This document shows, piece after piece, positions 1-64,000 of a stretch of 64,000 bases of DNA. The stretch lies in contig NZ_FNYS01000005.1 in NCBI RefSeq assembly GCF_900109075.1, positions 62,001 to 126,000 on the forward strand. Reading direction: 5' to 3'. The notes beneath the pieces were generated by a model. It made no database searches, had not been told where the DNA came from, and worked only from the letters and a program-made list of their open reading frames with translations. The stretch's first letter is position 1. Each line of letters starts with the position of its first letter. A program made the translations under genes and the position numbers. The DNA is from Myroides marinus. Lineage in GTDB: Bacteria > Bacteroidota > Bacteroidia > Flavobacteriales > Flavobacteriaceae.

Positions 1-401
1 AAATAATCTAAATCTTCTAGGCTAACCATTGTAAAAATATTCTTGAAGGTCATATAGGGATTTAAGTACTCTTCTAATGTGAGAGAGCCTAAGTAGAAAT
101 CATTAAAATTATCTGTTTTAGGGACAGTTAATTTTCGTTTTTCAAATCCTTTAGGCTTTTTAAAAATAGTATAACATGCTCTAAACACAGAATGGAGTAT
201 GAAAAATCTATATACCATATCCCCAGCAGTTCCTTTATACCGTTTTTTTATTTCTAATACATAATATGAATACTCATTTAAAAATGTCTTATAGCTTTCT
301 AAGCTGTAGGAAGAAAACATCTCTTTAATAATTTTATAAGGGCATTTGATGCCTCTTTTAGTCCACAAATGTGATTCTAAAGGGATTTTGATTGCTTTCA
401 T
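1..401 (-). CDS. Unrecognised protein, 3' end cut by the window edge
   Basis: An open frame runs on the minus strand from an ATG at 399-401 to the window edge with no stop, giving 133 complete codons. The protein begins MKAIKIPLESHLWTKRG and is rich in Lys, Tyr and Phe. It has no signal peptide and no motif that I recognise. It is transcribed away from the HEPN gene at 723, leaving a 321-bp shared upstream region. Its position beside mobilization genes suggests mobile-element cargo. I assign no function. Confidence 0.6.
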   Translation of the reverse strand, partial: MKAIKIPLESHLWTKRGIKCPYKIIKEMFSSYSLESYKTFLNEYSYYVLEIKKRYKGTAGDMVYRFFILHSVFRACYTIFKKPKGFEKRKLTVPKTDNFNDFYLGSLTLEEYLNPYMTFKNIFTMVSLEDLDY

Positions 402-722
402 AATTCAATTTTTTTAAGGTTTATATAAAAGTACCTTCTTACATATTGGTAAGCTATTCTATATCAGGGATAAAATATGCGTTTAATCAGCTTGAGTATT
501 ATCTTGATAAGTATTTAGTTCTACAATGCAAGTCATTAAATCGATGAATATGCGTATCATCTCAAACCAAATAATAGTTTCTTTATAATTTTTAGATTCA
601 TAAAAATGAACTTTTTGTAGAAGATATACTATTCGCTTCACAAACTATAATATCCTTTAATTGAATAGATTACTATAATTCAGGGTAAGAACTTGCAGTT
701 ACTAACCTAAAATACTGTAATT
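402..722. other. Divergent intergenic region
   Basis: This 321-bp AT-rich stretch separates two divergent genes and should hold both promoters. I see no convincing TTG/TAnnTTTG pair, no RNA gene and no strong hairpin. Confidence 0.4.
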
Positions 723-2459
723 ATGAAATCAATCATTAACAACCTTGAAAGCTTGAAATTATCAAGCGAACTAAAACACGAACTTGAAGAATTAATCAAA
801 AAAAAATTAGTGGGATTTATTTTTTATTCACAGAATAACTTGCTCAATCATCCTATTATTACTCTTTGTTTTTACGATATTGATGAACTAAATAATATTC
901 GTAAAAGCAAATGGATTACTAAAGGGATTAATCACTACCAAGTAAATATTTATTGCTTATGTATCAAAGACTTTTATCAATCTGGTTCTTTTCAGAATAT
1001 AATGTATTCAACATTAAATTTTCAAAAAGAAAATCTCACTTATGGTTCTTTACTTGATGCAGAACCTTTGTTTAGTTTGCATCAATCCAAACAGAAAGAA
1101 AATGATTTTGAAAAATATATTTCTAAATGGTTTGCTAAGCATTACAAAAGAAATACTAAGTTTTTAAAGTCCTTAAAAAAGGAGTTAAAAACTAATCTTA
1201 TAAATGAACAATCTGCTATGCTTGGTATAAAACAAGTAATACAAGATACTAAAGAAAGAGTTCTACCTATACTATCAGGAAGTATTCAGTGTAGTAATGT
1301 TTCTTTTCTAAATTTTGTGTTTAGTCATTGTTATCCTGTTCAAGATGTTTTTGAAGAAGACTTTGACTTTTATGCAGAAGATATGGTTTCATTATTTAGA
1401 GAAGAACTAAAACCAAAGAAAATTACTGAATATACAGAATCCAAAAAACAACTAACAATAGGATATTTCCTTACCATAGCTCAGGATTTTTTAGAAGCGA
1501 TGTACATAGAAATGCCACATCGAATACTAAGTAAGTATAGACACATAGTAAACAAACAAAAATTATTATCATTAGATAACCCAGAACAAATAACGGAAAT
1601 ACAAGAGGTGCTTGAAGAAAGAACAAGAAAGGCTTTAGAGAAATATAAAAAGGTGAAGTCATTTTATCTAATAAAAAGAAGAGCTAATGAACAGATACTC
1701 TTAAGTTCTGAGCCCCCAACTCCCTATAAACTACATCTACTATTAATAGCAAGTGTTGAGACGTTGCACATCAATGAAGAGGGAAATATAAGACAATACG
1801 TTTCTTTTCATACTGAAGATTTAGTTGATGTAACCATAATTTTAATAAAAAAATCAAATTGGCATTTACATATACCTGTATACCATTCTTTCTTTAGAAC
1901 AAATCTAACAGAGGATAAACTGTGGATTGGAGCACCGCTAATAGCTGAGAATCCAGATTTAGAAACGTTCCCATTAAGTGAACTTAAACTAAAATTTTGG
2001 ACAGAATGTAAAGCAATGGTTAAACCTATTGTAAAAAGGCTCAGTTACCAAATAGAGGGCTGTCAGAGCGATGCAGATGTGATTTTATATAAGTATACCT
2101 TACAGCAACTTGCAATGGCTATACTTTTTGCTAAAATGGATTATATACCACAAGTACATACTATAAGTTATCTATGGCGTTTAATTCAATGGTATGTCCC
2201 AGAATTAAATCTTGTTATTGACTGTGACAAGGAGATAAGAGAAATGCTATTTGATAATTATACAAGTCTTAGAAATTATCCTAATATCAAATTCCCAACT
2301 GTTAAATACACAGAAGAACAGTGGAGCAGAGTTTATTATTTCATTTGTAAGATTTATGAGTTTGCTAAAGAGTGCTATCTACAATATGAAAAAGGCATAT
2401 CTGATTTTGAGTGTAATAAAGGATTAAACAATATAGAAGAGACTCATACACAAAATTAA
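723..2459 (+). CDS. HEPN domain-containing protein, large
   Basis: The protein has 578 residues, no signal peptide and no membrane segments. The last part, about residues 452-557, reads like a HEPN domain: a helix with LYKYTLQQLAMAILFAK, then IPQVHTISYLWRLIQ, then the LRNYPNIKFP segment and a final helix. This matches the HEPN type that accompanies MNT nucleotidyltransferases. The R-x4-6-H ribonuclease motif is absent, so RNase activity is unlikely. The N-terminal 140 residues may be a degraded nucleotidyltransferase fold, but I see no GSxxR-DxD motif. The middle, about 150-330, is unassigned. The gene stands alone and is followed by a terminator at 2546-2577. Mobile-element cargo or a regulatory/defence role is possible but unproven. 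Confidence 0.7.
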   Translation: MKSIINNLESLKLSSELKHELEELIKKKLVGFIFYSQNNLLNHPIITLCFYDIDELNNIRKSKWITKGINHYQVNIYCLCIKDFYQSGSFQNIMYSTLNFQKENLTYGSLLDAEPLFSLHQSKQKENDFEKYISKWFAKHYKRNTKFLKSLKKELKTNLINEQSAMLGIKQVIQDTKERVLPILSGSIQCSNVSFLNFVFSHCYPVQDVFEEDFDFYAEDMVSLFREELKPKKITEYTESKKQLTIGYFLTIAQDFLEAMYIEMPHRILSKYRHIVNKQKLLSLDNPEQITEIQEVLEERTRKALEKYKKVKSFYLIKRRANEQILLSSEPPTPYKLHLLLIASVETLHINEEGNIRQYVSFHTEDLVDVTIILIKKSNWHLHIPVYHSFFRTNLTEDKLWIGAPLIAENPDLETFPLSELKLKFWTECKAMVKPIVKRLSYQIEGCQSDADVILYKYTLQQLAMAILFAKMDYIPQVHTISYLWRLIQWYVPELNLVIDCDKEIREMLFDNYTSLRNYPNIKFPTVKYTEEQWSRVYYFICKIYEFAKECYLQYEKGISDFECNKGLNNIEETHTQN

Positions 2460-2545
2460 TTAATAAAAAGGGAATGACTCTATTTGGCTAGATATGTCTT
2501 ACAATACTTTGAATTACATTGATTTACTTTGCTTTAGAAAGTATT

Positions 2546-2577
2546 AAAAGAGTAGTATATCACTACTCTTTTCTTTT
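2546..2577 (+). terminator. Rho-independent terminator of the HEPN gene
   Basis: Arms AAAAGAGTAGT and ACTACTCTTTT enclose a five-base loop and are followed by a T-rich run. It lies 87 bp after the stop codon of the HEPN gene. Confidence 0.8.
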
Positions 2578-2602
2578 ACAGTAATATATGGTTTTGAAAA
2601 AA

Positions 2603-2637
2603 GCAAGCAGGACTTGGGCAGAGCCCTAGTCGCTTGC
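2603..2637. other. Strong hairpin, candidate oriT-associated structure
   Basis: GCAAGC at 2603-2608 pairs with GCTTGC at 2632-2637. After a 2-base bulge, GACTTGGGC pairs with GCCCTAGTC around an AGA loop with one mismatch. The stem is GC-rich in very AT-rich surroundings. It lies 136 bp upstream of the mobilization genes, where origins of transfer often sit in mobilizable elements. A second small hairpin, GGGCT-ttc-AGCCC, is at 2687-2699. It could instead be an RNA leader. Confidence 0.45.
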
Positions 2638-2662
2638 CTTTTCACTGACGTTGCAAAGGGTT

Positions 2663-2739
2663 AGAGTATACTTAAGGTATACTCTTGGGCTTTCAGCCCT
2701 TATAAAGATGTGATTTGGGTATACTTAAGGGTATACTCT
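2663..2739. promoter_or_regulatory. Two operator-like palindromes upstream of bfmA
   Basis: At 2663-2685 the arms AGAGTATAC and GTATACTCT flank TTAAG, almost perfectly symmetrical. At 2718-2739 a near copy reads GGTATACTTAAGG followed by GTATACTCT. The two sites are 55 bp apart, and the second ends 33 bp before the bfmA start. This layout suits autoregulation by the small DNA-binding relaxosome protein, or accessory binding at a nearby oriT. Confidence 0.55.
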
Positions 2740-2772
2740 TTTTTAAGATTAATAAACTAAAAAAAGATAAGT

Positions 2773-3321
2773 ATGAAGCAATTAGACACAAGTAGCATTC
2801 GCTTTTCAAAACCAGTTAATGAAAAGCTTGAAAAGCTCGCTTTAGGATTTAAGCGAAGCAAGAAAGAGTTATTTACTCAGATGGTTGATTACTTCTATAG
2901 AAGTAAAAAAGATCCATCAGACTTTGGAGATGAAGTTTTAAAAAGGGAATTATCCTCTGGAATCAGTCGGATAATCTCTTTTATAAAACAACAAGAGAAA
3001 GACTTCTTATTGCCAAGCTATACTGATGTAGGACTTTTAAAAGTTGCTATGGCTCAAAGTAATGATAAGCTCACTAAGATTGATACTCACTTAACTAGAG
3101 AAAGTGAGGTAAATACTGCCCTATTAAAGAACACAAAAAGTATAATAGGTGGAATAAGAGTACTGATAAATCATCAAAGACAAAAAGATGAACTCAAAGA
3201 GCAGTTTAGCGAACTTCTAGAGTATTATATTCATTCACGTGAAGAAATGGGTTGGACAACAGCTAATGCAAAGAAAGAACAGCTCATAGAGCATGTAAGA
3301 CAATCTTTAAATAATATGTAG
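2773..3321 (+). CDS. bfmA: BfmA/BtgA family mobilization protein
   Basis: The 182-residue cytoplasmic protein starts MKQLDTSSIRFSKPVNEKLE. The pattern SSIRFSKPVNEKLEKLALGFKRSKKELFTQMVDYF in residues 6-40 is a ribbon-helix-helix-like DNA-binding N terminus, as in the BfmA/BtgA accessory mobilization proteins of Bacteroidota. The rest is helical and charged. In known systems this protein binds near oriT and works with the BfmB/BtgB relaxase-like partner, whose gene begins two bases downstream. Two palindromes lie just upstream and may be its binding sites. The family call rests on sequence character and the partner gene. Confidence 0.82.
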   Translation: MKQLDTSSIRFSKPVNEKLEKLALGFKRSKKELFTQMVDYFYRSKKDPSDFGDEVLKRELSSGISRIISFIKQQEKDFLLPSYTDVGLLKVAMAQSNDKLTKIDTHLTRESEVNTALLKNTKSIIGGIRVLINHQRQKDELKEQFSELLEYYIHSREEMGWTTANAKKEQLIEHVRQSLNNM

Positions 3322-3323
3322 CT

Positions 3324-4289
3324 ATGTTTATAAATATTACTAATTCTGAAACTGGAAGCAATAAAGGCAGTTCTGCAGGACTTGTTGAATACTTAGAGAA
3401 AGAAAACAAACTAAAGACTGATAACACAGAGAAAGAACTTTGGTATACAAATGACAGATACGATGTGTCACATCAAGAAGTAAGAGTTAAACTTGATAAC
3501 AACGTAGCTAAACTTTGTAAAACGGATGATAAGTTTTTCTTAGTAAACATAAGTCCAAGTGAGAAAGAAATTTTCTTTTTAAAAGAAAAGTATGGAAAGG
3601 AAATATTACAACAGAAATTAAAAGAATATGCTACTGCTGTTATGGATGCTTATGCACTTAATTTTAAAAAAGATAGTATTACAAGTAGTAAAGATCTTCT
3701 TTGGTTTGGAAAGCTAGAGTACTTTAGGTATTACTCTATCACGGATGAAAAAGTAAAAAATGGAGAGGTGAATATTGGTGATATTAAAGAAGGTGAACAA
3801 ATGCACTTACAGATTATAGTTAGTCGAAAAGATATTACCAATAAGATAAAGCTAAGTCCTAAGAATAATTCAAGAGGTAAAAACACAGAACACTCTGCTA
3901 AATTTGGTCAGTTTGACAATCTTGCTTTTAAAGAAAATAGCGAAAAACTTTTTGATGATATGTTTGATTATCAAAGAGGACTTAAAGAGAAACTTGTGTA
4001 TTCAATAACTATGGATAAAGGAAGTGTTGAAGAAAAAAAGGTATTGAACATCTTGGAGCAGATTGAAGATAAACTAAACGAATCGACTAAAGAAGAATAC
4101 TTTAAGCTTATAGAAAATATTTCATTGGACTTCTCATTAGATTTAGAAAACATTATTGAAGTATTTGACTCTAAAGGTTCTGGATTACTTACAAGTTTAT
4201 TAACTGCAGAAAATAACGAGTATAATGAGAATATAAAATTTTCTAAAAAGAAGAAATTGAGAAGAAATATAGGTTTAAACATTAATTAA
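3324..4289 (+). CDS. bfmB: BfmB/BtgB-type mobilization protein (DUF5712)
   Basis: The 321-residue protein opens with MFINITNSETGSNKGSSAGL, typical of the DUF5712/BtgB mobilization proteins that pair with BfmA in Bacteroidota mobilizable elements. A conserved-looking segment near residues 155-175 (EGEQMHLQIIVSRKD) has the hydrophobic-His-hydrophobic pattern of a relaxase core (MHLQIIVSR), consistent with a Mob/relaxase role. The C-terminal third is charged and helical. The gene follows bfmA with a 2-bp gap, so the two are cotranscribed. No coupling protein or integrase is visible nearby, so the element would need helper functions from a conjugative element. Confidence 0.82.
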   Translation: MFINITNSETGSNKGSSAGLVEYLEKENKLKTDNTEKELWYTNDRYDVSHQEVRVKLDNNVAKLCKTDDKFFLVNISPSEKEIFFLKEKYGKEILQQKLKEYATAVMDAYALNFKKDSITSSKDLLWFGKLEYFRYYSITDEKVKNGEVNIGDIKEGEQMHLQIIVSRKDITNKIKLSPKNNSRGKNTEHSAKFGQFDNLAFKENSEKLFDDMFDYQRGLKEKLVYSITMDKGSVEEKKVLNILEQIEDKLNESTKEEYFKLIENISLDFSLDLENIIEVFDSKGSGLLTSLLTAENNEYNENIKFSKKKKLRRNIGLNIN

Positions 4290-4546
4290 AATGTGTAAAA
4301 TAAATAAATTCCACAAAGAAGTTAATCTTTGAAAACTGTGTTTTTTCACAAAGTAAGATGTGTAACTATTTGAATTTTAATAAAATATAAAAGGTGTTTT
4401 AATCGTATAAAAAACAGAATAAAATAAGTTATCGAAAAGGTAACAACACGTTAAGTTGTTGTGAGGCACTCGAGATAATATTCAAGCTTTTAAAACGACT
4501 TGCCATTGCATATAATTAGAAGACTACTCAGAAGTCATTAATTTTG

Positions 4547-4783
4547 TAGACTCAAAATATTGAGGCGTTTACGGATTTCCGTAGTAGGGATTCATAAAAT
4601 TGCTTTATGTTTGAAAAGAAAAACAGTATTGTTTAATTATTTTACTATATATAATAGGTTGGTACGTTAAATACTTAATTGGAAAAACTAATCATATTAG
4701 TAACAAATTAATTAAATAAAGATATAGGTGTGTTTTCACAAACTTAAACTTTATATTGTTTCGTAAAAAACTCTGTTATGTGC
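4547..4783 (+). repeat. Leader repeat, copy A
   Basis: This stretch is a diverged direct copy of 6101-6333. Both begin TAGACT, reach AAATATTGAG, carry the TACGGATTTCCGTA palindrome and TATGTTTG, and end in TTCGTAAAAAAC followed by GTTA. Each copy sits in front of a different accessory gene. The conserved length of about 235 bp points to a duplicated promoter and leader module. Confidence 0.7.
4570..4613 (+). promoter_or_regulatory. Palindrome-type promoter, copy 1
   Basis: TACGGA-TT-TCCGTA at 4570-4583 is followed, after exactly 22 nt, by TATGTTTG at 4606-4613, a perfect TAnnTTTG Bacteroidota -7 element. The palindrome occupies the place of the -33 element. The same arrangement and spacing recur at 6124-6167 and 42584-42627. 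An activator binding the palindrome is the simplest reading. Confidence 0.65.
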
Positions 4784-4842
4784 AATTTTATTAATAATCG
4801 TAACTAATATATTAATGGGCTATATTCAAAAATTAAGAATAA

Positions 4843-5178
4843 AATATTCGATTTGCAGATGAGTTTTCTTTTAAAGAGCTTTTTAAGTATGCTTTTAAAG
4901 CTGAAGTAAAAAGTAGTTCTAAGACTAATGCAAGGCGTTATGATTTGGTTTTTAACGCGCTAAGAGGTAAAAAAACACTTTTCCCTTTTGGAGGAATTAA
5001 GCCAATAGAGGAGGATTTTGATGAAGATGATTTGGAGGGGGGAATTGTACTGGAGGGAATGGCAAACCGCATTTTCAAATGGTGTACTGATGATTGGTAT
5101 GATAAAGCAGATGGAAATGCTCTTGTAGGTCTTGCAATCCCCGAAAAGGTTAAGAAATTGACTGATTATCCAAAGTGA
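4843..5178 (+). pseudogene. C-terminal coding fragment, unrecognised
   Basis: An open frame of about 110 codons runs from the stop at 4840-4842 to the TGA at 5176-5178. There is no ATG or GTG start; the only conventional option is a TTG at 4945 giving 77 residues. The text before that TTG (NIRFADEFSFKELFKYAFKAE) still looks like real protein, which suggests a longer gene has lost its beginning. Visible features are an acidic DFDEDDLEGG patch and a WCTDDWYDKADG segment. I do not recognise the family. The MORN lipoprotein gene follows 22 bp later. A true short gene using a rare start (ATT at 4846) remains possible. Confidence 0.45.
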
Positions 5179-5200
5179 TTTTTAATTAAATAATTATATA

Positions 5201-5986
5201 ATGAGAAAGTATATTTTAATGTTATTAGTATGTTTTTCTTTTTTCAGTTGTAAAGAAAAAGAAGTTGATTTTTCAAAAATTCAAGAACGAAATGGAGTTT
5301 ATTATGAAATTAATAGTGAAGTGGGGTTTAGTGGAATAGCTACGTCATATTATGGGAATGGACAATTAAAAGTGGTAGGGACTTTTAAAGATGGAAAAAC
5401 ACATGGCTTAAGTAAAGAATATTATGAGAATGGACAAGTACAAGGGGAATTCAATTTTAAAGATGGAAAAAAAGATGGTTTGCTTAAAGAATATTATGAG
5501 AGTGGACAAGTAAAATTGGAGGGAAATTATAAGAATGGAAAAGAAGATGGTTTGGCCAAATTTTATTATGAGAATGGACAAGTACAAGGGAAAATAAACT
5601 TCAAAGATGGAAAAGAAGATGGTTTAGCTAAATCTTATTATAAGAATGGACAAGTAGATGAGGAAATAAACTTCAAAGATGGGAAAAGAGATGGTTTGGT
5701 TAAAGAATATTATGAAAGCGGACAAGTTCAAGCTGAAACAAACTTTAAAAATGGAAAAAAAGATGGTTTGGTTAAAGAATATTATGAGAGTGGACAAGTA
5801 AAATTGGAGGGAAATTATAAGGATGGAGAAAAAGATGATTTATTTAAAGCTTATTATGAGAATGGACAATTACAATTGGAAATGAATTTCAGAGATGGAA
5901 AAGAAGATGGTTTGCTTAAAGAATATTATGAGGATGGACAAGTAAAATTGGAAATTATTTTAAAAGATGGGAAAATCATGTTCTAA
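5201..5986 (+). CDS. MORN-repeat (YwqK-like) lipoprotein
   Basis: The 261-residue protein has a lipoprotein signal ending FSFFSC, so Cys17 would be lipidated and the protein anchored in the envelope. From about residue 45 to the end there are nine 23-residue repeats of the type YYxNGQVxxExNFKDGKxDGLxK. These are MORN_2 repeats, as in proteins annotated as YwqK-family antitoxins. By family knowledge some YwqK-like proteins are immunity partners of secreted toxins, but no toxin gene is adjacent. The repeats are also close at DNA level, so copy number could change by recombination. It follows the fragment at 4843-5178 by 22 bp and shares its promoter. Confidence 0.8.
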   Translation: MRKYILMLLVCFSFFSCKEKEVDFSKIQERNGVYYEINSEVGFSGIATSYYGNGQLKVVGTFKDGKTHGLSKEYYENGQVQGEFNFKDGKKDGLLKEYYESGQVKLEGNYKNGKEDGLAKFYYENGQVQGKINFKDGKEDGLAKSYYKNGQVDEEINFKDGKRDGLVKEYYESGQVQAETNFKNGKKDGLVKEYYESGQVKLEGNYKDGEKDDLFKAYYENGQLQLEMNFRDGKEDGLLKEYYEDGQVKLEIILKDGKIMF

Positions 5987-6100
5987 TTATTATGCATTGA
6001 TTTAATTAATTTTGCACAGGAATCACCTGTTCAGTTTAGATCGGAATATCCACTTAATGGTGAATCAATGAGGAAGACAAACTTTTAGAGTTTAAAATAA

Positions 6101-6333
6101 TAGACTTAAAATATTGAGTGGTTTACGGATTTCCGTAATAGGATTAACAAAAAGTTTTTTATGTTTGAAGAGGAAAATTAATTTTGCTTTACTATCTGTG
6201 ATTAAAATAGTTTATTAAGTATATAGTTTACTGAAAACAAATTATATTAGTGGAGAATTAAACTAAATACATATATATGTATGTAATTTTGCGAAACTAC
6301 ACCGTGTTTTGCTTCGTAAAAAACAATGTTAGC
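6101..6333 (+). repeat. Leader repeat, copy B
   Basis: Diverged direct copy of 4547-4783 with the same landmark order: TAGACT, AAATATTGAG, TACGG palindrome, TATGTTTG, TTCGTAAAAAAC. It ends at GTTAGC (6328-6333), 73 bp before the 114-residue gene. Near its end TTTTGCGAA and TTCGTAAAA form a small imperfect hairpin. Confidence 0.7.
6124..6167 (+). promoter_or_regulatory. Palindrome-type promoter, copy 2
   Basis: TACGGATTTCCGTA at 6124-6137, a 22-nt spacer, then TATGTTTG at 6160-6167. Identical architecture to copy 1. The predicted transcript would start near 6174 and leave a leader of about 230 nt before the gene at 6407. Confidence 0.65.
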
Positions 6334-6406
6334 AAAAATTATTAACTAAATCTGATGAAATAGAATTTTAAAAAAATCTTCAATATATTTAACTAAAAAA
6401 TGAATT

Positions 6407-6751
6407 ATGGCAATAACTAAAGGTGATACTACATTAAGGTCTGTTAGTGGAATAAGTGCAATAGAAGAACAAAGAATTTTAGATTTTTTACAAGGTGCAG
6501 TTTATTGTTGGTGTAAGAATAGAAAAGATGAATGGTTTTCTTTAAGAGAACTTATGGGTGGAGATAATTTTTATTGGGAAGAAACACCACTTATGCCATT
6601 ATATGAGAAACATCGAATTGCAGGATCTAGTGATCCCGTAAAATCTGCTGGAAAAGACTGTGGATGGATGTTGAAAAAAGTTATAATTAATGATAGTAGA
6701 AATTTCGAAACTGATAAGTTTGAAATGACTAGAAAATATAAATGGATATAA
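6407..6751 (+). CDS. Unrecognised 114-residue protein (cassette-like gene)
   Basis: A compact soluble protein starting MAITKGDTTLRSVSG, with no signal peptide or membrane segment. Visible features are an N-terminal helix (EEQRILDFLQGAVYCWC), a WFSLRELMGGDNFYWEETPL segment, and a GKDCGWMLKKVI helix. It is rich in Trp and aromatic residues, as in small stand-alone binding or wHTH-like proteins, but I cannot name the family. The ATG at 6407 is the only start that gives the full frame. The gene sits between GTTAGC at 6328 and GCTAAC at 6760, nine bases after its stop, like a gene cassette. Confidence 0.65.
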   Translation: MAITKGDTTLRSVSGISAIEEQRILDFLQGAVYCWCKNRKDEWFSLRELMGGDNFYWEETPLMPLYEKHRIAGSSDPVKSAGKDCGWMLKKVIINDSRNFETDKFEMTRKYKWI

Positions 6752-6759
6752 TAACTTCC

Positions 6760-6953
6760 GCTAACATCAGCTTGCTGGAAATGCGGTTTTTTTGTTTGGA
6801 TTGAACACTATTGTTTTCTAATCCCCAAAAGCTGTCTATATTCGTATTTTTTGTAAGTTTACAAATAGTGGAACAGCTTTAATTTCGTTTGGGTCTGAAT
6901 TGAACATTCACTCAATTAAAGTCCGCACTTCGCCAAGCTAATCGCAGTTAGGC
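6760..6953. repeat. attC-like imperfect palindrome between cassettes
   Basis: The left end GCTAACATCAGCTTGCTGG pairs imperfectly with the right end CCAAGCTAATCGCAGTTAGGC. Inside, GAAATGCGG pairs with CCGCACTTC, CCCCAAAAGCTGT with ACAGCTTT...TTTGGG, and TTGTAA with TTACAA at the tip. The whole 194 bp can fold back. The right edge GTTAGGC fits the integron core GTTRRRY. It resembles an attC recombination site, although it is longer than most and no integron integrase is in the window. Confidence 0.5.
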
Positions 6954-6972
6954 GTAATTTAATAAAAACTAT

Positions 6973-9183
6973 ATGTCAAAGAAATATCATCTAGAAATCC
7001 CCAAAGAAAATATATCAAAAAAAGAAATAAATAAAACAGGCTTTGGAGAAACAATTCCACGATTTAGTTATTCTGAGCATGGAATTATTTTACGTACTAA
7101 TAAAGAACAATTTAAAGAAAATGAATTTTTAAAGAAAGATTTAAGTGTTCTAAGTAATTTCTTTCTACAGTTAACAACGCTTGACAATATCAATATTAAA
7201 TTACATGTTCCTAAAATTGAAAATTTAGGTTTTGAACTTGTATCATTAAATTACGATAATAAATCAATTGCTAATTTTAAAATCGACGATGAAAAGTTCC
7301 ATGAATTCGAAGCAAAACTAGAAGAGTATATTTCTAGTCCTGAGAATAAGTACAAAACTTATTTCTCAGCAATTGAAAGTATTAGAGCAATACCTAATGA
7401 AACAAAAATTTCTAAAGAAATTAATATCAATTCAGAAGACAGATACGATATCCTTATCAATTTTTTTGATGGCATTAAGAATGATGAAATTAATTCTTTA
7501 GAAAGACTAATAAGAAATGAATTTGCCCAACACAATTTTGAGTATAATTTTTCAAATATAGCAAATCGAATAGTTACTATTAAAACTCAGTTAAATGGCT
7601 TAGAAATTAGTGCTATTTTAAATGAGTTTAATTCAATAAAAGAAATTACATTAAATCAAAATTATTTCATAACAAATTCTGTAAAAGGAGAATCTATCAC
7701 GGCCGATATAACATTTGAAGATGTCTTATCAAGTTCAGCAATTTGTATTTTTGATTCTGGAATTACAAATCAAGGTAATATTATACCTAACTATGTGCGA
7801 AATCGTATAAATTCATATTTACCGTCTGGTTCAACTTCACCTCAATACACACATGGTACATTTGTCGCAAGTAGATGTATTTACGGTGATGATATTGAGT
7901 TTCAAATAACAACTAAAATTTTAAAACCATATTGCTATGTTATAGATGTACCTGTTTTTGGTATTGATAGCTCTGGTAACATAACTGGATTGAATGATTT
8001 TGAGTTAGCCATTGCAATAACAGAAGTAGTAGAATCACTTTATAATGATGTAAAAGTTTACAATTTATCACTTGGCAATCCAAAATCTTTAGAGGATAAT
8101 GAACGGTCGCATTTAGGAAAAACTCTTGATTTTTTATCTAAGGAATTTGATGTTTTATTCGTAATATCTTCGGGTAATATAAATTCAAGCTTAGGAGATT
8201 ACCCTGATAACCACTTTTCAAATCCTAATGCAAGAATTGGTTCACCTGCGGAATCATTATTAGGACTTACGGTTGGATCAATTGCAAAATATGACGATAA
8301 TGGTTCACTGACTAAACGAAATTTAATTTCTCCTTTTTCAAAAATTGGCCCTGGTACAGATGGTGGCTTGAAACCAGAATTAGTTTCACATGGCGGAAAT
8401 CTAATGTCTCCGTATACTTCTTTTCATCGTATTTCATCATGTGGGCTTTATCATGATGGCATGAGTTTATCTTATGATAATGGTACAAGTTTTTCATCAC
8501 CAATAATTTCCAGATATGCACAAATGCTTTATGATTACTATCCATTTGCAAAAACAAACTTGGTTAAGGCTTTATTAATCCACTTCGCAGAAAGAAGAGA
8601 AATTTTTGAGAATTTTGATTTCGACTTTAAATTTACAGGATTTGGTGAACCCTTAATACAAAATGCTTTATTTGCAAATAACACAGCAACTTATCTTTAT
8701 CAAGGTGAATTAGATATGGAAAATTATGATTATGTAAAATTTAATATTCCAAATTCATTTTCTGACTCCAATTCAGAAAGTAAATTAAAACTAAAAATTA
8801 CAATTGTATATAATCCTGAAGTTAATTTAAATAACGATAGTGAATATTCTAAGACAAGACTTTCTGTAAAACTTGTAAAAAACACTACTTCTGGACTAAG
8901 AGAAATAAGTCTATCTAATTCAAATATATACACTAAGCAATGGAGCCCTATTTTACAATTTGAAAAATCTTTTACTAGAAACTTTGATGCAGGTGAATGG
9001 GAAGTAGCTCTTAGGCTATATACAAGAAGTATTAATGATTCTAATTTCAAACAAGATTATGCTATTATTATTGAAGTTATTGACGAAACAGGTAAAATAA
9101 ATGTGTATGATGAAATAAAAAATGATGAGAATCTAAATTATAATTCATATGAAAATGAAGTAATAAATATAAACTACGCCTAA
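6973..9183 (+). CDS. S8 family subtilisin-like serine protease
   Basis: The protein has 736 residues. The catalytic triad is recognisable: Asp261 in IFDSGITNQ, His294 in YTHGTFVAS and Ser506 in NGTSFSSPI; the oxyanion Asn region is near VISSGNIN. There is no clear signal peptide, so it probably acts in the cytoplasm. Residues 1-250 form an unassigned N-terminal region and about 580-736 a C-terminal beta-rich region. In other bacteria such large cytoplasmic S8 proteases are often paired with an AAA ATPase in defence or stress modules; here no ATPase is adjacent. The gene starts 20 bp after GTTAGGC and its stop codon lies inside GCCTAAC (9178-9184), the exact complement, so it looks like cassette cargo. 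Confidence 0.85.
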   Translation: MSKKYHLEIPKENISKKEINKTGFGETIPRFSYSEHGIILRTNKEQFKENEFLKKDLSVLSNFFLQLTTLDNINIKLHVPKIENLGFELVSLNYDNKSIANFKIDDEKFHEFEAKLEEYISSPENKYKTYFSAIESIRAIPNETKISKEININSEDRYDILINFFDGIKNDEINSLERLIRNEFAQHNFEYNFSNIANRIVTIKTQLNGLEISAILNEFNSIKEITLNQNYFITNSVKGESITADITFEDVLSSSAICIFDSGITNQGNIIPNYVRNRINSYLPSGSTSPQYTHGTFVASRCIYGDDIEFQITTKILKPYCYVIDVPVFGIDSSGNITGLNDFELAIAITEVVESLYNDVKVYNLSLGNPKSLEDNERSHLGKTLDFLSKEFDVLFVISSGNINSSLGDYPDNHFSNPNARIGSPAESLLGLTVGSIAKYDDNGSLTKRNLISPFSKIGPGTDGGLKPELVSHGGNLMSPYTSFHRISSCGLYHDGMSLSYDNGTSFSSPIISRYAQMLYDYYPFAKTNLVKALLIHFAERREIFENFDFDFKFTGFGEPLIQNALFANNTATYLYQGELDMENYDYVKFNIPNSFSDSNSESKLKLKITIVYNPEVNLNNDSEYSKTRLSVKLVKNTTSGLREISLSNSNIYTKQWSPILQFEKSFTRNFDAGEWEVALRLYTRSINDSNFKQDYAIIIEVIDETGKINVYDEIKNDENLNYNSYENEVININYA

Positions 9184-9278
9184 CACTGGATTGATAAAAT
9201 ACACATTTTGGAAATCAATTAAAAAACTTTCTTTTTCCTCAAAATCAATTATTAAATAGTATATTTGATTCTGAATCA

Positions 9279-9545
9279 AATGATTCCAATCATAGTTTAA
9301 AACTTTCGTAATAAGGTGCTCACATCAATTTAAAAAAGTGAACATCCCTATTTATAAAGCATACGGAGTAAAAGAGGCTAACCCTCTTTCTCCGCGAAGA
9401 AAACCGATAACGAGAGTTATCGGTTTTTTTATTTCTAAAAAGTAACTGAAAGCTCGCTTTCAATGTTACTCTGGAAATAAAAAAACCGAAATACCAAATG
9501 CAATGAAGTATTGACTTTCTTTGTGTCAGTTAACTCCTTATGGAG
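9279..9545. repeat. Element-edge repeat block, copy 1
   Basis: This block is about 265 bp and is diverged but colinear with 36459-36722. Shared landmarks include GATTCCAA, GTGAACATCCCTATTTATAA, CCCTCTT(T/C)CTCCGCGAA, AAACCGATAA...TTATCGGTTT, a following hairpin, and TTTCTTTGTGTCA. The word at 9382-9398 matches the 3' end of tRNA-Ser with one mismatch, suggesting an attachment site. The following hairpin (ATTTC...GAAAT here, TATGCTC...GAGCATA in the other copy) keeps pairing while its bases differ. Confidence 0.65.
9401..9430 (+). terminator. Rho-independent terminator
   Basis: AAACCGATAA and TTATCGGTTT arms with a CGAGAG loop, followed by a T run. It directly follows the tRNA-Ser 3'-end-like word, as a displaced tRNA terminator would. 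The same stem recurs at 36585-36614 and 39764-39787. Confidence 0.7.
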
Positions 9546-9556
9546 ATATTATTTTA

Positions 9557-9907
9557 TCACTTTCCTTTTTTCTCTATATCCTCTAACAAACTGTAAATTT
9601 TTCGAAAGTCTGATTGATAACTATTTTCAATTTTACTTACTTTTTTTTCTTTCAGTTTCTTGTTTTCAAATATAAATTCTGTAGTAACTATAAAGTCTTT
9701 CAATTTCTCAGAGTAATATAATATCTCAGTGTTTTCAGAAACGCCTATACTTAAAGGGGTTCCATATTGTTCGATTATCTGTTCTTTGCTAACTCCCAAT
9801 GTGATGAAGTTTAAAAATTTACTTTCATTTTTAATTGGAGTACTTATACTTGAACACGAAGCCATTAAAAAAGGGACAATCAAATAATATAATTTATTTA
9901 GTTTCAT
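9557..9907 (-). CDS. BamE/SmpA-like small lipoprotein
   Basis: The 116-residue protein has a lipoprotein signal ending PFLMASC (Cys17). The segment FITLGVSKEQIIEQYGTPLS followed by ILYYSE...FIFENKKLKEKKV matches the general SmpA/OmlA fold: a G-x-(S/T)-K-E-x(3)-YG-P turn, then strands. True BamE belongs to the outer-membrane assembly complex; this isolated gene next to an element boundary need not have that job. The motif is clear but the exact family is uncertain. Confidence 0.65.
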   Translation of the reverse strand: MKLNKLYYLIVPFLMASCSSISTPIKNESKFLNFITLGVSKEQIIEQYGTPLSIGVSENTEILYYSEKLKDFIVTTEFIFENKKLKEKKVSKIENSYQSDFRKIYSLLEDIEKKGK

Positions 9908-10855
9908 TATTTCTCGTTTAATATTCTATCTATTTTCATTCTTGTTCTTAGAACACATATAATAATATGTATCTAAACTACGTTATTAACATTAACTCTA
10001 ATACTAGTCTTATTTGTACTATGCTATATATCCCAAAAATAACCTTTTAAAATCAGTATCAAAAAAGCCCTTATTTTTTTGTTTAAAAGTATACATCTGA
10101 CATTTACTAGATCTTTTGTGTTTCATCCTAAAAACCGCCTTCCTATTTTACCATTCATCTCTATTTACTATCCCATCGTTGGGTTATTGGACTACTCGTG
10201 GAGAATAACGAGTGTTTATTAGACTAGAGACGCTATTTGTCCAACAATTGACCAAGTACTCATTAATCACTGTCCAACATAACAATTCGCTGGCATTGAT
10301 ATATAATACCCTAACTATACCTCTACTTAAACTCACTTACTTACATAAATAAACACCATTTCTCCACTCTCTCATCCAATATCTGACGTTTAGTAGACCT
10401 ACTAGTCTCATACTAGTCCACTACCTGTCCTAAATACGGTCGAGTAGACTGTTTTTTAGCCTTCTGTCCCTTTGTTTTTTGAAAGAAGTAATATTTATTT
10501 TTTCCACAATACGACTTGCTTAAGATCGCTTTTAGGTATAAATAATGAACAAATGTGTTCAGTATTCAAACAGGGTTGTTCAGTCTGTCATAAAACCATT
10601 AAAACTATCTGTAACTTGCCATTAGCAAAACGAGATAAAACCTATTCAATTCTTTATCACATAACGCTCAGTAGCTTATAAAATAAGGATTAAATAAGTT
10701 TTTAGTTGGGGTGAATCCATAGTGTGTCCATTGTGCCTCCATTAAAAAAGGGGTTTTTAATAGACGCATTATACTCGTATTATACTTTCACCATTTTAGC
10801 ACTCAGACTAATTCATTCTTAAAACTATTTTACAATCCAAAAAACAACAACAATT
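9908..10855. other. Long intergenic stretch, no gene recognised
   Basis: About 950 bp without a convincing gene. Short words such as CTAGTC/GACTAG and TCGTTATTC/GAATAACGA recur near 10180-10420 and could form weak hairpins. A 69-codon open frame at 10472-10681 has no support. I see no RNA gene. Confidence 0.4.
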
Positions 10856-11590
10856 ATGGCAAGAGTAGATTCACAAGGTCATTTTAGAGGAGCATTAGGC
10901 CCACTTAGTGCACGTCTGGTTAATGGTCAATACGTCGTACAAACTAAGGGCAAAAAACCTAAACAAACAGAAGAAACTAAGAAAGCAGCTTCAGATTTTG
11001 GTTATGCTTCTAAAAACTGTAAGATTATTCGATTAGCTATCTGTGAGATTATCTATAAAAATCACGACAAAGATTTCTTTAGGCGATTTACTACCTCAGC
11101 AAGGAAACTTCTCAAACAGAACACAGAATATTCTGCAGGTAAACGCACCTTCTTTAACATAAATATGCAAGGTTTAGTAGGTTTTGACTTCAATATGAAT
11201 AGCCCTTATCGAGAATACTGTACCCTACCTATACAAATACAAACGATAGACAATAACAAAGTAAAGCTAAATATAGAATCGTTTACTCCCCATGATTATT
11301 TTAATTTGGCTAAAAGCACTGCTGAAATACAATTAAATTTTACGCTTATCAGTACACATCTCAAAGAATTCACATCTTTAGATACCAAACCTTTCTCCCT
11401 AAAATTTAGTGAGAACGCTATCGTCCCTACACAAGAATGGGAGGCTGAGATAGCGTTAAAAGATAGTTTTACAGTGATAATCGCTGAGATATGGCATACC
11501 CACACTACACTAGCAGATAAAAAGGTAGTCATTAATAATAACGAGTTTCACCCAAGTAGTATTATCTATGTGAATAACGGCATGGAATAA
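10856..11590 (+). CDS. Unrecognised 244-residue protein with RG-LG N terminus
   Basis: A soluble protein with no signal peptide. It begins MARVDSQGHFRGALGPLSAR followed by a Lys-rich QTKGKKPKQTEETKKAASDFGYASKNCKIIRLAI segment. This N terminus resembles a group of uncharacterised Bacteroidota proteins (DUF6266-like style) often found singly. The C-terminal half is beta-rich and ends with WEAEIALKDSFTVIIAEIWH. It is followed by a terminator at 11607-11637. No function is assigned. Confidence 0.65.
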   Translation: MARVDSQGHFRGALGPLSARLVNGQYVVQTKGKKPKQTEETKKAASDFGYASKNCKIIRLAICEIIYKNHDKDFFRRFTTSARKLLKQNTEYSAGKRTFFNINMQGLVGFDFNMNSPYREYCTLPIQIQTIDNNKVKLNIESFTPHDYFNLAKSTAEIQLNFTLISTHLKEFTSLDTKPFSLKFSENAIVPTQEWEAEIALKDSFTVIIAEIWHTHTTLADKKVVINNNEFHPSSIIYVNNGME

Positions 11591-11606
11591 ATATCTCCTC
11601 TTTAAT

Positions 11607-11637
11607 AAACCGATAGTTATTGCTATCGATTTTTTTA
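11607..11637 (+). terminator. Rho-independent terminator
   Basis: CGATAG at 11611-11616 pairs with CTATCG at 11623-11628, extended by flanking A/T pairs and followed by seven T residues. Confidence 0.75.
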
Positions 11638-11702
11638 TTTATAAAATATAAGCACTACATTAGTACTATAACCAAAACACATTACACTCAAATTAAAACT
11701 CA

Positions 11703-12521
11703 ATGAAAAGACTTTATGCCTTACTGCTAGTATTAGCCATAAGTACAGCCCACGCACAAGAAGCGACTGATACAGTCACAATCAACCGATTCTTATACAA
11801 CACAAAGATCCTAAAAGACAAGTTGACTCCTAACAAAATGACTGAAGGAGTAGCTACTCTAGATATCTACAATACAGAGTCTAGATTTATGGATCTAAAT
11901 GCGGTAAAAAGGACTGAGATAGAGGTAAAATTACAACAAGATAAGACCTTATCTGCTAGAGATAAAATGACGCAATTAATGGTGTTCAAGGTCGGTTTTA
12001 CTTGGTCTATTTTTAGTACAGCAACAGATAATACTATGTATAATGAAGTAGCTAGGTATCGCTATGCTTATACAGAAGCAAAGAATAGTGTACAATGGGC
12101 TATTGATCAAGAAGTAACTTCATGGGAAGGATATAAAGTACAGCAAGCGAATGCCTTTATTGATGGTCGTATGTGGAATGTCTTATTTACTACTGATATT
12201 CCTGTACTTAGTGGTCCATATAAGTTCAATAACTTACCCGGTTTTGTGGTAAAGGCTTGGGATGATGAGATGCAATACATATTCGAATTTGCAAGTACTC
12301 AAAAAGTAAGCAGTACATGGGACAACCAAACGTACCAAAGCAAATACACAACAGTCTCTAAAGAACAAGCAAAAAAAGCATTGAGAACACATTATAATAA
12401 GAGTCCTTATGACTTGCTATTAGATATCAACCCAAAAAATGCAGAACACAGAGATCAATACCCTGCTGATATGATGAAAAAGCTTATCTTAACAGCTAAT
12501 CCTATAGAAAGAGATTTCTAA
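11703..12521 (+). CDS. GLPGLI family secreted protein
   Basis: The protein has 272 residues with a signal peptide (MKRLYALLLVLAISTAHAQ, cleavage after Ala-Gln). The family signature appears as GPYKFNNLPGFVVKAWD at about residues 179-195, where most members read GPYKFxGLPGLI. GLPGLI proteins are exported Bacteroidota proteins of unknown biochemical role, frequent in Flavobacteriaceae. The motif here is slightly diverged (LPGFV). Monocistronic, with a hairpin at 12532-12561. Confidence 0.88.
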   Translation: MKRLYALLLVLAISTAHAQEATDTVTINRFLYNTKILKDKLTPNKMTEGVATLDIYNTESRFMDLNAVKRTEIEVKLQQDKTLSARDKMTQLMVFKVGFTWSIFSTATDNTMYNEVARYRYAYTEAKNSVQWAIDQEVTSWEGYKVQQANAFIDGRMWNVLFTTDIPVLSGPYKFNNLPGFVVKAWDDEMQYIFEFASTQKVSSTWDNQTYQSKYTTVSKEQAKKALRTHYNKSPYDLLLDINPKNAEHRDQYPADMMKKLILTANPIERDF

Positions 12522-12531
12522 TCTAATACAC

Positions 12532-12561
12532 AAGGCGTTAAATCTAATGATTTAATGCCTT
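12532..12561. terminator. Convergent hairpin terminator
   Basis: AAGGC and GCCTT, then TTAAAT and ATTTAA, pair around a six-base loop with one mismatch on each side. It lies between convergent genes ending at 12521 and 12562 and can serve both. Confidence 0.7.
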
Positions 12562-13218
12562 TTACTTTATCCTTACTAACAACTTAGCAATCTCTGATGC
12601 ATTGGGAATAGCCAACGAATGAAGTACTTTCTCTATCTTCTCATAGAACACAGACACTGTAATCTTGATGGATTCAAGCTGACTAACAAGTTCTGCTTCT
12701 GAGATTGTAAACTTAGATACTAGGTCTACAGGAGCTTCTCCAGTATGTTCTATATAATCAGAGAACATCACTCGTCCACTCTCTCGTCTATAATACACCC
12801 ACGGATGACCTATCCACAGTTGTTGCCATATATTGTCTTCACTAGACGCTATTGTTTCCCATTCATTTAGACTGTCTAGATCTCCACAGCACATAGGTTC
12901 TAGATAACACACCTCTCCTTCACTGATAACAAGACCTCCTGACATCTTTACAATCTGGTCTTCATATTCATCTAATTCTATATCTTCTAACTCCTTCTGA
13001 AGAATAACGACTAAGTTCTCTGTAGTTAGCTCCTCTATATCTACAAAGAAAGATCCTTCTCTACTTGCTTTTAGATTGCCTAATCCGCTATCTGATATAC
13101 TATTATGCCAATAGGTATTCCATTCCTTAGGTGAATCTATAGCATTACCTAAAGGTGATTTATACTCTTGGGTAGCATACGCAAAAGGTAATAGCTCTAT
13201 AACACAAGTTAACTTCAT
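12562..13218 (-). CDS. Unrecognised 218-residue acidic protein
   Basis: A soluble, acidic protein with no signal peptide. A conserved-looking core reads GEVCYLEPMCCGDLDSLNEW and then WQQLWIGHPWVYYRR. The paired Cys and the WxGHPW element suggest a small-domain fold like those seen among SMI1/KNR4-type or immunity proteins, but I cannot assign a family. It is transcribed alone, convergent with the GLPGLI gene. Confidence 0.65.
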   Translation of the reverse strand: MKLTCVIELLPFAYATQEYKSPLGNAIDSPKEWNTYWHNSISDSGLGNLKASREGSFFVDIEELTTENLVVILQKELEDIELDEYEDQIVKMSGGLVISEGEVCYLEPMCCGDLDSLNEWETIASSEDNIWQQLWIGHPWVYYRRESGRVMFSDYIEHTGEAPVDLVSKFTISEAELVSQLESIKITVSVFYEKIEKVLHSLAIPNASEIAKLLVRIK

Positions 13219-13457
13219 TATCCTTTTATATTGATTTAAAACCTTAAAGATAATAGACTAAACTCAATATGCACTAGACAACCTCATCTAAGAGGTACAA
13301 GAACCTCTAATACACGATTTAACATTCGTCACCTCATCCTTAACCTAACTAAAAAAAATCTAATAAACTTTACTTATTTTTTATACATTCGCATTATTAC
13401 TCACTAAGTAGTGATAAATATAAAAACGCTATTCTATAACTAATCTTATGTTGTAAT

Positions 13458-14249
13458 ATGAGTGACAACTGTGCGAATTGCAGTCAATTAGTAACCGAGA
13501 ACTATTGTGCAAATTGTGGACAAAAACGCTATTCTCGTATAGATAAACAGTATCTATTAGAAGAGCTGTATGAAGTACTCATCTATGCTAATAAAGGCTT
13601 TATGTACTCTGTACTTAAGGTAGCGATGAATCCGGGTAAAACAGCTAGAGAGTTCCTAGATGGCAACAGACTAAAACACTATAAACCGATCTTATTAGCC
13701 TTCGTACTAAGTGGAATATCAGCTATTATCTCTTTTCAATTTATAGAGTTAGAAAAGGCTATGCGCTTAATCTATTCACAACAAGAAGTAAACAACAAAC
13801 TCGCAAATGAGTTGGTGGCGTTTTCGGTAAGTTATAACTCCTTTTTGATGCTATTACTTATCCCATTCTTTGCGTTACTTACTAAAATTTGTTTTAACCG
13901 ATGGGGACAAAACTACTATGAGCATATAGTCATGAATTCTTATATATTGTCTTTTATCACGATATTTAACATTGTGGTCTTCTCTCCTATCGCTTATTAC
14001 TATAAGGATAGTCCTACTACTGTTATCAATATCTTTATGATATCCTTAGCTACAACACCTATTATACTTACATGGTTCTTTAAACAGTTCTATAAAGAAC
14101 ATTCTTTAAAGAGTATAATACTACGCTTATTACTATTCATAGCCCTTGGCATTGTACTATACATAGCACTAATTATTCTACTAATAGCCTTAGGGTTCTT
14201 TGTTGCAATGTTATTTGGCCCTGAATTACTTCAAAATATTAAACCCTAA
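13458..14249 (+). CDS. DUF3667 domain membrane protein
   Basis: The protein has 263 residues. An N-terminal zinc ribbon (CANC...CANCGQKR, residues 5-24) is followed by the DUF3667 signature with GFMYSVLKVAMNPGKTAREFLDGNR and then by four to five membrane helices. DUF3667 proteins are inner-membrane proteins of unknown function, widespread in Bacteroidota. Length and motif order fit the family. A hairpin without a T tract follows at about 14237-14277. Confidence 0.85.
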   Translation: MSDNCANCSQLVTENYCANCGQKRYSRIDKQYLLEELYEVLIYANKGFMYSVLKVAMNPGKTAREFLDGNRLKHYKPILLAFVLSGISAIISFQFIELEKAMRLIYSQQEVNNKLANELVAFSVSYNSFLMLLLIPFFALLTKICFNRWGQNYYEHIVMNSYILSFITIFNIVVFSPIAYYYKDSPTTVINIFMISLATTPIILTWFFKQFYKEHSLKSIILRLLLFIALGIVLYIALIILLIALGFFVAMLFGPELLQNIKP

Positions 14250-14322
14250 TCCTATACCCCTTATAGGTATTGGGTTAATACAGAATACCGATAATACCTT
14301 AATAACTAACCTCACCTTACTT

Positions 14323-14520
14323 ATGCAAAAAAACAAAAAAACATCATTTATTTTTATTGTCTGTGCCTTAGTTATCGGCTCTGCTTTATACCGCCTTTTT
14401 GATCCTAGTACTTCTAAGTTCGAGAAGCCTGCTCTAGCAACGTTATATTCGATAGCCTTACTATTTAATATCGTATGTATCATCCGAAACTTCAGATATA
14501 ACAAGAACTTGAAGGAATAA
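14323..14520 (+). CDS. Small two-helix membrane protein
   Basis: The protein is 65 residues from MQKNKKTSFIF. Helix 1 is IFIVCALVIGSALYRLF and helix 2 is LATLYSIALLFNIVCII, with a basic C terminus. The frame is open upstream to 14200, but that would overlap the DUF3667 gene and add an unlikely segment. The ATG at 14323 sits just before the first helix and after the hairpin, so I prefer it. Function unknown. Confidence 0.6.
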   Translation: MQKNKKTSFIFIVCALVIGSALYRLFDPSTSKFEKPALATLYSIALLFNIVCIIRNFRYNKNLKE

Positions 14521-14525
14521 ATATC

Positions 14526-14552
14526 AAGCAAAGCGAATAGCTTTGCTTTTTT
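14526..14552 (+). terminator. Rho-independent terminator
   Basis: AAGCAAAG and CTTTGCTT enclose CGAATAG and are followed by a T run, six bases after the small membrane protein gene. Confidence 0.8.
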
Positions 14553-14636
14553 ATTAAACAAAGTTTGAAAATTATAGCCATTGTAGTAATACTTTTATAG
14601 TTTTACTTATTACAACCAACTCTTTATATTTGTTAT

Positions 14637-15173
14637 ATGCATAACACTAGACTACAATATTCTGACATTTTATTCTTATATCAGTACTTTCATCAAATAG
14701 ATCTTTCATTAGATAGAGCAAGATGGACTACTTGGCCTGACTTACAACAATACTATAAACAAGAATCTATCTCTCCTCTTTTAATTCTTCAATATTTTCA
14801 ACAAAAGTACCATATAACTCAAGATGAGATAGAATCAAATTATTCATATACTTCACAAAGAAAATTTAAAACAATTTGGTTACAAACAGCATTGTTCAAA
14901 TACTATGTTTTAGAAAGAGAAGCTCTTATACATATATGCCACCTCCTTATAGATTTCGATAAGATTCTTGAATCTAAGAGTGAAAAATATATAATTGAAT
15001 TTGAGATTCTCAGACAAAAAGTAATTACTTTTTATCTTAATCCATTATACCCAATGCTTACTATAAAGGATAATAATACAAGATCTGTAGAACATTACTT
15101 TCAAGCATTTAATACTACTTGTATACCTTTATCTAAATATATACCTAAATCGTTTTATAAGAACCTTCTATAA
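14637..15173 (+). CDS. Unrecognised 178-residue helical protein
   Basis: A soluble, Tyr/Ile-rich helical protein, MHNTRLQYSDILFLYQYFHQ at its start, with no signal peptide or membrane segment. No catalytic motif is visible. It lies alone between a terminator and the convergent rhomboid gene. Codon use and AT content match the neighbours, so I take it as a real but unassigned gene. Confidence 0.6.
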   Translation: MHNTRLQYSDILFLYQYFHQIDLSLDRARWTTWPDLQQYYKQESISPLLILQYFQQKYHITQDEIESNYSYTSQRKFKTIWLQTALFKYYVLEREALIHICHLLIDFDKILESKSEKYIIEFEILRQKVITFYLNPLYPMLTIKDNNTRSVEHYFQAFNTTCIPLSKYIPKSFYKNLL

Positions 15174-15209
15174 AAACATAGTTAACTTACAATCACAACA
15201 AAACAGTCA

Positions 15210-16832
15210 TTACTCCTCATCTCTAACATACTTAGACATAAATAATCCTAATATTAGACCGCTAATAAGCCCACCTATATGTGCTGCATTATCTATTCCC
15301 TCTGATAATCCCATCAATAGGTTAACTCCTATAAATGCACAGACAATGATTAAGAACCTTTTATCCATATCACGTGGTACATTCTTTCTTAATAAAGAAA
15401 CTAGCAAGAAACCATATAACCCAAAGATAGCTCCTGAAGCCCCAACACTTATTGTAGCTTTATACCACCATATATTACACAAACTAGCAAATACACCAGA
15501 AATTAAATAGACTGCTGCATATCTAATACTTCCTAAGTACTTCTCTAGAAAGATACTTATGAATAATAGCCCTGCCATATTAACAAAGAGATGCATTAGC
15601 CCTCCGTGTAAGAAGATGTTAGTCAGTAACCTCCACCACTGCCCTTCTAATACTAGTGGGCGATAATTAGCTCCTATATCGAGTAAATCTTGGCTTCTTA
15701 TAGAAACAGCTTCACCATAAGCAAACAGCATATAAATGAACAGGATAATATTCAGGTTAAGAATAATTGGGGTGACAAAGAAGCCCTTTTGTGGAACAAA
15801 CAGATATAACAACTCGTTATTTCTCTTCGTTTTATTAGTCTTAAAATTTTGAAGTCTAGTTTTATGAAATTTAGGTTTGAGTAATAATATAAAAAATAAT
15901 AAAATTCCTCCTCCTAAAGCAAGTAGTATCCACTTCAGAGTTACTTTATTTCTATTTTCAAAAGCCTCTGTATGTGCTTCAAAGAATAATACACCTCCTT
16001 CTATACTCTGACCTTTATTCTGTAATGCAGTTTGAAAATCTCTACGTTTACCCGTATTTCCTAATACTTCTAAAAACGTAAAGTCATTAAAGGTTTCATT
16101 AGAAAAATCAATTTCCACTCTCTTTAAAAACCTCCTATACTGATACTCTTTTTCACTTTGAGAACTTTTATTATCAATCGTCTTTGAATAGTTCTTTGCA
16201 AGCCAATACTTGTGATTTGATTCTAACTTAGTACTAAATCTTTTATGAATAGGCATAGCAACGTAAATATTCATATTGAAGTTATCATTGTGCCTACCTG
16301 ATATAGATAATATTTCTTCTTTCGCTATATTATTCTTGTCTATATAATATTGACCTAGTGTGTAGTACTTAGTTTGCTTTTGATTAACTAACTGTGTCAC
16401 ATCTTCTAGATGAGTTAACTTTCCTGTAGAGGTAAGTAAGTAATTCTGTGTCATTATTGTCGTTCCCCACATCGTTATTATAGCTAACATAGCATATAGA
16501 AAATGATAATTTTCGTTCTTAAATTGCAATAACTTAATTCGTGGATATAAGAGCCAATATACAAGTACTGCTGCCAAGCCCATAGGTATCCAAAAAGATG
16601 TAATATCTTCCTTTATATCCACTCTTAACTGAATAGTTACCACCCAATTTAAAAGAGTATACCCCAATAAAAAGAAGAATACTATACCTACAAAAGGTAG
16701 AAATATCAATCGCATTTTCTCTAATAGTACTTTCATTGGTATTGAGTAAGTTAAATTAGGTTTTACAATAATAACCTTAATATCTCTGAAAAATTGTATC
16801 CCTTTTTTATTACCCTCATTTTGGATACACAT
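15210..16832 (-). CDS. Rhomboid family intramembrane serine protease
   Basis: The protein has 540 residues. Its C-terminal 200 residues are a rhomboid domain: GQWWRLLTNIFLHGGLMHLFVNM, then the catalytic serine in GASGAIFGLYG, and the catalytic His in DNAAHIGG near the end. It cuts within or next to membrane helices of substrates. The first 330 residues are unusual: membrane helices near residues 40-120, a soluble periplasmic or cytoplasmic insert, and another helix before the rhomboid core. In-frame ATGs at residue 33 (16736) and residue 40 (16715) are plausible alternative starts, and the latter sits right before the first helix. Function of the extension is unknown. Confidence 0.85.
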   Translation of the reverse strand: MCIQNEGNKKGIQFFRDIKVIIVKPNLTYSIPMKVLLEKMRLIFLPFVGIVFFFLLGYTLLNWVVTIQLRVDIKEDITSFWIPMGLAAVLVYWLLYPRIKLLQFKNENYHFLYAMLAIITMWGTTIMTQNYLLTSTGKLTHLEDVTQLVNQKQTKYYTLGQYYIDKNNIAKEEILSISGRHNDNFNMNIYVAMPIHKRFSTKLESNHKYWLAKNYSKTIDNKSSQSEKEYQYRRFLKRVEIDFSNETFNDFTFLEVLGNTGKRRDFQTALQNKGQSIEGGVLFFEAHTEAFENRNKVTLKWILLALGGGILLFFILLLKPKFHKTRLQNFKTNKTKRNNELLYLFVPQKGFFVTPIILNLNIILFIYMLFAYGEAVSIRSQDLLDIGANYRPLVLEGQWWRLLTNIFLHGGLMHLFVNMAGLLFISIFLEKYLGSIRYAAVYLISGVFASLCNIWWYKATISVGASGAIFGLYGFLLVSLLRKNVPRDMDKRFLIIVCAFIGVNLLMGLSEGIDNAAHIGGLISGLILGLFMSKYVRDEE

Positions 16833-16986
16833 CTCTTTAATTTGGAAACATTTGAGCTGAGCAAGTTTTAATTAAAGCCCTTAAATCTAGCGACATAAAA
16901 AGGCTAAAGTCATATTATCACATTAACTATCAACAGGATAAAGGTTAAAAAAAGTTTAAAGTTTTAGGCTGTTATTCATATCCTTT

Positions 16987-17035
16987 TAATTTTGTTATCA
17001 CACCATTTAGTCCCTCCTTATAGGGACTTTTTTTT
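16987..17035 (+). promoter_or_regulatory. -7 element and early terminator-like leader of the PBP2 gene
   Basis: TAATTTTG at 16987-16994 matches TAnnTTTG. Soon after it, AGTCCC (17009-17014) and GGGACT (17023-17028) form a hairpin followed by eight T residues. No plus-strand gene ends upstream that would need this terminator. It may attenuate the downstream gene or end a very short RNA. No good TTG element is seen upstream, so the promoter is tentative. Confidence 0.5.
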
Positions 17036-17081
17036 ATACAACCATAACATTAACCTAAGACTTAAAACCATTTTTTTCAAA

Positions 17082-18947
17082 ATGAGAAAATTCCTATTAC
17101 CTATTGTTATCACCACAATAACAATCGTTATCTTATCTAGACTCTTCTATCTCCAAATAGTAGATGATACTTATATAAAGAAATCAGAAAACAATGCACT
17201 TAAAATAGTATATGAGTATCCTGAGCGAGGTTATGTATATGATAGGAATAATAAGTTACTGATCGCTAATCAACCTTCTTATGACATCATGGTCATCCCT
17301 AGAGAAGTTAAAAATATAGATACGTTAGCGCTGTGTAATCTACTTGATGTAACTAAAGAACAATTTATAACTAAGCTTGAAAAAGCAAAAGTATATAGCC
17401 CTCGCCTACCTTCTGTATTCTTATCAGAATTAAACAAAACAGAGTATGCCGCGTTCCAAGAGCAGATACACCACTTTAACGGTTTCTACATTCAGAAAAG
17501 ATCTTTAAGAGACTACCAAGTTTCTTCAGGAGCCAATCTATATGGGTATATACGTCAAGTAAATGAGCAAAACATCAAAGCTAATCCCTACTATCGTTCT
17601 GGAGATTTAATAGGTATACAGGGAATAGAACAAGAATATGAAGAGATACTGAGGGGTACTAAAGGAGTTAAATATATACAGAGAGACCGATTTAACAGAG
17701 AGATAGGCTCGTTTAAAGAGGGAATCTATGATACAATAGCACAAAAAGGTGAAGATATTACGTTAACCATAGATACAGAGCTACAAGAGTATGGAGAATT
17801 ACTAATGAAGAATAAACGAGGAGGAATCGTTGCGATAGAACCTAAAACAGGTGAAATATTAGCATTAGTCAATGCCCCTAGTTATGATCCAAATTTATTA
17901 GTAGGTCGTGAGCGCTCTAAGAATTATACTGAGTTATATAGAGATTCTCTAGCTAAACCACTTTATAATCGAGTACTGTCTGGAGAATACTCTCCTGGTT
18001 CTCCTTTTAAATTACTTACTGGACTAATTGGTCTACAAGAAGGTGTTATAGATACACATACTACATTTACGTGTAATAGAGGTTTTTATTACGGTAAAGG
18101 AGCTTGGATGGGATGTCACGATGTAGGTACTTGGAACTTAAATTCGGCAATAGCTAAGTCGTGTAACACTTACTTTGCTAATACTTATAAACGCATTATA
18201 GAGAAGTATAAAACACCAACAGAAGGAATTAATAAATGGAGTCAGCACCTTCACAGTTTTGGTTTAGGAGAATTTCTAGGTTATGATCTACCAGAAGGAA
18301 GAAAAGGTCATATTCCTGACTCAGATTATTACAACAGATGGTATCCTAATGGAGGATGGAAAAGTACAACGACTATTTCAAATGCTATAGGACAAGGAGA
18401 GGTTATTATGACACCTATGCAATTAGCGAACTTCGTAACTGCTATAGCAAACAAAGGATATTATTATACACCTCATATCATCAAAAATATAGAGCACCAT
18501 AACATTGATAAAAAATTCACAACTAAGCATGTAACATCAATTGACTCACGTCATTTTGAACCTGTTATCAACGCTATGAATGATGTCTTTAATTTTGGTT
18601 CAGGAAGATCTGTAAAAGTACCTGGCTTAGAAATATGTGGAAAAACAGGAACAGTAGAGAATTTCACTAGAATAAATGGCAAGAGATACCAATTGACAGA
18701 TCACTCCGTTTTCGTTGCATTTGCACCAAAAGACAATCCAAAAATAGCAATCGCTGTATTTATAGAGAATGGTTCTTGGGGAGCTACTTGGGCTGCTCCT
18801 ATTACTAGTTTGATGTTACAAAAATACTTGTTACCTGAAATTGTCAGAAAAGATCTAGAGAAAAGAATGTTAGAAGGAAGTCTTCAAAAAGAATATGATA
18901 AAGTACTACAATTACATCATAAAAAAGACATACCAAAAACTACTTAA
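17082..18947 (+). CDS. mrdA: Penicillin-binding protein 2 (peptidoglycan transpeptidase)
   Basis: The protein is 621 residues from MRKFLLPIVITTITIVILSR, a single N-terminal membrane anchor. A dimerisation region with ERGYVYDRNNKLLIANQPSYD follows, then the transpeptidase domain with all three motifs: SPFK (in SPGSPFKLLTG), SCN (in AKSCNTYF) and KTGT (in CGKTGTVEN). It crosslinks peptidoglycan during cell elongation. Starts further upstream (to 16992) would read through the leader hairpin, so I choose 17082. PBP2 genes usually sit in mreBCD-mrdA-rodA; this one is isolated, so it may be a second copy. Confidence 0.9.
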   Translation: MRKFLLPIVITTITIVILSRLFYLQIVDDTYIKKSENNALKIVYEYPERGYVYDRNNKLLIANQPSYDIMVIPREVKNIDTLALCNLLDVTKEQFITKLEKAKVYSPRLPSVFLSELNKTEYAAFQEQIHHFNGFYIQKRSLRDYQVSSGANLYGYIRQVNEQNIKANPYYRSGDLIGIQGIEQEYEEILRGTKGVKYIQRDRFNREIGSFKEGIYDTIAQKGEDITLTIDTELQEYGELLMKNKRGGIVAIEPKTGEILALVNAPSYDPNLLVGRERSKNYTELYRDSLAKPLYNRVLSGEYSPGSPFKLLTGLIGLQEGVIDTHTTFTCNRGFYYGKGAWMGCHDVGTWNLNSAIAKSCNTYFANTYKRIIEKYKTPTEGINKWSQHLHSFGLGEFLGYDLPEGRKGHIPDSDYYNRWYPNGGWKSTTTISNAIGQGEVIMTPMQLANFVTAIANKGYYYTPHIIKNIEHHNIDKKFTTKHVTSIDSRHFEPVINAMNDVFNFGSGRSVKVPGLEICGKTGTVENFTRINGKRYQLTDHSVFVAFAPKDNPKIAIAVFIENGSWGATWAAPITSLMLQKYLLPEIVRKDLEKRMLEGSLQKEYDKVLQLHHKKDIPKTT

Positions 18948-19080
18948 AAACACCATAAATAATTGTGATTAAGAGTATTTATGTCAGTATCTTGCAGTTA
19001 GAAAGAGAAATAATATAAGCACAGTAAATACTGGTTTATTGACCGTGATTTGTTGTGTACTAAACTTAATCAAAGGTAAA

Positions 19081-19806
19081 ATGGACAAAAAATTAGTTGT
19101 GATTACAGGAGCTAGCTCTGGATTTGGAATGGAATTAGCAATAGAGTTTTCTAAAAGTGGACACCCACTGCTATTATTAGCGAGAAGACTAGAAAAAATG
19201 GAAGCATTAAACCTTCCTAACACAATGTGTAAGAGTGTGGATGTATCTGACAAGGCTGCCTTTGAAGGAGCTATCAGAGAAGCTGAGGCTGTATATGGCA
19301 AGACAGACTTACTAATCAACAATGCTGGAGTAATGCTATTAGGTGATATCGCTACACAAGATCCTAGCGAGTGGAAACAAATGCTAGATATCAATGTACT
19401 AGGTGTGATGAATGGGATGCAGGCAGTAATGACGGACATGAAGGAAAGACAAGGTGGTACTATCATTAACGTGTCTTCTATCGCAGGAGTACTTCCTTTT
19501 CACAATCACGCTGCTTACTGTGCTAGTAAATATGCTGTGAGAGGGCTTACACAAACTGCTCGTCTAGAGTTGAGTCCTTCTAATGTACGTGTAATCTCTG
19601 TAGAGCCAGGTGCTGTAGCAACTGAACTACTTAGTCATACGACTAGTGATGATATCAAAGATGGGTACAAAGAGTGGATGAAGAACTCTGGTGCTAACCG
19701 CATTCAGGCTATTGATGTGGCTCGTACTATTAAGTTCGCTTATGACTTGCCTCAGAGCGTTCTTTTAAGAGAACTAATTATCTCGGATACTAAGCAAGAT
19801 GCTTAA
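19081..19806 (+). CDS. SDR family NAD(P)-dependent oxidoreductase
   Basis: The protein has 241 residues. A Rossmann fold is shown by TGASSGFG (residues 9-16), the NNAG motif (in DLLINNAGVML) and the catalytic Ser-Tyr-Lys set (INVSSIAG, then YCASKYA). The extent and motifs fit classical SDRs of the YdfG/3-hydroxy acid dehydrogenase type, but substrate cannot be read from sequence. The frame is open to 19039, but ATG 19081 places the Rossmann strand at the usual distance. Monocistronic; a weak hairpin at 19813-19853 lies between it and the convergent regulator. Confidence 0.9.
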   Translation: MDKKLVVITGASSGFGMELAIEFSKSGHPLLLLARRLEKMEALNLPNTMCKSVDVSDKAAFEGAIREAEAVYGKTDLLINNAGVMLLGDIATQDPSEWKQMLDINVLGVMNGMQAVMTDMKERQGGTIINVSSIAGVLPFHNHAAYCASKYAVRGLTQTARLELSPSNVRVISVEPGAVATELLSHTTSDDIKDGYKEWMKNSGANRIQAIDVARTIKFAYDLPQSVLLRELIISDTKQDA

Positions 19807-19812
19807 CATAAT

Positions 19813-19853
19813 AAAAACCGCTTGTCATCATAATTAGATTACAAGCTGTTTTG
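19813..19853. terminator. Weak convergent hairpin
   Basis: AAACCGCTTGT and ACAAGCTGTTT pair with one mismatch around a long loop. It lies between convergent genes ending at 19806 and 19892. Confidence 0.4.
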
Positions 19854-19891
19854 TTATCTAGCAACTGGCTCTAATACAAAAGAGTATTCTG

Positions 19892-21085
19892 TTACTTTAA
19901 TAAATCTGTTCTACTCTTAATATTTAAAACCTCATATATAATCTTTAGGTGATATTTGACTGTATTTTCTGATACAAACAAATCATTAGCTATTTCTTTA
20001 TTTGTCTTTCCTTGTCTTACTAAAATAACTATTTCTTTTTGTCGATCAGTTAATAAATTCTCCTTTTCTACTCTTGTCACTTCTTCTTTACTAATAAGAG
20101 ATTCGTAGTCTTGTCTAAGCCTCTCATTCTCCTTTGTGATACTTTTCTGTTTGACAATATTCCTTCTATACTTAACAAAATAAATCCCTGTAACAATAAG
20201 AACAAACCCTAAAAATACTTGTAAGACTTTCTCGATATATCTTTTCCTTTTTAATGAAGCATCTTCTTCTAGTAATTGCTTTTCTAAAGTATTTAAAGAA
20301 CTACTTAAATTAACAGTATCAAACCTAGTAGCTAACACTAATACTAATTGGCTTGTTTCTAAACTTTTTCTTACCTCTCCTATTTGCTTATAATAAATTG
20401 CCATAAAACGATGCAATTGTATTAGTTCACTATTCCATTGGAACTGCTCTGCATAAGTCACTCCATTTTGATAACTATCTAGAACTTGATTGTGTTTACC
20501 TAAAAAAGCATAAGCTCTTAATAACTCTTTATAAACTACTGGTAAATACTGTGGATAATCTTTTTTAAGTATATCTATAGATTCCAAGAAACGACTCACA
20601 GCCTCTTGATAAACTTGCTTACCTTCTAAAGCTTCTATTCCTTTTAAAAATAGATATAAACCTAAATCACTTGCCTCTAATTGAGTTTGGTCAATCTTTA
20701 ATAAATTTAATTCGTAGATAGCTTGTTTATACTCAAGTTTTTCACAGTAAGTAACTGCTTTTTCAAGTCCATACTTTCTTGTAATTTTATCTTTCTCCGT
20801 ACTTTTTAAACCAAACAGAAAAGCTTCCTCTAGATTATCTAATGCTTCACTATAAATAGCTAACCTCTTAAATAGTTGATATCTCAAATAATAAGCATTG
20901 CTCTTATCTATATTTTCACTATTCTTATCAGAGATAATCCTATGCAACCTAACAATAGAGCTTTTATAGTCCAACGCTAAATTGTTTTGTTCTATTTCCT
21001 TAGCTAACTCCTTGTAATCAATAGTCTGACTAAAAACAGTTATACTAACAAAAAAGAACATCATAAACCAGATAATGTTTTTCAT
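19892..21085 (-). CDS. Membrane-anchored TPR regulator with LuxR-type HTH (copy 1)
   Basis: The protein has 397 residues: signal peptide (MKNIIWFMMFFFVSITVFSQ), a periplasmic TPR-like helical region to about residue 280, one membrane helix (VLQVFLGFVLIVTGIYFV), a short coiled coil, and a C-terminal LuxR/GerE HTH with LTDRQKEIVILVRQGKTNKE and SENTVKYHL. This is a one-component regulator type common in Flavobacteriia, where the exported TPR part would sense something outside the inner membrane. Its gene lies 2 bp after a paralogous regulator. Both point away from the CsgG-like operon, which they may control. Confidence 0.85.
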   Translation of the reverse strand: MKNIIWFMMFFFVSITVFSQTIDYKELAKEIEQNNLALDYKSSIVRLHRIISDKNSENIDKSNAYYLRYQLFKRLAIYSEALDNLEEAFLFGLKSTEKDKITRKYGLEKAVTYCEKLEYKQAIYELNLLKIDQTQLEASDLGLYLFLKGIEALEGKQVYQEAVSRFLESIDILKKDYPQYLPVVYKELLRAYAFLGKHNQVLDSYQNGVTYAEQFQWNSELIQLHRFMAIYYKQIGEVRKSLETSQLVLVLATRFDTVNLSSSLNTLEKQLLEEDASLKRKRYIEKVLQVFLGFVLIVTGIYFVKYRRNIVKQKSITKENERLRQDYESLISKEEVTRVEKENLLTDRQKEIVILVRQGKTNKEIANDLFVSENTVKYHLKIIYEVLNIKSRTDLLK

Positions 21086-21087
21086 AA

Positions 21088-22302
21088 TTATAGATCCTCT
21101 CTACTATTGACGTTTAATACTTTATAAATGTTTTTTAAATGGTATTTAACCGTATTCTCAGAAATATATAACTTCTCACCTATCTCCTTATTTGTTTTTC
21201 CTTGCTTGACTAATTCAACAATCTCTAATTGACGCTCAGTTAATTGTAACAGTTCACTGCTATATTGTTGAATATTAGGCTCAGATATAAAAGACATAAT
21301 ATTATTCCTTAACTGCTCATTTTCTAATCTTAGACACTCTTTTCTCTCTTTGGATTTTAGAATATATCTATAGAGTAAGAAGAAAATTATAATAACTATT
21401 ATACAAATAACAATCATCACAACTACAGACACTAAATGCTCCTTTTTCTCTTGATCAATACGCTGATTATGTAACTTTGTCTCTAATACATTTAGGCGAC
21501 CAATCGTGGTTCTCTCATCATATTCCTTAGATAATAAATTACATATCTCTTGTGTTATCACAGCATTTTCATAATCTTTTATTTGATTATAAAAGTAAGC
21601 CAAGTCATAATACATATTCAGAATATAGATATCCATATTATACTTCTTTGCATAATAAAGCCCTTGATCAAAACTTTTCAACGCTTTATCATACTGATTC
21701 ATTTGTCTATATATATCTATTTTCTTCCTATACATTAACGGAAGATCTACAGGCTTTTCTTTTTCGAGTATTTCAATAGCATTATCCAAATATTCTATTG
21801 CTTTTTCAAAGTTCTCTTCCTTTGATTCAACAACTGCTAACACAGCTAAATAAAAAGCATGAGTATTAGGAGATATATGCTTTAAATCTTCTGATTTAAT
21901 CTCTTCTAATATAGTATTAACTTCAGTAAACTTTAATTGATCAAAAGCTATAAAGAGCTTCTCTAACTTAACTTTTGAAATAATTACTTCTCTATAAACA
22001 TCACTTTTAAGTCCTTCTTTAAGTGCTAAGTTTAAGTTAAGTTCCGCTTTATCATAGCTAAACAACCTCTTATAAGTAATGTATTTAAAAAAATAAGCTT
22101 GATACTTATCGTAGGCAGTAGCTTGTTTACTGCTAATAATTTCTTCTAATAATATAATAGTGTCATCATACTTGCCTACATTATTAAAAGAAGTAACCTT
22201 CTGAGATATTTCTTCAAAATTATAAGATTGAGAAAAACCTTTTCCTACAGATAGAAAAAGAAGAAGAAAAACAATTACTCTAAAAAACACTTTAGTCGGC
22301 AT
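21088..22302 (-). CDS. Membrane-anchored TPR regulator with LuxR-type HTH (copy 2)
   Basis: The protein has 404 residues from MPTKVFFRVIVFLLLFLSVG, a signal peptide ending GFSQ. A TPR-like region, a membrane helix (VVVMIVICIIVIIIFFLLY), a coiled coil and a LuxR/GerE HTH (LTERQLEIVELVKQGKTNKE, SENTVKYHLKNIY) follow. It is a paralogue of the next gene, with a 2-bp gap, so the pair is cotranscribed. The frame extends upstream to 22368, but those residues would precede the signal peptide, so I use the ATG at 22302. A 14-bp GC-rich palindrome lies between it and the divergent operon. Confidence 0.85.
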   Translation of the reverse strand: MPTKVFFRVIVFLLLFLSVGKGFSQSYNFEEISQKVTSFNNVGKYDDTIILLEEIISSKQATAYDKYQAYFFKYITYKRLFSYDKAELNLNLALKEGLKSDVYREVIISKVKLEKLFIAFDQLKFTEVNTILEEIKSEDLKHISPNTHAFYLAVLAVVESKEENFEKAIEYLDNAIEILEKEKPVDLPLMYRKKIDIYRQMNQYDKALKSFDQGLYYAKKYNMDIYILNMYYDLAYFYNQIKDYENAVITQEICNLLSKEYDERTTIGRLNVLETKLHNQRIDQEKKEHLVSVVVMIVICIIVIIIFFLLYRYILKSKERKECLRLENEQLRNNIMSFISEPNIQQYSSELLQLTERQLEIVELVKQGKTNKEIGEKLYISENTVKYHLKNIYKVLNVNSREDL

Positions 22303-22684
22303 GACCATAAAATTAATTCGGGCAAAAATATCCAATTGCAAATTAAAAAAACAATAATCAATCAACAAAAAATCACATTCATTGACTATTTAACCTACAA
22401 CTAAAACTAAATACAGGTCAAAAAGAGAATAAATAAATTATTTATATCCGCAATTCGTAATTAAACCACTAAACAAGATTTTAAATAGTTCAACTACAAA
22501 ACCCAAAGAAAACCTAATAAAATACTGAAAATCAACAACAAAACAAACAAACTACCCGCGGGTAGCCAGCTTCTAAAATAGGCCTAACAAAGAACTACCC
22601 CCTTAACTACCTACCTAAAAATTTGTTTTGCTACAGCTGTTAACGAGTTTTGCGAACAGTAAATCATTATTAAAACAAATCAAT
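22303..22684. promoter_or_regulatory. Divergent control region with GC-rich palindrome
   Basis: This intergenic region holds CTACCCGCGGGTAG at 22552-22565, a perfect 14-bp palindrome in very AT-rich DNA, and direct ACTACC words at 22594-22599 and 22606-22611 followed by TACC. The sites lie about 75-130 bp before the CsgG-like gene. The LuxR-type regulators encoded divergently are obvious candidate binders. No TAnnTTTG -7 is clear here. Confidence 0.55.
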
Positions 22685-23584
22685 ATGAAAACAAAAACAG
22701 TCTTCTTGTTTTTGATGCTTTCTAGTCTATACACACTAGGACAAAGCAAAATTAGTGTAGCCTTTATTCCTATCACTTATGACTCTAACACCATCTCTGG
22801 ATCAGATGCTGTTATTATACAAGAATCAATACTTAACTCATTTGTTGAGACCAAAAAATTCACAGTTGTAGATAGAGAAAAACTATCTGAAATAGAGAAA
22901 GAAAAAAAACTACAACGATCTGAAGCATTTATGGATAGTAACGATGTTATAACAGATGGTATTAGTAAAGGTGCTAGTTATCTTATCTCTCCAAGTATTC
23001 TAGGCCTGCGCCATACAAATACTAAAAAAGAGTGGGAAAGCATGTTACAGGTACAAATAAAAGTATTAAGTGTCTCTACTGGAGAGATTCTAGCGACTGC
23101 AAGTGTAAACAGCGACTTTATTAAACCTGACAAGATAGCTCTAGATGCGAGATCAAAATATGCTTCTAAAAAAGAAATTAGTGAAATGACTAATCGTCAA
23201 AATAGATTGCAAAAAGAACAAAAACACAAAGAAGATGCTTTCATACTTGCACTAGAACGTCTTAGTGACAATGTCAAGGTATTCACATCAAAACACTTCC
23301 CACTAACTATTGATATTGCCAATTGGGACGCTAAAAACAAAAATATTCTAACTATTGCTGCAGGATCAAATATAGGTATAATACCTGGCCAATTATTAGA
23401 TATAATGAATATAACAGAAGTAACAATAGGAGATAAAACTGTACAAAGACGTCAAAAGGTTGCTACGGCATGTATCACTAAAGTAGATGACGCTTATTTC
23501 GCTGATGCAGTCATTTTAAACTCAGAAAAATCATTTAAAAAACTTCATGAAAGTAACGCCTCTTTTAAAGTAATAACTAGATAA
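22685..23584 (+). CDS. CsgG-like family envelope protein
   Basis: The protein is 299 residues from MKTKTVFLFLMLSSLYTLGQ, a signal peptide without a lipobox Cys. Residues 20-150 follow the CsgG/HfaB pattern: ISVAFIPITYDS, then ESILNSFVETKKFTVVDREKLSEIEKEKKLQ, then GASYLISPSILG. True CsgG forms the curli secretion pore; relatives such as LpoB only share the fold. The C-terminal domain (about 205-299) is an extra beta-rich part. It leads a four-gene operon of exported proteins with tight spacing. Later genes overlap by one base. The start at 22685 is preferred because the frame upstream (to 22628) would add a poor leader. Confidence 0.8.
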   Translation: MKTKTVFLFLMLSSLYTLGQSKISVAFIPITYDSNTISGSDAVIIQESILNSFVETKKFTVVDREKLSEIEKEKKLQRSEAFMDSNDVITDGISKGASYLISPSILGLRHTNTKKEWESMLQVQIKVLSVSTGEILATASVNSDFIKPDKIALDARSKYASKKEISEMTNRQNRLQKEQKHKEDAFILALERLSDNVKVFTSKHFPLTIDIANWDAKNKNILTIAAGSNIGIIPGQLLDIMNITEVTIGDKTVQRRQKVATACITKVDDAYFADAVILNSEKSFKKLHESNASFKVITR

Positions 23585-23600
23585 TTCAAAATTTAAAATC

Positions 23601-24077
23601 ATGAAAAAAATTTATTTAACAGTAGTACTATTCTCATTATTATTAGGTAGTTGTGCAAAAAAAATGTACAGCCCTTATTCAGATTCTCAAGTAATTAATC
23701 ATGCTACTCAAGGCTCTGTAACTCTAAAAGGTTATGGAGATGAAGTAGATGGTAAAAAGCAAAAATCAAAAGAAGATGCCGTAAGAATGGCTCATAAAAA
23801 AGCAATACAACAACTACTATATTTCGGATTTGTTGGTACTGACTTTAAAAATCCAATTATACGTGAAGGTATCAGTGTAGAGAATAAACATAAAGCATTC
23901 TTTGATAAATTCTGGAATGGGGGTTACGAACACTTTGTAACTAATTCTAAAGATGAGTTTTATGACTGTGTAGAAAAAAGTAATTGTGTTAGTGCTGTAT
24001 CAGTCTTTACTTTAAACTACAATATGCTAAGGCAAGAGTTAGAAAAAAATAATATAATTAATAAAATTGGTTTCTAA
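23601..24077 (+). CDS. Envelope lipoprotein, LPP20/FlgT-like region
   Basis: The 158-residue protein has a lipoprotein signal ending LLLGSC (Cys18). The segment VTLKGYGDEVDGKKQKSKEDAVRMAHKKAIQQLLYFG resembles the LPP20/FlgT-type fold, in which a G-x-G strand is followed by A-x(3)-A helices. It is the second gene of the CsgG-like operon, 16 bp after the first, and its stop overlaps the next start by one base (TAATG). Function is unknown; an envelope role is likely. Confidence 0.7.
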   Translation: MKKIYLTVVLFSLLLGSCAKKMYSPYSDSQVINHATQGSVTLKGYGDEVDGKKQKSKEDAVRMAHKKAIQQLLYFGFVGTDFKNPIIREGISVENKHKAFFDKFWNGGYEHFVTNSKDEFYDCVEKSNCVSAVSVFTLNYNMLRQELEKNNIINKIGF

Positions 24078-24997
24078 TGAGAATATTTCAAACTCATTAT
24101 ATAACCCAGCTAGTAGTTCTACTAATGATATTTATTATCAGTAGCTCTACATTAGCACAAGCTCCAAGTATTGCTGGTACAAGGAGTGACGAATCAGTTA
24201 GAGCTGCTGCTAAGATAATGGTTATTCCTTATAATAAACAAAACGAAGATATTCGAACTGTATTAGACGAGAACCCTTACATTAGAACAGCTGTTTCTAA
24301 AGTAAAAGAAGCCTTTGACCAACGTGGTTGGTCAACGGTTGACTTTGTTGCCAATTTAAGAGCTGCACAAGCTAATGCTGCATTCACAGTAGATAGACAA
24401 TCTAATTTTAAATCTGACCTTTTAACCACATCTGGAGCGGACTTTTATGTACAGGTAGATGTTCAATTAACAACTGATGAAACAGGTACAAATACTGTAT
24501 TAAACTTAACTGCATTTGAGACTCATACAGGGGCAAGTTTTTCAAATAAGACTGGTACAAGTAAATTTGTAAGTAATGACTATGAAAAACTAATTTCGAA
24601 AGCATTTGATCGTATTCAAGAAGAATTCTTAAATACCTTAATGGTCAAAACAGATGAAATTCGTGAAATAGGTAGAGCTACAATAGTAGAGTTTAACTTA
24701 GATGAAAACGCAACTATTGACTTTGATAGTGCTCTAGATTCTGGTGAGTATCTTAATGAATTAATAGAAGATTGGATATCTACAAATGCTTATAAGGGAA
24801 GAGCTAATCTAACAGGTATCTTAGATAATAAAATGCTCTTTGATGAAGTAAGAATTCCTCTTTATGATCAAGAAACAAATAAACCATATAATCTAAACCG
24901 TTTCGCTACTGAAGTTATAAGATATCTTAGATCTAAAGGAGTGCAAGCTTCAAGAAATATACATGGCCAAAAGATGTATGTAACTATTAAACAATAA
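24077..24997 (+). CDS. DUF6175 family exported protein
   Basis: The 306-residue protein has a signal peptide ending STLAQ. The N-terminal half shows the DUF6175 style: AAKIMVIPYNKQNEDIRTVLDENPYIRTAVSKVKEAFDQRG and later SGADFYVQVDVQL. This region looks like a variant of the CsgG/TolB-N-type alpha/beta domain, with a nucleotide-free periplasmic fold. It overlaps both neighbours by one base, so translation is probably coupled. The role is unknown. Confidence 0.75.
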   Translation: MRIFQTHYITQLVVLLMIFIISSSTLAQAPSIAGTRSDESVRAAAKIMVIPYNKQNEDIRTVLDENPYIRTAVSKVKEAFDQRGWSTVDFVANLRAAQANAAFTVDRQSNFKSDLLTTSGADFYVQVDVQLTTDETGTNTVLNLTAFETHTGASFSNKTGTSKFVSNDYEKLISKAFDRIQEEFLNTLMVKTDEIREIGRATIVEFNLDENATIDFDSALDSGEYLNELIEDWISTNAYKGRANLTGILDNKMLFDEVRIPLYDQETNKPYNLNRFATEVIRYLRSKGVQASRNIHGQKMYVTIKQ

Positions 24998-25899
24998 TGA
25001 TGAACTATAAAATAAGTGCTTTACTAATTACCCTTTTATGTCTGTGGTCTACTATTATTTTTGGACAGAAAAAAACATATAAAGCAAATTATGTAATAGA
25101 TATACCGATAGAGAATCAAGTAGCTAGCATATCTCAATATGAATATCTAACTAATATTTTAAAAGAGAACTACACTGGTGGTAATCTATTTTCAAATCAG
25201 AGTCCTTATGTACTTATCCCATCAATTAAAATTATTAGTGAACAAGTTGCTGGTGAAGTACAAATAGTAAAAGTTATAAAAATAGAGATAGGATTAGTCA
25301 CTCAAGGTAAGAATGATAACTTTACTTTTAAAAGATTTAAGCAATCTTACATTATAACAGCAGAAAACAGATCTATTGCAATCGATAAAGCCTTGGATAG
25401 AGTTAATAATGAACAAAAACTTGCTACTTTTTTTGAACAGAGCAACCAAAAGATACTTGAATTTTATGAATCAAATTGTAGTAATGTTTTAAACACAGTA
25501 AAGGTAAATATTGAGCGTAAAGAATACCTCAAAGCATTTGACTTTCTACGCTATGTTCCTGAACCAACAACTTGTTTTCAAGAATCTGAAAAACTAATAA
25601 CTAAGATATATGCTGACTCCAAAGAAGAAAGTTGTAGAATATTAGTTCAAAAAGCACTTAGTGAGGAAGCTCAGAGAAATTATACTAAAGCGTTATATTA
25701 CTTACAATTTATCGATACAGGTACTACTTGTTATAGCTCAGCTACATCTTTAGTAAATAAAATTAGCGAACGAATTGATGCTTCTGTCTTACGTGACTTT
25801 GAAATGGAAAAGCTTAAGTTCAGTAAATTAACTGATTTACAAAAAATAGAAATAATAGCTAGAGAAGCTAATTCTATTGACTTAACAATAAACGACTAA
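24997..25899 (+). CDS. Exported TPR-like protein of the CsgG-like operon
   Basis: The 300-residue protein has a signal peptide ending IIFGQ. Residues about 20-150 are beta-rich (YLTNILKENYTGGNLF, VKVIKIEIGLVT). Residues 160-260 contain two TPR-like units with paired Cys: YLKAFDFLRYVPEPTTC and YTKALYYLQFIDTGTTC. It is the last gene of the operon and is followed by a terminator at 25928-25970. I do not recognise a family. Confidence 0.7.
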   Translation: MMNYKISALLITLLCLWSTIIFGQKKTYKANYVIDIPIENQVASISQYEYLTNILKENYTGGNLFSNQSPYVLIPSIKIISEQVAGEVQIVKVIKIEIGLVTQGKNDNFTFKRFKQSYIITAENRSIAIDKALDRVNNEQKLATFFEQSNQKILEFYESNCSNVLNTVKVNIERKEYLKAFDFLRYVPEPTTCFQESEKLITKIYADSKEESCRILVQKALSEEAQRNYTKALYYLQFIDTGTTCYSSATSLVNKISERIDASVLRDFEMEKLKFSKLTDLQKIEIIAREANSIDLTIND

Positions 25900-25927
25900 T
25901 GAATTGATTTGTTTACTAAATAATGTG

Positions 25928-25970
25928 ATCGTAATTAGGGATACTCATGTACCTTAGTTACGATTTTTTT
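25928..25970. terminator. Terminator of the CsgG-like operon
   Basis: ATCGTAA pairs with TTACGAT, with further pairing of AGG/CCT inside, followed by seven T residues. It lies between the operon and a convergent gene. Confidence 0.75.
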
Positions 25971-25971
25971 G

Positions 25972-26364
25972 TTACAAACTTATCGCATAGGCTATAAATA
26001 ACACTAAATGTGAGATACTAGCAATATTTAATATGAGATATCTATTCTGTTTAAAGGACTCTAATATTACTAGTGATATGAAAGGTAGGTACAGTAAAAC
26101 TACAACTAACCAATCTTTAAAACTCAAAACTAACAATCCATATAGAAACAACAGTACCACATAAGCCACATTAATGATATCTATAGCTTTTTTGCCTTTA
26201 TACAGACTTCTACCAACATTCAACAGTAAAAAAGGTAATCCAGTACCTAAAAAGTAAAAAAACACTCTCATTCCCTTTCCTCCTTCTTTCAATAAAAAAG
26301 GGTAAATAATTACCAGTGCAATAGGTAATAAAGTAAAATAATAGAGTCTTAATCTTCTTTCCAT
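25972..26364 (-). CDS. Small four-helix membrane protein
   Basis: The protein has 130 residues and four predicted membrane helices with short charged loops. The sequence starts MERRLRLYYFTLLPIALVII, is basic at the N terminus, and has no catalytic motif. Its stop lies just after the shared terminator. Function unknown. Confidence 0.65.
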   Translation of the reverse strand: MERRLRLYYFTLLPIALVIIYPFLLKEGGKGMRVFFYFLGTGLPFLLLNVGRSLYKGKKAIDIINVAYVVLLFLYGLLVLSFKDWLVVVLLYLPFISLVILESFKQNRYLILNIASISHLVLFIAYAISL

Positions 26365-26606
26365 ACTCTTATTGATTGATTTTAGCTTTTAGATATAATT
26401 CATTACTAAAACTAATCAAATTTTTATTAAAAACATCGCATATTGAACTTAATATATTATTAGTACTAAAAATTATCAACCTTTTACCTCTATCATAAAG
26501 CAAGCTATCAAACTCTTCGATTAGAAAATTATTAATGTTATATACTAATCCCCTATTTATATAGTTATTAGTACTAATAAGAACTAAATTTGAATTAAAG
26601 ATTACC

Positions 26607-27116
26607 TTGAAAAAGATTATTACAAATAGACTTTACCTAATTCCCTTCACTGTAGAACTATGTGAAGAGTTACTTAATAACAACATTAGTATATTAGCAC
26701 AGTATGGACTAGAACCTTCTCTAGGTTGGCCAGATACAGATATGGTAGAAACTTTGCCTCGTATTCTAATCAACTTAAAGAAAGTACCTGCTCCTACAGG
26801 TTTTGAGTCTTGGTTAATTGTAAATAAAGAGAACAATACTATCATAGGTGATATTGGCTTTAAAGGAGTACCTAATATCGGGGGAGTCATAGATATCGGC
26901 TACGGGGTTGTGGTACAAGAACGTCAAAAAGGCTATGCGAGCGAGGCTGCTGAAGGATTGATCCACTGGGCTTTTACGCAGCCTTATGTAAAGAGCATTA
27001 CTGCTCAATCTCTTACTGATAATATAGGATCTGCCAAAACTCTAGAGCGATTAGGTTTTAATAGAACAGGGTTATTAGGGAACTTCATTCAATGGAGGTT
27101 GTTTAAGAAAATATAA
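26607..27116 (+). CDS. GNAT family N-acetyltransferase (RimJ-like)
   Basis: The protein has 169 residues. It has the Acetyltransf_3/RimJ-type start (KKIITNRLYLIPFTVELCEELL) and the acetyl-CoA loop region VQERQKGYASEAAEGLIHWAF, where the usual Q-x-x-G-x-G/A appears as RQKGYA. It ends with SAKTLERLGFNRTG. It would acetylate an amine using acetyl-CoA; the substrate is unknown. No ATG precedes this region, so I take the TTG at 26607 as start. The lipoprotein gene begins 6 bp later. Confidence 0.85.
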   Translation: MKKIITNRLYLIPFTVELCEELLNNNISILAQYGLEPSLGWPDTDMVETLPRILINLKKVPAPTGFESWLIVNKENNTIIGDIGFKGVPNIGGVIDIGYGVVVQERQKGYASEAAEGLIHWAFTQPYVKSITAQSLTDNIGSAKTLERLGFNRTGLLGNFIQWRLFKKI

Positions 27117-27121
27117 ATAAT

Positions 27122-27925
27122 ATGATAAAACAGATTATATATACTCTATTTATTACTTTACTTATTAGTAGCTGTACTAATAGTAAGAGATATATAAAAC
27201 TGACTAATAAAGAGATAGTTGAGTTAATAAAACAAGATGCCTTAAATAACAAAGTTTGTAAAATACTATCTCCTAAAGGAGAGGTCATTGATTACAAACA
27301 AGCTGTTAGTTACTCTCCTTCTAAATACTATGTAGATAGATACTTAGACACTAAAAATGATTCTATCATCTTAAGATTTAGAAAAATTAAAAACACAGAT
27401 ATTACATTCAATAAAACGCTACAGTTATACCATACTTATGGCACTTATGCTGATACAATAAATGCTAAAATGAATATTGATTGTAATCAGTTAGATAGAC
27501 TTCTAAGTGAAGCCTCTTTAAAAGATAAAGAAAATAGACTTAGTGGTACAATAGATCCCAAAGTAGATGCTTTAAATCAGAGATTGTTATTTAATATCTT
27601 CAACTCATGTGACTTTCATTCTTCTATAAAGAACAAACAAGAAAGTAGTCACAATGCCTTAACTATACTACTACATGCTAATAGTGAGTATCAAAAAAAA
27701 TACTTACTCCAAATCAAAAAAGCAGTAAAACTAGGTTATCTTGAGTCTAAACACTTAGCTTATCTCTATGATAAAATAGCTGTAGGTGATAATCAACCTC
27801 AGAAGTATGGTACACAGTCTACAATAGATAAAGATGGCAACACAATATTACTACCTCCCTACGATAACTTAGACAAAGTAAATAAACGAAGAACTAAACT
27901 AGGTTTACCTCCTATAACTAAATAA
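27122..27925 (+). CDS. DUF6624 domain lipoprotein
   Basis: The 267-residue protein has a lipoprotein signal ending LLISSC (Cys18). The C-terminal half fits DUF6624: SSHNALTILLHANSEYQKKYLLQIKKAV, then AYLYDKIAVGDNQPQKYGTQ, and PPYDNLDKVNKRRTKLGLPP. The pattern H...F/Y-Q and GxxQxYGTQ is typical of that family, whose role is unknown. It is just downstream of the GNAT gene and probably cotranscribed. Confidence 0.8.
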   Translation: MIKQIIYTLFITLLISSCTNSKRYIKLTNKEIVELIKQDALNNKVCKILSPKGEVIDYKQAVSYSPSKYYVDRYLDTKNDSIILRFRKIKNTDITFNKTLQLYHTYGTYADTINAKMNIDCNQLDRLLSEASLKDKENRLSGTIDPKVDALNQRLLFNIFNSCDFHSSIKNKQESSHNALTILLHANSEYQKKYLLQIKKAVKLGYLESKHLAYLYDKIAVGDNQPQKYGTQSTIDKDGNTILLPPYDNLDKVNKRRTKLGLPPITK

Positions 27926-27931
27926 TATCAA

Positions 27932-27963
27932 AAAAAACAACCATAAGTAATCCTTATGGTTGT
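27932..27963 (-). terminator. Terminator of the GNAT gene at 28006
   Basis: CAACCATAAG (27938-27947) pairs with CTTATGGTTG (27953-27962). On the minus strand the hairpin is followed by seven T residues, so it serves the minus-strand gene ending at 28006. Confidence 0.8.
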
Positions 27964-28005
27964 GACGTTCAAAAAACAACTTATACAAATGAAAAAAAGT
28001 TTATT

Positions 28006-28521
28006 TTAAACATTGCTTTTTCTGCGAATCATAATATAAGATGGCTTACCAAATGGAGCCATCATAGACTGCTCTTCTACTTTAAATCCCCACTGTTCTA
28101 ATGATGGAATAAGTGGATCCGATTGTAATACCTCTGTCCATATTGCGTCATAGTTACGCACTAAAGACAAGCTCTTATTCCACAGAGAATCTCTCACCTC
28201 TGCGTTATTATGATCCGCACTAATATAAAAAGGAGCATAATTAATTACTTTTAAATCTTTTAGTATTTCTGGACTAGGCGTTTGTTTTATCAATACATAT
28301 CCTACAGGTTCTTCTTTAACAAAGACTGATAACATCTGAGTGCTTAGATTATTTAATTCTAAGATAGCCTCTTTCGCATCGAGTTGCGTAGTTATATAAT
28401 TAGTAAGATTATCTGCGTTTACCGTTTCTTGATACTGCTGAGTATATTGAGTCTTGCGAAGACTAAACAAATGTCTAAGTCCTTCTTCTGATGCTATTGT
28501 AAATTTTGATATAATATCCAT
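28006..28521 (-). CDS. GNAT-like N-acetyltransferase under MocR control
   Basis: The protein has 171 residues. The arrangement of a helix (EGLRHLFSLRKTQY), a beta hairpin (QMLSVFVKEEPVGYVLIKQT) and a final GFKVEEQSMMAPFG segment suggests a diverged GNAT fold, though the acetyl-CoA P-loop is not obvious. The gene follows the MocR regulator, with a 12-bp word shared with the MocR promoter located 50 bp before its start. That makes it the likely regulated target. The family call is moderate. Confidence 0.6.
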   Translation of the reverse strand: MDIISKFTIASEEGLRHLFSLRKTQYTQQYQETVNADNLTNYITTQLDAKEAILELNNLSTQMLSVFVKEEPVGYVLIKQTPSPEILKDLKVINYAPFYISADHNNAEVRDSLWNKSLSLVRNYDAIWTEVLQSDPLIPSLEQWGFKVEEQSMMAPFGKPSYIMIRRKSNV

Positions 28522-28544
28522 GGTATTCTATTTTATTACTTATA

Positions 28545-28589
28545 CAAATATAGAATTCCATTAGATATAGGTATCGGTACAGTATAGTA
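28545..28589 (-). promoter_or_regulatory. Promoter and MocR-type operator before the GNAT gene
   Basis: On the minus strand CTGTACCGATAC (28582-28571) is followed after 18 nt by TATATTTG (28552-28545), a perfect -7 element. The operator word therefore covers the -33 position. The same 12 bases occur at 30021-30032. Confidence 0.65.
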
Positions 28590-28609
28590 AAAAACTATCA
28601 GTACATAGT

Positions 28610-30010
28610 TTACCTCAATACCTTACCTATCCTTTGAATAGCGTTTAAGTGCTCATCTGTTAATTGCTGGGAAAACACAGCTCTAAAACAAGAGTCATAA
28701 GCATCTGTAAATGAAAAAGTATCACCAGGAGTAAAATAAACTCCTTCTTTTTCACAAGATTTATAAAATAAGTCCACATTTGCATTTATAGGTAATTGAC
28801 ACCATAGACTATATCCGCCTTTGGGATAAGTAAGCTTAAACTCTTCAGAAAAACTCACTCTAAACTGTTCTATCAATCGAATACACTGAAACTCTAATTT
28901 AGAACGAAACACACGCAGGTGTTTGTCATAACTTGAGGAGTTAAGTAACTTAATCATTACCTCTTGATTTATAGGAGATACAGATCTCCCTATAGAGAAT
29001 TTTACTCGTTCTGCTTTTGAGAAGTATTTACTAGCAGCTAACCATCCTAATCGCAGTCCTGGAGCTAAAGTCTTAGAAAATGAAGAATAGGTCAACACTA
29101 ATCCTTTTGTATCAAAGCTGCGGATATTACTCGGTCTATTACCTTCGAAATACAAATCTCCATAGATATCATTTTCTATAATTGGAACATTGTACTCTAC
29201 AGCAATATCATATATTCGTTGCTTCTGTTCATCTGTCAATAATAGACCTGTAGGATTGTGAAAATTAGGAGTAACTACAATAGCCTTGATAGGGTAGTCA
29301 GCACATACCTTAGCAAGGTATTCGATATCTAAACCATTAGGATATCGCACAGGTACTTCTACAGTACGCAACCCTAAACTAGCGAAAACCTCTAGTATAG
29401 AGAATACACAAGGACTCTCTACTGCTACAATATCTCCAGGTGATGTAACAGACGCTAATGCGATATACAATGCCTGCAATGCTCCATCAGTGATAACTAA
29501 CTCATCAGCTTGAATAGTTGTCCCATATAAGGCTGCGCGACTAGCTATTAGATCTCTCAATTCATTAGAGCCATTATTAGGGTAATAACGCAGTAAGGAG
29601 GCTCCTTTCTCTCGGATAACTTCCTGCATCGTCTTCAATACTAGTTTCTGTGGTATAAATACATCTGCTGGAGTTGCTACGTTTAGAGAGGCTTGCTCTG
29701 AATGTTCTAACTTATTTGAAGTCAACAATACTTTCTCTCTAAAAACCGAGTCTCTAGGAATAGCATTTAACGCTGTAGAAGATATCTCACTATCTATATA
29801 CGCTGCCACAATATAACCAGCACGAGGTAGACTCTGTACTAATCCCCTAAAAACAAGGTAATCATATCCACTCTGTACAGAGCTAGTACTTAGCGTATAT
29901 TCTGCTTTTATAGCGCGAACAGAAGGTAATTTATCTCCAGGTTTTAAAAGACCTTTTCTTATTCCTTCTTCTATTTTATCTGTAAATACACTATATTTAT
30001 ACTGCTTCAT
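28610..30010 (-). CDS. MocR family regulator (GntR HTH plus aminotransferase domain)
   Basis: The protein has 466 residues. Residues 1-75 are a GntR wHTH (GIRKGLLKPGDKLPSVRAIK, then SSVQSGYDYLVFRGLV). The rest is a class I aminotransferase-like domain with the pyridoxal-phosphate lysine in SFSKTLAPGLRLGW. MocR proteins use PLP as effector to control vitamin B6, amino-acid or transport genes. It precedes the GNAT gene by 88 bp. Its own promoter carries the same operator, overlapping the -7, which suggests autorepression. Confidence 0.9.
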   Translation of the reverse strand: MKQYKYSVFTDKIEEGIRKGLLKPGDKLPSVRAIKAEYTLSTSSVQSGYDYLVFRGLVQSLPRAGYIVAAYIDSEISSTALNAIPRDSVFREKVLLTSNKLEHSEQASLNVATPADVFIPQKLVLKTMQEVIREKGASLLRYYPNNGSNELRDLIASRAALYGTTIQADELVITDGALQALYIALASVTSPGDIVAVESPCVFSILEVFASLGLRTVEVPVRYPNGLDIEYLAKVCADYPIKAIVVTPNFHNPTGLLLTDEQKQRIYDIAVEYNVPIIENDIYGDLYFEGNRPSNIRSFDTKGLVLTYSSFSKTLAPGLRLGWLAASKYFSKAERVKFSIGRSVSPINQEVMIKLLNSSSYDKHLRVFRSKLEFQCIRLIEQFRVSFSEEFKLTYPKGGYSLWCQLPINANVDLFYKSCEKEGVYFTPGDTFSFTDAYDSCFRAVFSQQLTDEHLNAIQRIGKVLR

Positions 30011-30020
30011 AATCTACTAT

Positions 30021-30039
30021 CTGTACCGATACAAAGATA
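30021..30039 (-). promoter_or_regulatory. MocR promoter with overlapping operator
   Basis: On the minus strand TATCTTTG (30039-30032) matches TAnnTTTG and runs into GTATCGGTACAG (30032-30021), the 12-bp word also found before the GNAT gene in opposite orientation. Bound protein would cover the transcription start. Confidence 0.6.
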
Positions 30040-30127
30040 CAACTATTCAAATTTATGCTAACTTAAACAGTACAGAATCCTTTAAAAACTTTACCTTAGT
30101 GCACTATAAGCCTATTTTACATTCTAT

Positions 30128-30742
30128 ATGCAAGACTCAATAACAACAACAAATCAACACTACATCAATAGCTTTATAGCTGTATTAGAAAAAAGAAAGA
30201 AAATAGCCTTATGGGTTCTAATCACGATAACAGTACTAACCCCTCTTATGTTTTTCCTAATTACCTACAAGGAAACGATGTCTTATGGAGTAGAGAAATT
30301 AGGTATAGACAGATATCAAGAACGCATAACTTCTGCTACTTATCACAGTTTATTCTTACTAGTAATAATAGGTTCGTTAATGGGGTTAATGTACTATGTC
30401 ATCCATTTATTTTTTGACAGATATATTCCAATATTAAAAACACTGAACAATCGTTATATCGAAAAACTAAAATCATATAATGATATATACAGTCCGTTTT
30501 ACCAATACACTTTACCCATTATATTTAATAACAATAATGTGTATATAATGACTGGAACGATGACAGTTCTTATACCTGAACATACATTACTCAGCTTTGA
30601 ACTATCAAGAAAAAGAGGAAGAAGATCTTCATTCTATCAACTAAAAGTACAAACCAAAGCAGATAAACAATATAAGTTCCATCTATCAGATAATGCAACA
30701 GCTGCTTCTATGATAAAAGAAGATCTACAAGCACTACTATAA
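30128..30742 (+). CDS. Two-helix membrane protein with C-terminal soluble domain
   Basis: The protein has 204 residues. Membrane helices are near residues 29-49 (IALWVLITITVLTPLMFFLI) and 75-100 (YHSLFLLVIIGSLMGLMYYV). The C-terminal 80 residues form a beta-rich domain with RKRGRRSSFYQLKVQT and KYKFHL-like strands, reminiscent of YcxB/PH-like domains. The function is unknown. It is divergent from the MocR gene. Confidence 0.65.
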   Translation: MQDSITTTNQHYINSFIAVLEKRKKIALWVLITITVLTPLMFFLITYKETMSYGVEKLGIDRYQERITSATYHSLFLLVIIGSLMGLMYYVIHLFFDRYIPILKTLNNRYIEKLKSYNDIYSPFYQYTLPIIFNNNNVYIMTGTMTVLIPEHTLLSFELSRKRGRRSSFYQLKVQTKADKQYKFHLSDNATAASMIKEDLQALL

Positions 30743-30787
30743 TTCTATTATAATAAAACAAATTTGATAATTATCTCAATAACGAAA

Positions 30788-31437
30788 CTACTTAATGTCC
30801 TTCATATCTGTTGGGACAGTAATTACTTCTAGCACATTAGCAATATCATCTATCTTAATACCTGTTAATCCATAGCCATAATAAGCACCTGTGTCAATGT
30901 TATAAGAATTACTCTGTTCTGTATATTGAGGAAGGGATTGATGTAAAGGAGTATGTCCGTGAATCTGAAGTTTGTCTTAGTTTACCAACTCATTTCTATT
31001 CCATAATACACCATCCCAATTATCCTCCTGATAAGGATATTGGGTATCAGATACACCTGCGTGAGTCACTATAAAAATGCTGTTTCAAAGACAAGTGGTA
31101 ATTGTTCTAGTTTAGGTAAGAGTTCTGTAAGGTCAACACTGTGATGTTCAAAATCATCTAAGGTGGCTAACCCACACTGTGAGGTCCATATCTCATGATG
31201 TCCATCTCGAATATACTAGATTAATTCAGCTTCGTGATTGCCTTTAAGTATAGTAACAAATACTGATGGATCATTTAAAAGAGACAAGCACTTATCAACT
31301 ACTAACCAACTGTAGTTACCTCTATCTATTAAATCTCCTACTAAGATTAGGTGCTCTTCCTGAGGATTCCATTGCTCTAAGAGAGCACATAAAGTGTGAT
31401 AACATCCATGGATATCACCTATGATAAAATAGTTCAT
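30788..31437 (-). pseudogene. Decayed serine/threonine-type metallophosphoesterase gene
   Basis: The frame starts well (MNYFIIGDIHGCYHTLCALL, then LVGDLIDRGNYSW and LKGNHEAELI), showing the GDxHG, GDxxDRG and GNHE metal-binding motifs of PrpA/ApaH-type phosphatases. It then meets TAG at 31213-31215. The next segment continues in the same frame (YIRDGHHEIWTSQCG) to a TAG, and homology resumes in another frame at VTHAGVSDTQYPYQEDNWDG. A TAA follows after WNRNELVN, and the last part IHGHTPLHQ...NIDTGAYYGYG completes the family pattern. At least two nonsense changes and one frameshift make it inactive. Confidence 0.85.
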
Positions 31438-31473
31438 ACAGTTGAGTTAAATACTGTACAAACTTATGAAATA

Positions 31474-31505
31474 AAAAAGCTCCTACTCAGTAAGTAGGAG
31501 CTTTT
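31474..31505. terminator. Bidirectional terminator
   Basis: AAAAGCTCCTACT pairs with AGTAGGAGCTTTT around a short loop. It lies between the phosphatase pseudogene and the histone-like gene and has T runs on both strands. Confidence 0.85.
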
Positions 31506-31509
31506 ATTA

Positions 31510-31686
31510 TTATTGTTTTGAAGCCTCTAAAGATGCTTTTCTAAACTCTTTTAAAAGTTTCTCAATAGATAAAGATGCTTTACGAGCTCTTGTACCTGCA
31601 GCTTTATTTCCGTTTTCTGATTGTAAAGCTGAATCTTGTTTGAACGCCTCAAACTCTGCGTTAATTTTTTCGATTAATTCTTTCAT
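31510..31686 (-). CDS. Histone H1-like DNA-binding protein
   Basis: The protein has 58 residues, MKELIEKINAEFEAFKQDSA at the start and GNKAAGTRARKASLSIEKLL in the middle, ending in EFRKASLEASKQ. This matches the small Bacteroidota histone H1-like (Hc1-type) family, which binds DNA non-specifically through its basic TRARKAS region. A -7 element TATTTTTG lies at 31721-31714 on the minus strand, about 30 bp before the ATG. A strong terminator follows. Confidence 0.85.
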   Translation of the reverse strand: MKELIEKINAEFEAFKQDSALQSENGNKAAGTRARKASLSIEKLLKEFRKASLEASKQ

Positions 31687-32000
31687 GGTAATTTTTACAT
31701 TTTAATGTCTATACAAAAATAGAATATAATCTCACATAACCACAGTATTTACTGACTTTTTTGTGATTTTGGTTCTCTATTTTTGCACTTGATTTTTTTA
31801 CAACTTCGTCTATTCTGACCACAAAAAACACTAACTAACTAAAAATCAACACAATTAACATAAAACTCTTCTAATACCTTGTAACTACTGGGCTTACCAA
31901 AAAATGATAAATAATACAATAGTATAAATGCCCAAAAAGGTAATACAAAGAACATTTATAAGCTAAACTTCTAATATTACAACTATAAAAGCCTACAAAA
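31687..32000. other. Intergenic region upstream of the histone-like gene
   Basis: About 310 bp without a gene. The minus-strand -7 element TATTTTTG (31721-31714) for the histone-like gene is here. Nothing else is recognised. Confidence 0.45.
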
Positions 32001-32426
32001 CTATAAGCTTAAGTGCAATATTGGGTATGGCTTACCCTGCCCATCCGTTTCAGAACGTCCTATCTGTGCAAAACCTTGATGCAAATAAAAGCCAACTGCT
32101 TGATCATTCTGTTCATTTACATCTACTTTATTGACATGTAATCTATCTTTCGCATAGTTGAGCAATAGTTTACCTATTCCTTTCCCTCTAAAATCATTGT
32201 GAATAAACAACATCTCCAAATTCTCATCTGCTACACCTATAAATCCTGTCATTTGTTCTTCACTATTTATATATACATAAAGCTCTACAAATTCAAAATA
32301 ATTAGGTATTGTCTTTTTAAAATACTCAAAATCCTCTCTTGCTAAAAAATCGTGTGTATTAATCACCGCACTTTCCCATATATCTACTAATTGAGGATAT
32401 TCACTACTCTTTACTTTTCTAATCAT
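32001..32426 (-). CDS. GNAT family N-acetyltransferase (YiaC-like)
   Basis: The protein has 141 residues. It starts MIRKVKSSEYPQLVDIWESA and has the acetyl-CoA-binding loop HNDFRGKGIGKLLLNYAKD (R-G-x-G-I-G), then VNEQNDQAVGFYLHQGFAQIGR. This order and length match small YiaC/PhnO-type acetyltransferases. It probably acetylates a small amine or protein lysine. It lies downstream of the Crp-like gene on the same strand with a 60-bp gap. Confidence 0.88.
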   Translation of the reverse strand: MIRKVKSSEYPQLVDIWESAVINTHDFLAREDFEYFKKTIPNYFEFVELYVYINSEEQMTGFIGVADENLEMLFIHNDFRGKGIGKLLLNYAKDRLHVNKVDVNEQNDQAVGFYLHQGFAQIGRSETDGQGKPYPILHLSL

Positions 32427-32486
32427 AATCTATATATTTAATAAGGCAAATTTCTACTCTTCATCACTAATAACACTGAACCCAAG

Positions 32487-33065
32487 TTAAAAAATGCGTT
32501 TGCGGATTCTACTTAATGCCTGTGGAGTGATTCCTAAATAAGATGCTATATCTTTTAGGGGTATGTAATTTATAGTTGCACCATACTCTTCTAGTAACTT
32601 TACATAATACTCTTCAGGAGAATACTTAATTAAATCAATATTACGCTGTAATAAGCGATTTAAGAGCATTGCTGTCAACTGACCAAATATTACCTCAAGT
32701 TTAGGCATATCGTTATACAGAAGCTCTACTTGTTCCTTACTAATGCGATATACAATCGAATCTGTAACAGCCTGAACAGAAAAGTTAGTCTTTTCTTGAA
32801 GAGAAAAAGATATATTAGACATCGAGAAAGTCCCCTCTTTACAAAACCAAAAGGTCTGCTCCACTCCTTTGTGATCAAGCGTCCAGCATCTAAATGTTCC
32901 CTGGAAGACAAAGTAGCTATAAGGTTCTACCTCCCCTTCCTTTATTAGATATGTATTCTTCTTTACATGAATTTCTTCAAAATAGGAGTCAAATAACATC
33001 AACTCAGAAGTAGTAAACAAAGAAATATCAACGCCAAACTCTTTTAGTAACTTCTCTAGTAACAT
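32487..33065 (-). CDS. Crp/Fnr family transcriptional regulator
   Basis: The protein has 192 residues. An N-terminal cyclic-nucleotide-type beta barrel contains LIKEGEVEPYSYFVFQGTFRCW and FCKEGTFSMSN. A dimer helix follows, and a short C-terminal wHTH reads YIPLKDIASYLGITPQALSRIRKRIF. This form, with a reduced HTH at the very end, is the common Bacteroidota Crp-like type. The ligand is unknown. Confidence 0.88.
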   Translation of the reverse strand: MLLEKLLKEFGVDISLFTTSELMLFDSYFEEIHVKKNTYLIKEGEVEPYSYFVFQGTFRCWTLDHKGVEQTFWFCKEGTFSMSNISFSLQEKTNFSVQAVTDSIVYRISKEQVELLYNDMPKLEVIFGQLTAMLLNRLLQRNIDLIKYSPEEYYVKLLEEYGATINYIPLKDIASYLGITPQALSRIRKRIF

Positions 33066-33261
33066 AAACTCTCTCTTTAATGCTATAAAAATATAAAACC
33101 ACTTTTACAACTCAAGCTATTTTATAAAGAAAGAGAAGTATTATCCTCTCTAAATAACTATATCTTCAAAATCCCCTCAAAAAAGACAATTTTTTACTCC
33201 CTCAAAATAAACAAGTTACAATAAACAATTAGAAAAGTTGTCCTATATTTTCAAAAAACAC

Positions 33262-33291
33262 TTGCAAACCCCAGTATTTGCAGTATATTTG
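33262..33291 (+). promoter_or_regulatory. Promoter of tRNA-Ser
   Basis: TTG at 33262-33264 and TATATTTG at 33284-33291 are separated by exactly 19 nt, the Bacteroidota consensus. The tRNA begins 32 bp downstream. Confidence 0.75.
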
Positions 33292-33322
33292 CACTCGCAA
33301 TACGGAAGTAAAGCAGACCAAA

Positions 33323-33407
33323 GGAGGAATGGCAGAGTGGTCGATTGCGGCAGTCTTGAAAACTGTTGACTGTAACAGGTCCGGGGGTTCGAATCCCTCT
33401 TCCTCCG
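33323..33407 (+). tRNA. tRNA-Ser (TGA anticodon)
   Basis: The 85-nt cloverleaf has acceptor GGAGGAA pairing with TTCCTCC, a D-arm with GCAGAGTGG, an anticodon arm GCAGT-CTTGAAA-ACTGT (anticodon TGA), a long class II variable arm (TGACTGTAACAGGTCC region) and a T-loop GGTTCGAATCC. CCA is not encoded. Its last bases (CCCTCTTCCTCCG) form the left attachment site of the integrative element. Confidence 0.95.
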
Positions 33408-33411
33408 CGAA
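33395..33411. mobile_element. attL-like 17-bp repeat within tRNA-Ser
   Basis: CCCTCTTCCTCCGCGAA is repeated perfectly at 36566-36582. The two copies flank an integrase gene, as expected when a tyrosine integrase inserts into a tRNA 3' end and restores it. Confidence 0.8.
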
Positions 33412-33681
33412 ATTATAAATGATAACCTTTTAAAGGTCATCAAAACAACTTAAAACCTATGATTCTCAAAAGAGTTATAGGTTTTTTCTTTTTTAGGGAT
33501 ATCCCATTTTTTTCAAAAGTGCACCCAAAAATACACTTGATTCGGTGCACAGAAAAATATTTTAATGATGCGCACCTTCAAACTTAACGAACCCTTACGC
33601 CAAATGGCGCCAGAGAGTTCTAAACTGTGATTTTGGAACGTTTTAATTCGACATTTATTAATATTTAAAAACAGTTGAATT

Positions 33682-35001
33682 ATGTTAGAAAAACAGTTAT
33701 CAATTAATTTCTTTCTTAAACCCAATAGAGAGAAAAGTGATTTAAGAGGTGTTTACCTTAGAATCACAGTAGATGGTATTCGTAAAGAGACTTCTTTAAG
33801 TCATAAATGGGATATCAATAGATGGAACCAAAAAGCAGGTCGTGCCAACGGCACTAAAGAAGATGCTAAAACGCTAAACTACCTCTTAGATACAATCGTA
33901 TCAAAGATTACTAAGTACAAATTAGAACTCTTAAGCAATGAAGAACCTATTACTGCTTCTGTACTTATGGATTATATCCAAGGTAAAGGAGCTAGTAAAG
34001 TCAAAGTTTTAGAAGAGTTTCAAAAGCACAATGATGAAATGCTTAAACTTGTACCTAAAGAGTACTCCATTGGAACGCATGAAAGATACGTAACAGCAAG
34101 ATCACACGTAGCTGAGTATATCCGTTATGTATATGGTAAAGACGATATAGAGTTTAGAGAACTCAACTATGAGTTTGTAATTGGCTATGAGCACTATTTA
34201 AAAACCGTTAGAGCGTGTTCTAATAACACAGCTATTAAGTATATCTCAAACTTTAAGAAGATTGTTTTAAGGGCAGTTGCTAAAGGAATAATCTCTTCTA
34301 ATCCATTTGTACAGTATAAACCTAAAAAGACTAAGCTCAATAAGAAACCATTAAGCAAACAAGAGCTATCTATTTTAGAAAACAAAGAGTTTATTAACGA
34401 GCGATTAGCAACTGTAAGAGATGTATTTGTTTTTCAGTGTTATACTGGTCTTGCTTATATCGATGTGTTTAAGCTAAAGAAAAGCGATATTACAAAAGAT
34501 GAAGAAGGCAATCTATGGATAAGAACCAACAGACAAAAGACAGATGCTAATATTACCATCCCTTTACTTCCTAAAGCTATACAGATAATGGAAAAGTATA
34601 AAGATCATCCTGATTGCACTTATAAAGATATAGTACTTCCCGTTCGCTCAAATCAAAAGATGAATGAGTATTTAAAAGAGATTGCCTCACTGTGCGAGAT
34701 AAGCGAACTAAATACGCATAAAGCAAGAAGAACTTTTGGAAGTACTGTAACTCTTGGCAATGGCGTACCTATTCACGTAGTAAAAGAAATGTTAGGTCAT
34801 CACTCTGTTAAACAAACAGAGGAATACGCTCTAACAGAAGAAGAGTCTATTAAAACTGAAATGCAGATATTAAAAGATAAGCTTGAGGGAAAAGCAAATA
34901 AACAAACTGATACTTACACCGATTTATTAGAGAGTTTAAAAAAGCTAAATCCTGATAAATTAACTCAACTAACTAATTTTATTAATCAGTTAAATGGATA
35001 A
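33682..35001 (+). CDS. Tyrosine recombinase/integrase
   Basis: The protein has 439 residues. An arm-binding N-terminal domain (SINFFLKPNREKSDLRGVYLRITVDG) is followed by a SAM-like core-binding domain and a catalytic domain with YTGLAYIDVFKL, HKARRTFGST, LGHHSVKQTEEYA and the nucleophile Tyr in EEYA. The place of the first catalytic Arg reads GLAYIDV, a variation common in Bacteroidota mobile-element integrases. It catalyses site-specific insertion at tRNA-Ser, whose 3' end lies 275 bp upstream. The C-terminal 50 residues are charged. Confidence 0.92.
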   Translation: MLEKQLSINFFLKPNREKSDLRGVYLRITVDGIRKETSLSHKWDINRWNQKAGRANGTKEDAKTLNYLLDTIVSKITKYKLELLSNEEPITASVLMDYIQGKGASKVKVLEEFQKHNDEMLKLVPKEYSIGTHERYVTARSHVAEYIRYVYGKDDIEFRELNYEFVIGYEHYLKTVRACSNNTAIKYISNFKKIVLRAVAKGIISSNPFVQYKPKKTKLNKKPLSKQELSILENKEFINERLATVRDVFVFQCYTGLAYIDVFKLKKSDITKDEEGNLWIRTNRQKTDANITIPLLPKAIQIMEKYKDHPDCTYKDIVLPVRSNQKMNEYLKEIASLCEISELNTHKARRTFGSTVTLGNGVPIHVVKEMLGHHSVKQTEEYALTEEESIKTEMQILKDKLEGKANKQTDTYTDLLESLKKLNPDKLTQLTNFINQLNG

Positions 35002-35006
35002 TAAAA

Positions 35007-35075
35007 ACTCCCTTAAATTCTCTACACTTTCTAACAGTTTACTGTTGTATTTGCAAGCAAGGAATTTAAGGGAGT
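35007..35075 (+). terminator. Nested hairpin after the integrase gene
   Basis: ACTCCCTTAAATTC pairs almost perfectly with GGAATTTAAGGGAGT, and AACAGTTTACTGTT forms a hairpin inside. A short T-rich tract follows. It probably ends integrase transcription. Confidence 0.65.
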
Positions 35076-35083
35076 CAATTTTC

Positions 35084-35127
35084 AACCTATTTAATAAGTA
35101 GACATTTTCTACTTACTAAATAGGTTT
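35084..35127 (-). terminator. Terminator of the excisionase-like gene
   Basis: AACCTATTTA pairs with TAAATAGGTT, with AAGTAGA/TCTACTT inside. The stem overlaps the last codons of the minus-strand gene. Confidence 0.6.
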
Positions 35128-35363
35128 TCGATCTCTTTTCTGTTGTAGTAATACGAGCCTAGTATTTTGCGATACTGCAATTTACCACTGATACGCAATG
35201 TTTGTAATGAAGCTGGCGAGATATTAAGTAGTTGCCTTGCTACTTTTGCCTTTACCCATTCAAGAGAGTTTTCTTTGCTCTGTTTAGCTAATAGTTCTTT
35301 TAGCTCTCCAATGATTGTTTGTGCAAACAGTCTTAAATCTTCTTTTGTGATTTGATTTTCCAT
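35109..35363 (-). CDS. Excisionase-like HTH protein
   Basis: The 84-residue protein ends in a MerR/excisionase-type HTH: SLEWVKAKVARQLLNISPASLQTLRISGKLQYRKILGSYYYNRKEI. The N-terminal half is a helix (LFAQTIIGELKELLAKQ). Small proteins of this type beside Bacteroidota integrases act as excision or control factors. It is convergent with the integrase gene. Confidence 0.82.
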   Translation of the reverse strand: MENQITKEDLRLFAQTIIGELKELLAKQSKENSLEWVKAKVARQLLNISPASLQTLRISGKLQYRKILGSYYYNRKEIENLFSK

Positions 35364-35533
35364 GATAATTATCTTTAAGGTTAAACAACTAAACTATAAC
35401 CAAAATAGATTTTACTTGATTTTTGGCAGTTTTGAGGCCTATTTGGCTTTATTATGCCTATTAAATTCAGTTATTAATTATAGAACATAAAATACATCAA
35501 AGAAGAAATACTTGGAATCAAAAGAAAACATCT

Positions 35534-35620
35534 TTACTTACTTGAGCAGAAAGAAGCCATAGATAATGCTTTATTACTTCTTGTATTCTCGTAATTAATA
35601 CTCTTATTTCTTTTACCCAT
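35534..35620 (-). pseudogene. Possible mobilization-gene stub
   Basis: A 28-codon frame starts MGKRNKSINYENTRSNKA and stops early. Just upstream on the minus strand is CTCCCGAAGGTCGCAAA followed by the ATG. Basic small openings of this kind begin some mobC-type genes, but the rest is lost. This is a weak call based on context. Confidence 0.3.
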
Positions 35621-35705
35621 TTTGCGACCTTCGGGAGAAAAACGAGCGGTCTTTGATACTGGAAAATTTTCAATTTGTAAGGACAAAGACACATCTCGAT
35701 GATTC

Positions 35706-36133
35706 TCACGTCAATTTATCGCGGCTAATACTCAGTAAATAATCATTGACATCCTTGTAATCTTTATATCTAACTCTTGCATCTTTTGTAATTAATGGAA
35801 ATGCTGCAATTAACTTCTCAGAGGTTTAATTGCTGTAACCTCATAATATTTCTCTCCTATATTAGCCTGTGTAATATAAAGTTACTAGTAAAGAGAAAAA
35901 CAATTGTTTGCTAAAATCTTTAGAACTTTTTTGAATCACAAACCAGGGGTATTTTCCTCTCTAAAAGGAGAGTGATACCAGGCTTGTTTATCATTGATTT
36001 TAGTTGGTTTTATATCTAGGCTATCTAAAATAGAAATAATCAATATATTTTTTTCTTCTTGAATATTCATAAGTCGGGTTATATGATTGTATATTGTTGA
36101 TTTACAACTGTTAAGATGATATCTATATGTCAT
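35706..36133 (-). pseudogene. Broken CHC2-type primase gene of the mobile element
   Basis: The first 65 codons give ILDSLDIKPTKINDKQAWYHSPFREENTPGL, close to the start of CHC2 zinc-finger primases of Bacteroidota mobile elements (YxSPFRxExTPSF), then a stop at 35936-35938. After about 120 degraded bases, a second piece in another frame reads FPLITKDARVRYKDYKDVNDYLL and ends at 35706, resembling the C terminus of the same family. The centre of the gene is missing, so it is inactive. Confidence 0.6.
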
Positions 36134-36458
36134 TTAGTTATCATCTGAGCATCTGATCATAATTGTACTAATAGTGAATTACTTTCTTTAGATGAGCACA
36201 GATGAACCGTAGATGACAAGCAGTTGATTATTCACTAACAATTAAGTTATTGATATATAGATTGTTATTTATTTATTTCATCTATCATCTGATCTACAAG
36301 AGTATTTTTTTTAAAATCGGTAATATTTACCATTATAAATAGCAACCATCCAAAAGGTTATAGAGGTAGTGATGGTATATTGAAATAGAAGAAATTACTG
36401 ATATATGTGTCTTTTTCTTTATTTAAAAAGTAGAAAGTATTAACTTTAACAAGAATCT
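36134..36458. other. Intergenic stretch inside the element
   Basis: About 325 bp of AT-rich DNA. Several ATCATCTG/CAGATGAT-like words occur near 36130-36300, but no gene or clear site is seen. Confidence 0.35.
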
Positions 36459-36565
36459 CAAAATGATTCCAAATCATAGTTTTAAACTTTCTCTATTAGG
36501 TGCTTACTACAATTAAAAAAAGTGAACATCCCTATTTATAAGGCATACGGAATAAAAGAGACTAA

Positions 36566-36582
36566 CCCTCTTCCTCCGCGAA
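36566..36582. mobile_element. attR-like 17-bp repeat
   Basis: Perfect copy of 33395-33411, the 3' end of tRNA-Ser. It marks the right edge of the integrative element. A one-mismatch copy is at 9382-9398. Confidence 0.75.
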
Positions 36583-36584
36583 GA

Positions 36585-36614
36585 AAACCGATAATGAGAG
36601 TTATCGGTTTTTTT
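36585..36614 (+). terminator. Displaced tRNA-type terminator
   Basis: AAACCGATAA and TTATCGGTTT arms followed by T residues, directly after the attR-like word. It probably belonged to tRNA-Ser before insertion. Confidence 0.7.
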
Positions 36615-36722
36615 ATGCTCAAAAGTTATTGATAGTTTCACTCTCAGAATAATGTTGAGCATAAAAAAACGAAATATCACATGCAATGAGGTATTGGTTT
36701 TCTTTGTGTCAATTAACCTTTA

Positions 36723-37292
36723 ATGAGTTCTCTAATCTCTAGTCGCTTACTTCGTCCTAATTTATGAGCATAAAAAAGAGGTTAAACACAGTTTAGCTAT
36801 TTTTCTTCGTGCTTATTAACCTCTAATGGGATCTCTACTCCCTTCCAAAAGGAACCTCCTCTTAATAAAGAATACCACATATAATTAAATATTGGTTTCA
36901 TTTTTATCAATCACTCTTCTAATAGATATATTCACAACAACTATTTACTACACCCTATATATCCATACCTATTTTTCACTTGATATTTATAACTTCTAAA
37001 TAATTAAGTAACTCTTCAATAATTAAATTATTCAAACATTTTTTCCCACTCCTAATTGACGTTTATAAAAAACCCTACTTTAAGCGAATTATTTTTCGCC
37101 AATCTAAACATTAAAAAACAACTATTTTATAATAATTATAACACATAAAATATACAATAACAATACTTTATTAACACCCATCAGCAATTAAAACAACTTC
37201 TTAAATAATACTAATATTAATTTTAAGTTAATTTTATTTTAAAAATATATTATTTTTTGTTTACTTTAGTTTAACTAAACAAATAAAAATTT
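36723..37292. other. Intergenic region before the porin gene
   Basis: About 570 bp, extremely AT-rich after 37000. AGAGGTTAA at 36777 and TTAACCTCT at 36827 form an inverted repeat. No gene is seen; the promoter of the porin/peptidase pair must lie near 37230-37280. Confidence 0.4.
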
Positions 37293-38036
37293 ATGATTTC
37301 AACAAGATTAGGTAGCTTAACAGCTATCATTTTTTCGATGGTTAGCATGAGTCTCCATGCACAAAGTGAGCAAAATGAGCAAAAAAAAGACAATCGATTC
37401 AAAGTAGGAATTGATTTAGGGTATACTAATACCTCATTAAACGCTAATATTTCCAACTTAGTAGACTCTAAGTATAACTCTCGTGGGGGGTTTGGAGTTA
37501 ATGTTTCTGCAGAAATGAATGTATGGAAAACCTTATTTGTATCTACGGGAGTTTCTTATTTACAAAGAAACTATGAGTTTGAGAGAACAGGCTCTCGTGA
37601 AGGGTGGTACTCTAAATACAATAATGATTTTATATCAGTTCCATTATTAGTAGGTGGATACTTAATTAATAACCCGTATACAACAGATGGTGTTTGGGTT
37701 AAAGTTGCTGGAGGTATTTATACTGAGTATTGGGCAAAAATGAAAACAGAAGGGCAATATCCTGTTTTCTCAGAACTACAACCTGATGGATCATTTAACT
37801 ACACTACAGTTTCTGAAAAATATGATTTTGGTAAAAATGAAAATCAATTACGCAGACTATCTATGGGACTACAAGGACAAGTTCAAGTAGGTTATTCTAT
37901 TGATAAAATTGATGTCTTTGCAGGTTACAATTATTTGTATGGTTTATCAGACACATACAAATATGATAGCCCAGGGGATAAAAAGATCACTAGAGATTCA
38001 CATATGATTTCAATAGGAGCTGCTTATAAATTTTAA
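37293..38036 (+). CDS. Outer-membrane beta-barrel protein (porin family)
   Basis: The protein has 247 residues with a signal peptide ending SLHAQ. The mature part has alternating amphipathic strands (FKVGIDLGYTNTS, FGVNVSAEMNV, LFVSTGVSYLQRNYEF) and ends ISIGAAYKF with the terminal aromatic typical of barrels. About eight to ten strands fit a small PorT/OmpW-like barrel. The S41 peptidase gene follows 14 bp later, so the two are one operon. Confidence 0.8.
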   Translation: MISTRLGSLTAIIFSMVSMSLHAQSEQNEQKKDNRFKVGIDLGYTNTSLNANISNLVDSKYNSRGGFGVNVSAEMNVWKTLFVSTGVSYLQRNYEFERTGSREGWYSKYNNDFISVPLLVGGYLINNPYTTDGVWVKVAGGIYTEYWAKMKTEGQYPVFSELQPDGSFNYTTVSEKYDFGKNENQLRRLSMGLQGQVQVGYSIDKIDVFAGYNYLYGLSDTYKYDSPGDKKITRDSHMISIGAAYKF

Positions 38037-38050
38037 TAAAATCACACACA

Positions 38051-39730
38051 ATGAAAAGAATAAAACATAAAATAACTATACTTAGTTTATCTATATTATC
38101 ATTATCATCTGCAACAGTGTTTACATCTTGTTCTACTGACGATGTTACAGTTACAGACCCTAGAAGATTTACAGCAAATGACGTACAATCGTATGCAGAC
38201 CTATTTGAAGTTTTTTGGAAAACAATGGATCAACAATACAACTACTTTGCTGAACAAAGACAACAAGGTGGATTAGATTGGGATGAAGTGTACAAAACGT
38301 ATCATCCTAAATTTGCTGCTCTAAAAACTTATGGAAGACCAGGAGAAGACGATGGACAAATAAACGCAGACTTCCTAGCTGCTTCTGGTTACTTTAAAGA
38401 GATTATAAATCCTATTATTGACCGTCACTTTAATGTTAAAATACAGTTCCCAGCAACTAACAAAAACATTATTAGAACCCTTACTTTCTTTGGTGGAATG
38501 TTAAATGAGGATAATCCTAATACATATCCATTCGAAGATAAATTTGGTTATATGCAACAAAGAGTTGATAAAAATGCATTTAAATCAAAAACAGCTAGTT
38601 TAGGTATAATAGCAGGTAATTTAACTTCTAATCCTGATATCTATTATTTAACTTTTAGTCAGTTTGCTGTAACTAATAGCTTTAAAATAACTTTAGCTAA
38701 TCAATACTTAAACCCTAGTAAAGGAAATGCTTTACTATTGACAAAAGAGATTCTTTCTGAAAGCGAAGAGTTAAATGCTATTAAAGATGTTAATATGCGT
38801 AACGCTATTAAAGATGTTACTTTTAATATACTGGATACATATAACTCTTATTCTGAATCTGAGGTTTTTAAAACATTTATGCAAGAAGTTGCTAAATTTA
38901 ACCAAACTGAAATAGTTACTAAAGAGTTAACTACAGCTGCTCAAAAAGCTCTAATAGCATATAATGCATTACCTAAGTACAATACGATAGCACCTTACGG
39001 TCCTTTATACAATGCTGCTACAGCAGACTACGTAGGTTCGTTTATTGGTCTTATGGGGAATCATATTAATTTTGGGTATAATTTCCCAGAATTAACTGGT
39101 GCTATAACACAAATCATAGCAAGAGCTCCATTCTACGAAAAATTCTTAAATCCTTTACATAATGGCGATATTAAGAAGATTATTATAGATTTACGATCTA
39201 ATGGTGGTGGAGCAGTTGTTGATGCACGTTTTATTTCAGATCGTTTTATTACTAAAAATACTGTATTTGCTTACCAAAGAACAAGAGAAGGTAACGGTAG
39301 ATTTAACTATACTCCATGGGTGGAGGCTAAAACAAAACCACACAACTTTGGTATTCCAGCCAATATTCCTATTGCTATTCTAACAGATAAAGGTAGTGCT
39401 AGTATGTCTGAGATAACTACATTAATGTTAAAATCTCAAGGAAACCAAGTTGTAAGTATTGGTGATTATAGTGCAGGTGCTACAGCAGGATTAGGTACAG
39501 TTGATGATTTTAACGGTGGTACTAGAGATGCTATCGCTGGAGGTAAATTGACATTCTATATGCCGTTATTAGCAATGAAAGATGCTAATGGAGTTGTAGT
39601 TGAAGGAGTAGGTATAAAACCAAATATTTATGTAACTCCTCCTACTGATGAAGAATTATATCAAATGGCTTCACCTAACTTTGTAGATAGAGTTTTAAAT
39701 GAAGCAATTAATTACTTATCTTCTAAATAA
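38051..39730 (+). CDS. S41 family peptidase lipoprotein
   Basis: The 559-residue protein has a lipoprotein signal ending TVFTSC (Cys27). The C-terminal third carries the S41 core: IKKIIIDLRSNGGGAVVDARF, then AILTDKGSASMSEITTLML with the nucleophile Ser in the GSASMSE element, and VVSIGDYSAGATAGLG. It is longer than simple C-terminal processing proteases, with a large N-terminal helical region, and no PDZ domain is clear. It is surface or periplasmic and coupled to the barrel gene upstream. The substrate is unknown. Confidence 0.85.
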   Translation: MKRIKHKITILSLSILSLSSATVFTSCSTDDVTVTDPRRFTANDVQSYADLFEVFWKTMDQQYNYFAEQRQQGGLDWDEVYKTYHPKFAALKTYGRPGEDDGQINADFLAASGYFKEIINPIIDRHFNVKIQFPATNKNIIRTLTFFGGMLNEDNPNTYPFEDKFGYMQQRVDKNAFKSKTASLGIIAGNLTSNPDIYYLTFSQFAVTNSFKITLANQYLNPSKGNALLLTKEILSESEELNAIKDVNMRNAIKDVTFNILDTYNSYSESEVFKTFMQEVAKFNQTEIVTKELTTAAQKALIAYNALPKYNTIAPYGPLYNAATADYVGSFIGLMGNHINFGYNFPELTGAITQIIARAPFYEKFLNPLHNGDIKKIIIDLRSNGGGAVVDARFISDRFITKNTVFAYQRTREGNGRFNYTPWVEAKTKPHNFGIPANIPIAILTDKGSASMSEITTLMLKSQGNQVVSIGDYSAGATAGLGTVDDFNGGTRDAIAGGKLTFYMPLLAMKDANGVVVEGVGIKPNIYVTPPTDEELYQMASPNFVDRVLNEAINYLSSK

Positions 39731-39763
39731 GTAGAAAAGTAAATCACTACATAACAAAAAACC

Positions 39764-39787
39764 GATAACGAGAGTTGTCGGTTTTTT
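39764..39787 (+). terminator. Terminator of the porin/S41 operon
   Basis: AACCGATAAC and GTTGTCGGTTT pair with a G-T contact and are followed by T residues. The words after it (TATGCTAAAAAGTT) match the repeat block at 36615. Confidence 0.75.
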
Positions 39788-40005
39788 TATGCTAAAAAGT
39801 TCCCAATAACGTGATTTACACCCCCTACAACATTAAAACACCTACTCTATATGTTGTTTGATTTCATTCATTACTACACTTAAGAAAGATAAAAAACAGT
39901 CTTTTTTACCACTCTCAAAATGTACTATCGTTTTTCATGAAAGTTATTTTTTAGTAATTAAAAACACACTCTAAACCCAATGATACCAATGATACCAATG
40001 CTTCA

Positions 40006-40117
40006 CCGAGTTTTGTTCGAGTGTCCTTCGAGAAGTGTTCGGGAACGCTTCGGAAAAAGGGCGTCTTTCCCGAAGCGTTCTCGAACAATGGTCGAACAAC
40101 ACTGCATGAATACTCGG
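40006..40117. repeat. TCGAA-type fold-back repeat
   Basis: Nested arms pair in order: CCGAGT with ACTCGG, TTGTTCGA with TCGAACAA, TTCGAGAA with TTCTCGAA, and a long inner stem where 40037-40059 pairs with 40065-40086 around GGCGT with few mismatches. It is far more GC-rich than its surroundings. Words like GAACGCTTCGG recur in intergenic palindromic repeats of other Bacteroidota, so this is probably a dispersed repeat unit. Confidence 0.7.
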
Positions 40118-40565
40118 TTTGAGGTAAATCAAACTAGGTTCTTGATTAAAAAAATAATGCGAAATGCGAATTCAAACACCTTGCAGAATGGTGTTTTTTA
40201 AACTCATAAGAAGATTTTATTTCACTTTGATTTGTGTCATTTATAATACTTAAATCATCAGTTAGTGCACTGATATAAAACAAAATACTCTACAAAGATA
40301 CAAAAAATAAAAATATGCTTTTAATGCTATCTTATTCCTGTATCAAAAAACAATAAAGGCTTTCCTATAATATAGATGAATAATTCTAGTTTTTAATCTT
40401 AATTAAAGATTTGTATGAAGAAATAAACTCTTCAACCCTAATAACCTTGCGAAGTACGTTCATGGCATTAGTCAATTAAAGAGTGTCAAACACTTGAAGA
40501 TTTTTTAAACAATCTAGTATTTACTTCACGTGTGTTTGTTTTAAATAGAGTTTTGGTTACTCGAT

Positions 40566-41132
40566 TTAAGAGGCTTTACTCTCCTTCTCAAAATACTCTA
40601 TTAGCTGAAGCATTGTATTTTCGGTTTGCATAATATCCAATAAGATCATTTTAAAAGTCTGTTTTGTATTCTCATCTTTGGAGTTTATATTAGAATATAA
40701 GTAAGTCATTAAGAACTCACTCTTATTATTGATCATCTCCTTTAATTCCGCAATATTAGACAGTGTATTCACGCGATTATAATCCATAAGATCTATTTTA
40801 GTACTTGATACTGCCTTCCATCCATTAATCTTCACTTGAGGAATATAAATACCATTTGAATCCATTACTATTTTCTGAATAGAAGCTTCAGTATTTTTAG
40901 CATTCTCTTCTAAAGAAGCAATTAATGCTTTCTGCTTAGGCATCATCGCTTTTATATCCTCCTTAGACTCACTTAATTCAGTGCTAATAGTTGTATATAC
41001 TTGTTTAATATACGCTCTATCCTTGCGTTGAGAATTCCAATTATCAATAAACAGAGCAATTAAAATCCCTACCACAACAGGAATTATCTCTTTAACGAAT
41101 TGTATACTATATCTCTTTATTCTTTGTTTCAT
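40566..41132 (-). CDS. DUF6090-like membrane-anchored protein
   Basis: The protein has 188 residues. A single N-terminal membrane helix in EIIPVVVGILIALFIDNWNS is followed by a basic turn and a long helical, partly coiled-coil domain. The helix with NWN at its end is typical of DUF6090 family proteins. The function of the family is unknown. It is transcribed alone. Confidence 0.75.
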   Translation of the reverse strand: MKQRIKRYSIQFVKEIIPVVVGILIALFIDNWNSQRKDRAYIKQVYTTISTELSESKEDIKAMMPKQKALIASLEENAKNTEASIQKIVMDSNGIYIPQVKINGWKAVSSTKIDLMDYNRVNTLSNIAELKEMINNKSEFLMTYLYSNINSKDENTKQTFKMILLDIMQTENTMLQLIEYFEKESKAS

Positions 41133-41293
41133 AGATCTAAGTAAGGAATAAGGTTGTCAAATTATAAAGCTCAAACACTATTTACTGACTTTTATACCTA
41201 TAAAAAGCCTTTAAACTGAATTAGCCTAAAATATTTCGCTAATTTAATTAAATATTGATATGCGAAACATGAGATACTTAAAATTCTTGAACT

Positions 41294-41333
41294 AAAAAAC
41301 CTCCTTAGTTCAAAATGCACTAAGGAGGTTTTT
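41294..41333. terminator. Terminator of the serine hydrolase gene
   Basis: AACCTCCTTAGT pairs perfectly with ACTAAGGAGGTT and is flanked by A and T runs, so it works on either strand. It lies 8 bp after the hydrolase stop. Confidence 0.85.
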
Positions 41334-41341
41334 ATACTCAT

Positions 41342-42445
41342 TTACTTCTTCTCTTTTAACAATAAAGACAAAAACTCTTTTCCTATATAAGGGTTAATGA
41401 TATGTTGAAAGTCTTTTTGTAGTGTGAATACAGTGACTGTAGCATCCGCTTCTGGAGAATAGATAACATCAGTTCCCCACCATCCACCGTGATAATAAGC
41501 ATTAAATCCTAAATCAAAATGAAATACTCCAAGACAATACTTAGACTGATCAGCAGGTAGTACATAAGTAATCATCTCCTGAAGAAGCTTCTTATCTTTG
41601 ATAATCTTTCCTTCAAACAAATATTGAAAAAACAACGCTGATTCTTTTGTAGTAGAAGCAATTCCCCCACCACCGTATAAATCCCAAGAAGGGTCTAAAT
41701 CATAAGAATCCCAATTGTACTTATTAGCATATTGATGAGCTAATGTCATAGACTGTTTAGGATATTCTTCTAAGTTAATAAACCAAGTCTCTGTCAATCC
41801 TAACTCTTTATATTTTAAAAGATCACGCATCGCTAAGTAGAACACTTTATTCGTCTTTTGTTCTATAATCTCTGCTAATAACAGATAATTAATATCTCCA
41901 TAACTAAACTTCTCTCCTACTTTCTGAGGTTCTCCCATATGCATAGAGCGCTTTATTTGTTCCTCTTTTGTCCAAATGTGTTTTGGTTGTTCATTGACCA
42001 ATTCAAAATAAGCATCATTTACATAATCTTGAATACCTGAAGTATGAGATAATAAATGTCTTACCGTAATCTTATTTAAATCATAGTTCGCCTTTTCAAA
42101 CATTTGACGAGTCTGCTTAGACAATAACTTCTCTATAGGTTGATCTAAAGATATTTTTCCTTCCTCTACTAACCTCAGGGTAGCTGCAGCTACATAGGGC
42201 TTTGTATTACTTGCTATCAAAACAGGTTGTTCGCGCTTTAAAGCTATACCTGTTTTAATATCTGAAACGCCAGTGGCATAACTCCACGAGACACCTTGTT
42301 TAGGAGACTCTACGTGTACCATAATACCTACCGCATCTTTATGTTTAGCATATAGAGAATCTATCTTATACTGAAATACAGATTGCAACTGAGCAGTACT
42401 TAATAAGGGCAATAATAAACAGGTTAATAGTAATGTTTTTTTCAT
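41342..42445 (-). CDS. Serine hydrolase, beta-lactamase (class C/DD-peptidase) fold
   Basis: The protein has 367 residues with a signal peptide ending LLSTAQ. The SxxK motif is SNTK in IASNTKPYVAAATLRLVEEG. The second motif position reads SYGDINYLLL, where Y-G-D replaces the usual Y-x-N. YYHGGWWG supplies the third-motif HGG. This is the beta-lactamase-related group (Pfam PF00144), which includes esterases and peptidases, so real antibiotic hydrolysis is not implied. It is exported and monocistronic. Confidence 0.87.
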   Translation of the reverse strand: MKKTLLLTCLLLPLLSTAQLQSVFQYKIDSLYAKHKDAVGIMVHVESPKQGVSWSYATGVSDIKTGIALKREQPVLIASNTKPYVAAATLRLVEEGKISLDQPIEKLLSKQTRQMFEKANYDLNKITVRHLLSHTSGIQDYVNDAYFELVNEQPKHIWTKEEQIKRSMHMGEPQKVGEKFSYGDINYLLLAEIIEQKTNKVFYLAMRDLLKYKELGLTETWFINLEEYPKQSMTLAHQYANKYNWDSYDLDPSWDLYGGGGIASTTKESALFFQYLFEGKIIKDKKLLQEMITYVLPADQSKYCLGVFHFDLGFNAYYHGGWWGTDVIYSPEADATVTVFTLQKDFQHIINPYIGKEFLSLLLKEKK

Positions 42446-42583
42446 TTTTAGATTAGGTTAATTAAGGTTATATATATCAAGAGTTACCAGGATATACACA
42501 AACTCTCAAATATAAATATTCTATAAAAAAATAGTATAAATAAATTTATTTCACAGGTGTTATTTTTTATATCTATTTGGTTT

Positions 42584-42627
42584 TACGGTTTTCCGTACAC
42601 TGATTATGAGAAAATCACCTATGTTTG
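42584..42627 (+). promoter_or_regulatory. Palindrome-type promoter, copy 3
   Basis: TACGG-TTTT-CCGTA at 42584-42597, then a 22-nt spacer, then TATGTTTG at 42620-42627. The spacing equals that of the two copies 36-38 kb away in the accessory region. Here the leader is short: the gene begins 52 bp after the -7. Confidence 0.65.
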
Positions 42628-42679
42628 AGTTATTACAACTACAATCAAATTACTTAATAATAACTTAAAAACTATAACT

Positions 42680-42910
42680 ATGAAGTATAAAGTAGTACCA
42701 TTCGTTGCCTCTATTGATTCTAAAAATGGAACATCTGATCATGTTGCGCAACAGCTTGAAATTTTAATTAATAAATATGCCTCAGAAGGTTGGTCATATA
42801 TCAGATTAGAAAGCGTTACAACCTATGTGGGAGCAGATGATGGTTGTTTTGGATTTGGAGCTAAACCTGGTTATACAACAACAAGACAAATGGCTGTTTT
42901 TTCAAAGTAA
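42680..42910 (+). CDS. DUF4177-like small protein
   Basis: The protein has 76 residues. KYKVVPFVASID, then QQLEILINKYASEGWSYIRLESVTT, then RQMAVFSK matches the DUF4177 pattern of a strand, a helix with EGW, and strands with VFxK. These are small alpha/beta proteins of unknown role. The glycine-rich VGADDGCFGFGAKPG insert is unusual. It overlaps the YidD-like gene by one base. Confidence 0.72.
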   Translation: MKYKVVPFVASIDSKNGTSDHVAQQLEILINKYASEGWSYIRLESVTTYVGADDGCFGFGAKPGYTTTRQMAVFSK

Positions 42911-43188
42911 TGAAATATATATTGCTATTTATAATCAAATCATATTGGCTATTAATTCCTCCTAAAAATAGGAGGAAATGTATTTTTAAAAAAAGTTGTT
43001 CTCAAGCAGTTTATGAAGATACAACAACCAATGGATTTATAGCAGGTTTTAAGACTTTACTATTCCGTTTTAAATCCTGTAATAATCAATATGATATAAT
43101 AACAGATTATACAACAAATAAAAAGAAACTGCTATTAAAAAATGGAGTTATTCTACCTGAGAATGAAATAGCGAAGAGATTACTTTAA
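42910..43188 (+). CDS. YidD-like protein
   Basis: The protein has 92 residues. The core YWLLIPPKNRRKCIFKKSCSQ with VYEDTTTNGFIAGFKTLLFR and a following Cys matches YidD (C-x-F-x(2)-S/T-CS-x-Y). YidD assists membrane protein insertion through YidC and lies next to rnpA/yidC in most genomes. This copy is remote from those genes and lacks some typical residues, so it is a diverged paralogue. It is translationally coupled to the DUF4177-like gene (TAATG). Confidence 0.7.
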   Translation: MKYILLFIIKSYWLLIPPKNRRKCIFKKSCSQAVYEDTTTNGFIAGFKTLLFRFKSCNNQYDIITDYTTNKKKLLLKNGVILPENEIAKRLL

Positions 43189-43208
43189 AACTTAGATTAA
43201 AAGAAAAC

Positions 43209-43247
43209 AAAAACTCCTTAGCAATCTATCATTAACTAAGGAGTTTT
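43209..43247. terminator. Convergent terminator
   Basis: AAAACTCCTTAG pairs with CTAAGGAGTTTT around a 14-base loop, between convergent genes ending at 43188 and 43279. Confidence 0.8.
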
Positions 43248-43278
43248 CTATCAGTACTCAACCTAAAAAATGGCAATA

Positions 43279-44874
43279 TTAAAAAGGAGATAGTGTCTTA
43301 GACTTTAAATACACCCAAGTCTTACTTAGATATGGTGTAAATATGACTAAAATGACTATCACTAATAACATCCAACACATCAGCTCGTAATAATCCATTG
43401 CATACCTCAACTCTATTTGTTTACTCAAATCAGTCAATAGCAACTTCTCACTCGCCTCTTGTGCAGGAGTGTGTAACAATCCTCTTCCCTCAAGCTTACT
43501 CATTCCTTGATTGAGTTTGCGTTGTAAGAAAGGATTTGCATAGTTTAAATAATCAGCAAAACGACTTTGGTGAAGACTACTACTGTATAGATTGTAATAG
43601 TTCATCACAGCTGTACTCGTTGTATATCCTAAATAGCGTATTGCCAAACAAACTGCTGCGGCAGAAGGGCCAAGTTCTACAGGTACAGAAGCAACACAAT
43701 ATATAATAGTCGGAACCATTAATAATCCTACTCCAAAACCTTGACAGAACAACAGTATATAATATGAATCATTATTGGCAGTTGGAACAAATAATAAATA
43801 CATTCCTAAGTGATAAAGGAATAAGAACACAAAACCTAAACTCCAGATAAAACGCATCTGATATCTTCTCAACAACCAAATACAAGCTACCACTACCCCT
43901 GCTACTAAACCGATCAGATTAAAGACGTTTAGATAAGACAAATGTCGAGGGTCAAGATGTAGCGCAGTAATAAAGTGCGTATTGGTAATCCCAGAAGCAA
44001 ATCGGCATATGTAGAGTATAAACAATAGGAATAAGCCTATTTTAAAGTTTCTATAGTTCCATACATCCCAATTAATATAAGGTCGTTTTAATCGCTTCTG
44101 ACGAGCTATAAACACTATCATTGATAACAATATTCCCAATCCTACCCAACGTATAGTCTCATCTTCGAACCAGTAATACTGTTGCCCATAAATAGCCATA
44201 TAACCAAATAGCACAACAGCTACTGCATACAATACAAAACTCTCCCAATCTAAATTGTACAACGGCAACTTACGACTAAGGCGCACATGTCGCATAGTCA
44301 ACATAATCATAATCAACCCAGGCACAAAAGAAAAAGCAGCTACTTTATACAAGAAAGAATAGTCATACTGATCAATGATATCTGAAGTTATCAATTGATT
44401 AAAGGGAGTAGCACAAATCAAGATTCCATAAAAACAAGAGAATGATATCTCCCTTGCCTTAGAACTTTCGAGGCGCATATACATAGTCGAAATACACAGA
44501 TTCACTGTACTGGCAAACAACATCCCTTGTAAAAAGCGAATAGGGAACACTATACATAACGCCTGCACATTATACAGCACAACACAACCTAAGAGCTGTA
44601 GAACATTAAAGATTATGAAGTATTCCTTAGTCGCTAAGTAAGTAAAGAAACGTCTCTCTAAGCTATAAAAAGACACAAAGCCTGCATAAAGCAAAGAGAC
44701 TGAAAACTGTATATCACGAGGATCACAGCCAAAATAACCTGCTGCTGCTGTAGCATTAGCAGCAGGTAGAAAGAAGAGGACAATACTCGGCATCAAAAGT
44801 ACAAAAAGGATGACGCGTACTGCCCACTCTGGTATCCAATTAACAAATAAGGTAGATGTATCGCTACTTTGCAT
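43279..44874 (-). CDS. MFS efflux permease, DHA2-like
   Basis: The protein is 531 residues from MQSSDTSTLFVNW, with about 12-14 membrane helices. It would export drugs or toxic compounds by proton antiport together with the EmrA-like and TolC-like products upstream in the operon. The start overlaps the adaptor stop by 11 bp. An upstream in-frame ATG at 44901 would increase the overlap and is less likely. Clear family motifs such as motif A are weak, so the DHA2 assignment rests on size and context. Confidence 0.82.
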   Translation of the reverse strand: MQSSDTSTLFVNWIPEWAVRVILFVLLMPSIVLFFLPAANATAAAGYFGCDPRDIQFSVSLLYAGFVSFYSLERRFFTYLATKEYFIIFNVLQLLGCVVLYNVQALCIVFPIRFLQGMLFASTVNLCISTMYMRLESSKAREISFSCFYGILICATPFNQLITSDIIDQYDYSFLYKVAAFSFVPGLIMIMLTMRHVRLSRKLPLYNLDWESFVLYAVAVVLFGYMAIYGQQYYWFEDETIRWVGLGILLSMIVFIARQKRLKRPYINWDVWNYRNFKIGLFLLFILYICRFASGITNTHFITALHLDPRHLSYLNVFNLIGLVAGVVVACIWLLRRYQMRFIWSLGFVFLFLYHLGMYLLFVPTANNDSYYILLFCQGFGVGLLMVPTIIYCVASVPVELGPSAAAVCLAIRYLGYTTSTAVMNYYNLYSSSLHQSRFADYLNYANPFLQRKLNQGMSKLEGRGLLHTPAQEASEKLLLTDLSKQIELRYAMDYYELMCWMLLVIVILVIFTPYLSKTWVYLKSKTLSPF

Positions 44875-45937
44875 CTTTTTGTTTTTTAGAGATAAGAACA
44901 TTTACATTCATACCTGCTTTTAGCAATTCCTCAGAATCACTTGGTGCTGTAATCTCGATACGAACAGGGATTCGCTGTACTATCTTAACGAAATTCCCTG
45001 TAGCATTATCGGGAGGGAGTAATGAGAAGCTCGAGCCTGTGGCTGGTGCTATAGAAATCACTTTTCCTTTAAACTGAGTGTCAGGATAAGCATCTACAGC
45101 AATCTCTGCTTCATCTCCTAAGCGGATATTTCTAATCTGTGTTTCCTTAAAGTTAGCCACAATCCACTTAGGCGTTTCATCATTCACTATATAAGTTAAG
45201 ACTTGACCAGGCGTAATCATTTGCCCTAAGTCAATACTTCTCTTCCCCATCCTACCACGATATGGAGCAGTGATAACTGTATATCCTACTGTCAAGTCTT
45301 TATAATTTTGAAGTTGTTTTAAGCGAGAAATCTCTTTCTCTAATACTCTTTTTTGGGCCTCTATATCCGATATACTTGCTTGAGCAGCTTGTGCATTCTC
45401 TACACTGCTTTTCCAGTCACTTCTATCGATATCAAGCTGAGCGCTTTTTTCTTCTAACTGTTGAGCAGTAGCAGCATCTACTTCATACAGTTTGTGATAT
45501 CTATTATAATCTAATTCTTGTTGCTTAAACTTTGACTCACGTCCTTGTATCTGACTCTTTGCAGCAGCAGCTGTTTGCGCTAATGTATACTGGCGTGCTT
45601 CTAACTCTTTTAACTGAGCATATTGTTTATCTATATCTGCTGTAGTTTCTGCTTGAGCATAGATATACTCTCTATTATCCACTATAAGTAAAGTATCTCC
45701 TTTAGCTACTATCTCATTCTCCTCATAGCGCACCTCTGTTAAATATCCTCCCACTCGCGCTATAACAGGGTTAATATACTCTTGTACTTGTGCATCGTTT
45801 GTCTGTTCATATCTCCAATAAGTCCAAAGCGTGCGAATACCCCAAATACAACCAAAAAATATAACTGCTAATGCGATATAACGCGTTACACGAGTAATAA
45901 AGCGGTCTGTAATTTTAATACGTGTCTTAATGTCCAT
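44864..45937 (-). CDS. HlyD/EmrA-type membrane fusion protein
   Basis: The protein has 357 residues: one N-terminal membrane helix, a biotinyl-lipoyl half motif (PVIARVGGYLTEVRYEENEIV), a long coiled coil (about 85-195), the second half (ITAPYRGRMGKRSIDLGQMI), and a beta-barrel domain (DEAEIAVDAYPDTQFKGKV). This is the EmrA/VceA type that bridges an inner-membrane MFS pump and TolC. It overlaps both neighbouring genes. Confidence 0.9.
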   Translation of the reverse strand: MDIKTRIKITDRFITRVTRYIALAVIFFGCIWGIRTLWTYWRYEQTNDAQVQEYINPVIARVGGYLTEVRYEENEIVAKGDTLLIVDNREYIYAQAETTADIDKQYAQLKELEARQYTLAQTAAAAKSQIQGRESKFKQQELDYNRYHKLYEVDAATAQQLEEKSAQLDIDRSDWKSSVENAQAAQASISDIEAQKRVLEKEISRLKQLQNYKDLTVGYTVITAPYRGRMGKRSIDLGQMITPGQVLTYIVNDETPKWIVANFKETQIRNIRLGDEAEIAVDAYPDTQFKGKVISIAPATGSSFSLLPPDNATGNFVKIVQRIPVRIEITAPSDSEELLKAGMNVNVLISKKQKDAK

Positions 45938-47274
45938 TATAATAGTCCTTTTGCTTGTTGAAGAGTATAATATTTGTAAATGCTATCTAATTTGGCAGCT
46001 TCTAATTCAAACTGCGTTTGCAAATGCTGTAAATCAGCATCTAATAAATCTGTGAGTAAGGATATTTTATTAAAATAAGTATTCTTGATAATGCGGGCAT
46101 TCTCAGAAGCTTGTGCTTTGTTCTTAGTACAAACTTCTATTTGTACTAATGACTCTTTATATCGCAAATAAGCTTGTTGCACTTCTTGCTTGATTTGATC
46201 TTGTATATGGTGATGTTGTATCTCCTCTTTCTCATGCTCTAAGGCACTGCTTTTGATCTTGTGTTTATTGTGATAAATAGACGAAATAGGAAAAGAAACC
46301 TGTACACCTATAGTTCCTAAACTATACCAGCTTGGATTATAAGGGTATAAGAATATCTGTGGATTAGCCATAGTAAAGTTTCCGATAAGTCCAACACTTG
46401 GTTTATTAAGTGCTTTTATCTTCTTTTTCTCTATTTCACTTAGTGCAAGGTCTTCTTCTGATAGCAAATGCTTATGAGCGTGCTCTGCTGCTATTCCTAA
46501 GGCCTCTTCATAAGGTTCTACTATAGGTAGTTCTTCTGATAGCTCTTGAGGTAAGACAAATTCTGTATCCTCTTGCCCCATTAATAAGGTCAACCTCTGG
46601 TTTTCTATTAGAATATCGTTTTCTATTTGTACTAAAGTCATTTCTCTCTTAGACACTTCCATTGTAGCACGTAGCACGTCACTCTTAAGAATAACGCCGT
46701 GTTTATAGAGTTTTTCCACTTCTGCCAATTGCTCTTTTTGATCTGCGATATCGTGTTTTATCACTTCTCTAAAACGCAACACCTTAGCCAGTGTCAAATA
46801 ACTCTTCGCTGCTTCTAAGCGAACTTCAGACTGTGATAACTCAGCGCGAATAGCCGTTTTATGAGCAAGTGTTTTGCGCTCTTCTATCTCTAAGTTTTGG
46901 CGATTACCACTATAAAGATTTAGGTACATAGACACTCCTGTGTTATAGAGTGTATGGATGACATCGTGTTGTTCTGGCTTATTAAATATCCCGTTAGAAT
47001 ATACAGGAATATTACTTGCTTTCTCAACTTTAGCAACAGCGTTAAAAACTGGATATCTCCCCATCTGCGCATCTTTTGTATTCTCTTGGCTAATCTCTTG
47101 TTCTTTGATATAGATTAACGCTTTCTTACTCTGTACATCCGTTTGTTGCCAAACTTCATTTAGGGTAATTCTAAGGGTGTCTTTAGGTAAAATTGACAAG
47201 TTTGTAGTTTGGCTATACCCCATCAGGGTACTACTTGCAAACACAGGTAATAGAAGGCGACTTCCGAGGTTCAT
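45937..47274 (-). CDS. TolC family outer-membrane efflux protein
   Basis: The protein has 445 residues with a signal peptide ending STLMGYSQ or nearby. Two repeated TolC halves with long helices are visible, e.g. VRLEAAKSYLTLAKVLRF and YKHGVILKSDVLRATMEVSKRE in the first half. It makes the outer-membrane channel of the tripartite exporter. First gene of the operon, with one-base overlap into the adaptor gene. The AraC gene is divergent. Confidence 0.88.
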   Translation of the reverse strand: MNLGSRLLLPVFASSTLMGYSQTTNLSILPKDTLRITLNEVWQQTDVQSKKALIYIKEQEISQENTKDAQMGRYPVFNAVAKVEKASNIPVYSNGIFNKPEQHDVIHTLYNTGVSMYLNLYSGNRQNLEIEERKTLAHKTAIRAELSQSEVRLEAAKSYLTLAKVLRFREVIKHDIADQKEQLAEVEKLYKHGVILKSDVLRATMEVSKREMTLVQIENDILIENQRLTLLMGQEDTEFVLPQELSEELPIVEPYEEALGIAAEHAHKHLLSEEDLALSEIEKKKIKALNKPSVGLIGNFTMANPQIFLYPYNPSWYSLGTIGVQVSFPISSIYHNKHKIKSSALEHEKEEIQHHHIQDQIKQEVQQAYLRYKESLVQIEVCTKNKAQASENARIIKNTYFNKISLLTDLLDADLQHLQTQFELEAAKLDSIYKYYTLQQAKGLL

Positions 47275-47347
47275 ATACTATTTTTATTCGTCGCAAAAGT
47301 AAAGGGAGTACACTATACCTTGTACTTCTAAAATAGTCAACTTTTTA

Positions 47348-47378
47348 TTGAAAACAGACAAAATCATCCTTACTTTTG
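47348..47378 (+). promoter_or_regulatory. Promoter of the AraC-type regulator
   Basis: TTG at 47348-47350 and TACTTTTG at 47371-47378 are 20 nt apart, matching the Bacteroidota consensus. A minus-strand TACTTTTG (47301-47294) is a likely -7 for the exporter operon. Confidence 0.65.
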
Positions 47379-47403
47379 TGCCCCATAATAATTAGCCCTA
47401 TCC

Positions 47404-48198
47404 ATGAGAATCATTGACTCATTAGACTTCATAGACACTGTAGAAGATGGTGTATTCGTAACTCACGAAAAATCAGACAAACGCTATCCGCTACATCAAC
47501 ATCAAAAAGGGCAATTGACCTATGTAGAGGGAGGAATCACATATGTAACTGTAGATAATATTACTTATGTAGTACCTGCGCGTTACTTCTTTTGGATCCC
47601 AAGTGGTGTTCCACATATATTAAAGCTTAGTCACTCCGCTACTGTACTTCGCTCTTTGTACTTTTATACAAATGATGACAATAAAAGTCCTTTCTATAAC
47701 GAATTGGGAATATATGCAGCTTCTGATTTAGTAATCGAGATGATTGCTTATACTGAGCGTTGGCATGACCTTATGGTAGATCCTCAGACACCTAACTTTG
47801 AGTTCTTACAAGCTTTAAAGAATATATTGCCTTCTTCCATTAATAAGAATATGCAATTACAACTTCCTATCAGTGATAATCCTCGTATGGTTAAGATTAC
47901 AGATTACTTAGATATACACTTTGGGAAGCAACTTACATTAGCAGATATTAGTGATAAGTTTAATCTTAGTGAGCGCTCTGTATCACGCCTCTTTCAGGCA
48001 GAACTTCAAGTTCCTTTCTTACAATACCTCAAAGCACTACGCATTGTAAAAGCAATAGAGTTATTGATGAAAACAGAACAGTCTATAAGCGAAATAGCGA
48101 ATACAGTAGGTTATGTAACACTTGGTTCATTTAGCAATGCCTTTCGCGAATTCACAGGGATACGCCCTTTGGAAATGAGGAATAAAAGAGAGGGGTAA
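47404..48198 (+). CDS. AraC family transcriptional regulator
   Basis: The protein has 264 residues. An N-terminal cupin (HQHQKGQLTYVEGGITYVTV, WIPSGVPHILKL) senses a ligand, and a C-terminal AraC HTH pair contains LADISDKFNLSERSVSRLF and SISEIANTVGYVTLGSFSNAF. It lies divergent to the exporter operon, 129 bp apart, and probably controls it. Confidence 0.9.
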   Translation: MRIIDSLDFIDTVEDGVFVTHEKSDKRYPLHQHQKGQLTYVEGGITYVTVDNITYVVPARYFFWIPSGVPHILKLSHSATVLRSLYFYTNDDNKSPFYNELGIYAASDLVIEMIAYTERWHDLMVDPQTPNFEFLQALKNILPSSINKNMQLQLPISDNPRMVKITDYLDIHFGKQLTLADISDKFNLSERSVSRLFQAELQVPFLQYLKALRIVKAIELLMKTEQSISEIANTVGYVTLGSFSNAFREFTGIRPLEMRNKREG

Positions 48199-48281
48199 GT
48201 TGAGAAATAGAGGATAAAAGTATTTACAGCTAATGATGAATATTTTAAGACCACACCTCATTAACTGTAAACCATATGTAC

Positions 48282-48785
48282 TTATCCTAAGTTATGTCTT
48301 TCATAAGAGTGTGTATAAATCTCAATCATATTTCCGAAAGGGTCTTTTACATAAACCATCTTATAGGGTTTATTCCCTGGATCTAACTCTATAATATCAC
48401 ACATTTTTTCTCCTCCATGTTCTTCAATTCTTGCTACTAGCTCCTCAATATTAGGATCTTGTACACAAAAGTGGAACATTCCTGTACGAAATGGAGTATT
48501 AACTGATTCTTTATCAGTGTTATTTGCAAATTCAAACAACTCACAACCTATTCCATCAGCTGAACTCAAATGAGCAAAACTAAATTGTTTCCATCCTGTA
48601 CCATACAGTATCTTACCAATCTCTGCAAGTCTTCCTCCTCCTACTTCATTAACAATAATAGGACCTGATAAGTGATACCATCCCATTACTTCTGTATAGA
48701 ATGCTATTGCTTTAGCTAAATCTGGTACTGTTAGTCCCACGTGTGAGAAATTAACTGGGTAGTTTCTTTGTTCTATATTTTTCAT
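48282..48785 (-). CDS. VOC family protein (glyoxalase-like)
   Basis: The protein has 167 residues. Two beta-alpha-beta-beta-beta repeats begin FSHVGLTVPDLAKAIAFYTEV and MFHFCVQDPNIEELVARIE. Metal ligands His in SHVGL and HF, and Glu near NMIEIYTHS fit a VOC metal enzyme. The reaction is unknown. It overlaps the DUF981 gene by one base. Confidence 0.87.
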   Translation of the reverse strand: MKNIEQRNYPVNFSHVGLTVPDLAKAIAFYTEVMGWYHLSGPIIVNEVGGGRLAEIGKILYGTGWKQFSFAHLSSADGIGCELFEFANNTDKESVNTPFRTGMFHFCVQDPNIEELVARIEEHGGEKMCDIIELDPGNKPYKMVYVKDPFGNMIEIYTHSYERHNLG

Positions 48786-49495
48786 TATCCCATAGTATTA
48801 ACGATTAAACCTATATGTGTAAAATAGTTTAAAGCACCGAATAACAACCATACCCATCCTACTAATGTCAACAAAAAGTAAGCAAACTTAACTGTGTTAT
48901 TATTGTGATTTCCTTGCGTAAGCTTTTCTAAAGTAGAAGGCATAATTACAGCCGCTATTCCAATACCTGCATATACTAAAGAAATACACACTGCCTCAAA
49001 CATTGGATAATCGGCAAACATACCTGAGATAGGTTCTTCCTTTGGCGCTGCAAATAGTTGGTAAATAACTCCTGCAAAAGCAATACCAATCATTCCTAAT
49101 CCTATTCCAATCATAAGATATTTGAAATGTCTAAAGTTAGCTGCTATAGCCTGCATTCTATTCTCATTCTCTACTACATCTTTCTCATGTTTCCAGAAAT
49201 AATAAGCAATAGGTAATAACATCGCTCCTAATACCAGAGAAGGTTCTCCAAAGATAATATTATCAAAAGGGAAGTACTTTGCCAATGGCCAAGTAACTGT
49301 CATATGAAGTCCTGTTGTAATTAAGATTAAAGCTAATGTGAATAGATTCATTGCCCAACCTTTAGGATTTACTTTTTGATTATTAATCAAACTTCTTCCT
49401 ATTGTTGCTAGAGACAACAGTGCTGCACCAGAAGCTACAGCCATAACAGTATTGTAAGTTGGCAATTGTTGCCAATCAATAATTAATTTATCCAT
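48785..49495 (-). CDS. DUF981 family membrane protein
   Basis: The protein has 236 residues and about seven membrane helices. The segment GLHMTVTWPLAKYFPFDNIIFGEPSLVLGAMLL is typical of DUF981. The family is uncharacterised. It is the first gene of a pair with the VOC protein, and TAATG couples the two. Confidence 0.8.
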   Translation of the reverse strand: MDKLIIDWQQLPTYNTVMAVASGAALLSLATIGRSLINNQKVNPKGWAMNLFTLALILITTGLHMTVTWPLAKYFPFDNIIFGEPSLVLGAMLLPIAYYFWKHEKDVVENENRMQAIAANFRHFKYLMIGIGLGMIGIAFAGVIYQLFAAPKEEPISGMFADYPMFEAVCISLVYAGIGIAAVIMPSTLEKLTQGNHNNNTVKFAYFLLTLVGWVWLLFGALNYFTHIGLIVNTMG

Positions 49496-49686
49496 AAGAT
49501 TGTTTTTTGGTTTTATTAAATTTAATAAAAACCTATCAACTTTCGCATCAGCACCCAGACTTTAACTACCTTTCTATTTGATATTCATTATTTTAAAATC
49601 CTATTTAATCAAATATTTGAAGCATTCATAAAAAAGAAAAAACACTAAAAGACAATACTTTACGTTTATTATATATAAACTATTAT

Positions 49687-50082
49687 ATGAAAACACTATT
49701 CTCCTACTTCTGTTTACTCTTTATAACTACCGTCAATGCTCAAGACATAAGAGGTACTTGGATTATTAGCTCTGTTATTCACGATAAAGAAGCTGAGGAA
49801 TACATCTTATCACCACGTACAGATATGAGATGGGGTAACTTTATAGAATTTACAGACCTAAACACTTTTACTAGCTATAACTCTTGGCCATGTGGTAACG
49901 ATTGCTTTATTACCTCTAAAGGTCGATATAATCTATCTAACAATACTGTTAGTCTATTCTTAAATAGTTTAGAATACAATGTGTATTGTAAAGAACTAAA
50001 ACCCTTAAAGGATACTGACCTTGGTGTTTTTACCATTACTCATAAAGATGATAATATCATTCTAAAGAAGGTAAAGAAATAG
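49687..50082 (+). CDS. Small secreted protein, lipocalin-like
   Basis: The protein has 131 residues with a signal peptide ending TTVNAQ. The mature part starts DIRGTWIISSVIHDKEAEEY and is beta-rich, with Cys in WPCGNDCF. The GTW start and strand pattern suggest a small lipocalin-like fold. Function unknown. A perfect terminator is found at 50116-50147. Confidence 0.65.
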   Translation: MKTLFSYFCLLFITTVNAQDIRGTWIISSVIHDKEAEEYILSPRTDMRWGNFIEFTDLNTFTSYNSWPCGNDCFITSKGRYNLSNNTVSLFLNSLEYNVYCKELKPLKDTDLGVFTITHKDDNIILKKVKK

Positions 50083-50115
50083 AGAAAATTACACATTATT
50101 ATTCAGATCTAACAC

Positions 50116-50147
50116 AAAAAAAACGAGTCATTACTGACTCGTTTTTT
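50116..50147. terminator. Convergent terminator
   Basis: AACGAGTCA pairs perfectly with TGACTCGTT around TTAC, with A and T runs on either side. It serves both convergent genes. Confidence 0.85.
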
Positions 50148-50149
50148 AT

Positions 50150-51217
50150 TTACTTCTTTACTTTATCTATTTCTTGTTGGATAAGTTTCCAATCATAATA
50201 ATGAAAAACCTTACCATTACTCATCATAACTAACATCCCTTTATCGAAAGTATTATTTAGTCCTAACGAAGTTATCTCTAAGCCATCACATTCTATTGCT
50301 GAGACTGGTATTTTAGCGATTAACTGATGATCATGTGGATTAGCTCCTTTTCCTTCTCTTGGATAAACTAATATAGCATTCTCTTGTTGGTCAGAAACTA
50401 TAATATACCCCGTCAGATCATCTTTCTTATAGATACCAATCCCTTCATGGTCTCTTTTAGCATCCTCCTTTGCAAAGAAAGCCAACTCTTGATTTCCCTT
50501 TTCAGGATCAGCATAATACTTACGTACACCTACTGTTTCATCAGAATAATATATATACCCCAATTCTTGATCCACTGCTATTGCTTCTATTTCTTTCTTT
50601 CCACTATAAGTACCAAACTTTCTCTTTAACTCAAGACTCAACTTACCTGCATCATCTGATTGTATCTTATACTGCCATAAGTATTCTTCAGAAGGGCCAC
50701 TCTTACGACCTACTATTGCCAAAAGAGATTTATACTCTCCTTCTTTCTTTTCAAATAGAGCAATTCCCATTGGTTCATTGTAATTTTCTTCTTTTTCTCC
50801 TTCGAATACTTTCAAACCTCCATCATCTATAGGGGTTAATTCTGGTAATCTGAATACACGTATGGCATTAGCATTGCGTTCTGTTACCACAGCAATATCA
50901 ATCAGCTCATTTTTATAAGAAAATCCATATACAATATCCACATTATTAGGGCGAGCCATATCTAAATGTTTATTAACTATTTTTCCTTGTAAATCATAAG
51001 CATAGATACCTCCTCCATTTTCCTTATCTGTACCGATAACAAGGCTTTTACTCTTATCTATTGGATTAACCCAAATAGCAGGATCATCAGTATCGTATAT
51101 CGTTTGTTCTGTAATTATTGTCGGTTGTATAGCATCCTCAGCCACAGGAGCTAATTTATCTTTACAGCTTACTAATAATGCTAAAGCTACTAAAGAGTAG
51201 ATATATTTATTTTTCAT
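50150..51217 (-). CDS. Beta-propeller phytase lipoprotein
   Basis: The 355-residue protein has a lipoprotein signal ending ALLVSC (Cys17). The propeller begins with TIYDTDDPAIWVNPIDKSKS, the hallmark of 3-phytase/BPP enzymes, and later shows YSDETVGVRKYYADP and KRDHEGIGIY. It hydrolyses phytate with calcium at the cell surface. It overlaps the acid phosphatase gene by one base and ends the operon led by the TonB receptor. Confidence 0.92.
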   Translation of the reverse strand: MKNKYIYSLVALALLVSCKDKLAPVAEDAIQPTIITEQTIYDTDDPAIWVNPIDKSKSLVIGTDKENGGGIYAYDLQGKIVNKHLDMARPNNVDIVYGFSYKNELIDIAVVTERNANAIRVFRLPELTPIDDGGLKVFEGEKEENYNEPMGIALFEKKEGEYKSLLAIVGRKSGPSEEYLWQYKIQSDDAGKLSLELKRKFGTYSGKKEIEAIAVDQELGYIYYSDETVGVRKYYADPEKGNQELAFFAKEDAKRDHEGIGIYKKDDLTGYIIVSDQQENAILVYPREGKGANPHDHQLIAKIPVSAIECDGLEITSLGLNNTFDKGMLVMMSNGKVFHYYDWKLIQQEIDKVKK

Positions 51218-52215
51218 TATTTATCCTTTTTAATTATATGTGTATATAACACTTTTGCTTCTGCCTTATCTGCTTTGACCACTTGTACAGTCAATTCCTT
51301 ATCTAAAATAGAAAACGTCATAAAGCCTGGTTCTGCTGCAGCAAATATAGTATGTTCCATTTCTCCTGACGGTCTTACCTCACTCGCTGCACCTGATAAA
51401 AACTGTGTTGTATAACGTTCTTTAGGTTTTATAATTTGCAAATCATGCTCATGCCCACAGATATAAGCATCTACTTTATGTTTATCAAAGAAATCCGCAA
51501 ACTTCTGCTCAAAACCTTGGGTATCCTTATTCGTTTTACGCTTCCCTCCACTATACATAGGATGATGTCCTACTACTATTTTCCATTGAATAGATTTATC
51601 CGCTTTACCTAAAGTCTCTTCAAGCCATTTCATCTGTTTAGCAGTATCTTGTTCGCGAAGATCACCATACTTACTGCTCTTCTGATAACCATCTATAAAC
51701 GGATTAGTATCCATAACCACTAACAACAGCTTTTCTCCATTGTCAAGTTTAAACTCTTTACTATAATAACGATCAGGCATATTCCATCGTTTACTAACTT
51801 TAGTATAATCTACTTGTGCCTGTACATTACCTAGATAATCGTGATTTCCTAATGCAACATACCAGTCTGCATATAAAGATGGATTGGTATATATACTTTC
51901 AAAAGAAGATATCCAGTGGTAATCTTCTGTGCTTGCTACACCATTAGGATAAAAATTATCTCCTACCGATACCACAAACTCTCCGTCTAATACCACCATT
52001 GCATTTCCCATTTCTCTAGCCACATCTCTTTGATAGTAATCTCCTACTCTACCAAAGTCTCCCATAACCAAAAAGTTAAAGCTATCATCTTTATAAACTA
52101 GACTAGGAATATTGTTCCCACTATATCCAGTACTTTTCTCATACTCAAAAGGAGTTTGTGCATGACTATTAAAAGAAAGAGCGATTAAGGTTAGTATATA
52201 TAATATTTTTTTCAT
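51217..52215 (-). CDS. Purple acid phosphatase-like metallophosphoesterase
   Basis: The protein has 332 residues with a signal peptide ending SFNSHAQ. Metal motifs appear in order: VMGDFGR, SVGDNFYPNG, ALGNHDY, VGHHPMY and GHEHD. This is the tartrate-resistant/purple acid phosphatase pattern. It would release phosphate from organic phosphates in the periplasm or outside, working with the phytase. Middle gene of the operon. Confidence 0.92.
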   Translation of the reverse strand: MKKILYILTLIALSFNSHAQTPFEYEKSTGYSGNNIPSLVYKDDSFNFLVMGDFGRVGDYYQRDVAREMGNAMVVLDGEFVVSVGDNFYPNGVASTEDYHWISSFESIYTNPSLYADWYVALGNHDYLGNVQAQVDYTKVSKRWNMPDRYYSKEFKLDNGEKLLLVVMDTNPFIDGYQKSSKYGDLREQDTAKQMKWLEETLGKADKSIQWKIVVGHHPMYSGGKRKTNKDTQGFEQKFADFFDKHKVDAYICGHEHDLQIIKPKERYTTQFLSGAASEVRPSGEMEHTIFAAAEPGFMTFSILDKELTVQVVKADKAEAKVLYTHIIKKDK

Positions 52216-52237
52216 TGTAAGTTATTATAATGGAACA

Positions 52238-52259
52238 AGGGCGATTCATATTCGCCCTC
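52238..52259. other. Hairpin between receptor and phosphatase genes
   Basis: AGGGCGA pairs with TCGCCCT around a short loop, without a T tract. It could stabilise the mRNA end or reduce downstream expression. Confidence 0.5.
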
Positions 52260-52280
52260 ATTCTTATTTTGTATTATTTA

Positions 52281-55118
52281 TTAGAAATCAAACTTCAATC
52301 CTAATGTAAACTTAGGTTGATAGTACTCCATTTGTTTTACTCTATGACTCACTCCTTGATAATATCTCAAAGGTTGATTAGTCAAATTATTTGCTTCTGC
52401 AAATACACGTAAATAACGTGTGATTTTATATGAAGCATTCGCATCTAAGAATAGTTGCTTATCGTAATAACTATCTTCGAACTCATTTCCTCCTAATGCG
52501 TCTAAGTAATCAGATGTATAATTTACAGATACTCGAGCCGAAAAACGGTCATTCTCCCAAGATAAAGATCCATTAAACATGTGTGGAGCTGCACCTGGCA
52601 ACTTCATGTTTTTTCTTAGTTCCCCATCCTCATTAGCTATCCCTTTAGCTTCAGAGTGTGTATACGTATAGTTTACATATACTCCTAAACCTTTAAAGAA
52701 TTTACCTGGTAAGAAATCAAGTTGTCTTTGGAAAGCTACTTCTACTCCAAATAAGTTTACCTGATCACCATTTCTTTGTTGCATAAATTTCCAATTCTCC
52801 CCAGTCTTAATAGGGTTTACTTGATCTGGGAAAAGCTCAGTAAAGTTATCTCTTGTAAATGAATCCGATCTATAAGTATAAATAAAGTCATTTAAGTTCT
52901 TATAAAATATACCCGCTGAGAACATCCCTACAGATTTAAAGTACTTCTCTGCCATTAAGTCAAAGTTATAAGCATAAGTTGCCTTTAAATCTGGATTACC
53001 TGCTGATAACGCGTTATCTTGAGATGATACATTAATATAAGGTGCCAATGCATAATAATCTGGTCTAGCTAATGCTGTTGTAAATGCTGCTCTGTAGATC
53101 CAATCAGATGCAGTCTGATACTTAAAAGTAAGACTTGGTAATACATTGGTATAACTATTAGTATTTGATACTTGCCCTACTAAATCACTCTCATCTACTA
53201 TATGATTACCTGTATAATCTATACTTGTATGTTCAATACGAGCACCTACTATCATCGATAAGTTCTCATTGAAATCCTGATCCCAACGAATATAACCAGC
53301 ATAAATATCTTCTTTAGCTTTAAAATTAAGTGCTAAATACTCAGCTGGTACAGCTTCTTTTTTAAACAAACTACTATTGTGTAGATCTAATCCTCCTAAA
53401 TAATGATTAGAAGCAAAATAACCAGGTACATACTTATTTCCAGCTTGGAAATCATTTCCACCATAATAACTATTTGGCACAACATCTAGATTACCTATTA
53501 CATTAGTACCTATTGGTGAGAACTTATAAAACATATTCTCACGTTTCTTGTCTTTCAACCTTAAACGACCTCCAAATCTCAAACGTCCTTTTTGATCTTC
53601 AATAACTGAAAATGGTACTCTAAAATTTAACTTTGCTCCAAATTCACTATCTTTTGTAAAATTGTCATTCTCTGTAAGGTTTCTAAATGAGAAATTACCT
53701 GGAAGATCTTTAGCAGAAGTCACCATCGGAAATTTGCTATCACTTAAATGCTCCTGCATAGACACCTTCTTATTTTGAAAGTCAAGGTATCTCTCTCCTG
53801 GTCTATCTTCTGAAGCTCTTGAATAATTAACAGACCAATCCATATCTAAATTACTAGACCATAAATGTGTACCGCTTAAAGCATAATTCTGAATTCTTTG
53901 ATCTTCCAATCTAGTATTCTTATTTCTATTATTATCTACACCACCTTTAGTTTCTCTTCTGATATCCCCAGTATAACCTATGATATTGTTATCCGCATCA
54001 TAATCAGGTTTAATACTTCTATAACGCACACGATAGCGATTCTCTCTATCATCTCTCCAGTTATACATTACACTTGCATAGATAGTGTGGTTATCATTGA
54101 TTTTATAATCAAATGCTCCAGAAAAACTACGTCTTACACGTTGAACATCATATTTTCGAATATCATATTCACTTAGATATACATTATCATATTTATCCTT
54201 AGCCCATACAGCTTCCACATTATCTGATCCAAAGTTATTACTGTTATAAGAACCACTTAATATCATTCCAAATTTAGAATCAAAGAAACGATTACCATAT
54301 ACAAAACTACCAATATAGTTACCTTTCTCACGTATTGGATTATACCCTCCTGCTAATGTAGCAGAGATACGCTCTCCATAAGGGGAAGCTCTTGTAATTA
54401 GATCTACAGAACCACCTATAGCATCAGCATCCATGTCAGGAGTAAGTGTTTTATTTACCTCAATAGACGAAATCATATCAGCCGGAATTAAATCCATTTG
54501 TACATTTCGATTGTCTCCTTCAGCAGATGGAATACGATCTCCATTTAAAGTAACAGAATTTAAACTTGGAGCCAATCCACGAATAACTATATTTCTTGCT
54601 TCTCCTTGATCATTTTGCATTGTTATACCAGGAACACGTTTTAGTGCATCTCCTACATTTGAATCAGGAAAACGTCCTACTTGGTCAGCAGAAATAACAT
54701 TCGAAATATTCGAATTATTCATCTGTTGATTTAAGGCTTTAGCTTGTCCTTTTAAACGTTCACCTATAACAACTATACCTTCTAGTGTTTCTACATCTGT
54801 AGAGAGACTCAAATTCAAAACCTTATTTTGTCCTGATACTATCTCTACTTCTTTTTGAAGTGAAGTATAACCGATATAATCAACTGTTAAAGTATATTTC
54901 CCTTCGGGAATATTTAAGAACTCATAATAACCACCACTATTACTCACAGTATATTGTTTTCCATTATCTAACAATACAGCTGCTCCTGGTAGAGAACTTT
55001 TATCTCCAGAATCAACAACCCTTCCAGATAATATACCTTTTTTTACATGGTTGTTTTGTCCATATACAGTAAATGCAAAACAAATTGCAAATAAGAAAAA
55101 TAAGTACTTTAATTTCAT
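52281..55118 (-). CDS. TonB-dependent receptor linked to phosphatases
   Basis: The protein is 945 residues from MKLKYLFFLFAICFAFTVYG, a signal peptide. A carboxypeptidase-regulatory-like domain (GILSGRVVDSGDKSSLPGA), a plug domain (VISADQVGRFPDSNVGDALK, RNIVIRGL) and a 22-strand barrel follow, ending with the terminal Phe. It imports a ligand using TonB energy. With phytase and acid phosphatase downstream, phytate or another organic phosphate is the likely substrate. No SusD partner is present. A frame extension to 55148 overlaps the -7 element, so the ATG at 55118 is chosen. Confidence 0.92.
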   Translation of the reverse strand: MKLKYLFFLFAICFAFTVYGQNNHVKKGILSGRVVDSGDKSSLPGAAVLLDNGKQYTVSNSGGYYEFLNIPEGKYTLTVDYIGYTSLQKEVEIVSGQNKVLNLSLSTDVETLEGIVVIGERLKGQAKALNQQMNNSNISNVISADQVGRFPDSNVGDALKRVPGITMQNDQGEARNIVIRGLAPSLNSVTLNGDRIPSAEGDNRNVQMDLIPADMISSIEVNKTLTPDMDADAIGGSVDLITRASPYGERISATLAGGYNPIREKGNYIGSFVYGNRFFDSKFGMILSGSYNSNNFGSDNVEAVWAKDKYDNVYLSEYDIRKYDVQRVRRSFSGAFDYKINDNHTIYASVMYNWRDDRENRYRVRYRSIKPDYDADNNIIGYTGDIRRETKGGVDNNRNKNTRLEDQRIQNYALSGTHLWSSNLDMDWSVNYSRASEDRPGERYLDFQNKKVSMQEHLSDSKFPMVTSAKDLPGNFSFRNLTENDNFTKDSEFGAKLNFRVPFSVIEDQKGRLRFGGRLRLKDKKRENMFYKFSPIGTNVIGNLDVVPNSYYGGNDFQAGNKYVPGYFASNHYLGGLDLHNSSLFKKEAVPAEYLALNFKAKEDIYAGYIRWDQDFNENLSMIVGARIEHTSIDYTGNHIVDESDLVGQVSNTNSYTNVLPSLTFKYQTASDWIYRAAFTTALARPDYYALAPYINVSSQDNALSAGNPDLKATYAYNFDLMAEKYFKSVGMFSAGIFYKNLNDFIYTYRSDSFTRDNFTELFPDQVNPIKTGENWKFMQQRNGDQVNLFGVEVAFQRQLDFLPGKFFKGLGVYVNYTYTHSEAKGIANEDGELRKNMKLPGAAPHMFNGSLSWENDRFSARVSVNYTSDYLDALGGNEFEDSYYDKQLFLDANASYKITRYLRVFAEANNLTNQPLRYYQGVSHRVKQMEYYQPKFTLGLKFDF

Positions 55119-55145
55119 AATAATTACATTGTATAGTTTTGCAGG

Positions 55146-55173
55146 CAAACTTAATAGCCACTCATCAAGTCAA
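55146..55173 (-). promoter_or_regulatory. Promoter of the organic phosphate operon
   Basis: On the minus strand TTG (55173-55171) and TAAGTTTG (55153-55146) are 17 nt apart, close to consensus. The receptor start codon is 28 bp downstream. Confidence 0.65.
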
Positions 55174-55368
55174 TGTTTAATTATTATTATCATTAACAAA
55201 ACACATATATGTATATAATTACCACAAATAAAACATTCTATACATAAATTAAACACCATAAATCTAAATAAAACATAAAAAAACCAAGTATATAACACTT
55301 TACAGAAACAAAAACCAACACTCTCAATATTAATAAGATATTAACTCTATGTAAAGCTTATAAAACAA

Positions 55369-55399
55369 ATAACCCCTTGTAGAAACTACAAGGGGTTAT
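55369..55399. terminator. Terminator of the RND/adaptor operon
   Basis: ATAACCCCTTGTA pairs perfectly with TACAAGGGGTTAT around GAAAC. It lies just after the stop of the HlyD-like gene. Confidence 0.85.
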
Positions 55400-55418
55400 C
55401 ATATTTTTTTACTTTCTA

Positions 55419-56579
55419 TTACTTTCCTGTTCGAATAGAAGTACCTTCTAAAGAAGAATCATTTACTAATACATAAGATGCATACTTACGAATAGGATTA
55501 ATTGCTTTTTTAATACTATCACCATTACCATTGATAACTGTGATTTCTTGTCTTCCCTCTGGGTCTATACTAATAGCAGTCACAGGTATCTCTATAACAT
55601 CTTTATAGACGATAGATAAGATTATCTTATTATCAATACCACCGTCATCTCTAAGTTTTAGATTCTCTTGTACTGCAGAAGATTTATCTAAGAATACTAA
55701 TTCACTATCACCTTTAATGTTTAGTTTAAAAGGAACACGTTGTCCACCTACTCCTTCGAATGAGCTCACAACAGTCGTCTGCCCTTCACCTGCTAATCCT
55801 TTTTTCCACTGTGGTAATTCATTAGAAGGAATATCAAAGTAAACATCATAGCTAACTAAGTTATACAGTATATTCTTATCGTTAGCTGCCAATACATCAC
55901 CGACTCTTAGGTTTAGATTGCGAACAATACCTTCTCGTTCAGCCTTGATTGTATAACGTGTATATTTCTTATTATCCCCGTTTATACTCTCATTAAGCGT
56001 TTTTAATTGCTGACGAAGATCGTCTACTATCTGACGCTGTTTTAAGAATGCAGTAGTATCTTTTCTAGCAAGTTTCTGCATCTTATTCTCAGCACGCTCT
56101 ATATCTTTCTTTAAATTCTTGTATTCATTAAGTTCTCTATCTCTTTCTTTTTTAGACATGTTAAGCGACCCAACTTCTATATCGTACATAGGTTGTCCTT
56201 CAGATACCATTTGTCCTTCTCTAGCTATTACAGATACAATTCTTCCTTCCACTGTTTCTCTTACAGGAGTACTATATTTCAACTTAACCTTAGCTACATA
56301 TTCACGCGTATAAGTATGGTACTTACTTTGCAACAATAAAAGTGCGGGAAGTGTAGCTACTTCTTCTACTTTTTCCTCTTCTTTTACTTCTTCTATTGCT
56401 ACTTGATTTTCTACTATTTCTTCTTCCTTGTGTTCTACAGCGTTCTCCACAGTCGCTACTTCAGTAGACTCATCCTCAACCTTTTTATTTTTATTACCAT
56501 AATAACCTACCCCTACTAAGAAAAAAACACTTAGTACAGTCATTACAACCTGCTGTATTTTAACACTTTTATTACTCAT
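55419..56579 (-). CDS. HlyD-like periplasmic adaptor protein
   Basis: The protein has 386 residues. One N-terminal membrane helix (VVMTVLSVFFLVGVGYYG) is followed by an acidic, Glu-rich linker (about 35-80). The lipoyl half-motif VEGRIVSVIAREGQMVSEGQPMYDIE, a coiled coil (about 145-195), the second half (YTIKAEREGIVRNLNLRVGDV) and a C-terminal barrel follow. It resembles membrane fusion proteins, but the adjacent RND operon already has one. It may serve another exporter or add a regulatory role. The Glu-rich linker is unusual. Confidence 0.75.
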   Translation of the reverse strand: MSNKSVKIQQVVMTVLSVFFLVGVGYYGNKNKKVEDESTEVATVENAVEHKEEEIVENQVAIEEVKEEEKVEEVATLPALLLLQSKYHTYTREYVAKVKLKYSTPVRETVEGRIVSVIAREGQMVSEGQPMYDIEVGSLNMSKKERDRELNEYKNLKKDIERAENKMQKLARKDTTAFLKQRQIVDDLRQQLKTLNESINGDNKKYTRYTIKAEREGIVRNLNLRVGDVLAANDKNILYNLVSYDVYFDIPSNELPQWKKGLAGEGQTTVVSSFEGVGGQRVPFKLNIKGDSELVFLDKSSAVQENLKLRDDGGIDNKIILSIVYKDVIEIPVTAISIDPEGRQEITVINGNGDSIKKAINPIRKYASYVLVNDSSLEGTSIRTGK

Positions 56580-56660
56580 ATATCACTCTTGTAACTACAA
56601 AGATAACTAACTGATGCAAAGGACAGAAAAAAATTTAAATCAACCATAACTTCACAAACA

Positions 56661-56692
56661 AAAAAAACCAATATTGCGAACAATATTGGTTT
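56661..56692 (-). terminator. Terminator of the RND efflux operon
   Basis: AACCAATATTG pairs with CAATATTGGTT around CGAA. On the minus strand seven T residues follow, so it ends the OprM-like gene. Confidence 0.85.
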
Positions 56693-56722
56693 AATCCTCA
56701 ATCAAAAATCTACTATCAGTTA

Positions 56723-58114
56723 TTAATGTCCTCCCAATGCTCTATACAAGTCAACTAGTGATGCTAAATAATCTCTTTTTAACTCTGCAAAATTCAAACT
56801 ACTCTGTAATGCTAAGCCTTGCGCATTAACAACCTCTAAGTAAGATGCCTTATCCATCTCAAACATAAATTTAGTATTAGTAAGAGAAGTGTTTAATATA
56901 TCCACTCTCTTCTTCATTACCTCCTCTTTTTGAGATATCTTATCTATCTTCACTAATGCATTGTGTACATCAGTAAATCCAGCTATAACTTTATTCTTAA
57001 ATTCTATACCTGCTTTTTCTCTTTCTACAACAGCCATTTCATAAGCTGTTTTCAACTTCTTCTGGTTAAACAAAGGTTGTGTCAACCCTCCTGCTACCAT
57101 TCCGAATAACGAAGCTGGTGCATTAAACCAATTTGATGCTTCAAAAGAGTTAAACCCTCCTTGTGCTGAAATAACAATGCTTGGGTACATTTGTCCTTGA
57201 GCTGCTCCTACTTTTGCATTAGCTGCTTTTAGAGCATACTCTGCTACCTGTACATCTGGACGATTACTTAAAAAATCCACAGGCACTCCAGTGTTTAAAT
57301 CAGTAATGAAATTTAAATCACTTAATGTAACAGAGCGGGATATAGCCTGCGGATAATTATTCAAAAGCAAATTCAATCCACTTTCTTGTAAGGCAATCTC
57401 TTGCTCTATTTGAGGTATTAATTCTTTTGATTCTAACCATTGCGCTTCTGCTTGTTGCATAGCGATGATTGTCTCATTTCCTACCTCAAACATCTTTTTC
57501 GTTAAAGAGTAAGTATTCTCACGTAGTACAATACCTTCTTGTGCTATTTTTAACTGCTCATCTAACATTAACAAGTTGATATAACTTGTCGCTACCTCAG
57601 CAACTAATCTATTCTCTATAGCGCGTTTTACCTCTTCTGTTTGCATTAATGTAGCTAATGCAGCTTCTTTCTCTCTTCTGATTTTACCCCAGATATCTAG
57701 TTCCCAAGACAAGTTAAGGTTAGCGTTAAAATCATCATTAATACGTCCTGCATCATTAGCTGCTAGATAACTATTCTTTGAAGACTCCGTTCTATTAGCC
57801 GCTACATTCATTGTTAACTCAGGTAACAAAGCCATTCTTGACTGTGTGTATAACAATCGAGTTTGTTCAATGTTCTTAACAGCTAACTGTAAGTCCGCAT
57901 TTCTCTCAATAGCTAGATCAATCAGCTTAGTCAATTCTTCGTTCTTAAAGAACTCCACATAACCTAACTGTGCTAGATCATTAACTATAGTATCCGAAGC
58001 AGCTTCATTATAAAACTGTTTTGGTGTTTCTACAGACGGTCTTTCATAGTTCTTTCCCACTTTACATGAAGCGAACAATACTGAACCTAATGCTATATAT
58101 ACTATCTTATTCAT
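56723..58114 (-). CDS. RND outer-membrane channel, NodT/OprM family
   Basis: The 463-residue protein has a lipoprotein signal ending VLFASC (Cys17), then GKNYERPSVETPKQFYNE, typical of NodT-type factors. TolC-like repeats contain LSWELDIWGKIRREKEAAL and VDFLSNRPDVQVAEYALKAANAKVGAAQGQMYPSI. It forms the outer-membrane duct of the RND pump. It is 32 bp after the pump gene. Confidence 0.93.
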   Translation of the reverse strand: MNKIVYIALGSVLFASCKVGKNYERPSVETPKQFYNEAASDTIVNDLAQLGYVEFFKNEELTKLIDLAIERNADLQLAVKNIEQTRLLYTQSRMALLPELTMNVAANRTESSKNSYLAANDAGRINDDFNANLNLSWELDIWGKIRREKEAALATLMQTEEVKRAIENRLVAEVATSYINLLMLDEQLKIAQEGIVLRENTYSLTKKMFEVGNETIIAMQQAEAQWLESKELIPQIEQEIALQESGLNLLLNNYPQAISRSVTLSDLNFITDLNTGVPVDFLSNRPDVQVAEYALKAANAKVGAAQGQMYPSIVISAQGGFNSFEASNWFNAPASLFGMVAGGLTQPLFNQKKLKTAYEMAVVEREKAGIEFKNKVIAGFTDVHNALVKIDKISQKEEVMKKRVDILNTSLTNTKFMFEMDKASYLEVVNAQGLALQSSLNFAELKRDYLASLVDLYRALGGH

Positions 58115-58146
58115 TCTTTCTCGTAATAATTAAACTTGTTGAAATA

Positions 58147-61100
58147 CTAGTCTTCTAATACTTCTGGTTGCTCTGGTTGTTTTCCACTTACTTTCTCTTG
58201 TAAATACTGGAAGAATACGTATAAGAAAGGAATAACAAATACTCCTAAGATTACACCTACTACCATTCCTCCTGCTGTACCAATACTGATCGAGTGGTTA
58301 CCTTGAGCTGATGATCCTTGTACAAACATCAGTGGAATTAATCCTGCGATGAATGCAAACGAAGTCATTAAGATTGGACGAAGACGTAAACGTGAAGCTT
58401 CTACAGCTGCGTCTACAATGCTCATTCCTCCTTGTCGTTTCTGAACCGCAAACTCTACAATCAAAATTGCATTCTTCGCGAGTAGTCCGACCAGCATGAT
58501 GAGCCCTACCTGAACGTAAATATTATTAGCAATACCTACTGATCCGATGGCTAAGAATACCCCCATAATCCCAACTGGTAATGATAATAATACTACTAGT
58601 GGTAAAATGTAACTCTCATACTGTGCTGATAGAATGAAGTAAATAAATAAGATAGATAGACCGAAGATAAATACCATTTGTCCTCCTGACTTCTGCTCCT
58701 CTTTACTTAATCCTAACCAATCAATAGCATATCCTGCAGGTAATTTTTCTGCAGCTACTTTCTCTACCGCTTTCATTGCATCACCAGTACTTACTCCTGG
58801 TTTAATGATACCATTTACAGTAATAGAGTTAAATAAGTTATAACGGCTGATTGCCTGTGGGCCATACACTTTTTCTAAGTGTGCTAAAGAGCTAATAGGA
58901 ATCATCTCTCCAGAACCTGCTGTTACATAAATAGTTTTAAACGATTCTTCGTCAGCTCTAAACTGAGCATCCCCTTGTACGAATACTTTAAACTGCTTAC
59001 CAAAACGGTTAAAGTCATTCACCTGAGCAGATCCGTAGAATAACTGTACAGCACTCATCATATCGCTTACATCTACACCGTGCATCTTAGCTTTAACAGG
59101 GTCTACAACAATCTTATACATTGGGAAGTCAGCTTTAAACATTGTGAAGGCACTCTGTACCTCATCTGTTTCGCTTAAGTCTTTATTAAATTGGTTTACC
59201 ACACTAGCAAACTCATCTATACTTCCTCCTCGTTTATCCTGAACTACTAACTCTAATCCATCAAAGTCTCCAAATCCTGGTACTGTTGGGTTAGCGAATA
59301 CGTAGAACTCTCCTTCTTTTAACACAGTTAACTGTTCGTTTAACTCTGCTAATATTTCATTGATATCACTTACTTCTCCTCTATCTTTTAAATCTTTAAA
59401 TGAGATGAATCCCATACCGTACGCTGGACTGGCAGCATTACCTAAGATGTTAAATCCAGAAATAGTAGTTACAGTTTTTACAGCTGGATGCTTTCTCATA
59501 ATCTCATCACCATCCTTTAACACTGCTGCTGTTCTATCAATAGACGATCCTGGAGGTAATGAAAGAGCGAACATCGCAAATCCTTGATCCTCGTTAGGAA
59601 TAAATCCTTTAGGCGTACTATTCATTAAGAACACCATTCCTATGATAGATCCTACTAAGATACCTAAGCTTAATACTTTTCGTTTGATTAAGAACTTAAC
59701 TCCTACGATGTATTTATTTGTTAATGAAGTAAACCCAGCATTAAACGATCTAAAGAATCTAGTCTTAAATCCTGTTTTCTTAACTTCTCCAGTTTTTTCT
59801 AAATCGTGGTGGTGATTTTTAAGTAACAATGCACATAGCGCTGGACTTAATGTCAAGGCATTTACTGCCGAAATCATAATCGCAATAGCTAATGTATAGG
59901 CAAACTGCTTATAGAACACCCCTACTGGTCCTTCCATAAATCCTACTGGTAAGAATACCGCAGACATTACAAGAGTAATCGAGATAATAGCACCTGAGAT
60001 TTCACTCATCGCTTTTGATGTAGCCTCCTTAGCATCTAGCCCTTCGAGCTCCATCGTACTATGGACGGCCTCAACTACTACAATGGCATCATCCACTACA
60101 ATACCAATTGCTAGTACTAATGCAAATAGCGTTAGCATATTAATAGAGAACCCTAACATATTCAAGAAGAAGAACGTACCGATCAATGATACTGGTACTG
60201 CTATCGCAGGAATAAGAGTAGATCTAAAATCTTGTAAGAATATATATACAATGATAAACACTAAGATAAATGCTTCCATCAATGTATTTTTCACCTGATT
60301 AATAGACTCGTCTAATTGAGTTTTATTAGCAAATGTTACATTATATCTTAATCCTTTTGGCAACTGAGGAGTTAACTCATCAATTACTTTATATACTTGT
60401 GTCTGAATTTCATTGGCATTAGATCCTTTAGTTTGAAACACTGCCATACTCACAGCATCTAAGCTGTTAATCTTGTTCTCCTCATCATACGCTACCGCAC
60501 CAAACTCAATACGAGCAATATCTTTTAAGTATAATACGTTACCACTCTTATCAGCCTGAACTACGATGTTCTCAAACTGCTCTGGAGTATTGTATTTACC
60601 AGGATATGTCAATGTATACTGTACAGCACCACCAGCATTCTGACCTAAGTTACCAGCTGCAACCTCCATACTTTGACTTTGGATAGCACGCTCTACATCA
60701 GCAGGAGTCAATCCTCTATTTGCTAATTTGTGCGGGTCTAACCATACACGCATAGCATAATCTTTCTCACCGTATAACTGTACTTTACCCACCCCTTTAA
60801 TACGCTTTAACTCACGTACTAAGTTAATACGAGCATAGTTCTGTACGAATGTCTCATCATATAGAGTATTGTCCTCACTGATAAGGTCAATAATCATAAT
60901 CATACCACGCTGTTCTTTCTGCGTGATTACCCCAGCTTGTAATACCTCAGCAGGTAAGATACCTGACACCTGAGCTACCCTATTCTGTACGTTTACTGCA
61001 GCTTGATCAGGATCTGTCTCTAAGTCAAAAAACACTGTAATAGAGGCTGTACCATCATTACTCGCTGTAGACTCAATGTGAGTCATATTTTCAACCCCGT

Positions 61101-61308
61101 TAATTACCTCCTCTAGCGGCGTAACTACAGATTTAAGTACTGTCTCAGCATTACCTCCAGGATAAGAAGCTGCTACAGTAACACTAGGAGGTGCAATATC
61201 AGGGAACTGAGCCATAGGCAACTGCGTTAACCCTACTGCCCCTAATATTACTATAATAAGAGATATAACGGTAGCCAGTACTGGCCTATGTATAATCTTT
61301 TTAAGCAT
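58147..61308 (-). CDS. RND efflux pump permease, HAE1 family (AcrB-like)
   Basis: The protein has 1053 residues and twelve membrane helices with two large periplasmic loops. It begins MLKKIIHRPVLATVISLIIV, with signature segments GAVGLTQLPMAQFPDIAPPSV and FALVLAIGIVVDDAIVVVEA; the proton-relay Asp pair is in VVDDAIVVVE (helix 4). It expels hydrophobic drugs and bile-like compounds using the proton gradient. Third component order adaptor-pump-channel is standard. Confidence 0.95.
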   Translation of the reverse strand: MLKKIIHRPVLATVISLIIVILGAVGLTQLPMAQFPDIAPPSVTVAASYPGGNAETVLKSVVTPLEEVINGVENMTHIESTASNDGTASITVFFDLETDPDQAAVNVQNRVAQVSGILPAEVLQAGVITQKEQRGMIMIIDLISEDNTLYDETFVQNYARINLVRELKRIKGVGKVQLYGEKDYAMRVWLDPHKLANRGLTPADVERAIQSQSMEVAAGNLGQNAGGAVQYTLTYPGKYNTPEQFENIVVQADKSGNVLYLKDIARIEFGAVAYDEENKINSLDAVSMAVFQTKGSNANEIQTQVYKVIDELTPQLPKGLRYNVTFANKTQLDESINQVKNTLMEAFILVFIIVYIFLQDFRSTLIPAIAVPVSLIGTFFFLNMLGFSINMLTLFALVLAIGIVVDDAIVVVEAVHSTMELEGLDAKEATSKAMSEISGAIISITLVMSAVFLPVGFMEGPVGVFYKQFAYTLAIAIMISAVNALTLSPALCALLLKNHHHDLEKTGEVKKTGFKTRFFRSFNAGFTSLTNKYIVGVKFLIKRKVLSLGILVGSIIGMVFLMNSTPKGFIPNEDQGFAMFALSLPPGSSIDRTAAVLKDGDEIMRKHPAVKTVTTISGFNILGNAASPAYGMGFISFKDLKDRGEVSDINEILAELNEQLTVLKEGEFYVFANPTVPGFGDFDGLELVVQDKRGGSIDEFASVVNQFNKDLSETDEVQSAFTMFKADFPMYKIVVDPVKAKMHGVDVSDMMSAVQLFYGSAQVNDFNRFGKQFKVFVQGDAQFRADEESFKTIYVTAGSGEMIPISSLAHLEKVYGPQAISRYNLFNSITVNGIIKPGVSTGDAMKAVEKVAAEKLPAGYAIDWLGLSKEEQKSGGQMVFIFGLSILFIYFILSAQYESYILPLVVLLSLPVGIMGVFLAIGSVGIANNIYVQVGLIMLVGLLAKNAILIVEFAVQKRQGGMSIVDAAVEASRLRLRPILMTSFAFIAGLIPLMFVQGSSAQGNHSISIGTAGGMVVGVILGVFVIPFLYVFFQYLQEKVSGKQPEQPEVLED

Positions 61309-61346
61309 TTGTTCTGTTTGTTTTAATTAAATAATTAATCTAGAGA

Positions 61347-62531
61347 TTACTCACTCGCTTTAGCTGTGTTTGAACTTACATTACCTCCCGCATTTTTAGA
61401 AGTACTAGGTAACGCTGTTACAGACATACCGTCTTGTAATTGGTTTACACCAGTGATAGCAAGTACTTCTCCTTTTTCAATACCTCCTTCGATAAAGTAA
61501 GTGTGTAAGTTCTTTCCGATAATCTTAAGCTGTCTCTGATCTACAGTATTATCTTTATTCACTACATAAGCGAATATCTTATCTTGTAGGTCAGCTGTAG
61601 CGGCAATAGGAATTTGTACTACATCTCTATGTGTAGCCATTAAATTCACAATACCTGTACCACCGTTTCTCAATAGACGCTCTGGGTTATCAAATACAGC
61701 ACGTACGCTGATAGAGTTAGTTCCCGCATCAAACTCTCCGTTGATTACATCCACTTTTCCAGTGATAGGATATTTATCTCCATTACTTAATTCTAATTCG
61801 ATAGGCATTTTTAGTACGTTCTCAGAACCACCATTCTCTTTTATAAGATTAAAATAGTCTGCTTCAGTTAATGAGAAGTAAGCATACATCTGAGAGATAT
61901 CAGACATAGTAGTTAACTCCTCTACTTCACCAGCTGTTACTAAGTTCCCAACACGTTTAGTAATACGCCCTAAGAACCCATCTACTGGAGCAGTAATCGT
62001 ACAGTAGCTCAAATTAAGTTTAGCTTCTGCTACAGCAGCCTGAGCTTGAGCTACATTTGCCTTAGCGTTATCTAATACCGCTTCAGCTGTTTTTAACTGT
62101 ATTGGAGATACGAACTTATTATCTAATAACGACTGTACTTTATCCTTCTCTAATTGAGCATTTACTAAAGCAGCCTGTGCAGCTTTTAAACTTGCATTTG
62201 CATTATTTAATTGAATACGATAAGGTTGTGCATCGATAAGTATTAATGCTTGTCCTTTTTTCACATAGCTTCCTTCTTCTACTAATATTTTTTCGATATA
62301 TCCTGAAGCTTGTGCACGTACTTCTACGTTAACTCTTCCTTCTAATGATGCAGTATATTTCTTTAATACTAATGCATCACCTTTCTCCACTACACTGGTT
62401 TTTACCTCTAACGCATCTGTTGCTTCAGCCCCTTCGTTTGAGTCATTTTTACAACTAACGAAAAATACAGATAAACCAAATAATAGTCCTCCTAAAAACA
62501 AAACTTTCGTACTTCTATAAATTTTATTCAT
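61347..62531 (-). CDS. RND periplasmic adaptor, AcrA/MexA type
   Basis: The protein is 394 residues from MNKIYRSTKVLFLGGLLFGL, with a lipoprotein signal ending FFVSC. Lipoyl halves (VEVRAQASGYIEKILVEEGS, and CTITAPVDGFLGRITKRVGN) flank a coiled-coil hairpin rich in Ala. It links the pump to the channel. The frame extends to 62561, but ATG 62531 directly precedes the signal. First gene of the pump operon. A 7-bp-arm palindrome lies about 60 bp upstream. Confidence 0.92.
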   Translation of the reverse strand: MNKIYRSTKVLFLGGLLFGLSVFFVSCKNDSNEGAEATDALEVKTSVVEKGDALVLKKYTASLEGRVNVEVRAQASGYIEKILVEEGSYVKKGQALILIDAQPYRIQLNNANASLKAAQAALVNAQLEKDKVQSLLDNKFVSPIQLKTAEAVLDNAKANVAQAQAAVAEAKLNLSYCTITAPVDGFLGRITKRVGNLVTAGEVEELTTMSDISQMYAYFSLTEADYFNLIKENGGSENVLKMPIELELSNGDKYPITGKVDVINGEFDAGTNSISVRAVFDNPERLLRNGGTGIVNLMATHRDVVQIPIAATADLQDKIFAYVVNKDNTVDQRQLKIIGKNLHTYFIEGGIEKGEVLAITGVNQLQDGMSVTALPSTSKNAGGNVSSNTAKASE

Positions 62532-62590
62532 TTCTAACGCTTTTAACACAACAAAAATCAAAAATTATACCATTACAACTTCTAGAATTA

Positions 62591-62613
62591 GTTCGAAGCG
62601 TAAAAATTCGAAC
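62591..62613. promoter_or_regulatory. Palindrome upstream of the RND operon
   Basis: GTTCGAA (62591-62597) and TTCGAAC (62607-62613) are perfect 7-bp arms 9 bases apart. It lies 60 bp before the adaptor start, where an operator for the adjacent LytTR regulator or another factor might be. Confidence 0.4.
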
Positions 62614-62675
62614 CTGAAGCGTCAAAAGTGATTACCAATACGATTAAGCAGTTTCCGAACCGTATAAATAGGCAT

Positions 62676-62700
62676 AAAAAAAAGCTACCTAAGTAGCTTT
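62676..62700 (-). terminator. Terminator of the two-component genes
   Basis: AAAGCTAC pairs with GTAGCTTT around CTAA. On the minus strand eight T residues follow; it lies directly after the response regulator stop. Confidence 0.85.
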
Positions 62701-63458
62701 TATGAGTTCAACCAATTCTTTAAAATAGGAGCCTTTTCACGGCTTACAATCACCTCGCGTTGAGGATCTTTAACCAATCCTACTTTCAACTTACCATTGT
62801 GATAATTCTGTATATTATCAATACTATCAATACTAATGATATGTTGTCTATTCGCTCTAAAGAAAATCTTTGGGTCTAATTCGTCTTCTAACTCTTCTAA
62901 AGTTTGTCCGACGATAATTACAGACTTATTTTTTAGCACTAGATGAGTAATCTTTAACTCTGAAAAGATAAAGTCAATCTCATCTACCTTCACAGTTTTA
63001 AAACCATCTTTATAAGGAATAAGAAAACGAGATCTATAAAACGCTTCCTTTTTATACAAGTTGCCCAATATATCTTTTATAGAATCACTAAGTTCTGGTG
63101 TAGATCTAAGCGATTTAAACTTCTCCAAAGCCTGTTCCAATTCTTCTTCTCTCACAGGTTTCATGATATAATCGATACTATTGACCTTAAATGCTTTTAG
63201 AGCATACTCATCATAAGAGGTTGTAAATATTACAGGAGCTTTTACCTCCACCTGTTCAAAAATCTCAAAACACAGTCCATCCTCTAATCGAATATCCATC
63301 ATTATAAGTGAAGGCTCCTCATTATTCTTTAACCAATCTACACACTCCTTTACACTTTCTACCACAGCTAGAATCTCTATCTCAGAATCTAGCATCTGTA
63401 ATAATCGAGATAACTTATTAGCATTTCTTACCTCATCTTCTACTATCAAAACTTTCAT
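62700..63458 (-). CDS. LytTR response regulator
   Basis: The protein has 252 residues. A receiver domain (MKVLIVEDEVRNANKLSRLL, phospho-acceptor Asp in MMDIRLEDG, Lys in YIMKPV) is followed by a LytTR DNA-binding domain (FIPYKDGFKTVKVDEIDFIF-like, IFFRANRQHIISIDSI). It is activated by the sensor kinase encoded 26 bp upstream. As it precedes the RND operon on the same strand, control of efflux is plausible. Confidence 0.93.
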   Translation of the reverse strand: MKVLIVEDEVRNANKLSRLLQMLDSEIEILAVVESVKECVDWLKNNEEPSLIMMDIRLEDGLCFEIFEQVEVKAPVIFTTSYDEYALKAFKVNSIDYIMKPVREEELEQALEKFKSLRSTPELSDSIKDILGNLYKKEAFYRSRFLIPYKDGFKTVKVDEIDFIFSELKITHLVLKNKSVIIVGQTLEELEDELDPKIFFRANRQHIISIDSIDNIQNYHNGKLKVGLVKDPQREVIVSREKAPILKNWLNS

Positions 63459-63484
63459 ATATCCTCTATCTTTTGCTGTATTTA

Positions 63485-64000
63485 TTACTTATCATTTTTA
63501 TTAATCAACAAAGGCAACTTCACAGTAAAGCTATCTTTTGACTTATCTATTACCACTTTGTGCTTACTCAGTAGTCTATAGCGCTCCTTAATGTTAGTCA
63601 GACCTACCTTAGATGATGGCAAGGTCACTACTAACTCTTGTATATTATTACTAATCACTACATAGTTACCCTCTACGTAGATATCTATTTTTAAAGGGTT
63701 TTCTTTAGAGGCGCTATTGTGCTTAACTGCATTCTCCACTAAAAGCTGTATCGCAATAGGAGCTACATAAAAGCCTCTTTTAATCTCTTCTGATACATTG
63801 ATATTTAACCTCACCTTACTCCCCATCCTTTCTTTAATCAGGTAAAAGTAAGACTCTACGAATGTTAGTTCTTCTGCCAGACTAATTGTATTCTTACGCA
63901 CATTAGACAGCATATATCGATACACTATGGATAAGTGATCTATAAACTTCACCGCAATATCCTGATCCTCTACGACTAACTCTGATAATGTACTAAAGTT
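63485..64000 (-). CDS. LytS/YehU-type sensor histidine kinase, N terminus outside the window
   Basis: At least 171 codons are visible, entering from the window edge as NFSTLSELVVEDQDIAVKFI, the part just after the NPHFLFN motif of His_kinase-type sensors. HATPase elements VAPIAIQLLVENAVKHN and KVGLTNIKERYRLL follow. It phosphorylates the LytTR regulator encoded downstream. Membrane-spanning parts would lie beyond position 64000. Confidence 0.88.
   Translation of the reverse strand, partial: NFSTLSELVVEDQDIAVKFIDHLSIVYRYMLSNVRKNTISLAEELTFVESYFYLIKERMGSKVRLNINVSEEIKRGFYVAPIAIQLLVENAVKHNSASKENPLKIDIYVEGNYVVISNNIQELVVTLPSSKVGLTNIKERYRLLSKHKVVIDKSKDSFTVKLPLLINKNDK

Follow-up and report, generated by a model that had tools for sequence, protein, structure and literature searches.

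The sequence TACGG-N4-CCGTA-N22-TAnnTTTG, in which a 14-bp palindrome is followed at a fixed distance by a -7 element, is a predicted promoter class that is likely (we put the probability at roughly 0.8) switched on by a response regulator (RR) encoded after a TPR-containing histidine kinase (HK). Three sites of this kind are located in the window, i.e., the whole 64,000-nucleotide stretch of Myroides marinus DNA that was analyzed:

4570..4583, + strand, palindrome of site 1, TACGGATTTCCGTA (exact sequence match), predicted RR site
4606..4613, + strand, -7 element of site 1, TATGTTTG, N22 from the palindrome; predicted start at ~4617-4618
6124..6137, + strand, palindrome of site 2, TACGGATTTCCGTA, from the sequence
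6160..6167, + strand, -7 element of site 2, TATGTTTG, from the sequence; predicted start at ~6171-6172
42584..42597, + strand, palindrome of site 3, TACGGTTTTCCGTA, from the sequence
42620..42627, + strand, -7 element of site 3, TATGTTTG, from the sequence; predicted start at ~42631-42632

The initial annotation had placed the motif at 4570, 6124, and 42584 and had considered chance an unlikely origin. The coordinates are right, and the 22-nt gap and TATGTTTG are found in 3/3. Palindromes with at most one mismatch number four in the window (three of them exact) versus a shuffle mean of 0.23, and at least four were reached in 0/100 shuffles. TAnnTTTG by itself was not enriched in the window (91 observed versus 93.7 expected), so the signal is carried by the palindrome together with its spacing. 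Sites 1 and 2 are not fully independent, since both lie in an 86-nt leader that is duplicated around them, with copies that are 78% identical (22/22 positions in the motif and 45/64 in the remainder). A hairpin in the transcript was ruled out as the role of the palindrome, which sits 5' of the predicted transcription start. A sigma-70 style promoter scan (33 found versus a shuffle mean of 29.9) was set aside.

The whole genome (4.16 Mb in 54 contigs) contains six TACGG-N4-CCGTA palindromes, five of them with TAnnTTTG at exactly N22 in a search that permitted N18-26; the sixth, with no -7 element at N22 and apparently within a coding frame (read by eye), was set aside. The reversed-pattern control gave 0 matches in this genome. 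The initial annotation would have been refuted by an N22 motif as rare genome-wide as chance predicts, and this outcome was not obtained. The motif also recurs in other genomes. A search with gaps of 7-37 permitted yielded 71 matches in 60 relatives, with the own genome among them, and 88 matches in 296 genomes from the phylum; the two sets have four genomes and 17 matches in common, which leaves 142 distinct matches in 352 genomes. The gap was N22 in 118 matches, N21 in 6, and N23 in 4, and 28 other spacings together account for 14. The reversed-pattern control gave 2 matches in the 60-genome set and 29 in the 296-genome set, so isolated matches can be due to chance, but the pile-up at one spacing cannot. 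The 128 sites at N21-23 are found in 46/352 genomes, with 1 to 8 exact sites in each motif-positive genome. The 14 matches outside N21-23 were kept in the total of 142 and excluded from the motif-positive count; three genomes (G034, G169, and G229) have only matches of this type. Taxonomically, the N21-23 sites extend from the own genus and family to another family within the order and to two families within the class; the two matches from more distant members of the phylum have a gap of 13. The motif class is wider than the initial annotation had claimed. That coincidence followed by duplication of one leader produced the pattern has a negligible probability: sites 1 and 2 are indeed such a duplicated leader, but the same spacing recurs at site 3, at two sites on other contigs, in the N22 matches of the other genomes, and, set against its controls at shifted spacing, in viral contigs (see below). 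A literature search, with most subscription journals outside its scope, returned no description that we recognized of the palindrome or the RR.

The geometry of these sites can be read against that of Flavobacterium promoters. According to the accessible text of PMC6847099, the -7 element spans -12 to -5, with 4 or 5 nt on to the start, and G is almost never found at -10 and -9 in the F. johnsoniae promoter set. By this ruler, if the G of TTTG is -5, the palindrome spans -48 to -35 with its center at -41.5. In the host logo, which reads TT-TACGG-N4-CCGTA-A, G is preferred at -32 and a -33 element is not evident. A G at -10 or -9 is present in 54/118 host N22 sites versus 14/97 viral sites, with a random expectation of ~28% (background G of 0.15), from which we infer that the host -7 boxes would be weak and dependent on an activator. 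The initial annotation had proposed a special, activator-dependent promoter class; the fixed spacing and the palindrome in the place of the -33 element stand, while activator dependence is only hinted at by the G at -10/-9. As in class II promoters (activator at ~-41.5), the presumed activator site lies over the -33/-35 region at a single fixed distance (118/142 at N22) and replaces the -33 element, the anchor being that given in the available part of PMC6847099; the class described here differs in being built on the Bacteroidota -7 TAnnTTTG, and its activation is predicted. The sigma-A promoters of Flavobacterium (TAHHTTTG; SM1-3, F. psychrophilum), as far as the accessible sections of PMC9723704 and PMC6847099 describe them, have the same -7 element and 4-5 nt to the start, but G at -10/-9 is common here, and the palindrome is absent from the motifs described in those sections.

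Which protein would act at the palindrome? The initial annotation had pointed to the TPR-LuxR regulators of the window as one possible class of activator. There is indeed a tandem pair at 19892-22368 with GerE domains (TPRs were found in the second protein only), and LuxR-type activators can sit near -42. That this pair binds the palindrome and activates the promoters is nevertheless very improbable and was not borne out by co-occurrence, since the regulator is not present wherever the motif is. With the second protein as the only query, and with only 29 first-look candidates scored in many genomes, relatives at an E value of at most 1e-20 were found in three of 59 other genomes (G018, G022, and G023), and only one of them (G023) is among the 21 other motif-positive genomes. 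Besides, no palindrome (with at most one mismatch) is found at the TPR-LuxR genes in the window.

A different candidate appears at the motif itself. In several genomes, the motif lies within the 3' end of an HK gene, directly before an RR gene, and a second site is located behind the RR gene. We searched both genome sets for orthologues of this RR (220-226 aa overall) with a profile of six RRs, all of 221 aa; orthologues scored 210-371 bits and the next best protein 119 bits. In the 296-genome set, scoring was limited to the 10 best first-look candidates of each genome, which may have left an RR unnoticed in some of them. Across the 352 genomes, 46 have both the RR and the motif (N21-23), 4 the RR only, none the motif only, and 302 neither (Fisher test, 2e-53, a value too small because the genomes are related). 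Within the own genus in the 60-genome set, the corresponding numbers are 20, 2, 0, and 15, and the Fisher value of 1.5e-8 is fairer. All four RR-only genomes (G020, G022, G079, and G160) have degenerate N22 sites at the RR locus, the poorest being those of G022 (3 mismatches upstream and 2+2 downstream).

In M. marinus, the RR gene is located at G000:C18:232099-232770, with the kinase gene (L111:8764-10503) immediately 5' of it. This kinase has TPRs and a HATPase match below the cut-off, and by eye a lipoprotein-like N terminus and a membrane segment can be read. The sites at this locus are degenerate, i.e., TGTGGAAAACCGTA-N22-TACCTTTG within the kinase gene (2 palindrome mismatches) and TGAGGTTTTCCGTA-N22-TACTTTAG behind the RR gene (2+1 mismatches), where it precedes a small lipoprotein-like gene; thus, this genome has its strongest sites away from the RR gene. 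On these sequence comparisons, the activator would most likely be the NarL-type RR coupled to the TPR kinase rather than the TPR-LuxR pair, and a linked but different regulator could give the same co-occurrence and adjacency.

Just upstream of the RR gene, an N22 site with at most three palindrome mismatches and an intact -7 element is present at 48/53 RR loci; behind it, an exact N22 site is found at 33/53 loci, and one with at most two mismatches in all at 45/53. These are best matches within 190 nt (upstream) and 370 nt (downstream), so the upstream count is weak without the codon test described below, and in places, tandem RR genes have one site in common. Many of the loci were first fetched for a motif, while the orthologue search itself was blind to it. 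Loci without a site are L082:1501-2163 upstream and L089 and L096 downstream, and L114 has only a poor upstream site, where the Arg codon is not CGT/CGC. The kinase-internal site lies across a conserved kinase motif (in most cases V/T/A-E-N-R-I followed by G and I-T-F), and conservation of the protein could by itself hold the spacing. However, the codon choice at the site is unusual and speaks against protein conservation alone. The Arg codon is CGT (34) or CGC (5) in 39/39 HK genes, versus 113/514 Arg codons elsewhere in the same genes, and the codon three positions before it has G as its last base in 37/39 with a varying amino acid (Val, Ala, Thr, or Met); with Met left out, the figures are 34/36 versus 63/612 elsewhere in the same genes. 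Three of the 53 RR loci were left out of this test beforehand; 50 were tried and 39 counted, the other 11 being those in which the pattern missed the kinase motif, among them L114, which departs from the codon pattern. The p-values of the test are too small, since the kinase genes are related. The DNA itself at the kinase-internal site looks to be under constraint.

Co-occurrence and position fit any regulator of these promoters, including an RR that would act as a repressor and keep them shut until a signal releases it. We regard this as unlikely, given that the palindrome occupies -48 to -35, 5' of the -7 element, at one fixed spacing and in the place of the -33 element, and that a G at -10/-9, disfavored in ordinary promoters according to the available part of PMC6847099, is found in 54/118 host sites. 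A repressor would need neither a fixed spacing nor a weak promoter. Activation by the RR, rather than repression, is thus inferred from the position of the site and the weak -7 element.

The RR of M. marinus was modeled from a 53-sequence alignment (mean pLDDT of 92.4 and pTM of 0.74) as a receiver followed by a four-helix HTH of the LuxR/GerE type, with C-terminal helices at residues 160-170, 175-184, 192-205, and 211-220. Its best full-length matches among solved structures are the NarL-class RRs spr1814, RcsB, VraR, LiaR, and DesR, and we consider the fold as predicted NarL/RcsB type. At the sequence level, the receiver domain (PF00072) was found in 6/6 RRs scanned (three above and three below the cut-off) and, below the cut-off, in the RR of M. 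marinus. D60 (own numbering), which we take to be the phospho-acceptor Asp, is invariant in 53 RR sequences. The GerE model had no sequence match in the six RRs scanned or in the own RR, and PF19355 (DUF5932) matches the C terminus in 1/6. A palindrome of 14 bp has the size covered by an RcsB dimer and resembles the RcsB box. This RR has in common with RcsB and the NarL-FixJ RRs the full-length predicted fold of a receiver plus a four-helix LuxR-type HTH, but the site sequence differs, PF19355 is matched in one of six and GerE in none by sequence, the partner is a TPR-containing kinase, and the genomes in which it was found here belong to a single family, to another family within the order, and to two within the class. 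The HEF_HK/Response_reg_2 pairs described in the accessible part of PMC8011034 are also two-component genes tied to restriction-modification; by that partial description, they have other domains (PF19191/PF19192), and the link there is gene neighborhood, while here it is a common promoter-like site.

The motif is also carried by viruses. The exact N22 pattern was found in 109 viral-contig stretches, versus 8 with N17 and 6 with N27. In 14 of the 97 distinct viral sites that were read, the picked start codon is exactly 4 nt past TTTG, which fits a transcription start there and suggests leaderless messages behind such sites. A few viral contigs encode, behind the motif, proteins of 63-74 aa that correspond to the HTH domain of the RR alone, with 34-48% identity to RR C termini in the alignments listed. 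A separate search for solo HTH proteins gave 18 viral loci, with an exact N22 site directly before the gene in 4, a poorer one in 8 (one of these with at most two mismatches), and none in 6; the start is 4 nt past the -7 element in 11 of the 12 loci with a site. These loci link the HTH domain to the site for a second time, the four exact cases being few and located on contigs also found by the motif search. Could mobile elements be the primary users, with phage solo HTH proteins activating a promoter class of their own and host sites being captured versions? The abundance at N22 compared with the shifted spacings would fit, as would the exact sites that precede solo HTH genes whose ATG is 4 nt past the -7 element, but we consider it quite unlikely: a solo HTH was found in only 5 of 50 motif-bearing viral records (all five known beforehand, the 50 including every record known to have one), none is present in the M. 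marinus genome, and 0/46 motif-positive genomes lack the RR. For the same reason (5/50 records), a phage-encoded HTH serving most viral sites was not supported, and most of these sites would depend on the host RR or something unseen. The RR of M. marinus gave no tblastn match in the phage collection at an E value of 1e-5.

Turning to the genes that would be controlled, those behind the three sites of the window are:

4861..5178, + strand, first frame of appreciable size behind site 1, 105 codons read, lacking an initial ATG and any Pfam match
5201..5986, + strand, MORN_2-repeat lipoprotein-like protein (Pfam PF07661, E value of 8.1e-52)
6407..6751, + strand, orphan protein of 114 aa encoded first behind site 2, matched by neither Pfam nor PADLOC
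6973..9183, + strand, subtilase of the anti-phage protease family IetS (IetS-like), encoded second behind site 2 (PADLOC IetS, E value of 1.2e-92)
42680..42910, + strand, DUF4177-like protein of 76 aa encoded behind site 3, its Pfam match weak and under the cut-off
42910..43188, + strand, YidD-like ORF that overlaps the end of the DUF4177-like gene

The frame at 4861..5178 is possibly a remnant, and the MORN_2 gene may be cotranscribed from site 1. A simple terminator scan of 4300-9400, a range that includes the IetS-like gene, found none. The description of two of the driven genes as cassette-like in the initial annotation was not established. The IetS-like protein also matches Peptidase_S8 (E value of 1.5e-26), and no IetA partner was recognized among the neighbors scanned. 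In G053 (exact site) and G033 (site with one mismatch), the RR gene is immediately followed by a gene for a relative of the DUF4177-like protein, again with such a site before it. Of the two sites on other contigs, that on C45 has a zinc-ribbon lipoprotein-like gene behind it, and that on C14 has no sizeable frame but a hairpin with a T run ~250 nt downstream, where a small RNA may be encoded. Close to site 1, the gene at 723-2459 has five named relatives, four from Myroides and one from a Flavobacteriaceae bin. A plasmid or phage origin was discarded; apart from the missing tblastn matches of the RR (see above), a distant plasmid search with 4538-6800 matched three records over 17-24% of the query, and these matches begin at query position 877, i.e., at the MORN-repeat gene.

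Across host genomes, a frame of at least 45 aa starting within 400 nt is present behind 126/128 sites. For each site, a length-and-distance score selected one gene (in some cases the second gene, e.g., nuclease genes ~320 nt on), and subtracting the RR genes of eight sites and one double pick left 117. The target genes vary by genome and include EEP nucleases (6), HSDR_N proteins (5), Dtd (3), lipoproteins, and many orphans, with restriction, Shedu, DISARM, and Lamassu genes among those behind the sites. Strong defense-type PADLOC matches were found for 8/117 picked genes, namely a type IIG enzyme, DrmD, SduA, a Dam-type methylase, a type I R subunit, a PD-T4-6-type kinase, LmuA, and a type III methylase piece. 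These eight do not include an RmuC-type match that also appeared in the tally. Most picked genes had no strong PADLOC match where scanned, and among the 20/117 scanned singly, 9 had no match at 1e-10 and 3 a weak one. A length-matched control of 117 first-of-operon genes matched two models at that strength, both desulfurase type (one or two proteins), and also gave a nicking-endonuclease match (1.3e-30); 160 families were matched by the picked genes versus 15 by the controls. A defense theme of the regulon is thus tentative, and the difference from the controls is modest. The predicted regulon is accessory, a small and changing set of genes.

The switch that we propose would work as follows. 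The kinase would sense an envelope or periplasmic signal and phosphorylate the RR, whose dimer would bind the 14-bp palindrome at -48 to -35 and act as a class II activator through contact with sigma or RNA polymerase, making up for the missing -33 element and the weak -7 element. In this way, the RR would raise the expression of its own gene, of the gene behind it, and of a few scattered accessory genes, part of them anti-phage, and prophages would place genes under the same switch. The signal, the phosphorylation, and the kinase-RR pairing are deduced from gene order and family. It is possible, though doubtful at this point, that a mix-and-match anti-phage arsenal of the Flavobacteriaceae and their relatives is turned on by this one envelope-sensing two-component system. 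Phages would then answer by carrying genes under the switch and by encoding the DNA-binding domain of the RR on its own, as a mini-activator or decoy.

A regulator, a site, and a promoter geometry are thus proposed for accessory genes that are otherwise unconnected, in a phylum with few known regulons, and the palindrome-N22-TAnnTTTG motif together with the RR provides a sequence test for members. Its kinase gene would harbor a regulatory site preserved by codon choice, and one DNA-binding domain is common to the host RR and to free-standing viral proteins. If the defense part holds, many different anti-phage systems would have one common inducer, and if the arsenal reading is true, any newly acquired defense gene landing behind a palindrome-N22 promoter would be wired to that switch.

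The stretch that carries both sites 1 and 2 of the predicted promoter class (a TACGG-N4-CCGTA palindrome followed after 22 nt by a TAnnTTTG -7 element, here the N22 site) is likely a variable island, since blastn found no match to it in four relatives with full flanks, save for 71 nt in one of them (locus L012; window 6262-6331). When window 2586-6331 was compared with the relatives' loci L011-L014, the region of the mobilisation-like DUF5712 gene was 83% alike in L014. The features in and next to this stretch are as follows.

Window 4570-4613 and 6124-6167: N22 sites 1 and 2.
Window 5260-5983: 72-nt repeat period within the gene for a MORN_2 lipoprotein-like protein.
Window 6973-9183: IetS-like subtilase (PADLOC, E 1.2e-92).

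Two of the three distant plasmid records matching the MORN_2 gene annotate their match as a YwqK family antitoxin. Directly ahead of the subtilase, no recognisable IetA ATPase was found, its place being taken by a 114-aa orphan. The stretch at window 6751-6973 ends in GTTAGGCG, which may resemble the end of an integron attC.

Other features lie further along in the window.

Window 19892-22368: two GerE-domain regulators in tandem, the second with TPRs.
Window 33275-33408 and 35613-35730: short stretches flanking an integrase gene on either side.

The second regulator of this pair, one of the TPR-LuxR regulators that the initial annotation had suggested as a possible class of activator for the N22 promoters, has few relatives among the 59 other genomes searched. 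The short stretches around the integrase gene are 86-96% alike in several of the Myroides-type loci compared.

Elsewhere in the M. marinus genome lies a further site of this class.

Contig C14, 104934-104977 (L112): N22 site, with a strong hairpin and T run ca. 250 nt further on.

No sizeable ORF was found after it, and a small RNA is a candidate for what lies behind this site. By eye, several viral sites (L234, L267, L285, L289, and L334) precede what is apparently a single family of proteins of about 66-90 aa. The palindrome-bearing leaders of two host-genome loci, L026 and L038, are also much alike by eye; a Shedu gene follows one and a Ser/Thr kinase gene the other, each in a different genome, a case of one leader reused with differing cargo.
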